A DNA stretch of 40,578 bases from a virus. Under the pieces are notes generated by a model that worked only from the letters and a program-made list of their open reading frames with translations, was not told the DNA's origin and searched no databases. Location: IMG/VR virus record IMGVR_UViG_3300027668_000040, positions 1-40,578 of that record; one strand, written 5' to 3'. The translations under genes and the position numbers were made by a program. Positions 1-40,578 of the stretch are shown here, in pieces; positions within the stretch are counted from its first letter, which is position 1, and every line of letters starts with the position of its first letter.

Positions 1-549
1 TCCAATAACATCAATAAACAACCAAATGGGAAGAAAAATAATACTTAAAAAGGCACATAACCAATATGGTAAGGAACCTAACTCGTCTTCAAAAAACAAA
101 CCCCACAATGTATTTTCATGTTTGCCTCTTGTTATAATATGATCATAACCAGTTTCATTGCCCCAATAAATGCAAAGAAATCTCACAGTTGCACTTAGTG
201 TGAGATGTATGAAAAACAAAGTGTAAAGATCGTATACCTCTGCAATGGCCCAAAACAATGAAGCAAAGGATAAAAATCCTACTACCAAATCAAACATTGC
301 ACCAAACTTAGTACAATTATCAGTTGCTCTTGCAAGCGCACCATCAACATGGTCTAACCATCGACCAAAACAAAAAGATGCAATACCTAGAACACTATAT
401 CCCTGCCAAACTAAAAATGCTCCAAGCAAAGGAAACACTAACGAAATAAAAGTTACAAGGTTAGGAGTGATCCAATTTATTTTTGATAGCGTTGGTATTG
501 TTTTGAGAGCAAGTCTTTCGTCAAATTCAAAATAGTATCTAATGTTCAT
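1..549 (-). CDS. CDP-alcohol phosphatidyltransferase-like membrane protein (partial, C-terminus off the window)
   Basis: I read 183 in-frame codons from ATG at 549 to the window edge with no stop. A hydrophobic N-terminal segment (about residues 27-50) precedes the family signature DxxDGxxARx8GxxxDxxxD: D66, D69, G70, A73, R74, G83 and D87 are all in register. The fourth Asp, regarded in this family as the catalytic base, is Gly91. Several more hydrophobic segments follow, as expected for a six-helix membrane enzyme that moves a phosphoalcohol from CDP-alcohol to an acceptor in lipid synthesis. The start overlaps the stop of the PP-loop gene by 11 bases, so it is translationally coupled. Family membership is well supported by the motif. 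Activity is doubtful because of D-to-G. The substrate cannot be told. Confidence 0.8.
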   Translation of the reverse strand, partial: MNIRYYFEFDERLALKTIPTLSKINWITPNLVTFISLVFPLLGAFLVWQGYSVLGIASFCFGRWLDHVDGALARATDNCTKFGAMFDLVVGFLSFASLFWAIAEVYDLYTLFFIHLTLSATVRFLCIYWGNETGYDHIITRGKHENTLWGLFFEDELGSLPYWLCAFLSIIFLPIWLFIDVIG

Positions 550-1528
550 AATAATTATCCATTTCGGGAGAAAAGGTATAAAGAGTTTGAGTTTTATTTT
601 TCGCTCTTTCCATACTCTCTTGTTTATATTGTTTTCTCATATCAAGGTATTTGCTGTTTATTGATAACACATCTACTATGCATTCTTCTCCAGTACAATA
701 TCTAGCTTTTTCACCGTGGTCTGATGAAAAATCTATCATGTTAAGTTTTTTATAATCGTGGCTTTTATCTAAAAATTCCCACCCAGATAGTTTTGGTCTA
801 AGATGAAATCCTAATTCCTGATATATTATATTCTTAGCTTCATATATCTCTGGTATTTGTAGCTCTAACTCTTTTTGGTGTTTGTGTTTATAATATGTTG
901 GGAGGTGTTTAGCATACAGTGTGAACATAATATTGTTGACGTATTTTTGGTGAACACCTCCAGAAAAAATGCCAGAACATAAACCATCTTTATTTTCAAA
1001 AACAAGATGACCATCGCCACTAACAGGAACTCTATCACTAAGGGTAGCATATTTTTCATAACACATGTATTGAATGAGGGTGCCTAGTCCTAATGAATTT
1101 CTAAAAAAATTCCATTCCAACAGTTTATCTTGCAAACCTCTTTTTGTTAATTCTACATCAATCACTTTTGGTTTGATTTGATACTTTTTAAAAAATGCCG
1201 ACGCATATAACCATTCAAGTTCGTTCCAACTGTCTTCAAAAATAGTTTTAAAAAACACATACTCTACGTCTAAATTTGTTCTGGAAAATCCTAAAGCAGC
1301 AGCTTGAGAATCTATTCCACCAGAAACCATCATTGCAACATTGTCTCCAACACTATTGGCCTGTGCCTCTAAAGCACAAAGTAAATTTTTATGTGGTTCT
1401 GATAATTCTTTCTTTAATACTAAAACATCTTTATTATCATACTCAATCCAACCCTCACTGAAAGTAGTGACTCTTTTTTCATGATTGTTGACTCCAAAGC
1501 GAGGAAGTCTTTCATATGTGTCATTCAC
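539..1528 (-). CDS. PP-loop ATP pyrophosphatase, asparagine-synthetase-like (paralog 1)
   Basis: This 329-aa protein has the PP-loop SGGIDS at residues 69-74 followed by an alanine-rich helix, and a later VSGDGH segment like the SGDG motif of asparagine synthetase C-domains. These enzymes adenylate a carboxyl or similar group and release pyrophosphate. There is no N-terminal glutaminase domain, so it is not a full AsnB. The start is GTG at 1528, overlapping the upstream stop by 8 bases; no in-frame ATG lies nearby. It is clearly paralogous to the gene just upstream: both share RPKLS..EFLD...DY and a DH.E.ARY stretch near residues 240-275. The substrate is unknown; amide-ligase or N-type ATPase activity on a cell-surface or virion component is possible. 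Confidence 0.75.
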   Translation of the reverse strand: MNDTYERLPRFGVNNHEKRVTTFSEGWIEYDNKDVLVLKKELSEPHKNLLCALEAQANSVGDNVAMMVSGGIDSQAAALGFSRTNLDVEYVFFKTIFEDSWNELEWLYASAFFKKYQIKPKVIDVELTKRGLQDKLLEWNFFRNSLGLGTLIQYMCYEKYATLSDRVPVSGDGHLVFENKDGLCSGIFSGGVHQKYVNNIMFTLYAKHLPTYYKHKHQKELELQIPEIYEAKNIIYQELGFHLRPKLSGWEFLDKSHDYKKLNMIDFSSDHGEKARYCTGEECIVDVLSINSKYLDMRKQYKQESMERAKNKTQTLYTFSPEMDNYYEH

Positions 1529-2504
1529 ATTCTAAATCCTCAAATTCATACAATACAAAACGTCGAGTTTCACCCTCACCTTTTTGTTTTTTTATTTTTA
1601 GGGAGACTAATTCTTCAGCTTCCTTTCCTTCAAATCCCATTGCTTTTACAATAATATTTGGCCCACGTTCATATCTTGCAAATTCACTGTGATCATTGGA
1701 TAAGTCTACCACTGATAAAGAACGATAGTCATTATCCATATCTAAAAATTCATAATTAGAAAGCTTTGGTCTAAGCTGTATTCCAAGTTCATGATATATC
1801 AAAATTTTACTTTCCATATTATTTAATATTTTAAGTTCTGGGGTTGTTCTATGTTTAAATTCAAAATACTGAAAAAGATATGGTGCGTAATAAGGCATTA
1901 AAATAATAGGTGCGCCCCATTTATTATATTCGTGACCTGTGTGTGCAGCTACATGATGTTGCGTTCCAAAAACAAGACCTGGCTTCTTAAATATTCCTCT
2001 ATGAATATTACCTTCATTTTCATATCTGAAATGACCATCAGTGCCTACAGGGTATCCATCGTATTTTTTCATATACTTGTTCATTCCGGCACTTGTAAAC
2101 ACAGAACCAGAACCTTTACCATCTTCAAAATATTCAGATTCCATCATAAAATCTATTAGACTATCTTGCGTGTAATCCATATCAATTACTTTTAAATCAA
2201 TGTCATGTTTTTTTGCAAATGCTTTTGTAAACTCCCACTCAACTTCACATATATGTCCGTTAAATGAATTTCTTATATGAACAAAGTCTGCACCAACATC
2301 TGCCCATTTAAATCCTAATGCTGCCGCATGAGAATCGACACCACCAGAAACAAATATTGCTGGTTTAAAATTTTCAGCAATAGCTTTGCATTGTCTAATT
2401 AGTGCATCTTGGTAAGTTGTTGGGTTATAATCTTTATAGGGATAATCTTTTATCAGCATCTCTGTAGTTGATAAATCATACATCAACCAATCATTATAAA
2501 ACAC
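1521..2504 (-). CDS. PP-loop ATP pyrophosphatase, asparagine-synthetase-like (paralog 2)
   Basis: This 327-aa protein has the PP-loop SGGVDS at residues 53-58 and a VGTDGH segment where paralog 1 has VSGDGH. Length, motif order and the C-terminal RPKLSNYEFLD / DHSEFARY block match paralog 1, so the two look like a tandem duplication that then diverged. The start is GTG at 2504 with a good Shine-Dalgarno (AGGAG, 9 bases upstream) that overlaps the end of gp16; ATG at 2483 would cut off part of the N-terminus. It lies directly after the small terminase gene, a place where T4-like phages normally carry the large terminase. The ATP-pyrophosphatase fold is well supported; the reaction is not known. 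Confidence 0.75.
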   Translation of the reverse strand: MFYNDWLMYDLSTTEMLIKDYPYKDYNPTTYQDALIRQCKAIAENFKPAIFVSGGVDSHAAALGFKWADVGADFVHIRNSFNGHICEVEWEFTKAFAKKHDIDLKVIDMDYTQDSLIDFMMESEYFEDGKGSGSVFTSAGMNKYMKKYDGYPVGTDGHFRYENEGNIHRGIFKKPGLVFGTQHHVAAHTGHEYNKWGAPIILMPYYAPYLFQYFEFKHRTTPELKILNNMESKILIYHELGIQLRPKLSNYEFLDMDNDYRSLSVVDLSNDHSEFARYERGPNIIVKAMGFEGKEAEELVSLKIKKQKGEGETRRFVLYEFEDLECE

Positions 2505-2507
2505 TTA

Positions 2508-2915
2508 TCACTTCTCCTTTAACATCTTCTGCAATTCAGCAGTACTCCCAATAAAGAGTGCATTTGTCACGCTCTTCGGTGCGTTGTTAGGCACCTCTTT
2601 TAGTCTTCTCATTTTCTCTTGTAAGTCACCAAGTTTTTCAGTAACCTCTGCAACCTGTTTAATAAGGTTTCCGGCAACTTCATATGCTCGTGGATGGTCC
2701 GATTCTTTGGCGAGTTCCAGTATTCCTTCCACTGCATCCGTTCCTCTTTCGACCAAATTGTAAAAGTTTTGTCGCTGGTATTCATAATCTCTCTCCACAT
2801 GATCAGCATTAGCGTCACCCCAATCTTCTTGGGATGGCGGCATCACTTCTTGTTTTTTATTGTCAGTTGAAATTTCTTCTACTATACCTAATGCTTTATC
2901 AATTGTACTATTCAT
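2508..2915 (-). CDS. 16: Terminase small subunit, T4 gp16-like
   Basis: This 135-aa protein has the central block seen in T4-like phage gp16: DYEYQRQNFYNLVERG, then GILELAKESDHPRAYEVAG, then NLIKQVAEVTEKLGDLQ with a coiled-coil character. gp16 recognises concatemeric DNA and regulates the gp17 packaging motor. The ATG at 2915 overlaps the gp15 stop by 8 bases, which matches the usual 13-14-15-16 order. The large subunit gp17 is not in the window; the next genes are PP-loop enzymes. Recognition is by the conserved block and by synteny. Confidence 0.9.
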   Translation of the reverse strand: MNSTIDKALGIVEEISTDNKKQEVMPPSQEDWGDANADHVERDYEYQRQNFYNLVERGTDAVEGILELAKESDHPRAYEVAGNLIKQVAEVTEKLGDLQEKMRRLKEVPNNAPKSVTNALFIGSTAELQKMLKEK

Positions 2916-3711
2916 CTTCGCCTGTCACTGGATTAAAGGTTTTTGCATCACTAAAGAAAGATGATACTTCATTGAATCCAAAATCATCATCTGCATCAGC
3001 ACTAATTGGGTCTGGTGTAACTGTGAGTCTTTGTTCTCTCTTTGGAGATTTATCTGGTAAATCAGCAAACTGATCAGCTTGAACAGTTCTAATAATATTA
3101 CTGGAAGTAACAGGACCATACAAATAAAATTTACATGTAAAGTTCATTGTATATGTCAATGCTCTTCTTTGTTCAAAATCTCCCTCGTAACTATCCTCAT
3201 AAGTTATACCATTTAAGATAATTGGGATATCTCTTTTGATACCCATGTCTGCCATATCATTAACAGTGATAGTATAGTCTGGTTGAAAGTAAGGAAGAAT
3301 TTGTTCTACAATTTGTAGTGCATCATCTGATTGTTTTGCCAAAATATATAATACAACATCCAAGTTGTAAGGCACTGGCATAAACTGGGTATCAAGTGAT
3401 CTTGTTTTATTTCCTGTATTGACTTTTTTAAATTTTTGTACTCGGTTTAATTTTCTGGTAGAATCATAGGAAAGGTTTTGAATTTCAAAACCAATTCGAG
3501 GTAAAGTTACAGCTACCTTACTTGATAAGTCAGCATCCGACCTAAGACGAACTAAAAATTTTTCTCTTGGGCCATAAGCAAGAGGAACTTTCATGGATTG
3601 AGTAATATTGCCAGAACTATCCTTACGAACCAATTGAATATTATTAAATGTCGTTCCAAACGCTACGATTATCTTTCGTATTGTTTCGTGATAAAATTGC
3701 TGCCCTAACAT
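2908..3711 (-). CDS. 15: Tail sheath stabiliser and completion protein, T4 gp15-like
   Basis: 267 aa, close to T4 gp15 (272 aa). It shares the signature QIVEQILPYFQP followed by a KRDIPIIL strand and an ERRALTYT-like strand, and an early PLAYGPREKF that corresponds to the T4 PITYASKEHF region. gp15 forms the hexameric ring at the head-proximal end of the tail and joins the tail to the neck. It sits between gp14 and gp16 with 1-base and 8-base overlaps. The acidic C-terminal tail (about residues 225-267) is low in complexity, as in relatives. Confidence 0.92.
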   Translation of the reverse strand: MLGQQFYHETIRKIIVAFGTTFNNIQLVRKDSSGNITQSMKVPLAYGPREKFLVRLRSDADLSSKVAVTLPRIGFEIQNLSYDSTRKLNRVQKFKKVNTGNKTRSLDTQFMPVPYNLDVVLYILAKQSDDALQIVEQILPYFQPDYTITVNDMADMGIKRDIPIILNGITYEDSYEGDFEQRRALTYTMNFTCKFYLYGPVTSSNIIRTVQADQFADLPDKSPKREQRLTVTPDPISADADDDFGFNEVSSFFSDAKTFNPVTGEDE

Positions 3712-4724
3712 TATGAACTACTCCCTACGTCACCAAATGGATTTCTTTCTGAGAAATCTAACACAGAATCATCAGCGTCATCAAACAACTCATTTTGTGC
3801 TGAAGTATCCACATTACCATCATCAGCTGTGCTTCCATCACCTAATATATAGTCTTCCTGTAATAAGAATTCTTCTGTCTCTGAAAGAAGAACACCGGCA
3901 GATGTTGTCATATCACTTGTTTCTAGTGCGACTATTTCGTCACCATCTGTATCTTCAGCATTTTCATATACAATTCTACCAATTTCATTCTCTAAGAATA
4001 ACGCATCAATTGAAGCAGAATCTTGTTCCATTGTAAATTGTAATGCAAGAGTATCAGTTGATAACCCATCTTCAATCGCATCAATCGCAGAAATGTCTGT
4101 ATCCAATACTTCAGAACTATAATCAAAGAGGCGACAACGCATCTTGTAAACTGGATTATTATCTAACTGGAAATATGGCTCATCGTGGTCTACAAAATTA
4201 ATTTGGAATAACTTTGATAGAATTGGATGAAATATTAAGTCTCCCTCTAATGGTCTATCAGAATCAGTCGCTGTTGCTTCTGAAATAATATATCCACTCT
4301 CAAAAGATGCTGAAGCTTCAACAGTGGCACTATCGAGAGTTCCATCTTCCAATAAGATAGAACCACTAAGTGTATCTGTGCCACTCTCTATTGTAATCTG
4401 TTTAGTCAACTCTTGAAATCTAGTTTTAGCAACAACGAATGTTGCTTCACTTAAATTCTGTAGACCAAACTGATTCATAAGTTCTTTTTCACCACCAAAT
4501 CCAGCTTCACTATTTTCCATATACATTTCAATCTTTGCTTGAGTGTTGAATTTGGCAAGACCATCTGTTCCAAGAATCGTATCCTCATTTACGAGTGTTC
4601 GATCTAGATAGAAAACATCATGCCCATGTATCTGGATTGATTCAATAACCAAATCTCTATACAGATTTTGTTCTGTAGATATGGCTGCGACATTGCTTGT
4701 GTGAAACGCTGAATTGACTGCCAT
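3711..4724 (-). CDS. 14: Neck protein, T4 gp14-like
   Basis: 337-aa protein. The N-terminal region (HGHDVFYLDRTLVNED followed by a MYMENSEAGFGGE segment) is typical of the gp14 neck family of T4-like marine phages; gp14 with gp13 closes the filled head before tail joining. The C-terminal third is very acidic and Asp/Ser-rich (about residues 285-337) and ends with a short NPFGD motif. It lies between gp13 (3-base gap) and gp15 (1-base overlap). The assignment rests on recognised N-terminal blocks and conserved gene order. Confidence 0.9.
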   Translation of the reverse strand: MAVNSAFHTSNVAAISTEQNLYRDLVIESIQIHGHDVFYLDRTLVNEDTILGTDGLAKFNTQAKIEMYMENSEAGFGGEKELMNQFGLQNLSEATFVVAKTRFQELTKQITIESGTDTLSGSILLEDGTLDSATVEASASFESGYIISEATATDSDRPLEGDLIFHPILSKLFQINFVDHDEPYFQLDNNPVYKMRCRLFDYSSEVLDTDISAIDAIEDGLSTDTLALQFTMEQDSASIDALFLENEIGRIVYENAEDTDGDEIVALETSDMTTSAGVLLSETEEFLLQEDYILGDGSTADDGNVDTSAQNELFDDADDSVLDFSERNPFGDVGSSS

Positions 4725-4727
4725 GAG

Positions 4728-5549
4728 TTATCCTATCATATAATCAAGTGGTAACTCGTAAGCTAGTTGAATTTGTTCTTCCAATCTAATGATTTCCTCT
4801 TGTGCTTGTTGAAATATTGTATCTCCATTCATTGTTACACCACCCAACATGGTAACACCAGAAAACTTACTAAGGTTTGCTCCCCATTGTCTTTTAATCA
4901 GTGCAGTGGCATATCTTTTCAAATAGATATCATCAAATACATCTGTATAAGATGTTGGGTCAAGTTTCCTGTAAGCCTCAATAACAACATAGTCTTGATC
5001 AGCAGTTACATCATTAGCCCAATCCATATCAATATACAAACGATTTTGGTGTTGATTAAATCTTATTGGTGTTTCTCCAACTAAGATATGTTCCAAGTAA
5101 TCTAGATGTTTCATTGTCATGTCATAATGAATGACTGATTGTGAAGAAAAATCATACAAGTCATTCAATCTTAATTGATAACGAACATCAAACATATTAC
5201 CATTTCCAGCTGTATTAGTAAAAGGAAAAACTTGAATAACAGATACCACTGTATCTGGAACAGGAATCCAGTTATTACCCTCTAACCAATCAGCAGTTAC
5301 AGTGCTATCAATTTTATCTGTAGCAGTCGCAGTATCATTTGACCTTGCTCTTGTAACTTCAGCAGTTGTAATTAAATGCTTTAGATACATTTTCTCAACA
5401 CCATCATAATGATATTGAGAAAAATATTGCAAAGCTTCATCTATACGATCATCTGCTTGATCATCAGACACATTAATATCAATAACACCAAATCCAAGAT
5501 TTCTTAGACAGTATGATTTAAATGTAGCTTTTGTTGTTGGTACAGCCAT
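4728..5549 (-). CDS. 13: Neck protein, T4 gp13-like
   Basis: 273 aa. The family-typical N-terminus (FKSYCLRNLG, then DDRIDEALQYFSQYHYDGVEK) is followed by a mid-protein segment beginning LEHILVG and a C-terminal KRQWGANLSKFSGVTMLGG block, all familiar from T4-like gp13 neck proteins. It completes the head with gp14 so that the tail can bind. The start ATG at 5549 overlaps the stop of the small coiled-coil gene upstream by one base. Gene order 13-14-15-16 supports the call. Confidence 0.9.
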   Translation of the reverse strand: MAVPTTKATFKSYCLRNLGFGVIDINVSDDQADDRIDEALQYFSQYHYDGVEKMYLKHLITTAEVTRARSNDTATATDKIDSTVTADWLEGNNWIPVPDTVVSVIQVFPFTNTAGNGNMFDVRYQLRLNDLYDFSSQSVIHYDMTMKHLDYLEHILVGETPIRFNQHQNRLYIDMDWANDVTADQDYVVIEAYRKLDPTSYTDVFDDIYLKRYATALIKRQWGANLSKFSGVTMLGGVTMNGDTIFQQAQEEIIRLEEQIQLAYELPLDYMIG

Positions 5550-5800
5550 TACTTATCTACCAATTGTTGCAAGAGATTTTTGATTTCATGCATCTCTGAT
5601 TTTAAAGTATTTATCTCTCTGGTTGTGCTTCTAATTCTGTCTCGTTGTTCTTCTTCTTCTTGCTGTTTTGCTTGGGCACTCCTTGCCCTCTTTACTGCTT
5701 TTTCGTATGCGTTTTTATTTCGATTTATAACAACGCCAGGAACATTAGCATCTTTAGCTAAATCTGGATGATCTTTAACCTTTTTATAATTATCATCCAT
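5549..5800 (-). CDS. Small coiled-coil protein, unknown function
   Basis: 83 aa, highly charged. Residues about 30-83 are rich in Glu, Arg, Lys and Gln with a heptad-like pattern (REINTLKSEMHEIKNLLQQL), predicting a coiled coil. It overlaps both neighbours by one base, so it is translated together with the 644-aa structural protein upstream and gp13 downstream. A small protein at this place is common in marine T4-like phages. It could be an assembly factor or chaperone for the neck or tail fibre, but I do not recognise it. Confidence 0.75.
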   Translation of the reverse strand: MDDNYKKVKDHPDLAKDANVPGVVINRNKNAYEKAVKRARSAQAKQQEEEEQRDRIRSTTREINTLKSEMHEIKNLLQQLVDK

Positions 5801-7734
5801 TATAATGCCAATGCTAATGCTCTAAAGTCACTAAGTCTTGGCACAGCAGCCATATTAGTGCTTTGCATAATAATTTTAATTGAGAACGAAATAAACTCTG
5901 GTAAAGGATCACCAATACCATCATCAGTCACACCAGCACTATATGCATACTCTTGGAAATCCCTCTCCCCCAAAGAAGAGTTAACAGCTTGATCTGATGT
6001 TCCGGTAGTATTAAAGAATGTATAAGGCAAATCATCAAAACTATCAGAGTCTTCACTTGACAAAGTTTTAAACATTAATTTAAGAGTAGCATCAGCTGGT
6101 CTGTTGGCAGCAAGTATTACTTTTAATGCTGTTGCTGGATTTTCTAATATAACCTTTTTAGTTACATAGATTGCAGCATTATTATCCCCTTCGGGTTCTG
6201 TTGAATTAATAAAAGTAATGTTTGATGCAAGATCAGCGGAACTATCAATTTTATTAATTCTGTTCGATACAGAAATCCAAGAGCATCTTTGCAAATCAAT
6301 TGCTGGACTTAAATTTGACCGATTACTGGCCATATTAATTCTAGCTAGATATGATTTTATTCCACCCATTTCGTTTGTTTCGTTAATTTGTGAAGCAATC
6401 ATTCTATTAGAATCAAAAGTGTAGTTGTCATTTATAGGAACTTTTCTTTCATTTGATTCTGTTGTTCTACTAAACGAGGTTTCATTACCAGAAACACTTG
6501 TTGCTGAAGTTGATCTTATAAAACCAGATAATCTTGTTCCTTCCAGTTCCATAGTGCTTAATTGAAGAACACCAGTGTTATTAATATGATTCTCCGTAGC
6601 AGTAACAAGTAGTCCACCATTCTCAGCAGCTGCTCCCGCACCGCCATCAAATGCTGGACTACTTACGAGAAGTATACTGTATGAATCAATATCAATATTA
6701 GCAATTGAAGTATGTGTTTTATTTATTTCTATAAATGGTACTTTATGTAATTGATATAATTCTACAACTGAACCAGCAGCATGTGCCACAGCAGTTGTGG
6801 TATCTTGCGCTCTAACCAAAGAAGATACTGCCGTAGATGTAATCTCTGTGAAAAACATAATTTCATCATTAATCTTAATATACCAACGAGAAGTGGAATC
6901 TACTGTTCCTGCAAATTTTCCAGTGGTAGAACCAAAATTTGTACCGCTAACTAATGTTAAGGTAGTAGCAACATCAGTTATTCCAGTGCTTAAAGTTGTG
7001 GACAGTCCAGATTTAACTTCAGCAATAGTAACATTATTTGAACTGACATACATGCCATGATCTCTATGTCTTATTTTTAAAGCAGTATCTCCATGAGTAA
7101 ATGTTAAAGGATTGGCCAATAAAGTTCTAGGTACTAAAGGAGTATTAGCAAGAGTCAAATTCCCTAAACCATCATCATCACTAGTTGTTTTTGCTACACT
7201 AGTTCTTCCAATATCAAATAAAGCAGCCCTAATTGTTAATTTTAAATCTTCCATAGGAGATATTGCCCATGCACGATCATTAGTAGATTTAAATAGTGTT
7301 CCAACAAGTGGTTGTTTATCTAACAACTTTCCACCCAGTAAACTTTCTTCCCCCATTTGTGCAATAAATATTGTATATTCTGGGGAATTTGACCCCACTA
7401 CAACGGCGTATTCACTACCATCTAAAATAAACACTGGAGATTCAAATGTAAATGTTGTTGGAACATCGCCAAGTTCTGACGTAACTACCTCAGATGGAAT
7501 TAACACCGCTCTAGCAAAAGGCAATCTTTTAGTAGTAGGGTATCCATTTTCTGTTTCTCTAAGTTCAACAAATACAGGCAATTCTTCATCTTTTCCAAAG
7601 AAGAACAAATCAACAGAAGTAACAAATGCACCACCATCAAAATTTGCATTTTCTTTGTCGGAACCGCCACCAAATGGTATCTGAAATGTTTGAGCAATTG
7701 GCTGAACTTGCGAAAGTTTCTTTAAATCAGCCAT
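5800..7734 (-). CDS. Virion structural protein with AQTF-type module, probably baseplate or fibre associated
   Basis: 644 aa. The N-terminal 150 residues start with PIAQTFQIP, continue with FVTSVDLFFFGKDEELPVFV, ENGYPTTKRLPF, a strand-rich FESPVFILDGSEYAVVVG and end in a YTIFIAQMGEES segment. I know this module from large structural proteins of marine T4-like and jumbo phages, where it often follows a DUF4815 region on the same chain. Here the DUF4815 protein is the separate gene just upstream (1-base overlap), so the two products probably work together in the same virion part. The rest is beta-rich, Ser/Thr/Asn-rich, without recognised motifs. There is no sign of an enzyme. Confidence 0.7.
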   Translation of the reverse strand: MADLKKLSQVQPIAQTFQIPFGGGSDKENANFDGGAFVTSVDLFFFGKDEELPVFVELRETENGYPTTKRLPFARAVLIPSEVVTSELGDVPTTFTFESPVFILDGSEYAVVVGSNSPEYTIFIAQMGEESLLGGKLLDKQPLVGTLFKSTNDRAWAISPMEDLKLTIRAALFDIGRTSVAKTTSDDDGLGNLTLANTPLVPRTLLANPLTFTHGDTALKIRHRDHGMYVSSNNVTIAEVKSGLSTTLSTGITDVATTLTLVSGTNFGSTTGKFAGTVDSTSRWYIKINDEIMFFTEITSTAVSSLVRAQDTTTAVAHAAGSVVELYQLHKVPFIEINKTHTSIANIDIDSYSILLVSSPAFDGGAGAAAENGGLLVTATENHINNTGVLQLSTMELEGTRLSGFIRSTSATSVSGNETSFSRTTESNERKVPINDNYTFDSNRMIASQINETNEMGGIKSYLARINMASNRSNLSPAIDLQRCSWISVSNRINKIDSSADLASNITFINSTEPEGDNNAAIYVTKKVILENPATALKVILAANRPADATLKLMFKTLSSEDSDSFDDLPYTFFNTTGTSDQAVNSSLGERDFQEYAYSAGVTDDGIGDPLPEFISFSIKIIMQSTNMAAVPRLSDFRALALAL

Positions 7735-10700
7735 TATTTTAACTCCCTATGTTTTTTCATATCATACTTTTCCAATATACCTTTACTAATTAACCAACCA
7801 ACAAACATAAATGGATATCTACAGAAAGCCATATGCATTCGTGATTCTAAAGTTAATGGTTGATTTCTCATTTCTCTTCTAACTCTATCAGTTCTAACTC
7901 TAGCAATTCTTCCAAGGATTTTTGATAACATTCGAGAATTGGGCATTTTATTTGTTAATGGTCCAGCTATTTTATGATATCCATCAATAAGATAATCTGT
8001 ATTTGGATATCTAACATTATTACTACTATTATGTCTCATCCAAATAGCATTTCTGAAACTACCAAAACCGTACATAGCATTCATAGCAGTACAAATAACC
8101 TTACCACCATCACCACCATCACCACCATCACCACCATCATCACCATCACCTTCCTCTGGATTCATGCCACCACCTTGTTGCGCTAAAACACGGTGAACGA
8201 CAACTGGTTGCGGTGGTGGTGGAGGTGGTCTTAATGATAATGTAACACCTTGATATTGGTCAAACATTCCTTGGGCATAATATATAGCAAAACCTTCAGA
8301 CAATGATTCATAGGCACCCGGTCTGTTCTTTTGTTTACTCAGCATATTTCTTCTTAGTGGCTCACTACTAAGTTTAAATTCAATTTCTCCTGTAGGAAAT
8401 TTTGGCTGGCCAGGAAAATTTGGGTCCGGTATATTAAACACACCATCAATTCTTCCTGCTTTGTCTGTGATAAGTGGATTTGATCTAACAAATCTTGATA
8501 CATTTTGATTGTTGAAAAATGGAAACAATCTTGTTCTTGGTTTAAATCCAGTTCCTACAAAATCAACTGTTGCCGCCCGACAGAAGTTCCGAACACCCTT
8601 AGTTAATATTCGATAACCATTTCCAGTTCTTTCAATATTTGCAATTGCTTTGGATGCAACAGAGTTTTGGCCTGGGGCGCCTGCTATTGATCTTACAAAC
8701 TTATTATTTTCAAACGGATCACCGGGATCATTCTGTTCAACAACACCCATCCACTGTGATTGCCATGAATTCCACATAGCACCCAAAACATGATCTGGAG
8801 TTGCAGCTGCGAAATCAAAATCATGAGCAACACTCACACTAATTGTTGGTCTAACTTCAGTATCGAAAAAATCATCACCATAAGGAGAGAGTTCAACAAC
8901 ACCTTTCCATGTAGAATTGACAAATGGAGTAACTGACTCAATTTTTGTTGCAATCTTTTGTTCCAAAAGAACTTGTTCTACATAAGGTAAAGTTATAAAA
9001 TCGCCTGTTTTTTGATATCCAGCATTATTTCTTTCAGCATCTGTTGATACCGCTTCTATCAGTTTTATCTGATTCATCTTATGTTTTGGTCTTAGTTCAT
9101 TATTTTCTGGATCAATAGCAACCTTATAGTCAGGATTTCCAATATCACCAGTTTTATGACCAGCAAAATTATCAACAACAAATCCAGATTTAAATCTGTT
9201 TAATCCATTTGCATCTGTAACTTCGAGTTGTTGTGCTGACCGTTCCAACAAATTCAATGAAGTATAATATTCAACATTTTGAACTCGTTTTTCAATCTCA
9301 CCAATATCTTTCATCGTATATCTTTGATGCCGCTCTCTTCGTATTTGAACCTCTTGGGGAGCAAAAGTAAACGCTGGAATAAATAATTGAGCAACCTTCA
9401 TCATACTAATATGAGGCATTGGCGGTTTAGGCACTTCAGCTGACGCACCACGAAAAATACTTAGTTTTCCTCTTTCTGATACCTCAACATTAGCCATATA
9501 GGGTAAAAAATATTCAAAATCGCTTTGTACGAATGAATCTGGTTTCGGTAAATTTGACATTGATGCACCAGTTCCATCATATTGTCTATGGAAAAAATCA
9601 AACGAATTACCAGTAATCTCATCTGTGGTTGTGAGAGTCGGAGAAGTTCCAACAATATCTTCAACTCTAGGTCTAAAATCATAGGTATCATACAGAGGAA
9701 ATGCACCTGTTGGTGCTGGCGTATCTGGGTCAATTTTTGATGCTGTATATGTTGGAATATCTTCAAATGTCATTTGATCTGCAATATCAACATATGAATC
9801 AACCGTCATTACATCTCCAGCACCGTGTTCAAAGTAATCATAAATTACCATGACTTTACCTGTTGGAGAACTTGTATTGTTTTTCCTAACAATTCTAGAT
9901 ATGTCATAAAAGTTATCTCTCATTCCAGTATCAAGAGAATAGTTAACCTTAACATTAATAGAGCCAGGTTCTACTGAAGTGACAGCGCCCGTTGCGCCAG
10001 AAGAAAATCCTACTATTGTATCAACAATACTAAAGTCTGCTGCTGTGTCGGTAACATATTCTATAGGACTGGAAACATTAATAATTCGAGCCGTAGCACC
10101 AGAAGAAGAACCTGTTACCAATTCACCTCTTGTAAAAGAACCAGTTGTTGTTCCTAAAGTTATTGATGGAATTACTACGTCTGTACTAGTCTCTTCCGAA
10201 TCAAATACAGCAACTAATTTAAACGCATCTGCTCTACCCAAAGAAATTGTTCTATCGGTAGGACGAGTTCCAAAAGCATCAGTATCACCGGGATTAACTG
10301 CTAATTTTTTCATTAGCTTTACAGTTTTACTTTTATGGGCTGCTGATGTTTTCAGTAGAGTCGCTATAAGTTTAACTTTTGTTCCTGTTGGCAAATTTGT
10401 AGCATCTAGGATAGTTATTGAACTTGTTCCCGCACCAGAAAGAGTACTGGCAACAGATACAACATCTCCTTGAGCGCCGCCACCAGTCTGTCCGGTAAGG
10501 ATGGAAAGAGTATAATCTTTTTCGTTATGTGAGCCAAATGTCTCCCCACTACCAGCATTGAAAGTAACACCAGCTGAAGTAGTTGTCCCAACAAATTGTT
10601 TTCTGATTGTATATTGAGTATCAGATTCGCCTTGATTTACTTCTGTTAATAATGTTTTAACAACTTCTTTGGGTAGCTTATACAATAAGGCATTTTTTTC

Positions 10701-12653
10701 TGGTGTTTTCAATATGGCAGATTGAGTATCCCGACCTTGCTGAATAATATTACCAGAACCTGTTTCAGTTTCCAATTCAATAGATGAATTAATATCATCT
10801 TCAAGAAGAATTTCAAGAAAAACATTTGATGCTAGGTCTAGAACAACATCAGCAGTGAAGTCTTCTCCAGATGTGGTGTCATCCATAAACACTTGTCTAG
10901 TGTCAGAGAATTGAAAGCTGTCAACTCTTGAAATTGTTAAATCAGCATTTGAACTATTTTCAACAATGTCATCAGTTTCAGCTGAATCTGAAGCAGTTAT
11001 TTTTTCATCAGCTAAAAATTGTCCTACAACATTTGTTAAAATCACAGTTGTTGATGCCGTTCCATCGCCAAAAACAAAACCTGTAGCTCCAGATGATACA
11101 CCTTTAACTTGAACACCACCATTACTATGAGTAGCAATGAGGGTTGGACTTGGTGTATCATTCATTATAAGTTTAGTAAAAGGTCTTACGTCAAACAAAT
11201 ATAATTTATATGTAGCTTCTGTATTTGATGCAGATGCCCCAGCTGTGCCGGAACTATATTCCATGCCTCTTGCTCTTGCAATACCAATATGATTTCCAGA
11301 TGCTGCACCTCTACTTGCGGTTTCAGTATCATATAAATCAATTTGTTTAAAGGCAGTAGTTTCTCCACTTATTGGCGAAATATCTGGACTACCATATATA
11401 CTTGTTATGTTAATAAAGTTTCCTAATTGAGCGACAGTAATACCAGCATTAACGGATTCAAAATCTCTTGCTTTAGGAACAGTTATGAATGTTGTATTGT
11501 ATCGTTCAATTTCATGGCCTCGTATATATGCTTTATGGGGAGAAACTTCTAGTTGTAACTGATCACTTGCCGCAGTCTGCTCATCATCAGTTCTGTCACC
11601 AGCAGTAAATATTCCGATATTTTCATTAATTGTAACACTTTCATGCACTTTAAATTCAAATGGTCTAACAGTATAATCACCAGATTCATCATGAGTTCTT
11701 CTTGCAAAAGTTTGTTCAAGTTCAGAATATTTTGTTTTATTTACTATTGTATTAATTTTACCATTTTTAAGGTCCATTAACTGAACAAAATTCTTCATAA
11801 TTTCTGAACTTGGTGCAGTATCACTTGGCAATTGTGTTAACGATAATGATATTTTTAATCTGTGTGCGCCTTTGGCAGCAAAGTTATTGGAGCCAGTAGA
11901 ATTATCTAAAAGGCTTGTATCTATTTCTGGCGTAACAATTTCCTCTTTGATATTAAACCCAACTAAAGTTGTTACATCTGTATCGTAATCATTAAGAACA
12001 AAAGTTTCTGCTTGATTTTTTATGAAGTAACCTCTAATATAATAAACACCGGAATTTATTATAACAGCTAAACCTCTTCTGTTTGCTGGACCGTTTGAAC
12101 CAGCTTTGGCTTCGGGAGTTGCTGTAGCAGACAAAGTAGATGTATATGTTGTAGCAGATGCAACATTAGAAGAATATGATGTGGTGTGTGTTATTCCAGC
12201 ATTAGCAATTACATCTTCACCATCAATAAATCGACTTTCGAAGCCGTCTTCGGCACTAGCAATATAATTAATATAAATTAAAGGTTGGTCTGTGCTAGTT
12301 CCAGCAACAAAACCAACAACTCTTGCAGTAACACCAGATGTTCCACCCGTTACTGTTATTGCACTATCGGCATTAAAATACTGAGAAGGATCAATAGTTT
12401 CCCCAGAAAATGTTGATACTAATTTTAATGAATGATGAGGTGCTAAACTTACCTGACCGGGAATAACCATATCACCTTCTTTAAATAAATGGTTTCCCTG
12501 TTGGGTTATTTGATCTTGTAAAGTAGATTGTAATTGCGTCAATTCTCTGGCTTGAATAGCAAAGCCAGGACGAAATAAAATCTTTTTGAAATTATCATCC
12601 TCATTAAAATCGTCAAAATAAGGAGCAACATTTAAGTCTGTTTGTTCTGCCAT
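7734..12653 (-). CDS. Giant DUF4815-containing virion structural protein (baseplate/tail fibre)
   Basis: 1639 aa. The N-terminus is a typical DUF4815 start: APYFDDFNEDDNF, LFRPGFAIQARELTQLQ, then a GNHLFKEGDMVIPG stretch. Beta-rich repeats with the G(x)SSGATGxV pattern occur in the middle (about residues 515-530, 860-920). The conserved block RYTMKDIGEIEKRVQNVEYY with LNLLE lies around residues 1110-1140. A run of six prolines (about 1470) and a Gly/Asp tract (about 1500-1520) form a hinge before a distinct, basic C-terminal domain of about 120 residues starting CTAMNAMYGFGSFRNA, a module I recognise from ends of other marine phage fibre proteins. It follows gp8 by one base. The structural role is clear; the exact T4 counterpart (gp9/gp10 position) is inference. 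Confidence 0.8.
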   Translation of the reverse strand: MAEQTDLNVAPYFDDFNEDDNFKKILFRPGFAIQARELTQLQSTLQDQITQQGNHLFKEGDMVIPGQVSLAPHHSLKLVSTFSGETIDPSQYFNADSAITVTGGTSGVTARVVGFVAGTSTDQPLIYINYIASAEDGFESRFIDGEDVIANAGITHTTSYSSNVASATTYTSTLSATATPEAKAGSNGPANRRGLAVIINSGVYYIRGYFIKNQAETFVLNDYDTDVTTLVGFNIKEEIVTPEIDTSLLDNSTGSNNFAAKGAHRLKISLSLTQLPSDTAPSSEIMKNFVQLMDLKNGKINTIVNKTKYSELEQTFARRTHDESGDYTVRPFEFKVHESVTINENIGIFTAGDRTDDEQTAASDQLQLEVSPHKAYIRGHEIERYNTTFITVPKARDFESVNAGITVAQLGNFINITSIYGSPDISPISGETTAFKQIDLYDTETASRGAASGNHIGIARARGMEYSSGTAGASASNTEATYKLYLFDVRPFTKLIMNDTPSPTLIATHSNGGVQVKGVSSGATGFVFGDGTASTTVILTNVVGQFLADEKITASDSAETDDIVENSSNADLTISRVDSFQFSDTRQVFMDDTTSGEDFTADVVLDLASNVFLEILLEDDINSSIELETETGSGNIIQQGRDTQSAILKTPEKNALLYKLPKEVVKTLLTEVNQGESDTQYTIRKQFVGTTTSAGVTFNAGSGETFGSHNEKDYTLSILTGQTGGGAQGDVVSVASTLSGAGTSSITILDATNLPTGTKVKLIATLLKTSAAHKSKTVKLMKKLAVNPGDTDAFGTRPTDRTISLGRADAFKLVAVFDSEETSTDVVIPSITLGTTTGSFTRGELVTGSSSGATARIINVSSPIEYVTDTAADFSIVDTIVGFSSGATGAVTSVEPGSINVKVNYSLDTGMRDNFYDISRIVRKNNTSSPTGKVMVIYDYFEHGAGDVMTVDSYVDIADQMTFEDIPTYTASKIDPDTPAPTGAFPLYDTYDFRPRVEDIVGTSPTLTTTDEITGNSFDFFHRQYDGTGASMSNLPKPDSFVQSDFEYFLPYMANVEVSERGKLSIFRGASAEVPKPPMPHISMMKVAQLFIPAFTFAPQEVQIRRERHQRYTMKDIGEIEKRVQNVEYYTSLNLLERSAQQLEVTDANGLNRFKSGFVVDNFAGHKTGDIGNPDYKVAIDPENNELRPKHKMNQIKLIEAVSTDAERNNAGYQKTGDFITLPYVEQVLLEQKIATKIESVTPFVNSTWKGVVELSPYGDDFFDTEVRPTISVSVAHDFDFAAATPDHVLGAMWNSWQSQWMGVVEQNDPGDPFENNKFVRSIAGAPGQNSVASKAIANIERTGNGYRILTKGVRNFCRAATVDFVGTGFKPRTRLFPFFNNQNVSRFVRSNPLITDKAGRIDGVFNIPDPNFPGQPKFPTGEIEFKLSSEPLRRNMLSKQKNRPGAYESLSEGFAIYYAQGMFDQYQGVTLSLRPPPPPPQPVVVHRVLAQQGGGMNPEEGDGDDGGDGGDGGDGGKVICTAMNAMYGFGSFRNAIWMRHNSSNNVRYPNTDYLIDGYHKIAGPLTNKMPNSRMLSKILGRIARVRTDRVRREMRNQPLTLESRMHMAFCRYPFMFVGWLISKGILEKYDMKKHRELK
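8103..8150 (-). repeat. In-frame short tandem repeat encoding a Gly/Asp linker
   Basis: The plus strand reads repeated ACCACCATC units, four perfect and then degenerate copies. On the coding strand this is a run of Gly-Gly-Asp codons in the DUF4815 protein. It lies between the poly-proline stretch and the separate C-terminal domain, so it is a flexible linker, and its length could change by slippage in multiples of 9 bases without breaking the frame. Confidence 0.85.
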
Positions 12654-12654
12654 T

Positions 12655-14196
12655 TTAAAATTCCACTATAATTTTAATATCTTCTGTTTGGTCTGTCGAT
12701 CTAGATATTGGTCTTCGATTTTCTTTATAGATAATGTCACCACTATCATATGCTAATTCTGGATTAGCATATCCATCTGCAAATGTAATTGTAGATGCAT
12801 TAGCAAGAGTAACAGCTGTATCAGCCCCAGCGTCTGGAGTTGCAACTGCACCAGAAGAAGCACCAGTAATAGCATTTTCTCCACTAAAAGCAACAAAAGC
12901 ACCTGTAGTAGAGTTTGTTCCAAAATCTGCATGTCTTTCCTGCTGATAATAAAGAATATTTAAATCAGCATCGAATTCAACAATCTTACCAATTGCATTA
13001 GTTGTTGCCTGTGATATTTTTTCATCAGGAGAGAATGTTCCACTTGGCGAACCTGTTCCAGTTGCAGGAAACTTGACTGCAAATGTTTGTCTTGCAGTGG
13101 CTGATGATGCAACTGTTGCTGAGCCAAATTCTGTTGGGTCTATAACTAACCCAACATTTCTAAAATCATTTCCAGCAGCAATATCGTCACCTTCTGCGCC
13201 TGTAAGTGTAGTATTCGTCATTACAAAATGAGCGCCCAATTCCTTTACGCCACTTGAACCATGGCCACCTTTGGGAGACACGATAATGTCAAACACAGGA
13301 TCAGTTGTTCCACCAATAGCAGAAGAAGTAGTTAATCCTGCATCTGAGAATGTGAAACCAGCAGCTATATTAACTGTTCCATAGGTGTAACCAGTACCAG
13401 CAGCATGAACTCCAGAGGTTGTAGAATCATTTGTTCCAAATGACTGAACTTTACCACTAGATATAATAATCCTAACAATAGCACCATTTGCCGTTCCAGA
13501 ATTAGCACCATCTCCATATACCGCTGCGTAATAAGTTCCGTCTGTACATCCAGCACCAAGATTTGTTACTTGAAAAGATTCGACCGCTCCATTAACTGAT
13601 GCAGCACTAACAGTACTATCTGTTATTACTGGCATAAAATCTGTTGTTAGAAATTTAGTTGCATTAGCGGCAGTTATTGTATACATATATTTAAGAACAT
13701 ACCCACCAGTAGTAAATAAAGATGTACTTTCTGAAGTAGGTTCTGCTCCACTAAATGCAGCGGCTGCTGTAAATTCTCCAGCTGGAATATTACTAATTAC
13801 TTTATAAACTCTATTTGCAGACGTTCTAAAATAGAATGTTGAAGTGTAAAGAGAAGATGCGCCGGAATCAGCTGTATTAAGGGAACTATAGTCATCCTTA
13901 TACATATCAAACTGAGTTCCATTTGACCAATCTCGTCTTGGAATAACTTGAAGAACATCTGTGGAACCAATTGCCTTTGCGCCTGTCATCTGATCCCAAA
14001 AATAAAACTCATCAGATACACTATCTGGGGGAGTTGGAGGAGAAGTGTCAGATGCACCGGCTCCATCATTTGTGCTAGAAAACGGTGTTGGTTTTCCGAT
14101 AAACAAATAATAGGCAGAAGGTGCCGCTTCAGTGAAAGATTCAACAAACTGTGAAGCATTGTGTAATTTAAATTTTTCTGTGATGATTGCTACCAT
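12655..14196 (-). CDS. 8: Baseplate wedge subunit, T4 gp8-like
   Basis: 513 aa, longer than T4 gp8 (334 aa). The N-terminal half has the gp8 features: a LFIGKPTPFS strand, WDQMTGAKAIGSTDVLQVIPRRDW, and YVLKYMYTI. The C-terminus DIIYKENRRPISRSTDQTED closely parallels the T4 gp8 end (GEMIYMENRPPIIMAMDQTEE). The extra length lies in an inserted Gly/Thr/Ala-rich beta region (about residues 215-450). gp8 is a wedge component that binds gp7 and gp10. Two late-promoter motifs stand directly upstream, so this gene restarts late transcription after the modification cassette. Confidence 0.92.
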   Translation of the reverse strand: MVAIITEKFKLHNASQFVESFTEAAPSAYYLFIGKPTPFSSTNDGAGASDTSPPTPPDSVSDEFYFWDQMTGAKAIGSTDVLQVIPRRDWSNGTQFDMYKDDYSSLNTADSGASSLYTSTFYFRTSANRVYKVISNIPAGEFTAAAAFSGAEPTSESTSLFTTGGYVLKYMYTITAANATKFLTTDFMPVITDSTVSAASVNGAVESFQVTNLGAGCTDGTYYAAVYGDGANSGTANGAIVRIIISSGKVQSFGTNDSTTSGVHAAGTGYTYGTVNIAAGFTFSDAGLTTSSAIGGTTDPVFDIIVSPKGGHGSSGVKELGAHFVMTNTTLTGAEGDDIAAGNDFRNVGLVIDPTEFGSATVASSATARQTFAVKFPATGTGSPSGTFSPDEKISQATTNAIGKIVEFDADLNILYYQQERHADFGTNSTTGAFVAFSGENAITGASSGAVATPDAGADTAVTLANASTITFADGYANPELAYDSGDIIYKENRRPISRSTDQTEDIKIIVEF

Positions 14197-14219
14197 TTTC
14201 AGTCCCTATATCTTTTATT

Positions 14220-14227
14220 TATTTATA
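14220..14227 (-). promoter_or_regulatory. Late promoter (TATAAATA) proximal to gp8
   Basis: The coding strand reads CTTATAAATA, a match to the T4 gp55/gp33-type late -10 element TATAAATA that also serves T4-like marine phages. It ends 24 bases upstream of the gp8 ATG. Confidence 0.7.
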
Positions 14228-14240
14228 AGATGTTTCTTTA

Positions 14241-14248
14241 TATTTATA
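14241..14248 (-). promoter_or_regulatory. Late promoter (TATAAATA) distal to gp8, overlapping the GNAT stop codon
   Basis: A second CTTATAAATA lies 21 bases upstream of the first and includes the TAA stop of the acetyltransferase gene. The tandem pair suggests strong, independent expression of gp8 and the genes after it. Confidence 0.65.
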
Positions 14249-14720
14249 AGTATTTTGATGCGATACAATTAGGTCCAAACTGTCCATCATCAAACCAATC
14301 AGATTTTTTGACAAACCCCGCATTCAAATAAGATTTCAGTGATGATTGTCTTGGAACAGTCCAAACCCAACTACCACCATTACTCCTTGCGTGTTCTAAA
14401 CAATGTATCAATATCAACTTTGACAATCCTTGTTTCCTATATTCTGGGTTCACCCATAACCCTCTTGATCTATAATATGTAAATATTCCTGTATCAGTTA
14501 CAAATACGCTATTAACACATACTATACTATCGTCAATTTCAATTCCAAAGAATGTTGGACTAGCATTCTTAGCCATCTCTTTGTCTTTACCTAAAAAGTT
14601 GTCTGTCCACTTCCACGTCCATTCATTTGTTTTTGCAACTCCATTTTTCTTATTGGGCCACAAATGTGTCTCCCATATAGGTTTTATATCTTCCCATCCT
14701 ATTTCTTTCACTTTATACAT
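14244..14720 (-). CDS. GNAT-family N-acetyltransferase
   Basis: 158 aa. Acetyl-CoA binding motif A is visible: a GLWVNPEYRKQGLSKLIL segment (strand, R-x-x-G, helix), followed by a WTVPRQSS strand and SLKSYLNAGF, the usual motif B position. Such enzymes acetylate amines of sugars, peptides or small molecules. I chose the ATG at 14720, which overlaps the glycosyltransferase stop by 8 bases in the same way as most junctions of this cassette; an ATG at 14777 would give a 64-base overlap and an N-terminus unlike GNATs. It is the last gene of the cassette. The acceptor is unknown; an amino sugar is plausible given its neighbours. Confidence 0.8.
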   Translation of the reverse strand: MYKVKEIGWEDIKPIWETHLWPNKKNGVAKTNEWTWKWTDNFLGKDKEMAKNASPTFFGIEIDDSIVCVNSVFVTDTGIFTYYRSRGLWVNPEYRKQGLSKLILIHCLEHARSNGGSWVWTVPRQSSLKSYLNAGFVKKSDWFDDGQFGPNCIASKYL

Positions 14721-15414
14721 GTATACTATAGTCCTCCCACAGATGTGGTTTATTGAGGGAATGAGTAAAGTGAACAAACTTTATATCTTCATGGAACTCT
14801 CCTCCAAGGTAGATATAATCATTTCCTGTTATGTCACTATATTTATTAGTCAACTCAATCTGCCATTTTGTCATACTCTTTCCATAATTTATACTTTCAT
14901 CTGTCACCCATCTTGTGAACCATGCCTCTGGAAGCGTTATCAACTCAAGATTCTCTTTTACTGAGTCTTCTACAAAATATTGTTCGCCGTTCACTGGTCC
15001 TTTGGTAGTTCCATTCTTAATATAATAATGTTGCCAGTGATTAGGATCACTCATAAACTTATCGAAAATATATTTACAATCCTTTGGGTAATATTTAAAG
15101 AACCCGCCATTTATTACATACCCACTCTTCTCTGTATCACGCCACCATCCCGGCATAGCAACAAATTGTCCACGCTCTACGGGATAATCAAAAACCTTTT
15201 CGTAATCATTAAATAAAAGAATATCAATGTCCATCACACAGATAGGTTCATCAATATTTAGTTGCATCCCCCACATCTTATTCCATTGTAAAATCACACC
15301 CATATCATATGGTTTTCTTATCCAAATAAATTCATGGTTGGGCAATTTTCTTTCCAGATATTCTTCATATTCTGGTCCGTATTTGTCACCTATTCTAACT
15401 GCTAATATTTTCAT
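14713..15414 (-). CDS. Glycosyltransferase-like protein (GT-A fold, DxD)
   Basis: 233 aa. The N-terminus MKILAVRIGDKYGPEYEEYL is followed by a CVMDIDILLFND strand that carries the DxD motif for nucleotide-sugar and metal binding, then a GWWRDTE and VINGGFFKY segment typical of GT-A proteins. The gene at 20832-21572 shares the GDKY..EY start, the D-x-D strand and GWW, so they are paralogs that flank most of the cassette. It overlaps the upstream oxygenase gene by 4 bases (ATGA) and the GNAT gene by 8. Donor and acceptor are unknown. Confidence 0.7.
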   Translation of the reverse strand: MKILAVRIGDKYGPEYEEYLERKLPNHEFIWIRKPYDMGVILQWNKMWGMQLNIDEPICVMDIDILLFNDYEKVFDYPVERGQFVAMPGWWRDTEKSGYVINGGFFKYYPKDCKYIFDKFMSDPNHWQHYYIKNGTTKGPVNGEQYFVEDSVKENLELITLPEAWFTRWVTDESINYGKSMTKWQIELTNKYSDITGNDYIYLGGEFHEDIKFVHFTHSLNKPHLWEDYSIHV

Positions 15415-16223
15415 GATGCATAAGGAAAAATCATTTTTGATTTTATCATATCTAAAGGTTGTACTCCAAAATATTTATTCGGTTTCCAATCACCATTTTC
15501 TTTTTCAAACCAAGGAATAAATGCGGCAACAATATGAACTCTTGGTTTAGTTGCTCCACCCGTATCCTTAACTCTGTGTTTTATTCTTGTGTTCCACATA
15601 TAAACCTTGCCAACCTCCAAATGTTTTGTTAGTGTTAGAGAGTTGCCATATTCATCAGTTCCATCAATTTCCAAAACATAAGATGGTTCTGTAATCAGTG
15701 GAATATTAAACCTTATAGCACACCAAAGAACTTCATCTACATGCCAACTTTGTTCATGACTGGGATACTCCCACATTACTCTTGATCTTGTTGGAAGTAA
15801 ATCCACACATTCTAAAAATTTACTATAATGTTTGTCAATAACTGGATGAACTGTAGAGAATCCGTATGTGTCATAGTAAGTATCTTTATCATCTTTCCAA
15901 GGAGGATTTGAATTATTCAATCGAGAATATGCCCAGTTCAATTCTGGATGACCGAGACTTGCATAAGGACTTTGTAAATGCTCATCACCCTTTGGATTCA
16001 TACAAATACTAAATCCTTTATATCTCTCTGCCTCTTTGTTATTTTTTTGCCATCCTTTGATACCACCAATGTCATTTGATATGTTTAGAGTTTGTTTGTA
16101 CAACCACTTTGCCGAGGGCATACCAAGTTCTTCTAAAGTAAACTCAAGAAAGTTATCCTCAATTTTTTCCTTATAGAAATCAAAGGCATTATATTTTTCA
16201 TTTAGTTCTGTAAATTTATCCAC
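15411..16223 (-). CDS. 2-oxoglutarate/Fe(II) oxygenase-like protein, Asp/Asn hydroxylase type
   Basis: 270 aa. Double-stranded beta-helix features: H161-x-D163 in SWHVDE, a distal H216 in NTRIKHRVKD, and R228 in KPRVHIV that could bind 2-oxoglutarate. This H-x-D...H...R arrangement is that of the aspartyl/asparaginyl beta-hydroxylase-like group. The start appears to be GTG at 16223, overlapping the upstream stop by 8 bases; the next in-frame ATG would remove 33 residues. It probably hydroxylates a peptide, sugar or metabolite made or moved by cassette neighbours. The substrate is inference only. Confidence 0.65.
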   Translation of the reverse strand: MDKFTELNEKYNAFDFYKEKIEDNFLEFTLEELGMPSAKWLYKQTLNISNDIGGIKGWQKNNKEAERYKGFSICMNPKGDEHLQSPYASLGHPELNWAYSRLNNSNPPWKDDKDTYYDTYGFSTVHPVIDKHYSKFLECVDLLPTRSRVMWEYPSHEQSWHVDEVLWCAIRFNIPLITEPSYVLEIDGTDEYGNSLTLTKHLEVGKVYMWNTRIKHRVKDTGGATKPRVHIVAAFIPWFEKENGDWKPNKYFGVQPLDMIKSKMIFPYAS

Positions 16224-16686
16224 TTATACATCCAACTATATGCACTCTATATTCTTCTGATCCATTTAATGCTGTATGATACTGTGTAGTATCAATTTCA
16301 TAATAATTGCCATCAGCAGGAAGATGCATAATCTCTTTGTTTACAATTATCCAACAGTTTTCATTTGTATAAACTGGTATGTGAATTCTCTTAGATGGGT
16401 CATTATGAATTGAATAACAAACTTTAGGACGTAAATATAATATTCTGGTTCTATACATGCCTAACTTTTTAAGTATAGAATTGGTATAAGGAATATCAAA
16501 ATTAGGGTATATGAAATCTTTTTCATAATACGGGTCACGGTCTTCATAGGGACCAACACCAAAATATGGGTCACCACCAACTTCTATCCCCTGCAAACAA
16601 ATTTGATCAAGCGAAGGATCATTTTTTGGTAAAACCATCAACTCATTTCTTATCTCTTCAATATCAAATGATATCTTCCTATACAT
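16216..16686 (-). CDS. Short Asp/Asn beta-hydroxylase-like (cupin fold) protein
   Basis: 156 aa. H94-x-D96 (CYSIHNDPSKRIHIP), H137 (DTTQYHTALN) and R147 (EYRVHIVG) form the same iron and 2-oxoglutarate ligand pattern as the neighbour just downstream, in a shorter chain. The strand after HxD (RIHIPVYTNENCWIIV) also fits the jelly-roll. Start ATG at 16686 overlaps the upstream stop by 8 bases (ATGTATAG). Two different oxygenases in a row suggest successive oxidation steps, or a heterodimer. Catalytic residues look complete, so it may be active. Confidence 0.65.
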   Translation of the reverse strand: MYRKISFDIEEIRNELMVLPKNDPSLDQICLQGIEVGGDPYFGVGPYEDRDPYYEKDFIYPNFDIPYTNSILKKLGMYRTRILYLRPKVCYSIHNDPSKRIHIPVYTNENCWIIVNKEIMHLPADGNYYEIDTTQYHTALNGSEEYRVHIVGCISG

Positions 16687-18049
16687 TTGTAATTCTCATA
16701 CGCTTCTTCAGTGGGTTTGATCCTTTTAGATAATAATATTCTGTATGGGTTTCTAAAGTATCAATAAGTCTGTCGAAACTATCAATCAATTCATCAAGTG
16801 TGTAACAAGCATGACTAACATGATAACCATATATATTACTAATATCAAAAAACACTTTTTTATTTTTTATACATTCAATTAGTTTTTCATAGTCAGGTTT
16901 TATTATATCCATCAACCAATAATCTACATTATAGTCATCATTCATTTTTTCTTGAAGCAACCTAAGTTCTTCAAAAGTTCCAAAAGTCTTTAATCGTTCT
17001 TTGATAATTTTGCCTTGAAGATAAATATCACTTATGTTGTGACTAAATTCCATATCGAATCCAGAAGATTTCAAAATATTTTTATAATCAAACATTTCTT
17101 CCATACTCATATTCATGTTAACTATATTTTGTTTTATTTCTAAATTCTCTGAGCAATAATCGTAAAATATAACATCTCCATCAAAATCTAATTTTTCTGC
17201 AAATACTTCTCCACTATATCCAGCTGTGGGAGTAAATATCAAATCAAATTTGTTTTCTGGAAGCCTTCCTAAAGACTCTGTATTTTCTGCATAGAACTTT
17301 TCATTCATTCTATTGAGAAGAATGTTAAAATATGGATCACTTTTATCTGTCTCCTCACGCCATCCCATTTTTTTAGAATTGATAAGCTCCCAATTTTTAT
17401 TTTGCATCTCTCTACGTTCATCCATATGACCATATGCCCAAGCTTTATGTCTACGTTCTTCGACTGGAAAATTTGTGATAGTAGGAAGTTTGTGAGGTGT
17501 CATCCATGAAGGAGTGTAGTCATCATGAAAATTATCATCTGCTCTTATAAAGGTATCCCATTTTTGTCTGATATTTGGTTTGTCCAACTTTCTCCATTTT
17601 TGAAGATTGAGTTCTATGTGTTGGTGATGAAGGAATGCTTTCTCATTGGGCCTTGCGATGATATGACCTCTACAAAATTCACCCGTCTTTGTCCAATCAT
17701 AAAATCTTTGAATTGCAGTTGTGTGACAAACCATGTCAAACACCATACCAACTGATACAATCATAGCATGAGTATAATTGTCACAAGTGCCTAACACATC
17801 ATTCAATTCAGTTAGATAACATACCTTTTGATCATGACCAGTTCCAGCCCCAGTAATACCACCAGAAGTTTGTAGCAAGGTTGTATGTAATTGTTTTTCT
17901 GCTGCAAAATTCCATTGTAATGTTACATAAGGTGCTGCTTTCTTATTTGGATATACAACAATAAAAATAAGATGTTTCAATTCTTTTTTTATTTTTATGC
18001 TATCTCTGTGTTCCAACCAAAGATTTTTAGTATCTTCAAAGCTTTTCAT
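16679..18049 (-). CDS. Two-domain protein of unknown function (GT-like N-half, Rossmann-like C-half)
   Basis: 456 aa from ATG 18049. An ATG at 18076 would add 9 residues; I prefer 18049 because its 14-base overlap with the upstream stop resembles other junctions. The N-terminal half has FIVVYPNKKAAPYVTLQWNF-like and YTHAMIVSVGMVFD strands and a segment starting GHIIARPNEKAFLHHQH, a pattern seen in marine phage proteins placed near glycosyltransferases. The C-terminal half (about residues 265-450) starts FDLIFTPTAGYSGEVFAEKL, goes on with VIFYDYCSENLEIKQ and ends with VFFDISNIYGYH, suggesting a Rossmann-like fold related to methyltransferases. No complete SAM motif is visible. I do not know the function. 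Confidence 0.6.
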   Translation of the reverse strand: MKSFEDTKNLWLEHRDSIKIKKELKHLIFIVVYPNKKAAPYVTLQWNFAAEKQLHTTLLQTSGGITGAGTGHDQKVCYLTELNDVLGTCDNYTHAMIVSVGMVFDMVCHTTAIQRFYDWTKTGEFCRGHIIARPNEKAFLHHQHIELNLQKWRKLDKPNIRQKWDTFIRADDNFHDDYTPSWMTPHKLPTITNFPVEERRHKAWAYGHMDERREMQNKNWELINSKKMGWREETDKSDPYFNILLNRMNEKFYAENTESLGRLPENKFDLIFTPTAGYSGEVFAEKLDFDGDVIFYDYCSENLEIKQNIVNMNMSMEEMFDYKNILKSSGFDMEFSHNISDIYLQGKIIKERLKTFGTFEELRLLQEKMNDDYNVDYWLMDIIKPDYEKLIECIKNKKVFFDISNIYGYHVSHACYTLDELIDSFDRLIDTLETHTEYYYLKGSNPLKKRMRITNV

Positions 18050-19322
18050 AGTATGGTTCCCACTCTGGAAATACATCAGTCAAACATGTTCCTCTGTGCT
18101 TGTCTCTCAATTGAATATCTGTCATCATCTCTTTGTGTAATTCTTCATCAAATGGCATATCTTGTAAGTAATAATACAGTTTTTTCCATTCTTCAAATTC
18201 TTTCTTCATAAAATCACCATACTCAAAATATTTATCCATATAGATTTCACGAATATCTAATGGGATGGATGTTACAGCATATTGATTTCCAGCACCCCAA
18301 ACTAAACTACCAGATGCCCAACTCCATAGATTACCAGAAATTGCTTTTGATTCATATTCTTTTCTTAGTTCATATACACCATCAGCAATTTCTGGAAGAT
18401 ACCCTATGGTCAAAGCATTGACTGTTGTTGCAAACATTACCCGTGTTCTTGGGCAGTCAGCAAATTTTCTTGCGTTCTCAAGTGTCACACCCCACTTAGA
18501 AGGAAATCTTATATAGTTATTTTTCTCTCCCCAAAATTCAATTGATACCGTCATCTGACAATCTTTGAAGTGAGGGATATAATCAAATACATCTTTACCA
18601 CCAAACTTAGGAGTAAGTGTGCCATTAGTTGTAATTCTTAGTGACATATTTTTACTCACATCTAAATCTACCGCAAGTTGCATTAAATCATAGTTTTCTT
18701 TTATTGCAAGTGTCTCACCACCAACAAGTTTTAATTCAACAAGATTTTTTAAAATATCAGCATAGTCTTCAACATTATCTTTTTCTTTTAGTAATGATGG
18801 TTTATCTTTGAAAGCACGCATACCGAAAGCGTCATGCAATCCAATATCTTTATTTTCTTGTGCTAAAGATGAAGAGTTTGCTGGACCACACATATTACAT
18901 CTCAAATTACAGAAATTACTAGGCGCAATATATTCCATAGATAAAAATTTTGGTTCACTCATATCTGTATTAATATATTCTTCTAGGTCTTCTAGATGTT
19001 CACGGTATTCACCATTCTTACCAGTAAATTTTTCTAAATATATTTGTCTATGACTTAAACTTGAATGTTTTTCTTGTTCAATGCAAACTGTACAATGATT
19101 TTGTGTTAGTGGTCCGCCCCCATTTAAAAATTCATTTCTAAAATTAACATACTCTTCTTTGTTATGCAATTCTTTAGGGTCAGTTGTCCCATATTTTTGT
19201 TTTATTCCTGTTTTAGGCCAGTCTTTTAAAACACAACAACCTGTAGGTGCAACGGTTCTATATACAAGAGTATTCATGAATGGTTGTGGACAAAACCATT
19301 CCAAGTCTTTTATTTTATTCAT
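18036..19322 (-). CDS. Radical SAM protein with extra N-terminal cysteines (twitch/SPASM type)
   Basis: 428 aa. The 4Fe-4S cluster motif is C138-x3-C142-x2-C145 in PSNFCNLRCNMCGP. Downstream ELKLVGGETL is the GGE strand and ITTNGT the next conserved strand of the radical SAM barrel. Before the core there are C11, C29/C30, C77 and C80, which could bind an extra cluster. I chose ATG 19322, since it overlaps the upstream stop by 8 bases (ATGAATAA); starting at 19394 would add 24 residues from the other frame. Such proteins use SAM to make a 5'-deoxyadenosyl radical and modify peptides, sugars or RNA. It is next to a second, smaller radical SAM gene. The substrate is unknown. Confidence 0.85.
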   Translation of the reverse strand: MNKIKDLEWFCPQPFMNTLVYRTVAPTGCCVLKDWPKTGIKQKYGTTDPKELHNKEEYVNFRNEFLNGGGPLTQNHCTVCIEQEKHSSLSHRQIYLEKFTGKNGEYREHLEDLEEYINTDMSEPKFLSMEYIAPSNFCNLRCNMCGPANSSSLAQENKDIGLHDAFGMRAFKDKPSLLKEKDNVEDYADILKNLVELKLVGGETLAIKENYDLMQLAVDLDVSKNMSLRITTNGTLTPKFGGKDVFDYIPHFKDCQMTVSIEFWGEKNNYIRFPSKWGVTLENARKFADCPRTRVMFATTVNALTIGYLPEIADGVYELRKEYESKAISGNLWSWASGSLVWGAGNQYAVTSIPLDIREIYMDKYFEYGDFMKKEFEEWKKLYYYLQDMPFDEELHKEMMTDIQLRDKHRGTCLTDVFPEWEPYYEKL

Positions 19323-19617
19323 AAACTGTTTCCTCTCTTGTGTCAGTATCAGTTCCACAATACATTGTGCAAATTTTTGGGACACTAGTTTCATTAATCA
19401 GTTTATTAAAAAAGTCAATCCATTCATCAGATAATGTAATATCATCAATTTCATTGACATTTTCTATATTTAATTCTTCCTTAAATAGATCATCCATCCC
19501 ATTCATATTGCCATCATAATCCGGTTTAAGTTTTCGTAGTGGGTCTGCCCAACAACAAGGCAACAAATAACCTTGAGAGTTTAAAGCAAATGATTTACCC
19601 TCTACACACTTTGGTTT
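19315..19617 (-). CDS. C-terminal part of the split radical SAM protein, in the +1 frame
   Basis: This open frame continues the gene at 19616-20209 in the +1 frame. It is open from about 19713, but its sequence makes sense only from the join. From there it encodes about 100 aa with KPKCVEGKSFALNSQGYLLP, then CC and a later CTMYCG, like the cysteine-rich SPASM end of radical SAM peptide-modifying enzymes. No good Shine-Dalgarno precedes an internal ATG (19653 is the best). The next gene's start overlaps this frame's stop (ATGAATAA), which suggests that ribosomes do reach it. It may be made by +1 frameshifting, or the split may be a mutation or sequence error. Confidence 0.6.
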   Translation of the reverse strand, partial: KPKCVEGKSFALNSQGYLLPCCWADPLRKLKPDYDGNMNGMDDLFKEELNIENVNEIDDITLSDEWIDFFNKLINETSVPKICTMYCGTDTDTREETVYE

Positions 19618-20209
19618 AAGCACAGTTGACCTCACTTGGTTTGTATGGATCATCAGGACTAGACCATCGTGAAGACTTGTTAATATGTATAGGAATCTTA
19701 TGACGTTGAGCAAGGCCTATTGCTTGAGTAATGTCATTCTCATTATACTTAAAGATTATATACTGCCATCTAATATCATTTCCAAGTTCAACACCGGCCT
19801 TCATTACCTTAAACAAATATTCACCATTCTGATTTATTCTATATTTATGACTGTCCTGTGGGAGTCCATCAATACCAAATTCCCATATAGCATTTTTGTT
19901 TGCAGAAAACGCATCCATATACCAATCCATAGATTTATGAGAAGCAGCAGTATGCACAAAGACTCTTTTGTTGGTTGTTAGTTTAAGAAATTCTATGAAC
20001 TGTGGGTGAAAGATTGGGTCAGATATTTGACCACAAAATTCTATCTGGTCAAAATGTTTGATAATCTTCTTGAAGTTTTCCAAGGACAAATCATCTAGAT
20101 TGTTAGTGGGAACAACACGTCTAAGACATTTCGGGCACTCTAATGTGCAACGATAAGTGATATCAAGATTTATACTTCTCCTAGATAAAACTGTCTCAAG
20201 ACTTTTCAC
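19616..20209 (-). CDS. Radical SAM protein, N-terminal core (gene interrupted by a +1 frameshift)
   Basis: 197 aa, with C21-x3-C25-x2-C28 (TYRCTLECPKCLRR) as radical SAM cluster motif, an IEFCGQISDPIFHP strand at the place of GGEP, and VFVHTAAS as the next strand. The core is complete, but the reading frame ends at TAA (19616-19618) just after KPSEVNCA, while the next frame goes on with KPKCVEG. Skipping one T (GCT T AAA) would give one protein of about 297 aa of normal SPASM family design. The start codon is GTG at 20209 with a 4-base GTGA overlap with the methyltransferase-like gene. It could be functional as a fusion by frameshifting, or degraded. Confidence 0.75.
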   Translation of the reverse strand: MKSLETVLSRRSINLDITYRCTLECPKCLRRVVPTNNLDDLSLENFKKIIKHFDQIEFCGQISDPIFHPQFIEFLKLTTNKRVFVHTAASHKSMDWYMDAFSANKNAIWEFGIDGLPQDSHKYRINQNGEYLFKVMKAGVELGNDIRWQYIIFKYNENDITQAIGLAQRHKIPIHINKSSRWSSPDDPYKPSEVNCA

Positions 20210-20844
20210 CTACCTATTACCATAAACCTAGTCATGCCATTAGGAAGAAGTCTTTCCCCTGCATATAGTATCTCTGCCAGATTTGCTTGGTCAGCTAATT
20301 CGTCAGCGTCATTAACACAATTAATGTGGTCATCATATTGAGTGTCGTTTGATGATTGAAGGATATACAATGCATCATCATTTACACCAGTATTTTTTAA
20401 TTCTTTAAACTTTGACATAGGATACATGTGTTCACAAGAGCAATTGATAACTGTATCAAAAGTAGGAGATGAAAGTGAAATCAAATTGCCAAACATAACA
20501 TTTCTTATTGATATCTTATATTTGTTGTCTTTTTTGTATCTTGTATTGAACTTATAAGCTACTTGTTTTATGTCTCTATCCATCTCAAAATTTTCTATCC
20601 ATTCAATAGATTCAATATTATCATAGAGTAGAGGGACAATGTATTGAGCAAACCATCCTGCCAGTAAAGATATGTTTACAGGTTTCACATTTAAATTTGA
20701 TAACTCTTCAACTAACCACATCTTACTAACCAGCTGCGATTCATTCATAGAATCTAAAACTCTTTTTCTCAAATATCCCTCTGAAGCATTGATTGCATTC
20801 TTCCAATCTTTTGCCATCTCTGGTGTGTATTTTAGATATTCCAT
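20206..20844 (-). CDS. Class I SAM methyltransferase-like protein
   Basis: 212 aa. ISLLAGWFAQYIVPLL sits at the place of motif I, IEWIENFEMDRDIKQVAYKF resembles motif II (acidic residue binding the ribose), and FDTVINCSCEHM is the strand-4 region, a set I recognise from methyltransferase-like proteins of marine phages. The glycine-rich loop is weak (LAGW rather than GxGxG), so activity is uncertain. It overlaps the upstream glycosyltransferase by 13 bases and the radical SAM gene by 4. It may methylate a sugar or peptide built by the cassette. Confidence 0.6.
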   Translation of the reverse strand: MEYLKYTPEMAKDWKNAINASEGYLRKRVLDSMNESQLVSKMWLVEELSNLNVKPVNISLLAGWFAQYIVPLLYDNIESIEWIENFEMDRDIKQVAYKFNTRYKKDNKYKISIRNVMFGNLISLSSPTFDTVINCSCEHMYPMSKFKELKNTGVNDDALYILQSSNDTQYDDHINCVNDADELADQANLAEILYAGERLLPNGMTRFMVIGR

Positions 20845-21572
20845 AATGATTTTAATTCCTCAGTATCGTTATCTTCACCACTGTTATTGAATAAGCAAAT
20901 CTTACATTCTTTTCTTTTTTTCTTTGACTCCATATCATCTGGAAAAACATTTCCCTTATACCAAGAATAAGCATCACCTTTTGCAAAAACATTTAGAAAT
21001 GATTTATCAGGCCTATCAACATCACTTCGTAATTCTTCATGCATGTTATACCAAAAATGATTTAGGTAGTTGTCAATAGTAGGATAGGTAAAAAATATAA
21101 CATCCAAATTATCATTGATATGTTTGTATACTTTTTGCAACTGTGTCCTATTCCATCGTATGACAGAGGAGTTTATCATTGGAGATTGAAACTTTGCAAA
21201 GTTCTTTTTACAAACCTCAATATCGTTCCACCAACCTTTAACAATATAAGGCCGCTCCATATCAAGCTCAAAAAAGTATTTTAAGTCTTGTTGAATAATA
21301 ACATCCAAATCAAGATATAAGAATTGATCACCTTTGATATCAATAGTTCTCTCATCGAACATATAGAGTTTTCTATATGCCCAAAACTTTCCATTCTCAT
21401 AGGCATCCCAAGTGGTGGGAAGTTGAATATCATAGGGGTGTGTTGGATTGTCTGTAAGGCAATAAAAATTGAATGGCACTGAACAGTTTTTTTCTACTTG
21501 GTCTTTTAACTTTTCAACATATTCATTATCATATTTGTCTCCCCACTTAACACATAATATAGTATTCTCCAT
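20832..21572 (-). CDS. Glycosyltransferase-like protein (GT-A fold, DxD), first gene of the cassette
   Basis: 246 aa. It begins with ILCVKWGDKYDNEYVEKL, has FYCLTDNP, and the DxD strand FLYLDLDVIIQQ, then YIVKGWWND and an INSSVIRW segment, all as in capsular-type GT-A enzymes. It is a paralog of 14713-15414. It starts one base after the stop of the 477-aa virion-like protein and has a good Shine-Dalgarno (GGAAGGGAG) before its ATG. A lysine-rich KKKRKECKICLF segment lies near the C-terminus. Substrates are unknown. Confidence 0.72.
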   Translation of the reverse strand: MENTILCVKWGDKYDNEYVEKLKDQVEKNCSVPFNFYCLTDNPTHPYDIQLPTTWDAYENGKFWAYRKLYMFDERTIDIKGDQFLYLDLDVIIQQDLKYFFELDMERPYIVKGWWNDIEVCKKNFAKFQSPMINSSVIRWNRTQLQKVYKHINDNLDVIFFTYPTIDNYLNHFWYNMHEELRSDVDRPDKSFLNVFAKGDAYSWYKGNVFPDDMESKKKRKECKICLFNNSGEDNDTEELKSLWNI

Positions 21573-23006
21573 TTACTCCCTTCCTGTTGCGATTCCTGCT
21601 TCATATCTAACAAGAGCTTCCATGTCTTGCGAGTCTATAGTCTCAACTGGTATTTTTGTAAGTGAGATCATTTCTTTGAACGCTTCAGCATCACCCGGAT
21701 TAAGTTCATCAGAGTCGATGATTATCCATACCTTTTTAATATTAAAATCATCAACCACAATCTCATCCCAATTATCATCAGTCTTGCGGCGTTTGACATA
21801 ATTAGTCAATGTGTCTTGAACCTGTTTAGCATTTTGTTTGAATACCTTTTCAACACCATCCATATAGTCTTTGATAATTTTTTGCATCACTCTACCAGCA
21901 GACTTGTCACCTTTGGTTTTTGCTTGCATATATGCTCCACGCATATATTGCCATTTTTCCCAATCACCTGTGCCCTTTGGTGCATCACCATCAAATGATT
22001 TTCCATACTTATTGACCAAAGTTTTCAGTAATCTTTCAAGACCTTTCGCCATTTTCACAACATCATCTGAACCCCACGGTCCTCTAAACCAATTAAAAGC
22101 CATCATTCTTCTACCAGACTTTTCTGGAATAGTGAATAAATCTTCTCTTGAAGCTGCAAGAACATTTCCATCGACCTCAACAACAAGTCCACTACCACCC
22201 TGCACACCGCCAGCAATTGGTCCTCTATCCATATTTGCAAAAGTAGATATAGAGCGTCTTGAGTTTTGGATTGCATACAGCTGGTCGAAGTTAGACATTC
22301 TTGTAACATGATAGACTGTGGCCCTAACTTCTTTCGGTAATGCTCTTTTGAATATGGAACCAGATAGTGGCAACCACATGTTGTTTGCAACCGAGCCGGG
22401 CCCACCTCTTATCGTTGAGGTAGTTGACGTATCTGATCCATGACCAGCAGAATCAAAAAGCAGTTCTGATAAACTCATTTGATGTGCTACAGATGCAAAG
22501 TCTCCAGTAGCAACTTCATCAAGTTTATGTTGCAAACTCTCAAATGATAACTTGGGGCTTGATGATGAAGTGGTGAAGTTCTTCTTTCTCATCACAGTCT
22601 TTGCGACCAACTCAATCTCACCTTTCTTGTATTTCAAAACAAAGGGTAGATTAATGTTAGTCTTCATATCATTGATGACAGCGTTTGCATCATCAGGCAT
22701 CTTTGCAATCTTCTTGCCGTGTCTTCGGTATGCTTGTTTGAAAAGACGAATAAGTTCTGCAACTGAAATCTGTTTAATATTACGAGCATCATTTACTCTA
22801 TCCATAAAGTGTCGAGTAAACTCTACATCAATATCTAATGATGCAAAGAGTCTATCAGCATATTTTTCTATTTGGTCAAGGTCAGACTTTGTAACCTTTT
22901 GCTCTGCGGCTGCATTAAGTCCAGCAGCAGTATCTCCCAAATCAGCCATAGGTTTGTATGATCCCATTGAACCACCACCAAAAGCGTATTCTTTGAAAGC
23001 TCCCAT
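21573..23006 (-). CDS. Unknown two-domain protein, probably virion associated; possible ADP-ribosyltransferase-like segment
   Basis: 477 aa. Residues about 60-160 hold FTRHFMDRVNDARNIKQIS, an HGKKIAKMPDDANAVI helix and a LVAKTVMRKKNF strand, a block common in marine T4-like phage proteins; the H...R...R, late V..K.V...K pattern recalls RelE/DUF4258-like small folds. Residues about 228-300 (VRATVYHVTRMSNFDQLY, RRSISTFANM, then GLVVEVDG) resemble the Y-H/STF/E order of ADP-ribosyltransferase-like folds. The rest is helical. Glycine-rich start MGAFKEYAFGGGSMG. Both fold ideas are my inference from short motifs; the recognised part is only that this is a conserved marine phage family. It lies between fibre genes and the modification cassette. 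Confidence 0.5.
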   Translation of the reverse strand: MGAFKEYAFGGGSMGSYKPMADLGDTAAGLNAAAEQKVTKSDLDQIEKYADRLFASLDIDVEFTRHFMDRVNDARNIKQISVAELIRLFKQAYRRHGKKIAKMPDDANAVINDMKTNINLPFVLKYKKGEIELVAKTVMRKKNFTTSSSSPKLSFESLQHKLDEVATGDFASVAHQMSLSELLFDSAGHGSDTSTTSTIRGGPGSVANNMWLPLSGSIFKRALPKEVRATVYHVTRMSNFDQLYAIQNSRRSISTFANMDRGPIAGGVQGGSGLVVEVDGNVLAASREDLFTIPEKSGRRMMAFNWFRGPWGSDDVVKMAKGLERLLKTLVNKYGKSFDGDAPKGTGDWEKWQYMRGAYMQAKTKGDKSAGRVMQKIIKDYMDGVEKVFKQNAKQVQDTLTNYVKRRKTDDNWDEIVVDDFNIKKVWIIIDSDELNPGDAEAFKEMISLTKIPVETIDSQDMEALVRYEAGIATGRE

Positions 23007-23515
23007 TACTTTGCCTTTTTTCTTTCTGCTCTTTGCTTTTCAGCTGAAAATAGTTTGCACAACTCTAATATATCTTCTGCTTTTCTAACTTTAGTTCTAA
23101 ATGTTTTGGAACCGTTCTTAACCATGTCTAAAGTAAATAAATACATCTTGGCTTTAAAAAGTTCATCTGTATGTGTATCTGGGTCGTACTCAAAAATTAC
23201 TTGAAAATGTTTATCGCTTACAGTTTCATGTTCCTGCAATACTTGATTTACTGATAATCTTTTAACTTCTTCATCAATAATATTTTGAAGTTCTTTTCTA
23301 TGTGCCGTATGCATTTCTACAGTAGAAGTTTCAATATCTTGATAAGTCATTTCTTTCAGCAAATCTTGAAATTGTGCCTCTGTCTCATCCACTACTAAAT
23401 GATATTCACTTACTAAAGTCTCACCATCCTTTTCGTAATTATATAGTATAGTTACATTGGAAAGATTTTCATCTGTATAATATACATTTACAATTTTATT
23501 AGAAAAAATAGCCAT
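23006..23515 (-). CDS. Hypothetical protein, 169 aa
   Basis: Acidic, strand-rich N-terminal half (VNVYYTDENLSNVTILYNYE, HLVVDETEAQFQDLL) and a helical basic C-terminus ending in KQRAERKKAK. No signal peptide or membrane segment. Its stop overlaps the start of the 477-aa gene by one base (TAATG), so the two are coupled. Proteins of this kind occur near tail genes in T4-like marine phages, but I know no function. Confidence 0.75.
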   Translation of the reverse strand: MAIFSNKIVNVYYTDENLSNVTILYNYEKDGETLVSEYHLVVDETEAQFQDLLKEMTYQDIETSTVEMHTAHRKELQNIIDEEVKRLSVNQVLQEHETVSDKHFQVIFEYDPDTHTDELFKAKMYLFTLDMVKNGSKTFRTKVRKAEDILELCKLFSAEKQRAERKKAK

Positions 23516-23526
23516 AATATATTCCT

Positions 23527-24612
23527 CTATGCTTTATTTATTTTGAATAAGAAAGTGGTAGTAGTTGTTGCTGATCCAGAAGGAAATTGTTGTGCCCGAT
23601 AGTCGTTGGCATTAACAAGAGTAGTGCTGGTTGCTGCACTTCCTAATTGTTTATTAAGTATACTACTGCCTCTCTGTGTCCCACTAACACTTGCACCAAT
23701 AGCATATGTAATCTTGAAACCATCTGCTGATTGTCCAGCAGTAAACCTTAACCAGTTGCCAAGTAGTGTGCTAAACCCTGTTATTTCATTCTCCATTAAC
23801 ATGTTATCAGAGTCTGTTTCATCAATAATATTATCTCCAGCATTAGCAGCACTTCCATCTGTTCCACCATCTTCAATAACAATAAACGTGGATTCTCCAT
23901 CAACATACTCTTGTATATCACCATCCGAATTGATAGATAGCGGTTCAACAACAGGATCAACATCTGTTCCATCTCTTCTCATTAAAAAGAAACTTTGAAC
24001 TGTACTTGCTACACCAATTTGAGTAGTTGTTGCCCCACCAATGCTACCAGCTGCAAATCCTGTTGAAGTTGTATCTGTAAATATTGGTATAGCAGCGCCA
24101 GAAACTTCTGTAAAATCGCTAAGAGTTGATGATGTATGAATTCGATATGTTCCGGCAACATTAGAATCGTCTGCACTGGCATCTGCCACAACCATTAGAT
24201 TGATTGCTGGGTGAAGAAACGTATCCTTTAAATCTTCTAATGACATTGCTTGAATATCACCATCACTATTACGAAAAATTGGAAACGCTCTATTATCATT
24301 ATCATTTGTCTGACCAACAGTAATGTTATACTGAAAATCAATCTTATCAAAAGATACATCGGTTGTTGCTGAAGGTGCGCCAGCGGAAGAAGATGGGTCT
24401 GCACTTACACTTACCACAGCAGCACCAGTTTGTAATCTTGTGTCGGTAATAGCAGCCATATTTGCACCACTATTAGAAACAACCTCAAGTTCAGCAGATG
24501 GGTTTAATGAATATTGAAAGATAGCTCTCTGTTGCCATAATAAAATTTGGGCATCAGTCATCTCTTGCAAGTCATTATCGCTATTGATGAAAAGTGGTTT
24601 TACAGCTGCCAT
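23527..24612 (-). CDS. Tail fibre-like structural protein with GTD/NAG repeat
   Basis: 361 aa, rich in Ser, Thr, Ala, Gly and Asp. Three short SDGDIQ-like motifs (NSDNDLQEMT, NSDGDIQAMS, NSDGDIQEYV; about residues 11, 121 and 226) mark repeated units. The segment GGTDGSAANAGDNIIDETDS matches the repeat found in the next upstream protein and in the 1854-aa protein. C-terminus GSATTTTTFLFKINKA is a plain strand. These traits fit a fibre or fibre-tip protein; no enzymatic motif is seen. Confidence 0.7.
   Translation of the reverse strand: MAAVKPLFINSDNDLQEMTDAQILLWQQRAIFQYSLNPSAELEVVSNSGANMAAITDTRLQTGAAVVSVSADPSSSAGAPSATTDVSFDKIDFQYNITVGQTNDNDNRAFPIFRNSDGDIQAMSLEDLKDTFLHPAINLMVVADASADDSNVAGTYRIHTSSTLSDFTEVSGAAIPIFTDTTSTGFAAGSIGGATTTQIGVASTVQSFFLMRRDGTDVDPVVEPLSINSDGDIQEYVDGESTFIVIEDGGTDGSAANAGDNIIDETDSDNMLMENEITGFSTLLGNWLRFTAGQSADGFKITYAIGASVSGTQRGSSILNKQLGSAATSTTLVNANDYRAQQFPSGSATTTTTFLFKINKA
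23535..23542 (-). promoter_or_regulatory. Weak late-promoter candidate (AATAAATA) before the 169-aa gene
   Basis: The coding strand reads AATAAATA, fitting the looser NATAAATA late motif of T4-like marine phages, 19 bases upstream of the ATG at 23515. It overlaps the end of the fibre gene. AT-rich chance matches of this kind also occur inside genes. Confidence 0.35.
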
Positions 24613-24615
24613 TTT

Positions 24616-25398
24616 CTACACACTATTGATTGTTCTCACAACCATTCCAGCAGAATCTATAACATTAAATACAGAACCCACTAAATCGGTGGCTGATTCG
24701 TGAATGATATCGTCTGAGTCGGTTTCATCAATAATATTATCTCCCGCATTTGCGCCAGCACCATCCGTTCCACCAGCTTCAATCACAAGGAATGAACCTC
24801 TTGTAGTGGTGCTGATTTCAATTGAGTTGACTGGGAGTGCTGGAATTTGACTAAAGGTTACTATACCAGTTGAAGCAATTGTAATTGAGTCTGCGTCTGA
24901 AGCAGAACCAATAGTAGAACCATCCCCAATAACAACATTACCAGAAACATCTAGGTTTGCATTGATATCTACAAGAGTAGCATTTAATTCAATTTCATCT
25001 GTTGCATTAATATCTAGTGTAGTTCCGTCAGGAGCGCCGATATTTTGAGTGGCATCATTGAATTGAATTACACTTGTGCTATTAAGCAACAGACCAGTGT
25101 TATGAACGTGAGTAAGGTTGACTTCGCTATTTTGGCCGAAGTTTAATATTGCCCCATCAGAGTCAAGGGAGATATCATTTCCAACAGTTAAATCACCAGA
25201 AAGATCAAGGGTCGCACCAGCAATCGTTCCTGTAAAGGTTGGACTAGCAGTTGTGACTGGGGTATCAAGTGTAGTGCCATCTCCAAGAGAATTATAAAGC
25301 TCTAGAAAATTGTCATTGATTTTGTCACCGGCGGCTCGCAGGGTGTCACCTGTTCCGTCATCTGCAACTGAACCTAATCCTATTGTTTGATTTGCCAT
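24616..25398 (-). CDS. Tail fibre-like protein (T4-type fibre N-terminal motif)
   Basis: 260 aa. The N-terminus has GDTLRAAGDKINDNFLELY, a motif found at the start of many T4-like tail fibre and baseplate-attached proteins. After it come beta-helix-like repeats (ATLDLSGDLTVGNDISLDSD, then VDINANLDVSGNVVIGDGS). The segment GGTDGAGANAGDNIIDETDS (about residues 210-230) is nearly the same as in the next gene. A late promoter lies just upstream and a good Shine-Dalgarno (AGAAGGAAA) precedes the ATG. Its role is probably host recognition or fibre attachment. Confidence 0.78.
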   Translation of the reverse strand: MANQTIGLGSVADDGTGDTLRAAGDKINDNFLELYNSLGDGTTLDTPVTTASPTFTGTIAGATLDLSGDLTVGNDISLDSDGAILNFGQNSEVNLTHVHNTGLLLNSTSVIQFNDATQNIGAPDGTTLDINATDEIELNATLVDINANLDVSGNVVIGDGSTIGSASDADSITIASTGIVTFSQIPALPVNSIEISTTTRGSFLVIEAGGTDGAGANAGDNIIDETDSDDIIHESATDLVGSVFNVIDSAGMVVRTINSV

Positions 25399-25418
25399 TT
25401 TTGTTTCCTTCTAACCTT

Positions 25419-25426
25419 TATTTATA
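25419..25426 (-). promoter_or_regulatory. Late promoter (TATAAATA) before the 260-aa fibre gene
   Basis: Coding-strand GTATAAATA, ending 20 bases before the ATG at 25398. It overlaps the stop codon end of the 1854-aa gene, as in the gp8 case. Confidence 0.65.
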
Positions 25427-28400
25427 CTATCGACATATCACGGGAAGAGTCCACAGTTATACTCACATCTGAGAAATTTGGAACTCCTGGCACAGTATAT
25501 GATGAGTTATTCAAAATATCACTTCTTGTTGCATTTTCAAATAAAGCTTTATCTCCAGCATCAGAAGAGTCGCTATCTGTTCCATTAAAAATAATTATTC
25601 CAGTATTATCAGAGTGTCCAGTCTCAACCGATTCAAATAGTATCTGAAAACCAGATTCTGATTCGTCAATCAAAAAGAAACCAGCATTTGCACTATTAGT
25701 ATCAGTCCCATCTAGAAGAATATGATCGGGTCCAGTATTATCTTCCAACGCAACACTCAATCCTTCTTCTGAATTAATATCAGAACTTATAGCAATACTA
25801 TCAAATGAGTTGTTTGAAAAGTTTTGAAAGGGTATAACACCAGTTGTATCAGTATTGTCTTCTAATTCAATGCGAAGACTTTCTAATAATAATTTCTCAT
25901 TTAGATTAGGACCAGTTGCATTCTCTAATAAAATATCATCCCCATGAGTTGTAGCAACTGTAGTTTCATCTTCTTGTTTAAAGGAGCCCTGTTCATTTTC
26001 TTCTAATAATATACCAACAGTATCTGATGATGCTGTGGTATTGTGTGCATCAGTTCCAATATCAATAACTCCAGTTCTTACAAAGTCTGACAGAGAGAAT
26101 GTCGATAAAGATGAAATTGTTGGTCCTCCACCATCATCTTCCGAAAGAAGAATACCATCTTGTCTAATGTCAATTGGGAAGAATGTTGGAATAACACCAA
26201 TATTTCTTTTACGGTGGGCTTCTTGAGCAACCTTACTTCTTATAGTTCCCAATTCTGTCTCTAATGCTTCTGCACCACCAAATGGTGTTGCAAAACCCAC
26301 AAGACCAAGTGAAGCTTGGGATGGGGCCGCTGTTGGTTTTGTAGATAGTTTTAGTGATAGGGTTCTAATAACAGAAACATCCGTTGTTTCACCAACTCGC
26401 AAAGGACCGCTTCCCGATATTGATGAAGTTTCTGGAATTACAAATCCACCATCTTCACTAATAAGTGCATTATGATTAACACCATTTGGTTTATCAATAC
26501 GTTCAAAAACCATTTTATTCTTAGGTGTATGTAAATCATCTTCTAGCTCTAATGAATCTCCAGCATCAGTTGCATCAGCATCAGTTCCATCTAGAAGAAT
26601 ATCTCCTCTAACATCACTCTCATTGAAATCAGTCGCATCAAGAATTAAATTATTTGTTGTTGTTCCTGCTGTAGCAGACTCTTGGATAATGTCTTCACCA
26701 GCATTTGAGGAACCAGAATCTGTTCCATCAAGAATCATAAACTCAGTTATTCCAGTGCTTAAAGAATCCTCTTGAACAAAAACATCGCCCAAACTACCGG
26801 GTGTCATTTTAAAAGCAGCAAGTGCCCTTTTAACTTGTATAGGTTGATCACCAACAAATGAACTAATAGTATAATTTTTGCTGTCAAGAACCATAGACCT
26901 CTCGACTTGCTGTGCAATCTTAACCTTACCAAAAACAGCAAATCCAGCTGGATGCACAGCTTTCTTTAGTTCATTAATAAATTCATTTATACCAGCGCCA
27001 GTATTAATTTCATATGAAAACTGTTGATAGAATAAAGAATCTTGTAACCTATTTAAATTTTCGCCTAATAACCCTTTAATATCGCCTGTTACAGATGCTT
27101 CTGTTCTTATGTTAGCTATGGTAGTTGAACTCTTTGAAATATCTGCCGATATGATAGTTCCTGTAAATCCACCAGTTGTTGTGATAGCAGTAGTTCCAGC
27201 AGAAAAATCTATTCCATCAACTTCATGAATAATACTGCTTCCAGCATTAGCAGAAGCGGATTGGTCGTCCGTAGAACTTGTTCCATCCAAAGCAATAACA
27301 CCATCCTCTGGCTCTATTTCACCTAATAATATTCCACCAGCATTTGCACCAGCAGTATCAGTGCCATCTAAAATTAAAACCCCTTGAGGAAATATACTTG
27401 ATGATTCATCTAAAAGTGTGCTGCCGGAATCAGTTCCGGTTGCATCAGTACCTTCTAGTAAAACATTTCCATTGTCAATCAAATCACCATCTAAAACTAT
27501 TATATCACGCACACCAACCAAGTCATCAAATGTGCTTTTAGTTTTAGATATACTTTCAATAGATTCTACGCCGTCACCTTCTTGAATGAAGATATTTCCA
27601 CTTGCCTCTTCAACAATATACCCACCAGCATTAGTTCTTCCTGTAGCATTAACAGTATCATCCGTACCATCTAAAATAAGTTTTTCTGTGACACTTTTTA
27701 TAGTCTTTTCAAATCCAGAGCTTTCTAAAGCTAAGATATCAAAATCAGATGAAAATGTTACGAAAGAATTAACAGAACTAAAAAAATCATCATTACCAGA
27801 TTCTAAAAGAATGTCATGTCCTTCTGTTACAGTTTCAATTTTAAATTCTATCCAATCTGAAAATGGTGATTTAATAAACTGATTAGTTAATGAAGTTATA
27901 ACACTTGTAGTATTGACAGCATTACCATTAATATCAAATTTAGAATTGCCTGTTATAGTCTCTCCTACTTGAAAATCTGTTGTGCTAGTTAACACATATG
28001 TTACTGGAGAAGATATGTTGGAACCATCATCTGGTCTTCCAGAATCTAATATTACGCCAGTGGCGCCAGATGTTGTTCCAGTTATTTCCTCATTATCAAC
28101 GAATGGACCGTTTAACTCAGATATTTCAAAAGAAAGCGAAATATTATTATTTAAATTAATTGGTGCATTTAGAATAATTGCTGTCGTAGAAGTTACCGTA
28201 TTTACTGTCACTCCATTTAATTTAAAAGTAAATAATGTATCATCATCTAAAGTTAAAGCAGAATTTAATTTAATTACAGCAGTATTAGTATCTTGTGAAG
28301 TTATAGCTGTAACTGCAACATTATTACCAACACCTATTCCAGAAATAATATCGCCTACGTTTATTGTTCCAACTTTACCATCAATTATAAGAGTATTATT

Positions 28401-30986
28401 TTTAATTATGGCGCTGTTAAGAAATGCTGTTGATGAAGTTCCAGTAACTTTCATACCGGCAATTATAGTTCCAGCATTATTATCTATCCGAACACCTGTA
28501 CTATTTAATGTAGCCCCATTAGTGATAGCACTTGCAGTTGATACATGCACAAAAGCTAAAACAAAAGAACCACCATTTTTTCCAAAACCTCTAGGAATTT
28601 GTCTAATAAATTTTTTATTAAAAGATTGTTCAGCTATTATTAATTTTCCACTACCACCCGGCGTGCCAATCTCTAGCTCTATGTTGATACCTTTGTTAAT
28701 ATTTGTAGGTTCTGCTAAGAGAACTCCGCCGCTATCATCCTCAAGAGCAAAAAACGCATCACCATCTAATGATGTAGCATTTAAAATTAAACTATCGTTA
28801 TCAGTTTCATCAAGTAATTTTTCACCTATGTCTATCGTATTGTTATATGATACTAAAACAGGCCCAGTAATTTCAGCTGAACCATCCTCTAATCCTATAG
28901 GTAAAGCATCAGTTGTTTCTAATGTTGTTCTCACAACATCCTCAAAAGTAGTTTTGAGAACTTTTGTATCATTATCAAAAGACTTGACGATACCAGTGTG
29001 GGTTGTTAATGCTTGACCCGCTACAAATGTTCCACTAGTATTTTTCAGTATAAAATTTGCGTTAAAAGTTGTGTCTGGAGCTTCTAAATAATTAGCACCA
29101 GTATCTCCAATTTTTATTTTAGATGCTGCACCGATATCAGTTGTGGTAGCAATTAATTTCGGAGTACTAGGTGTAATATAACTTCCGTCAGTTCTTAATA
29201 CTGTTGTTCCACTAGTAGATGCTACAGTGACTGTAGGAAGAAAATTGTATCCAGAACCAGAACTGTCTACAAATACTCTAGTGATTTCACCAGTGTCTAC
29301 AACTGCATCTTCCAAAACCATTTGGTCAGAGCTAGTAGTATATGTGTCGGCAGCTACAGCAAATTCTTCTAAGATAATTGGATGCCCAAGATCAGTGGAT
29401 GTTGAATTTCCTGTTTCTAATCTAACAACATGAGAATTACCTGTAGCTTCTCTGAAACTAACACGATCATTATCTCTCAAAGTTACTCTTTTACTAAGTT
29501 TGATATTTGTTTGAGAATTTACAATTGTTACAGTGGTGCCGACACCAAGTCCAGAACCATAAGCTTCCATACCAACGATAATTGTGCCAGCAACATTATC
29601 CAATGTAATACTTGCAATATTTTCAATCACTGCACTATTAATAAGTCCTGTTGCATCTAAAACAGTGCCCTCTTCTAGACCAAGTTCAAAAAACTCAAGA
29701 TGTTGATTTGTTGCATCTTCATAAACCATATGGAAGCCAGCATTGGTAGAAGAACTATCAGTTCCATCCAATAACAAAGCACCATCAATTACAGATACAA
29801 ATCCAGTTGGAGAAGATATATTTTCTTGTGTAGTTGTAAATACTAAAGGATCACCAACTCTATGACCTGTTCCTGCACTATCAACAACAACGCCATTAAC
29901 ACCTCCCGCTAAAATTTCTTCAACTTCAACTGTAGCAGCACCATTTCCCAAATCAAGGTCAATGACTAAATCGTCACCGATAGAATTTAAAATACCATCA
30001 CTGGTTATACTAACAGAAGCAACAACTCCTAAAACAAGAAAAGTTTGAGAGACATTTCTTGTCAAAGAAATACCTTCTATAGTTTCTCCAGATGTAAAAG
30101 TGCCAGACACATAACCAAGTTCAAATTCTGTTAATGATACCTCTCCTTGTTGAATTTCAATTGCATTTGATACAATAGCTGTTGCACCAGATGTTAGTCC
30201 TGTTATTTTTTGACTTAGTAATTCACTTCCCACAGATTGATTGAGGGAAGAAGTTCTCATTCTTTCTGCTCTAGTAAAACTAGAATCAGATGCTCGCATC
30301 ATAAATTTATTTGGATAGACTACTTCAGCATCTAAATCTAATAAAATACGAATAAAGAGTTCAAAACTTTCACTTGTTCCTTTAATCCTATAAAGCTCAC
30401 GAATATTTTTTATTAATTTTCGTTTGTCAATACCATCGGCTAACTTGCTTGGTATTGAATTCATAAACGAATAACTTAACTGATCTAAAAAATCATGTAT
30501 TGTTCTATCAGCATCAGCATAATCTAAAAGTTGCTGAATATTTTGAACTGGATTACCACGATATCTTGTTACTGTTCCTTCAGCGGTGGATGTTGAACCA
30601 ACAAGAGTTTCCCCAGTAATAAACTGCTGCTGTGAAGTTATAAACAGTCGATTGTTTCTCTGGTCATCAATTAAGATTGTAGCAGTTGCATTAGAGGTGC
30701 TACCAGTAATTATTTCTCCAGCGGAAAATTTTCCAACAGATTCTTCATAGACTATTTGATCTTTATTTTCATCTAAAATAAATTGAGCATCAAAAGTTTC
30801 TTGAAGAACATTATCAACTTGAGCCTCTACAATTAATTCAGCAGCTTCCAGATATTCATAATAGTATTTAATAAAGCGAGAAAACTGTGGATTTTCTTCT
30901 CTAACATAATCAGGCAATTGACCATCAATTAATGGAGAAATTTTTGCAGTTAAAGTAGATGTCGGTGGATTATCAAATGGTGCCAT
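25422..30986 (-). CDS. Giant baseplate wedge/tail fibre protein in the gp7 position
   Basis: 1854 aa. The conserved N-terminus has LPDYVREENPQFSRFIKYYY, an AELIVEAQVD stretch, HDFLDQLSYSFMNSIPSKL, DKRKLIKNIRELYRIKGTSE and VVYPNKFMM (up to about residue 230), known from proteins right after gp6 in T4-like marine phages and often called gp7. The rest is a long array of beta-rich repeats: nine copies of an (L/F)xGT(D/S)...(N/D)(A/S)G..(I/L)..E motif, and GxTSxATxxV repeats at about residues 95, 125, 262 and 1000. A block starting EINTGAGINEFINELKKAVH (about 1330) is a second conserved segment that pairs with the N-terminal one. It is 1 base from gp6. A wedge or fibre role is likely; homology to T4 gp7 itself is by position and not shown. 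Confidence 0.75.
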   Translation of the reverse strand: MAPFDNPPTSTLTAKISPLIDGQLPDYVREENPQFSRFIKYYYEYLEAAELIVEAQVDNVLQETFDAQFILDENKDQIVYEESVGKFSAGEIITGSTSNATATILIDDQRNNRLFITSQQQFITGETLVGSTSTAEGTVTRYRGNPVQNIQQLLDYADADRTIHDFLDQLSYSFMNSIPSKLADGIDKRKLIKNIRELYRIKGTSESFELFIRILLDLDAEVVYPNKFMMRASDSSFTRAERMRTSSLNQSVGSELLSQKITGLTSGATAIVSNAIEIQQGEVSLTEFELGYVSGTFTSGETIEGISLTRNVSQTFLVLGVVASVSITSDGILNSIGDDLVIDLDLGNGAATVEVEEILAGGVNGVVVDSAGTGHRVGDPLVFTTTQENISSPTGFVSVIDGALLLDGTDSSSTNAGFHMVYEDATNQHLEFFELGLEEGTVLDATGLINSAVIENIASITLDNVAGTIIVGMEAYGSGLGVGTTVTIVNSQTNIKLSKRVTLRDNDRVSFREATGNSHVVRLETGNSTSTDLGHPIILEEFAVAADTYTTSSDQMVLEDAVVDTGEITRVFVDSSGSGYNFLPTVTVASTSGTTVLRTDGSYITPSTPKLIATTTDIGAASKIKIGDTGANYLEAPDTTFNANFILKNTSGTFVAGQALTTHTGIVKSFDNDTKVLKTTFEDVVRTTLETTDALPIGLEDGSAEITGPVLVSYNNTIDIGEKLLDETDNDSLILNATSLDGDAFFALEDDSGGVLLAEPTNINKGINIELEIGTPGGSGKLIIAEQSFNKKFIRQIPRGFGKNGGSFVLAFVHVSTASAITNGATLNSTGVRIDNNAGTIIAGMKVTGTSSTAFLNSAIIKNNTLIIDGKVGTINVGDIISGIGVGNNVAVTAITSQDTNTAVIKLNSALTLDDDTLFTFKLNGVTVNTVTSTTAIILNAPINLNNNISLSFEISELNGPFVDNEEITGTTSGATGVILDSGRPDDGSNISSPVTYVLTSTTDFQVGETITGNSKFDINGNAVNTTSVITSLTNQFIKSPFSDWIEFKIETVTEGHDILLESGNDDFFSSVNSFVTFSSDFDILALESSGFEKTIKSVTEKLILDGTDDTVNATGRTNAGGYIVEEASGNIFIQEGDGVESIESISKTKSTFDDLVGVRDIIVLDGDLIDNGNVLLEGTDATGTDSGSTLLDESSSIFPQGVLILDGTDTAGANAGGILLGEIEPEDGVIALDGTSSTDDQSASANAGSSIIHEVDGIDFSAGTTAITTTGGFTGTIISADISKSSTTIANIRTEASVTGDIKGLLGENLNRLQDSLFYQQFSYEINTGAGINEFINELKKAVHPAGFAVFGKVKIAQQVERSMVLDSKNYTISSFVGDQPIQVKRALAAFKMTPGSLGDVFVQEDSLSTGITEFMILDGTDSGSSNAGEDIIQESATAGTTTNNLILDATDFNESDVRGDILLDGTDADATDAGDSLELEDDLHTPKNKMVFERIDKPNGVNHNALISEDGGFVIPETSSISGSGPLRVGETTDVSVIRTLSLKLSTKPTAAPSQASLGLVGFATPFGGAEALETELGTIRSKVAQEAHRKRNIGVIPTFFPIDIRQDGILLSEDDGGGPTISSLSTFSLSDFVRTGVIDIGTDAHNTTASSDTVGILLEENEQGSFKQEDETTVATTHGDDILLENATGPNLNEKLLLESLRIELEDNTDTTGVIPFQNFSNNSFDSIAISSDINSEEGLSVALEDNTGPDHILLDGTDTNSANAGFFLIDESESGFQILFESVETGHSDNTGIIIFNGTDSDSSDAGDKALFENATRSDILNNSSYTVPGVPNFSDVSITVDSSRDMSIV
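25540..29785 (-). repeat. Dispersed peptide-coding repeat (LDGTDxxxxNAG..I..E), nine copies
   Basis: Copies with clear core are read near plus positions 25557, 25684, 26562, 26703, 27247, 27338, 27427, 27628 and 29739, for example LDGTDTNSANAGFFLIDE and LDGTDSGSSNAGEDIIQE. Unit length is about 20 residues; some copies have an insert between GTD and NAG (27247 and 27628). Two more copies lie in the downstream fibre genes near 23830 and 24745. The plus strand shows a shared core close to GCATTTGC...TCAGTTCCATCTAG. Confidence 0.8.
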
Positions 30987-30987
30987 T

Positions 30988-32901
30988 TTAGTATCCAGAT
31001 GTTGTTGTCGTATAAGATGATGTTGCTAAATCAGATATTGAGACAGAATTAGCATCACCAACTGATAAAGTATCAATGGTAACATTAACAATAGTGTTTA
31101 TTAAATCTACTTCTAATATTTGATTTCTAACTGGTATAATATCTGAAGAATCTGGAATAGCTGTAAATCTAATTTGAGTTGAAGAAGCATTATCAACATC
31201 TGATACTGAAATTATATTAGTAGAGTTTAATGTTATTACCCCATTTGCATAATCGGCAACTCCAGCAGCAACATCTACATAAGTTTTAACTCCAGCAGAT
31301 ATGTAATATCTTCTTATATTTCCATTACCATCATCATCAAAAAACATTTCATTTATAGTATCATCATTAACTTTAAATCCAGTAGAAGCAATAATTCCTC
31401 CGGCCGCAGCATTATGGTTAGGGTGAGGAAAATAAAATTTATTATTAAAGTTTGTGACATATCCTGTTGATTCTGTAAGCGTAGGGGTAAAGAATTTTCC
31501 CATAACAACTTTGGTAATATTACTGATAATTGCTGCATTAGAATCATCAACCAACCTAGTTACTTGAGAGTGCCTAAAAGCACTATTAAATGCTTTTAAA
31601 TTACTATTATTATAACTTGAAAGAGAATTTGTAATAATACTTTCTAGGGAATCTGATGTTTCTGTGGTAAGATTAGAATTAAATCTTGCAGCCACATTTA
31701 GTATAAGAAATACTGTGTCTGGGTCAACGATAACTGGTGAGATTGAAGCAACAGTAAATGGTGCAAGGTCTGTAACTAATCGTGCCTTTTCAGTAGTAGT
31801 TAGATTATTACCTGTTGTTGATTTAACTGATATAAAAACTTTTCCAAATTCTTGTACAGAACTGACGCCCAATACAGGATCAAAAGAACCACTCTCACCA
31901 CCAAAAATAGATACTGCTTGTGTATTTGGATAAAATCTTTTTACAAATGTTTTATAATCTTCAGCTGTAACACATCTTCCTTGTGATGCAAAATCTAATG
32001 GAGCATTATATTTTATTGATTCAAGAGTTTCTGGAAAAGCACCTCCACTTGCAGGCTCAACCGTAGAAACTTGAATATCTATTACCGTATCAATAGCAGC
32101 TGCATTTATAAATGTGGTTGCCCTATTTGCAGCTGTTCTATTAGTCACTACATAAGTTAATACTACAATGTTGCCATCTGTAAGTGATTTTCCTAAAACA
32201 CCATCACCAAAATAAACTTCATGTATTCCATTTTCAACTTCTTGTAGAAAATAATTTGCACTTGTTGAATTGATTTGTGAAATATCTGTTGTTTTTGCAT
32301 ATGTTTCGGTAGTTGTATCTGTTGCAGAAGTTTGGACTGCAACTGTTAACGTAGTTGTATCTGCTCTATTATTGGTCAAAATAAATCTTTGGTCAACATC
32401 GGCTGAATTAACAGCATATTGTGATGTGATAAATGTTCCTTCGTATATGGGAACACCTAAAAATTGAATATTGCTTCCTGTATTTGCAGCAGTAAATTCA
32501 GTTACAGTAACAAAGTTGTAATTAATATCCTCGATTGAAGTTGTAAATACTGTGTTAGCGGGAATTGATGCTGTAGCTTTAACAGAATCAAACAGAGTAA
32601 CATCAATAATAGCTTTTGGCGCTCTTGCTGATGCAGACTCATAACCTAAAGTTTTTGCATGAGACACCACACTTGAACGAAGAGAGGAACTATCAAGGAA
32701 CATCTCATTCGCAAGCATGTTCATATTAAACCCAAGGTAATGAGTGTTATATGCTAACACATCCAAAAGAACATTTATACCAGAACCTTCAAAATTATAA
32801 TCTGTAAACTCACTTTGAGCTTCAAGAAAAGTTTTTAGATTGTTTTTAACATCATCAAAATCAAATTCTGAAACAATTAATCTTTTATCATTTGTTGCCA
32901 T
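30988..32901 (-). CDS. 6: Baseplate wedge subunit, T4 gp6-like
   Basis: 637 aa, near T4 gp6 (660 aa). The N-terminus has LIVSEFDFDDVKNNLKTFL, FEGSGINVLLDVLAYNTHYL, then a NMLANEMFLDSSSLRSSV segment, the signature of gp6 and gpJ-like wedge proteins. The middle block ASQGRCVTAEDYKTFVKRFY is also typical. gp6 dimers join the wedges into the inner ring of the baseplate. It starts by a 1-base overlap with gp25 and is followed one base later by the giant protein. Confidence 0.94.
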   Translation of the reverse strand: MATNDKRLIVSEFDFDDVKNNLKTFLEAQSEFTDYNFEGSGINVLLDVLAYNTHYLGFNMNMLANEMFLDSSSLRSSVVSHAKTLGYESASARAPKAIIDVTLFDSVKATASIPANTVFTTSIEDINYNFVTVTEFTAANTGSNIQFLGVPIYEGTFITSQYAVNSADVDQRFILTNNRADTTTLTVAVQTSATDTTTETYAKTTDISQINSTSANYFLQEVENGIHEVYFGDGVLGKSLTDGNIVVLTYVVTNRTAANRATTFINAAAIDTVIDIQVSTVEPASGGAFPETLESIKYNAPLDFASQGRCVTAEDYKTFVKRFYPNTQAVSIFGGESGSFDPVLGVSSVQEFGKVFISVKSTTGNNLTTTEKARLVTDLAPFTVASISPVIVDPDTVFLILNVAARFNSNLTTETSDSLESIITNSLSSYNNSNLKAFNSAFRHSQVTRLVDDSNAAIISNITKVVMGKFFTPTLTESTGYVTNFNNKFYFPHPNHNAAAGGIIASTGFKVNDDTINEMFFDDDGNGNIRRYYISAGVKTYVDVAAGVADYANGVITLNSTNIISVSDVDNASSTQIRFTAIPDSSDIIPVRNQILEVDLINTIVNVTIDTLSVGDANSVSISDLATSSYTTTTSGY

Positions 32902-33332
32902 TATCGTAATCTCTCTAGAAATAAATCTACCTCTACAAGTTCTGTGGGGGCGTTAATAATAAAAAATGTAATTGTCAATTCATAAACATTTTGGTCTAAA
33001 TCTGGTCTTGCGTTAACACTCATTAATCTGACTCTTGGTTCAAAATTTTCTATAATATCCTCAACTCTTTTTGTCAACATTATAGCTACAAATGGAGTCA
33101 TATTTTCAAATAACATATCTCTCACGCCAGAACCAATTTCTGGATGAAAGGGTTTTTCATATACATTAGTTAGTACTAAATTTCTAACAGCACGTTTTAT
33201 ATTCGCAACGTCTGTTAATATATTTATATCACCACTAACAGGTTTCCTATTAAAGAAAAGATCAAGGTCACGATACTGCCGCACATTGCGTGATATATCG
33301 TTCTGTCCTTGTGCGTCTGTAAATCCTGACAT
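32901..33332 (-). CDS. 25: Baseplate wedge subunit, T4 gp25-like
   Basis: 143 aa, close to T4 gp25 (132 aa). The features DLDLFFNRKP, a VRNLVLTNVYEKPFHPEIGS stretch, and the EPR motif in ENFEPRVRLM that nucleates sheath contraction contacts are all present. gp25 binds gp6 and gp53 in the wedge core and primes sheath assembly. A late promoter and strong Shine-Dalgarno (GAAGGAG) lie before its ATG. Confidence 0.95.
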   Translation of the reverse strand: MSGFTDAQGQNDISRNVRQYRDLDLFFNRKPVSGDINILTDVANIKRAVRNLVLTNVYEKPFHPEIGSGVRDMLFENMTPFVAIMLTKRVEDIIENFEPRVRLMSVNARPDLDQNVYELTITFFIINAPTELVEVDLFLERLR

Positions 33333-33347
33333 GAGTACTCCTTCATT

Positions 33348-33355
33348 TATTTATA
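33348..33355 (-). promoter_or_regulatory. Late promoter (TATAAATA) before gp25
   Basis: Coding-strand TTCTTATAAATA, 16 bases before the ATG at 33332, in the 41-base gap between the oxygenase-like gene and gp25. A Shine-Dalgarno GAAGGAG follows it. Confidence 0.7.
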
Positions 33356-33373
33356 AGAACAAAATAAATATTA

Positions 33374-34015
33374 TTATTTACAATGATCGTAGGTTTCAAA
33401 TACTGTAAGTAATAGTCTTGGCGTTTCAATTTCAGATATATCATGAGGAATAGAAATATTTAATCTACACCATTCCTTTTCTGGAATTAAAACTTCATTT
33501 AATATTTCCATCCCCTCTTTACGATCATCGCCCCAAAAAGGTGCCGGATGAACGTGATGACCAGCATGATCTATCCCATCTTTTTCTTCTTTAATAGGTA
33601 ACACATCAGGCAATTTCCAATGACGTGTATTTACATTAGAACCACCAGAAAATAATACATAATTAAAGATAAAAGGTCGCTGATTTATAACATGCATATG
33701 ATCAACATGAATAGGTAGTTGTTCTTTAATAAGTTGATATCTTACTTGAATAGAATGTGGAAAATATGGTCTTAAAAAATTATATATTTTATTTGGTGGA
33801 TCATAAGATTTGTAGTCTAATAATTTAGCAGCATATGCAATTTTAAAATTTTCTATTTCTTCAATATCATATATTAATAAATCTTCTGGAATTTTCGGAA
33901 GATATTTTACAAAATCTAAATATTCAAAACTATCAGTATTTGATAACTTTACATCTTCAAATTGTTTTAATTGTGTTTCCCAATAATATTTTTCTGCACT
34001 CTCACCACTATTCAT
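33374..34015 (-). CDS. Possible 2OG-Fe(II) oxygenase-like protein
   Basis: 213 aa. H103-x-D105 in the segment LPIHVDHMHV is followed by strands FIFNYVLFSGG and LNISIPHDIS with H191, then PRLLLTV. This order fits the H-x-D...H...R iron and 2-oxoglutarate site of jelly-roll oxygenases, but spacing is loose and a His-rich loop (HAGHHVHPAPFW) lies between. Overlaps the Usg-like gene by 8 bases. It is placed among baseplate genes without being a recognisable virion part, so it is probably an auxiliary enzyme. Substrate unknown. Confidence 0.5.
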   Translation of the reverse strand: MNSGESAEKYYWETQLKQFEDVKLSNTDSFEYLDFVKYLPKIPEDLLIYDIEEIENFKIAYAAKLLDYKSYDPPNKIYNFLRPYFPHSIQVRYQLIKEQLPIHVDHMHVINQRPFIFNYVLFSGGSNVNTRHWKLPDVLPIKEEKDGIDHAGHHVHPAPFWGDDRKEGMEILNEVLIPEKEWCRLNISIPHDISEIETPRLLLTVFETYDHCK

Positions 34016-34241
34016 AACGAAACTCCTCTATGATCGGTCTATATTCATGATCCTGACTATGAGCAATCTGAACCTCTGCTATTACCGCATCAATCTCTTC
34101 ATGCCAATAGTTTAAAAATTTATGCACTCTTGGATACTCTGGAACTATATCCTTTGTCTGCCAAGTAAATTGTTGCAGGACATTGTTATAATCTGGCATC
34201 CAATACAATATGTTTAGTGTGACTAATTTTTTTATTATCAT
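34008..34241 (-). CDS. Usg-family small protein
   Basis: 77 aa. The stretch LYWMPDYNNVLQQFTWQTKD, then PEYPRVHKFLNYWHEEID and a VIAEVQIAHS strand matches the pattern of Usg proteins (ILYRMPDHP..LQ.F.WQ..D..P.FP.L..FL.FW...I......V..A). Usg is a small protein of alphaproteobacteria, first described beside the Caulobacter trp genes, with unknown function. Length is slightly below the family's usual 85-95 aa; the N-terminal extension is short. The start ATG overlaps the upstream TGA by 4 bases. The match is from memory of the family pattern; I rate it good but not proven. Confidence 0.65.
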   Translation of the reverse strand: MIIKKLVTLNILYWMPDYNNVLQQFTWQTKDIVPEYPRVHKFLNYWHEEIDAVIAEVQIAHSQDHEYRPIIEEFRYE

Positions 34242-35542
34242 ACTGGCACCGTAAAAGATGTCTCAGCAATTTCAAATGCTTCCTCTACAGCCACTAGAAT
34301 ACCTTCTGCGCTATTTCCACCAGTACCACGCACCGATCCGCCTAAAAATCCGTCAAAGCCTGCTTGAATTCCTGAAAGGTTGTCGGGTGCCCTAATTGTT
34401 TTAGTAGTTGTTTCCCCTTCACTTTTAGTAATAATTCTTGTTACTGAACCACCTTTAATAAAATCTATACGTTTTTTAATTTTCCTATCAAGCTTTTTAA
34501 TATCTCTCATAACCATCCTGTTGAAATTATGATAAACAGTTATAAATCCTTTTATATTACTTGACTTTTCTGATACCGCACCCGAGTCAAATGGCAGTTC
34601 CTCTGTTTTATTTTCATTAAAAACAACTTTTCGTTTTCCTCCAGCAATTAAATTATGAGGAAAGGGTTTTCGATATTTTTTAAGAAGCTGCATTAATTTT
34701 TGATGCTCGAAAGTATATTTATTCTTAAATTCACTGAGTTCATCTTGAATAACTTTCAATTTTGTTATTTCTACTGCCGCATCACCAACAAGTTCAATAA
34801 CAGGAGTTTTGGGAGGTAAAGATTTGTTAGTTGCTACAGCATCTTTTATTTTTGCGACTTGCGGTGAAGATGCAACTTTTGCCTTTATTGCATCAGCTTC
34901 AGCAACAGCATCTGCTTTGTCATATTCCTCTTTTACTTTATCACTAATTTCGCCACTTTCAGATGCAACAGCAACTTGAATAGCTTTAGTATTCTCTTTA
35001 AATTTTTCTGCGGTAACACTGGCATCCAAAGTTAATGGGGCATTTACAGATGATATCTCAGCAGCTGGAGTCAAAAGTGAAGACGCTGCTTCTTCTTCAA
35101 TAAAATCATCTTCATCTAAACGCTCTGGGTCTGTATCTGGCATACCAACATCATCTGGTTTTAAAGCTGGTAAACCGTTTGGTCCAATCACAAAATTAGG
35201 AATTTCACCACCGGCCAAAATACTATCCAAAGAAAATCCACCGCCAGATAACGCACCTCCAAATTGAGATGCAATGTTTGCTAGTGCAGAAGCTGAACCA
35301 GTTTCAATTAAATTTGTTACTTCTGATATGAAACTAATATCTGGAGTTGATGGTAGTTCTGGAATTAATGACTTCATGTCCGCATCTAAAACACTCAATG
35401 AACTTCCCACTTCACTTTTTACATCATCAATTTCGGCCTCTAGTTTACCTTTAAGAGATGCCTTAATGCTATCAAATTGACTTACAAGTTTATTAAATTC
35501 TTCACTTGCTCCTAATAGGTTTGGTGTAGTAAAATCAACCAT
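34238..35542 (-). CDS. Putative tail/baseplate structural protein, unknown
   Basis: 434 aa, rich in Ala, Ser, Glu and Lys. The N-terminal 65 residues and residues about 255-300 are helical and coiled-coil-like (EITKLKVIQDELSEFKNKY). A Gly-rich stretch (FGGALSGGGFSLDS, about 95-110) and an acidic stretch (about 130-152) separate them. The C-terminus has basic RDIKKLDRKIKKRIDF. It lies two genes after gp5 in late order, just after the PAAR gene, so a role in the hub, tape or tip region is likely. I do not recognise a T4 counterpart. Confidence 0.65.
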   Translation of the reverse strand: MVDFTTPNLLGASEEFNKLVSQFDSIKASLKGKLEAEIDDVKSEVGSSLSVLDADMKSLIPELPSTPDISFISEVTNLIETGSASALANIASQFGGALSGGGFSLDSILAGGEIPNFVIGPNGLPALKPDDVGMPDTDPERLDEDDFIEEEAASSLLTPAAEISSVNAPLTLDASVTAEKFKENTKAIQVAVASESGEISDKVKEEYDKADAVAEADAIKAKVASSPQVAKIKDAVATNKSLPPKTPVIELVGDAAVEITKLKVIQDELSEFKNKYTFEHQKLMQLLKKYRKPFPHNLIAGGKRKVVFNENKTEELPFDSGAVSEKSSNIKGFITVYHNFNRMVMRDIKKLDRKIKKRIDFIKGGSVTRIITKSEGETTTKTIRAPDNLSGIQAGFDGFLGGSVRGTGGNSAEGILVAVEEAFEIAETSFTVPV

Positions 35543-35551
35543 TTGTTTTTC

Positions 35552-35851
35552 CTACGGACCAGCAAACGTATTTGCTGAACCTGTTGCAACACTTGTACAT
35601 CCTGATATTGCATCTCCTATTCTACCACAACCCTTTCCGTTTATGAATACCGTTGTCGATCCTGTAGCTATAGGTGCAGCATGAGTTGGACACGGGACGG
35701 CGGTTGGAATCAAATGTGGTGTATTGTTATCACCCTGTCTTGATATACCTGTACCATTTACAATTACGTCAGGACTTAACGCAGACCTTAGTGGTGTAGA
35801 ACAATGTGTTACATCTGCATCAACTGAGTTGCCTCTACATATTGCTGGCAC
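35552..35851 (-). CDS. PAAR-motif tail spike tip protein (T4 gp5.4-like)
   Basis: 99 aa. PAAR-type repeats are visible: VIVNGTGISRQGD and VFINGKGCGRIGDAISGC, with candidate metal ligands H16, H46, C54, H57 and C85. PAAR proteins form the pointed cone at the tip of the gp5/VgrG spike, held together by a metal ion. The start is GTG at 35851 with Shine-Dalgarno GGAGAAAG before it, overlapping the 72-aa gene by 17 bases. Location next to gp5 supports the role. Confidence 0.9.
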   Translation of the reverse strand: MPAICRGNSVDADVTHCSTPLRSALSPDVIVNGTGISRQGDNNTPHLIPTAVPCPTHAAPIATGSTTVFINGKGCGRIGDAISGCTSVATGSANTFAGP

Positions 35852-36053
35852 GTTCTTTCTCCATTAGTTCTTGCAATCGTCCATTCCACACTGACATTGC
35901 TTCGTGTTGTTCATCTGTATGATTGCCGTCTTCCCCAGCTGGTTCTGGGTTATCAGGTAAAAACTTAATCACATGATCAAAAGTTTCTGGTATATCTTCA
36001 TACTTATCATAGGTAACCAATTCACCATTTATTAAAAATTGAAATTCAGCCAT
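35835..36053 (-). CDS. Small conserved phage protein between gp5 and PAAR
   Basis: 72 aa, acidic. LINGELVTYDKYEDIPETFD followed by HVIKFLPDNP and a C-terminal helix WNGRLQELMEKER is a pattern I have seen in small proteins of T4-like marine phages near gp5. Function unknown; perhaps an assembly factor for the spike. It overlaps the PAAR gene and is 8 bases from gp5's stop. Confidence 0.75.
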   Translation of the reverse strand: MAEFQFLINGELVTYDKYEDIPETFDHVIKFLPDNPEPAGEDGNHTDEQHEAMSVWNGRLQELMEKERASNM

Positions 36054-36061
36054 GTCTTATC

Positions 36062-37405
36062 CTATGGGTTCAAGTTAATATTCGGACCACCAGTAATTGT
36101 AATGTCACCACCAGAAGTATGTGTCCAAGTACTACCAGTAGTAGATGCTCTAGTTGTACCAACGGTTTCAGTGTATGTGGTTCCAGATTTTACTAATGTT
36201 TTTAATGATGATTGTATATTGATATTAGTACCAGCACCAATCGCAACAATTCCTGTTGTTGTTTTCAATGACATATTATTCTTAGCATTTATTATTACGT
36301 CACCAGCCGTAGATGACTCTGTAATGTCATTTGTAACAAGCAAACCAAACTCACCACCAACTGCTCTCTTCTCATTACCACCGATTGCAACATCATAATC
36401 TCTTGCGCCATCTTTTGCACTACCGATACTGTATTTAACAGCCTGTCTAATATCAAAAGCATGACTTCCTAAAACTTCTTCCTCACGATTACCACCGCCT
36501 GCTTTCTCTCCCCTCACACCAACTCGTATTCTTTGGTTCTTATGAATCTTGGTATACGAATCACCTTCAATCTCTAAAACATAATCACCTTTGATAAGTT
36601 CATTCTTATTACCATTAACAGTTAGATTGAGGTCGCCTTCTATAAGTATGCTTTTATCTTTAATAACAATTTCATAACTCTCACCGACAACCTTTACAAC
36701 CTTGTCTCCTGTAGGATGTATCTCTGTAAATGTTCCAGATATGTGTTGCTGCAATAATCTAGCACCGCCTGGAGTGTCATCTATTTCATGAATATGCCCG
36801 TGTTCACTTTCATGCACATGATTATATGGATAGAAGGATGGGGCATTTGATTTTGCGGGTGGCTCATCCCATGTTTTTCTTATGTCCTCCGTAACGCCCG
36901 GTTGAACATTTCTTGCAAAAAATGGTTTTGTTGAAATAGGAACTGCTAGTTGTTGCATTCCTCGTCTTTTAAGAAGAGAAGGATGTTGCTCACCAATTGA
37001 ACCACGAATTAATCTGTTTGTGTCTGGTTCATTTAAAGTTTTTGGGTATACACCATTTGGATCAAAAAACCCCCTCGTCGTATCACCTTCTTCTACAGGC
37101 ATACCGGGAATTGAACCTAATATCATTGGTTGTTGCATATTAGAAGAATCTAAAAAGAAACCAATAACATGTGTTCCCTCAACTAGAAAGGGTGGTGTAT
37201 TTCCCATTCCAGCCATAGAGGGAGTGTCCGTTGGAGCCATGACTTGTGCCCACGGTAAGTCTTCTATTGGAAGAGCATCTACATCATCTGTATGTAAACC
37301 AATACATCTAACACGGACTCTTCCGGCTTTTTGAGGATCATGTCTATCTTCAACAACCCCAGCAAACCAGAAAAAACCATCCATGCCCATAAAATCTTGT
37401 GTCAT
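36062..37405 (-). CDS. 5: Baseplate hub/needle protein, T4 gp5-like without lysozyme domain
   Basis: 447 aa. The N-terminal OB-fold region reads FFWFAGVVEDRHDPQKAGRV, RVRCIGLHT, then LPWAQVMAP. The HGHIHEIDDTPGGARLLQ stretch (about residue 205) and the following series of short beta repeats (LIEGDLNLTVNGNKNELIKG, VLEIEGD) form the triple-stranded beta-helix needle, as in VgrG. T4 gp5 has a lysozyme domain between these; here the linker (about 115-195) has none of its catalytic residues. The C-terminus GGDITITGGPNINLNP ends the needle that the PAAR protein would cap. A late promoter stands just before it. Confidence 0.92.
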   Translation of the reverse strand: MTQDFMGMDGFFWFAGVVEDRHDPQKAGRVRVRCIGLHTDDVDALPIEDLPWAQVMAPTDTPSMAGMGNTPPFLVEGTHVIGFFLDSSNMQQPMILGSIPGMPVEEGDTTRGFFDPNGVYPKTLNEPDTNRLIRGSIGEQHPSLLKRRGMQQLAVPISTKPFFARNVQPGVTEDIRKTWDEPPAKSNAPSFYPYNHVHESEHGHIHEIDDTPGGARLLQQHISGTFTEIHPTGDKVVKVVGESYEIVIKDKSILIEGDLNLTVNGNKNELIKGDYVLEIEGDSYTKIHKNQRIRVGVRGEKAGGGNREEEVLGSHAFDIRQAVKYSIGSAKDGARDYDVAIGGNEKRAVGGEFGLLVTNDITESSTAGDVIINAKNNMSLKTTTGIVAIGAGTNINIQSSLKTLVKSGTTYTETVGTTRASTTGSTWTHTSGGDITITGGPNINLNP

Positions 37406-37431
37406 TATTAATCCTCACATATATGTGTAAT

Positions 37432-37439
37432 TATTTATA
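37432..37439 (-). promoter_or_regulatory. Late promoter (TATAAATA) before gp5
   Basis: Coding-strand CCTTATAAATA, 27 bases upstream of the gp5 ATG at 37405, in the 38-base gap behind the small 53-aa gene. It marks the border between the uvsX-type early/middle block and the late block. Confidence 0.7.
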
Positions 37440-37443
37440 AGGA

Positions 37444-37605
37444 TTAATGTAGGTCAGGGTCACGTCCCAATCTAGCTGGCAGGTTATATTTTTCTATTCT
37501 TACTACTTTGCCCTGCTCATTTAAAATCTCCATCACTGTGATCGCATCATTGTAAGACAAACCTTCTTCCAAGATTTGCTCTTCTATTACTCGATATTTA
37601 ATCAT
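37444..37605 (-). CDS. Small hypothetical protein, 53 aa
   Basis: Reads MIKYRVIEEQILEEGLSYND at the start and ends in ARLGRDPDLH. I chose ATG 37605, 10 bases after the previous gene's stop, because the upstream ATG at 37671 would overlap that gene by 56 bases; the Shine-Dalgarno is poor in either case. Mostly helical and charged. No known function. Confidence 0.55.
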   Translation of the reverse strand: MIKYRVIEEQILEEGLSYNDAITVMEILNEQGKVVRIEKYNLPARLGRDPDLH

Positions 37606-37615
37606 GGTTTTATAT

Positions 37616-37858
37616 TTAGGTAATAACTTCATCCAGCGTGATAAAATCTGTCTTACCCCTAGTAGATTCAACCTCTAGGTAAAGAGAATTAATGTTCTTT
37701 TCTTTTACCTTTCGATAATCCTTACCCTTCTTAGACCAATAGCAGAAATTCTCATTTATAAATTTTACATCTTCATACTTGTCAGAAGAGATTCCGACTA
37801 CCTTAGACGTAAACATCTCATTACAATAGTCTTTAAACTTTACAGTTTCACCAATCAT
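37616..37858 (-). CDS. Small hypothetical protein, 80 aa
   Basis: Begins MIGETVKFKDYCNEMFTSKV and is basic in the middle (KKGKDYRKVKEKN). A Shine-Dalgarno AAAGGAATG lies before the ATG, 14 bases after the oxygenase-like gene. No recognised domain; it looks like one of many small early/middle phage proteins. Confidence 0.65.
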   Translation of the reverse strand: MIGETVKFKDYCNEMFTSKVVGISSDKYEDVKFINENFCYWSKKGKDYRKVKEKNINSLYLEVESTRGKTDFITLDEVIT

Positions 37859-37872
37859 AACACATTCCTTTA

Positions 37873-38508
37873 CTAAATGTTAACACTGCCATATTTTGAA
37901 TACTGACCGTTTATTTGTATGCTTCTTCTTTTAACCCGAGCAAAAGGTGATATCATTGACATCATATGCTGAACGGGTGGTAAATTAGTTCCCATCACTA
38001 ACTTATTGCCGTGGGGTGTAATTGCTGCCCATTCATCTTTTTTAAAAGTTGAAGGCCTCCAAAGAAACAATCCACCCCACTCAGCGTGCCACTCTCTCAT
38101 TAAATATAATGTTGCAAACCATGGACGTGTCTCAATTGAGGTTTTGTCAAATTTTCCAGTTCCTAGATGCGAGTGAGGATTTAATTGTGAATAAGGATAA
38201 TTATAGAAATAATTAGCAATAAATCCCCCAGACCTCTTTGGAATAACATCTGCTAATATTTCAGTTAATAAATCCTTTACTTCTGAAGATACTTGAGTTG
38301 AAACACAATGTCCCGCCCCAAACCCACTCATTGTTTTTTCATAATGCATCTCATCAACTTCTTGAAAAGTATGAAGAAGCCAAGCTTGCGTCTTCTCATA
38401 ATCATCAAACTCTTGTTCTATTTGAAGCCAATTACGTTCTGTCATAACATTATCAAATATTGTCACACAATTATTATCATGCATAATTTTATTTTCAGTA
38501 TCAACCAT
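37873..38508 (-). CDS. 2OG-Fe(II) oxygenase-like protein (prolyl-hydroxylase type), with HxH in place of HxD
   Basis: 211 aa from ATG 38508, which overlaps the uvsX stop by 8 bases (a start at 38580 would read far into uvsX). [21 protein letters not shown] stretch is the typical YLN..W....GG strand of prolyl-4-hydroxylase-like proteins, H181 ([10 protein letters not shown]) is the distal His, and R191/R194 is the 2OG-binding Arg. The proximal motif appears as H112-S-H114, with His instead of the usual Asp. So iron binding may differ or be lost. Such genes are frequent in T4-like marine phages. The target is unknown. Confidence 0.65.
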
Positions 38509-39505
38509 ACTTAAACTCCGTCTCTGCTGCAAGGTCCAACTGATGCATGATATCCTCAGTGAAATACTTTTCGGGATCATTCAGAATTGTCTTACCAAAC
38601 TGCTTACTTCCATCTGGCAATTCAAACCGTGTACTCACCTTCTTAAAGATTTCATACTTCTCTGCTAACTCTAACAGGCCATAGTACTTGTCAAGACCCT
38701 TATCATAAGTTAGCTTAACATCAACCATCTTATTCTCTTTGGTTAATCGACTCTTATGATTCTTACAGTGAATGATATTACCAACTACCTCAGTACCGTC
38801 TTTCTCTTTCCTCTTGCTGAGATAGATGATACTACTCGCAGCATACTTTAGACCGCTTCCGCCGCCCATCTCCTTTTGTGGAAACATACTTCCAACCACA
38901 TCGTATGTATGGTTCGTAACCACCATCGGCACTTTCGCCCGACCAAGCTTCAATGTCAGAACTCGAAACGCCGCTTTGAGAACCTGTGCCCGTGTCATGT
39001 CTCTTGTCTCTTTACCTTCAGCAGTATCCTCAACTTCCTTGGTGGTAGATAACATACCAAGTGAGTCGAGACACATGAACATAGGCTGTCGCTCAGACTC
39101 CGCTGTCTCCAAGTACTTGTCAAGCACCTTGAGAGATTGTGTGCGAAACTCCTGCACAGTAGTAACCTGTGCTAATACCATACGCTTCGGATCAATCCCC
39201 CTGTCAACCACCATCTGCTTTGTAATCGCACTTTCACTCTCAAAGAATATGACACCCGCATTTGGATCACTGTCGAGAAAACTCTTAATCATACCCATAA
39301 GAAAATATGTCTTACCTGTCGCACTCTCTCCCGCAATCGCAGTAATCTTGTTCGATGGTAATCCCCCATTAATAGAACCACTCAACAATGCATTGAAGAT
39401 ATAACTCCCCGTATCAATAAATGAAATCGTATCATCTACATTGTCAACTACCTCTGCATATTCATTACCAATTGCTTTAGTAATTTCTTTTAAAAATTCA
39501 CTCAT
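38501..39505 (-). CDS. uvsX: UvsX recombinase (RecA-like)
   Basis: 334 aa, shorter than T4 UvsX (391 aa) but like marine T4-like versions. Walker A GESATGKT is at residues 59-66, the acidic FFESES strand follows at about 93, Walker B-type [11 protein letters not shown] at about 143, and the DNA-binding loop region has [20 protein letters not shown]. It forms filaments on single-stranded DNA and drives recombination-dependent replication. A strong Shine-Dalgarno (AAAGGAGA) precedes the ATG. The 3' end overlaps the oxygenase-like gene by 8 bases. Confidence 0.95.
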
Positions 39506-39519
39506 ATATTAGTCTCCTT

Positions 39520-39618
39520 TCATATTACATAGCCATGTATTCTTTTAATATCTCTTTCAACATTGAACTTTCCACCGGGACGAACTCGGCGTGGAAGGTG
39601 TATATAAACGCTTTCCAT
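39520..39618 (-). CDS. Candidate 32-aa micropeptide immediately upstream of uvsX (alternative frame)
   Basis: ATG 39618 to TGA 39520 reads MESVYIHLPRRVRPGGKFNV onward to HGYVI. It is basic, its codons look ordinary, and its end reaches the uvsX Shine-Dalgarno, which could couple translation. A GGTGAG lies upstream of the ATG. It overlaps the 51-aa candidate in another frame, so probably only one of them is real. Confidence 0.35.
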   Translation of the reverse strand: MESVYIHLPRRVRPGGKFNVERDIKRIHGYVI

Positions 39619-39712
39619 TGATCAGACTCACCCAAATAGGATGTTTATTGTTTCTGAGTAAGCGAAAATTATTTCTTGTCACAAGTTTTACAAGTTCAGA
39701 ATGTCTACACAT
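39557..39712 (-). CDS. Candidate 51-aa basic protein upstream of uvsX
   Basis: ATG 39712 to TGA 39557 reads MCRHSELVKLVTRNNFRLLR and later YTPSTPSSSRWKVQC. AAAGGA lies about 10 bases before the ATG, and it starts 15 bases after the stop of the 31-aa membrane peptide, as expected for the next operon gene. The part that overlaps the 32-aa frame uses GC-rich codons unlike the neighbours, which weakens it. Confidence 0.42.
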   Translation of the reverse strand: MCRHSELVKLVTRNNFRLLRNNKHPIWVSLINGKRLYTPSTPSSSRWKVQC

Positions 39713-39727
39713 AACTTATCAGTCCTT

Positions 39728-39823
39728 TCAATTTATAGCATCGTAGAGAAACCATGCATAAACAGACATGGTAACAACATATAATAAACCCACATATAAA
39801 GCCCACTTCAATAATGTAAACAT
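39728..39823 (-). CDS. 31-aa single-span membrane micropeptide
   Basis: Reads MFTLLKWALYVGLLYVVTMS and ends FLYDAIN before TGA. One hydrophobic segment covers nearly the whole chain, with a Lys near the N-terminus and an Asp near the C-terminus. The Shine-Dalgarno CGGAGAAAG is strong, and a perfect sigma70-type promoter lies 26 bases upstream. The length is too short for usual gene calling. Function unknown; small early membrane proteins of phages often act on the host envelope. Confidence 0.65.
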   Translation of the reverse strand: MFTLLKWALYVGLLYVVTMSVYAWFLYDAIN

Positions 39824-39848
39824 ATTCTTTCTCCGTTATCATTCTATT

Positions 39849-39877
39849 AGTATAGTACATAGAAAAAGGTTTGTCAA
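39849..39877 (-). promoter_or_regulatory. Host-type sigma70 promoter P3 (TTGACA-17-TATACT)
   Basis: Coding strand: -35 TTGACA (39877-39872), 17-base spacer, -10 TATACT (39854-39849). It is preceded by C and followed by AACC, the same flanks as promoters P1 and P2. It would transcribe the 31-aa peptide and uvsX. Confidence 0.82.
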
Positions 39878-39994
39878 GTAAAAAATACACAGGAAAAAAA
39901 ATAACTGAGAGTGTCACAGAGTACATTCAGATAAAGGGGGGGTAGTATAGAGGACAGGGAACCTAGTGCAGTTATAGCTTGCACATTGATATTT

Positions 39995-40018
39995 AAAAAC
40001 AATGCACCCCCTTGCATT
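39995..40018 (-). terminator. Candidate intrinsic terminator
   Basis: Perfect 6-bp stem AATGCA/TGCATT with loop AGGGGG, then GTTTTT on the coding strand. The stem is short and AT-containing, so it is a weak candidate. It lies in the 227-base gene-free stretch 39884-40110. Confidence 0.4.
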
Positions 40019-40019
40019 T

Positions 40020-40111
40020 AAAAAAAGAGAGAGTGTCGGTCCACCTAGCTATTCAGCAATATACGCAAGACCATTCGTGACACCCTCTGAGTTTCTACGA
40101 CAACCTCTCTC
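40020..40111 (-). terminator. Structured region with two competing stems before a T-run (terminator or attenuator)
   Basis: On the coding strand the arm CGACACTCTCTC (40038-40027) followed by seven T (40026-40020) can pair with GAGAGAGGTTGTCG at 40111-40098, or in part with GAGGGTGTC at 40087-40079. The second choice is extended by GGTC/GACC inside the loop. The outer arm begins at the stop codon of the upstream gene. This suggests factor-independent termination that might be controlled by ribosome position. Confidence 0.45.
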
Positions 40112-40308
40112 TAATACACCACTACACCATTGATCGCTCTAAACTCAAACCTACTCACAGCATCCTCGTATGGGGCCTCAAAGACCTCACAGTCAGTGAA
40201 TGTATCTTTCCTGACCTCTATCTCATATATGTAACTTCCCTTAGCCCACAGATAGACTGGAACGCCATCAGTGGTATATCCCTTAGCAGCGAGAGTAGTC
40301 ATATTCAT
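40111..40308 (-). CDS. Small hypothetical protein (65 aa; longer start possible)
   Basis: Reads MNMTTLAAKGYTTDGVPVYL and ends AINGVVVY. I chose ATG 40308 because CGAAAGG lies 5 bases before it. ATG 40383 would add 25 residues but lies directly at the predicted start of transcription of promoter P2, so it could be used only on a leaderless or longer P1 transcript. Strand-rich, no known domain. Early phage protein by context. Confidence 0.55.
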   Translation of the reverse strand: MNMTTLAAKGYTTDGVPVYLWAKGSYIYEIEVRKDTFTDCEVFEAPYEDAVSRFEFRAINGVVVY

Positions 40309-40390
40309 CAAACCTTTCGTGGGAGAGACTAGCAGTGTCATATGACCTAACAGGCGGTTCCTGTTCCAGAAGTCTCTCTCCATTGTTCTT

Positions 40391-40419
40391 ATTATCGCAT
40401 ATACTGGGAGGATTGTCAA
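40391..40419 (-). promoter_or_regulatory. Host-type sigma70 promoter P2 (TTGACA-17-GATAAT)
   Basis: Coding strand: -35 TTGACA (40419-40414), 17-base spacer, -10 GATAAT (40396-40391), again with C before and ATCC after the -35. Transcription would start near 40384. It serves the 65-aa gene. Confidence 0.8.
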
Positions 40420-40432
40420 GAAGAATCTTTGC

Positions 40433-40510
40433 TTATTTCAAAGTTATTTCGATGATCGCACAGATAATACCAACAGTTGTTCCACCAAGTGCTACATAAA
40501 GATAATTCAT
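40433..40510 (-). CDS. 25-aa single-span membrane micropeptide
   Basis: ATG 40510 to TAA 40433 reads MNYLYVALGGTTVGIICAII and ends EITLK. It is a single hydrophobic span with a short polar end. AGAGGT lies 8 bases before the ATG, and promoter P1 lies upstream. It is the second membrane micropeptide of the early region, with the same build as the 31-aa one but a different sequence. Confidence 0.6.
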   Translation of the reverse strand: MNYLYVALGGTTVGIICAIIEITLK

Positions 40511-40548
40511 AATCACTAACCTCTAATGTTTACTCTCTCAACATACTC

Positions 40549-40577
40549 ATTATGCACCATTGTCAAGGGTTTGTCAA
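40549..40577 (-). promoter_or_regulatory. Host-type sigma70 promoter P1 (TTGACA-17-CATAAT)
   Basis: Coding strand: -35 TTGACA (40577-40572), 17-base spacer, -10 CATAAT (40554-40549). The spacer holds a second CTTGACAA without a fitting -10. It lies at the window edge and would transcribe the 25-aa gene. Confidence 0.75.
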
Positions 40578-40578
40578 G

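Follow-up and report, generated by a model that had tools for sequence, protein, structure and literature searches.

An overlapping block of enzyme genes linked to tail-fibre genes in a marine T4-like virus, possibly a fibre glycan-tailoring cassette

The window, i.e. the whole 40,578-nucleotide stretch of viral DNA analysed here, carries between its tail genes a dense run of modification enzyme genes, which raises the question of whether these genes form one pathway and, if so, what they modify.

Gene content of the cassette

The region 14244-21572 is a block of co-directional overlapping enzyme genes, arranged head to tail and all on the minus strand. Its products are two GT-A glycosyltransferases, a methyltransferase-like protein, a split radical SAM/SPASM protein, an N-Twitch radical SAM protein, a two-domain protein (TWO), two 2-oxoglutarate (2OG) oxygenase-like proteins and a GNAT acetyltransferase. 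The initial annotation listed nine genes; the block itself was retained, with the count raised to ten ORFs, all of them intact, since rSAM1 and its SPASM half are separate ORFs:
20832..21572, minus strand: GT1, GT-A (GT8-like) glycosyltransferase (PHROG 1962, 5e-7; Pfam GT8 at 0.008, below the family cut-off; invariant DLD)
20206..20844, minus strand: MT, methyltransferase-like protein (sequence motifs; no library match)
19616..20209, minus strand: rSAM1, radical SAM core half with CTLECPKC (PHROG 21308, 2e-13; NCBIfam TIGR04317 at 1e-10, below the family cut-off)
19315..19623, minus strand: SPASM half of rSAM1 as its own ORF (8-base overlap GTGCTTAA with rSAM1)
18036..19322, minus strand: rSAM2, N-terminal-twitch radical SAM protein (NF033640, 5e-72)
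16679..18049, minus strand: TWO, predicted GT-A domain (~20-230) plus class-I methyltransferase fold (~223-456), from a structure model
16216..16686, minus strand: OX1, Asp/Asn-hydroxylase-type 2OG oxygenase (PF05118, 2e-7)
15411..16223, minus strand: OX2, putative 2OG oxygenase (invariant HxD...H...R only)
14713..15414, minus strand: GT2, GT-A glycosyltransferase and GT1 paralog (profile match to GT1; invariant DID)
14244..14720, minus strand: GNAT acetyltransferase (PF00583, 2e-7)

The overlaps measure 13 bases (GT1/MT), 4 (MT/rSAM1), 8 (rSAM1/SPASM), 8 (SPASM/rSAM2), 14 (rSAM2/TWO), 8 (TWO/OX1), 8 (OX1/OX2), 4 (OX2/GT2) and 8 (GT2/GNAT), so the annotated range of 4-14 bases was confirmed at the nine junctions, as was the frequency of overlaps of exactly 8 bases (five of nine).

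GT1 and GT2 had been taken for GT-A paralogs, and this is borne out by profile-profile comparison (probability 94.7% over ~90 residues) and by an invariant D-x-D motif in each family; both proteins combine this motif with GT-A/GT8 similarity. Searches of solved structures with GT2 and with g5, a gene described below, returned nothing credible. TWO had been described as a two-domain unknown. The two domains stand, and the protein is now predicted to combine a GT-A domain with a methyltransferase fold, the model having a mean pLDDT of 91.7 and a GT-A part that aligns with LARGE1 and LH3 (LH3 Z 8.3); this assignment derives from per-domain alignments, whole-chain Foldseek matches being weak only. 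No profile similarity was found between MT and the methyltransferase-like half of TWO. Relatives of TWO occur at 14 loci in 13 Bdellovibrionota genomes, within arrays of many radical SAM genes, with a homologue of the Asp/Asn hydroxylase fused in seven cases, adjacent in five and clustered in one.

Two H-x-D oxygenase-like proteins had been proposed. OX1 passes the PF05118 gathering cut-off (31.2 bits versus 22.6) and is an Asp/Arg hydroxylase by Pfam, as is c5ox, the hydroxylase of most relatives (35.5 bits; invariant H128, D130, H185 and R195). Both show the HxD...H metal ligands, and the hydroxylase match is to the Asp/Arg rather than the lysyl family. OX2 has no Pfam match, gives E 0.41 against the c5ox profile and yields a poor structure model (mean pLDDT 57.5), and it is kept as a putative oxygenase on its invariant motif.

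Both annotated radical SAM proteins are present, the first being split over two ORFs (20209-19616 and 19623-19315), with the CxxxCxxC core in one and the SPASM cysteines in the other; Pfam scores of both halves are below the gathering cut-off. The split is considered real because the same junction was found in several independent contigs, and this recurrence, together with purifying selection on both halves, is why a sequencing error was rejected. Reinitiation would be a simpler explanation than programmed frameshifting, because the overlap has the 8-base start/stop geometry of other junctions and the junction sequences vary widely. rSAM2 passes the curated NF033640 cut-off (243 bits versus 170) and has its CxxxCxxC motif as CNLRCNMC. 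Radical SAM genes are accessory and lie outside the recurrent core, many related loci consisting of GT1-MT-c5ox-TWO-GT2 without any of them.

Linkage to fibre genes and genomic site

The surroundings of the cassette in the window include the following features:
24616..25398, minus strand: fib1, repetitive tail fibre/baseplate-connector protein (PHROG 677, 9e-17)
23527..24612, minus strand: fib2, fibre-associated protein next to the cassette (514 IMG/VR relatives)
23006..23515, minus strand: g5, conserved beside fib2 in relatives, possibly an assembly factor
21573..23006, minus strand: lineage-specific gene between g5 and GT1, outside the conserved core
12655..14196, minus strand: gp8 baseplate wedge, the downstream boundary (PHROG 438, 1.5e-121)
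4728..5797, minus strand: empty canonical host-recognition site, where the small gene c16 (5549-5797) directly adjoins the neck gene (4728-5549)
25419..25426, minus strand: TATAAATA, a late promoter motif of T4 type before fib1 and the closest one lying upstream of the cassette
14241..14248, minus strand: first of two TATAAATA motifs before gp8
14220..14227, minus strand: second of two TATAAATA motifs before gp8

The N-terminal 71 aa of fib1 share 51% identity with Melnitz. A chimeric origin of fib1, in which a transferred tip would follow a lineage-specific N-terminus, is not claimed, as no clean breakpoint can be placed in so repetitive a gene. The only relative of fib2 in cultured phages is in Mosig (Pelagibacter HTCC1062), which also carries g5 and an epimerase gene.

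Loci were read for 80 of the 514 fib2 relatives and 80 of the 257 GT2 relatives in IMG/VR. A cassette was present within 8 kb of fib2 in 60 of the 64 informative loci fetched by the fibre gene, on the same strand in 27 and on the opposite strand in 33, which rules out co-transcription with the fibres as a general rule. Conversely, of the 37 loci fetched by cassette genes, 36 have fib2/g5 upstream of GT1; the remaining one, L028, has a fib2 homologue just past GT2 on the other strand. The cassette is not essential, because four informative fib2 loci have no recognised cassette; three of these run g5-GNAT-neck.

The recurrent core behind fib2-g5 is GT1-MT-hydroxylase-TWO-GT2, and its order (GT1-MT-...-TWO-x-GT2) is preserved across widely diverged contigs, also where the fibre locus sits elsewhere. 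Accessory genes of the region turn over freely: related loci additionally encode a carbamoyltransferase (1.5e-49), a DegT aminotransferase (2e-79), sulfotransferase-like proteins, APH-like kinases and, between fib2 and g5, an NAD-dependent epimerase (1e-25). The window cassette itself contains no sugar-nucleotide genes. A membrane segment was predicted in 16 of 1087 ORFs of these regions. Purifying selection acts on the cassette genes (dN/dS 0.05-0.33), and the ordered recurrence of the set across dozens of contigs takes the cassette beyond chance. The genes thus behave as the joint set first proposed; the scattering, loss of linkage or decay in relatives that would have spoken against it was looked for, and linked, ordered sets were found instead.

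The pelagimyophage host recognition cluster (HRC) was described by Zaragoza-Solas et al. 2020 (PMC7029224) as a hypervariable region that extends from VrlC to the neck gene and holds fibres, radical SAM cassettes and glycosyltransferases of GT8 type. Fibre genes accompanied by glycosyltransferases and other variable genes are found in the window too; in most relatives the fib1-fib2-g5-cassette block lies within VrlC-neck, between c16 and the neck gene, whereas in the window lineage c16 abuts the neck gene and the block sits before gp8. The window thus carries a cassette of HRC type outside the usual HRC site. A search for the same gene set at the same place in other marine T4-like genomes had been suggested; the set does recur in relatives, the pre-gp8 position being the unusual one.

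The tandem late promoters noted after the cassette correspond to two motifs before gp8, a position at which the motif also occurs in seven of eight related loci; its number in the window (six TATAAATA copies against 5.3 expected, all on the coding strand) is not above chance. In 73 of 84 related loci the motif lies before the neck gene, and none was detected before core cassette genes in several hundred starts of relatives. Judging by these motifs, the window cassette could be read only late, from the fibre transcription unit, barring an unrecognised internal promoter.

Proposed function and alternatives

We consider the chances about even that the cassette builds a glycan and attaches it to the tail fibres, i.e. 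that it is a fibre-linked glycan-tailoring cassette. Its product is most likely a decorated glycan, as carbamoyl-, aminotransferase and sulfotransferase-like genes are found in related loci, and so is a gene for a sugar epimerase. The most likely acceptor would be a tail-fibre protein, fib1 or fib2: the enzyme block lies directly behind the fibre genes and stays there when the fibre locus sits elsewhere, which suggests that these uncultured marine T4-like phages chemically decorate their host-recognising fibres. The enzymes would work in the cytosol of the infected cell late in infection, the 2OG hydroxylases (OX1/OX2, or c5ox in most relatives) hydroxylating the acceptor or a sugar and the three GT-A domains (GT1, GT2, TWO) assembling a short glycan. 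Decoration of this glycan may then fall to the radical SAM enzymes, GNAT and the methyltransferase(s), joined in relatives by carbamoyl-, sulfo- and amino-transfer. The phage would probably benefit through a change in adsorption or host range, or because its fibre is protected.

The scarcity of membrane-segment ORFs is expected for a soluble acceptor. It is not decisive, however, because GT8 enzymes that themselves lack membrane segments also act on LPS at the inner membrane. Other counterpoints to a fibre acceptor are that host-recognition regions are hypervariable and gather many genes, that the cassette is on the opposite strand in more than half of the loci with a cassette near fib2, that sugar-nucleotide genes are missing from the window cassette, and that OX2 and MT rest on motifs.

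The main rival, which we regard as possible but rather unlikely, is that the cassette alters a host surface glycan (LPS O-chain or outer core) and blocks superinfection by competing phages. It was put forward for pelagimyophages on account of GT8 membership and the rarity of SAR11 restriction systems (PMC7029224); the epimerase and aminotransferase genes of related loci suit surface-sugar synthesis, and a site among host-recognition genes agrees with selection on adsorption. However, late placement behind the fibres is better suited to virion maturation, as superinfection exclusion should act early, flippase-, polymerase- or initiating-transferase-like membrane proteins are not regular in these membrane-poor regions, and the fusion of hydroxylase and GT points to an acceptor that is hydroxylated. 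The initial annotation allowed a modified sugar or peptide, on virion fibres or on the host surface; a sugar-type product is the best reading, and a RiPP-like or aminoglycoside-like product, a modified peptide or small molecule made mainly through radical SAM/SPASM catalysis, is improbable. Radical SAM/SPASM, twitch, 2OG, methyltransferase, GNAT, carbamoyltransferase and APH-like kinase proteins are all natural-product tailoring types, and the Bdellovibrionota relatives do lie among many radical SAM genes, but these genes are optional in the viral loci, the locus maps showed no short precursor ORF that is conserved, and an exporter is not regular. It is more improbable still that there is no joint pathway and that glycan enzymes simply gather in a plastic landing zone beside fibres, both being under diversifying selection: the hypervariability of the region (PMC7029224), the turnover of accessory genes and the three fib2-g5 loci continuing directly into GNAT and the neck gene would fit this, whereas the preserved core order, also with the fibre locus elsewhere, and the hydroxylase-TWO fusion in bacteria argue against it.

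Returning to fibre modification, we tentatively suggest, at somewhat less than even probability, a fibre-plus-modification module that can be transferred. Its Asp/Asn-type hydroxylases and bifunctional GT-A/methyltransferase proteins would hydroxylate, glycosylate and decorate the host-recognising fibre, host range would depend both on fibre sequence and on this chemical coat, and the hydroxylase-GT pair would be shared with the multi-radical-SAM islands of Bdellovibrionota.

Relation to known systems

The closest functional analogues are hydroxylate-then-glycosylate pathways acting on collagen-like fibres, such as those of human LH3 and mimivirus L230 (PMC9546862), the latter having once been mislabelled as an LPS enzyme. 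There, as here in the fused Bdellovibrionota relatives, a 2OG hydroxylase is coupled to a GT-A transferase, the homology being at fold level only. The hydroxylase of the cassette is, however, of the Asp/Asn rather than the lysyl type and TWO bears a methyltransferase-fold domain, so that the LH3/L230 combination of a lysyl hydroxylase with a collagen glucosyltransferase domain is not found and the analogy is one of function only.

In mycobacteriophages, virions are glycosylated by phage-encoded glycosyltransferases acting on virion proteins; that system differs in having capsid/tail targets and few enzymes, without a hydroxylase or radical SAM protein. T4-like cyanophages such as P-SSM2 are likewise marine T4-like phages with clustered glycan genes, their LPS-related clusters being dominated by sugar-nucleotide synthesis. 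Glycosyltransferases suggesting capsid glycosylation are also mentioned in a published account (PMC11256854).

The view of the cassette as an undescribed system was too strong, since the fibres, glycosyltransferases and radical SAM cassettes of this region were described in 2020, in the same virus group and with the same gene classes (PMC7029224). In the window, the unit differs in lying before gp8 with the canonical site empty. The description of the HRC in that paper proposes host O-chain modification and does not give the conserved core operon, the fib2-g5 linkage or the identity of TWO. The region and gene classes are known, and the apparently new elements are the conserved core, its link to the fibre genes, its relocation and the fusion of hydroxylase with GT. 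The chemistry of the cassette lies outside present laboratory models, because GT2 has zero matches at E 1e-5 among 50,697 cultured phage records, with Mosig, which carries fib2, g5 and distant GT1/GT2-like genes, as a partial exception.

The fibre linkage provides a short list of candidate substrates (fib1 and fib2) and a concrete enzyme pair, the hydroxylase plus TWO. If the fibre is the acceptor, enzymes commonly labelled as LPS genes would need re-reading, and host recognition of abundant ocean phages would depend on post-translational glycan chemistry that is missed by sequence-based host prediction.

Layout and enzymes of the cassette

The window, a 40.6-kb IMG/VR record, belongs to a T4-like myovirus. 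Among cultured phages, the baseplate wedge gene gp8 places it closest to the Melnitz phages, which infect marine Methylophilales (55% identity), and then to the Pelagibacter phages Mosig and HTVC008M. The features are:

21572 to 14244, minus strand: ten overlapping cassette ORFs
19315-20209: radical SAM core (rSAM1) and SPASM domain as a split pair
5549-5797: small gene c16, abutting the neck gene directly
4728-5549: neck gene, 65-67% identity to annotated neck proteins

The gene order is GT1, MT, rSAM1, SPASM, rSAM2, TWO, OX1, OX2, GT2 and GNAT. The gene block proposed in the initial annotation is thus retained with ten ORFs instead of nine, since the radical SAM core and the SPASM domain are separate. 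Junction overlaps are 4, 8, 13 or 14 bases, exactly 8 at five of the nine. Judged by comparison with window-type relatives, the genes are not decayed (dN/dS 0.05-0.33, both radical SAM halves included). The split arrangement (also in L002, L004, L010, L011, L021, L111 and others) was found in 36 overlapping gene pairs, against 19 genes of at least 280 aa in which both parts are fused, and its junction sequences differ so widely between lineages that the split may have arisen more than once.

GT1 is similar to a family of phage glycosyltransferases, profile comparison identifies GT2 as a paralog of GT1, and D-x-D is kept in both families. rSAM2 can be assigned clearly to the N-twitch radical SAM proteins (NF033640, 5e-72), OX1 falls in the Asp/Arg hydroxylase family, and the acetyltransferase GNAT is clearly assigned. 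The putative oxygenase OX2 is recognized by its invariant H-x-D...H...R pattern only, its structure model being unusable, and the methyltransferase-like MT had no match in the libraries searched. For the two-domain protein TWO the structure model is of high confidence (mean pLDDT 91.7); its first half aligns to GT-A transferases, LARGE1 and LH3 among them (Z 8.3-8.6), and its second to class-I methyltransferases (Z 8.5-10); because these Z values are moderate, the predicted GT-A plus class-I methyltransferase fold is considered probable. Close rSAM2 homologues (52-55%) also occur elsewhere in T4-like structural regions with no other cassette genes (L006, L007, L012). The 477-aa gene at 21573-23006, between g5 and GT1, has relatives in 79 IMG/VR loci; since many of them match residues 36-160 only, it is likely a two-part mosaic.

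Recurrence, fibre linkage and position

GT2 relatives were found in 257 places in IMG/VR, 80 of which were read, whereas 50,697 records from cultured phages gave none at E 1e-5. The recurrent core in the gene maps consists of the fibre genes fib1 and fib2 and the fib2 partner g5, then GT1, MT, c5ox, TWO, a 2OG-type gene such as OX1 or OX2, GT2, frequently GNAT, and finally the neck gene; c5ox, an Asp/Asn hydroxylase, is absent from the window. Variable genes include radical SAM, carbamoyltransferase, SGNH-like, sulfotransferase-like, APH-like and PP-loop genes; those named sulfotransferase-like and PP-loop had no Pfam match and owe their names to inspection of the sequences. L111, a contig labelled as a Flavobacteriales MAG, bears phage cassette and neck genes and is therefore a viral contig that was placed in a bacterial bin.

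Either fib2 or g5 lies upstream in 36 of 37 cassette-fetched loci with enough upstream sequence. In the reverse direction, with loci fetched via fib2 (514 places, 80 read), at least two cassette families lie within 8 kb in 60/64 informative loci, on the same strand as fib2 in 27 and on the opposite one in 33; these linkage counts include near-duplicate contigs, so that not all events are independent. Natural cassette-less versions, in which fib2-g5 leads directly to GNAT and the neck gene, are L131, L133, L135 and L136. L028 and L029 show a distant arrangement, in which several radical SAM genes and relatives of MT, GT1 and GT2 converge on a fib2 homologue.

The fibres and cassette of relatives usually lie between c16 and the neck gene. 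The window unit sits between a gp7-like gene and gp8, an arrangement shared by several other contigs: L035-L039 show its downstream side together with an empty c16-neck site, and L125 and L126 its upstream side. In HTVC008M the gp7-like gene and gp8 have nothing between them.

One copy of the T4-late motif TATAAATA lies upstream of fib1 (25419) and two lie upstream of gp8, and no motif of this type occurs between them. In the related loci it stands ahead of the neck gene in 73/84 cases and of gp8 in 7/8, but ahead of none of several hundred core cassette gene starts.

Predicted product and acceptor

TWO relatives are present in 13 of 369 Bdellovibrionota genomes; hydroxylase and TWO form one protein in 7 of the 14 loci examined, are adjacent in 5 and share a cluster in 1, often amid many radical SAM genes. 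Arrays of many N-twitch radical SAM paralogs with Asp/Asn hydroxylases and TWO homologues were seen in the Bdellovibrionota genomes L286, L287 and L291, the last with split radical SAM/SPASM genes too. In fib2 loci of the pelagiphage type, a gene for an NAD-dependent epimerase separates fib2 from g5, and genes for a DegT aminotransferase, a GT8-like transferase and a nitroreductase-like protein lie nearby. These genes point to a sugar product. Membrane segments are predicted in only 16/1087 ORFs of the cassette/fibre regions.

A 2020 paper (PMC7029224) described this type of region, with its classes of genes, as the host recognition cluster, and modification of the host surface is a possible, published alternative. 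The open literature consulted yielded no description of the core order, of the fib2-g5 linkage at two genomic positions and in both orientations, of the TWO fold or of the hydroxylase/TWO fusion, which does not in itself prove novelty. From the fibre linkage, the late position and the hydroxylase-GT fusion we infer that the fibre is the glycan acceptor, and the best supported reading is a cassette linked to the fibre genes, the enzymes of which would build a decorated glycan and attach it.
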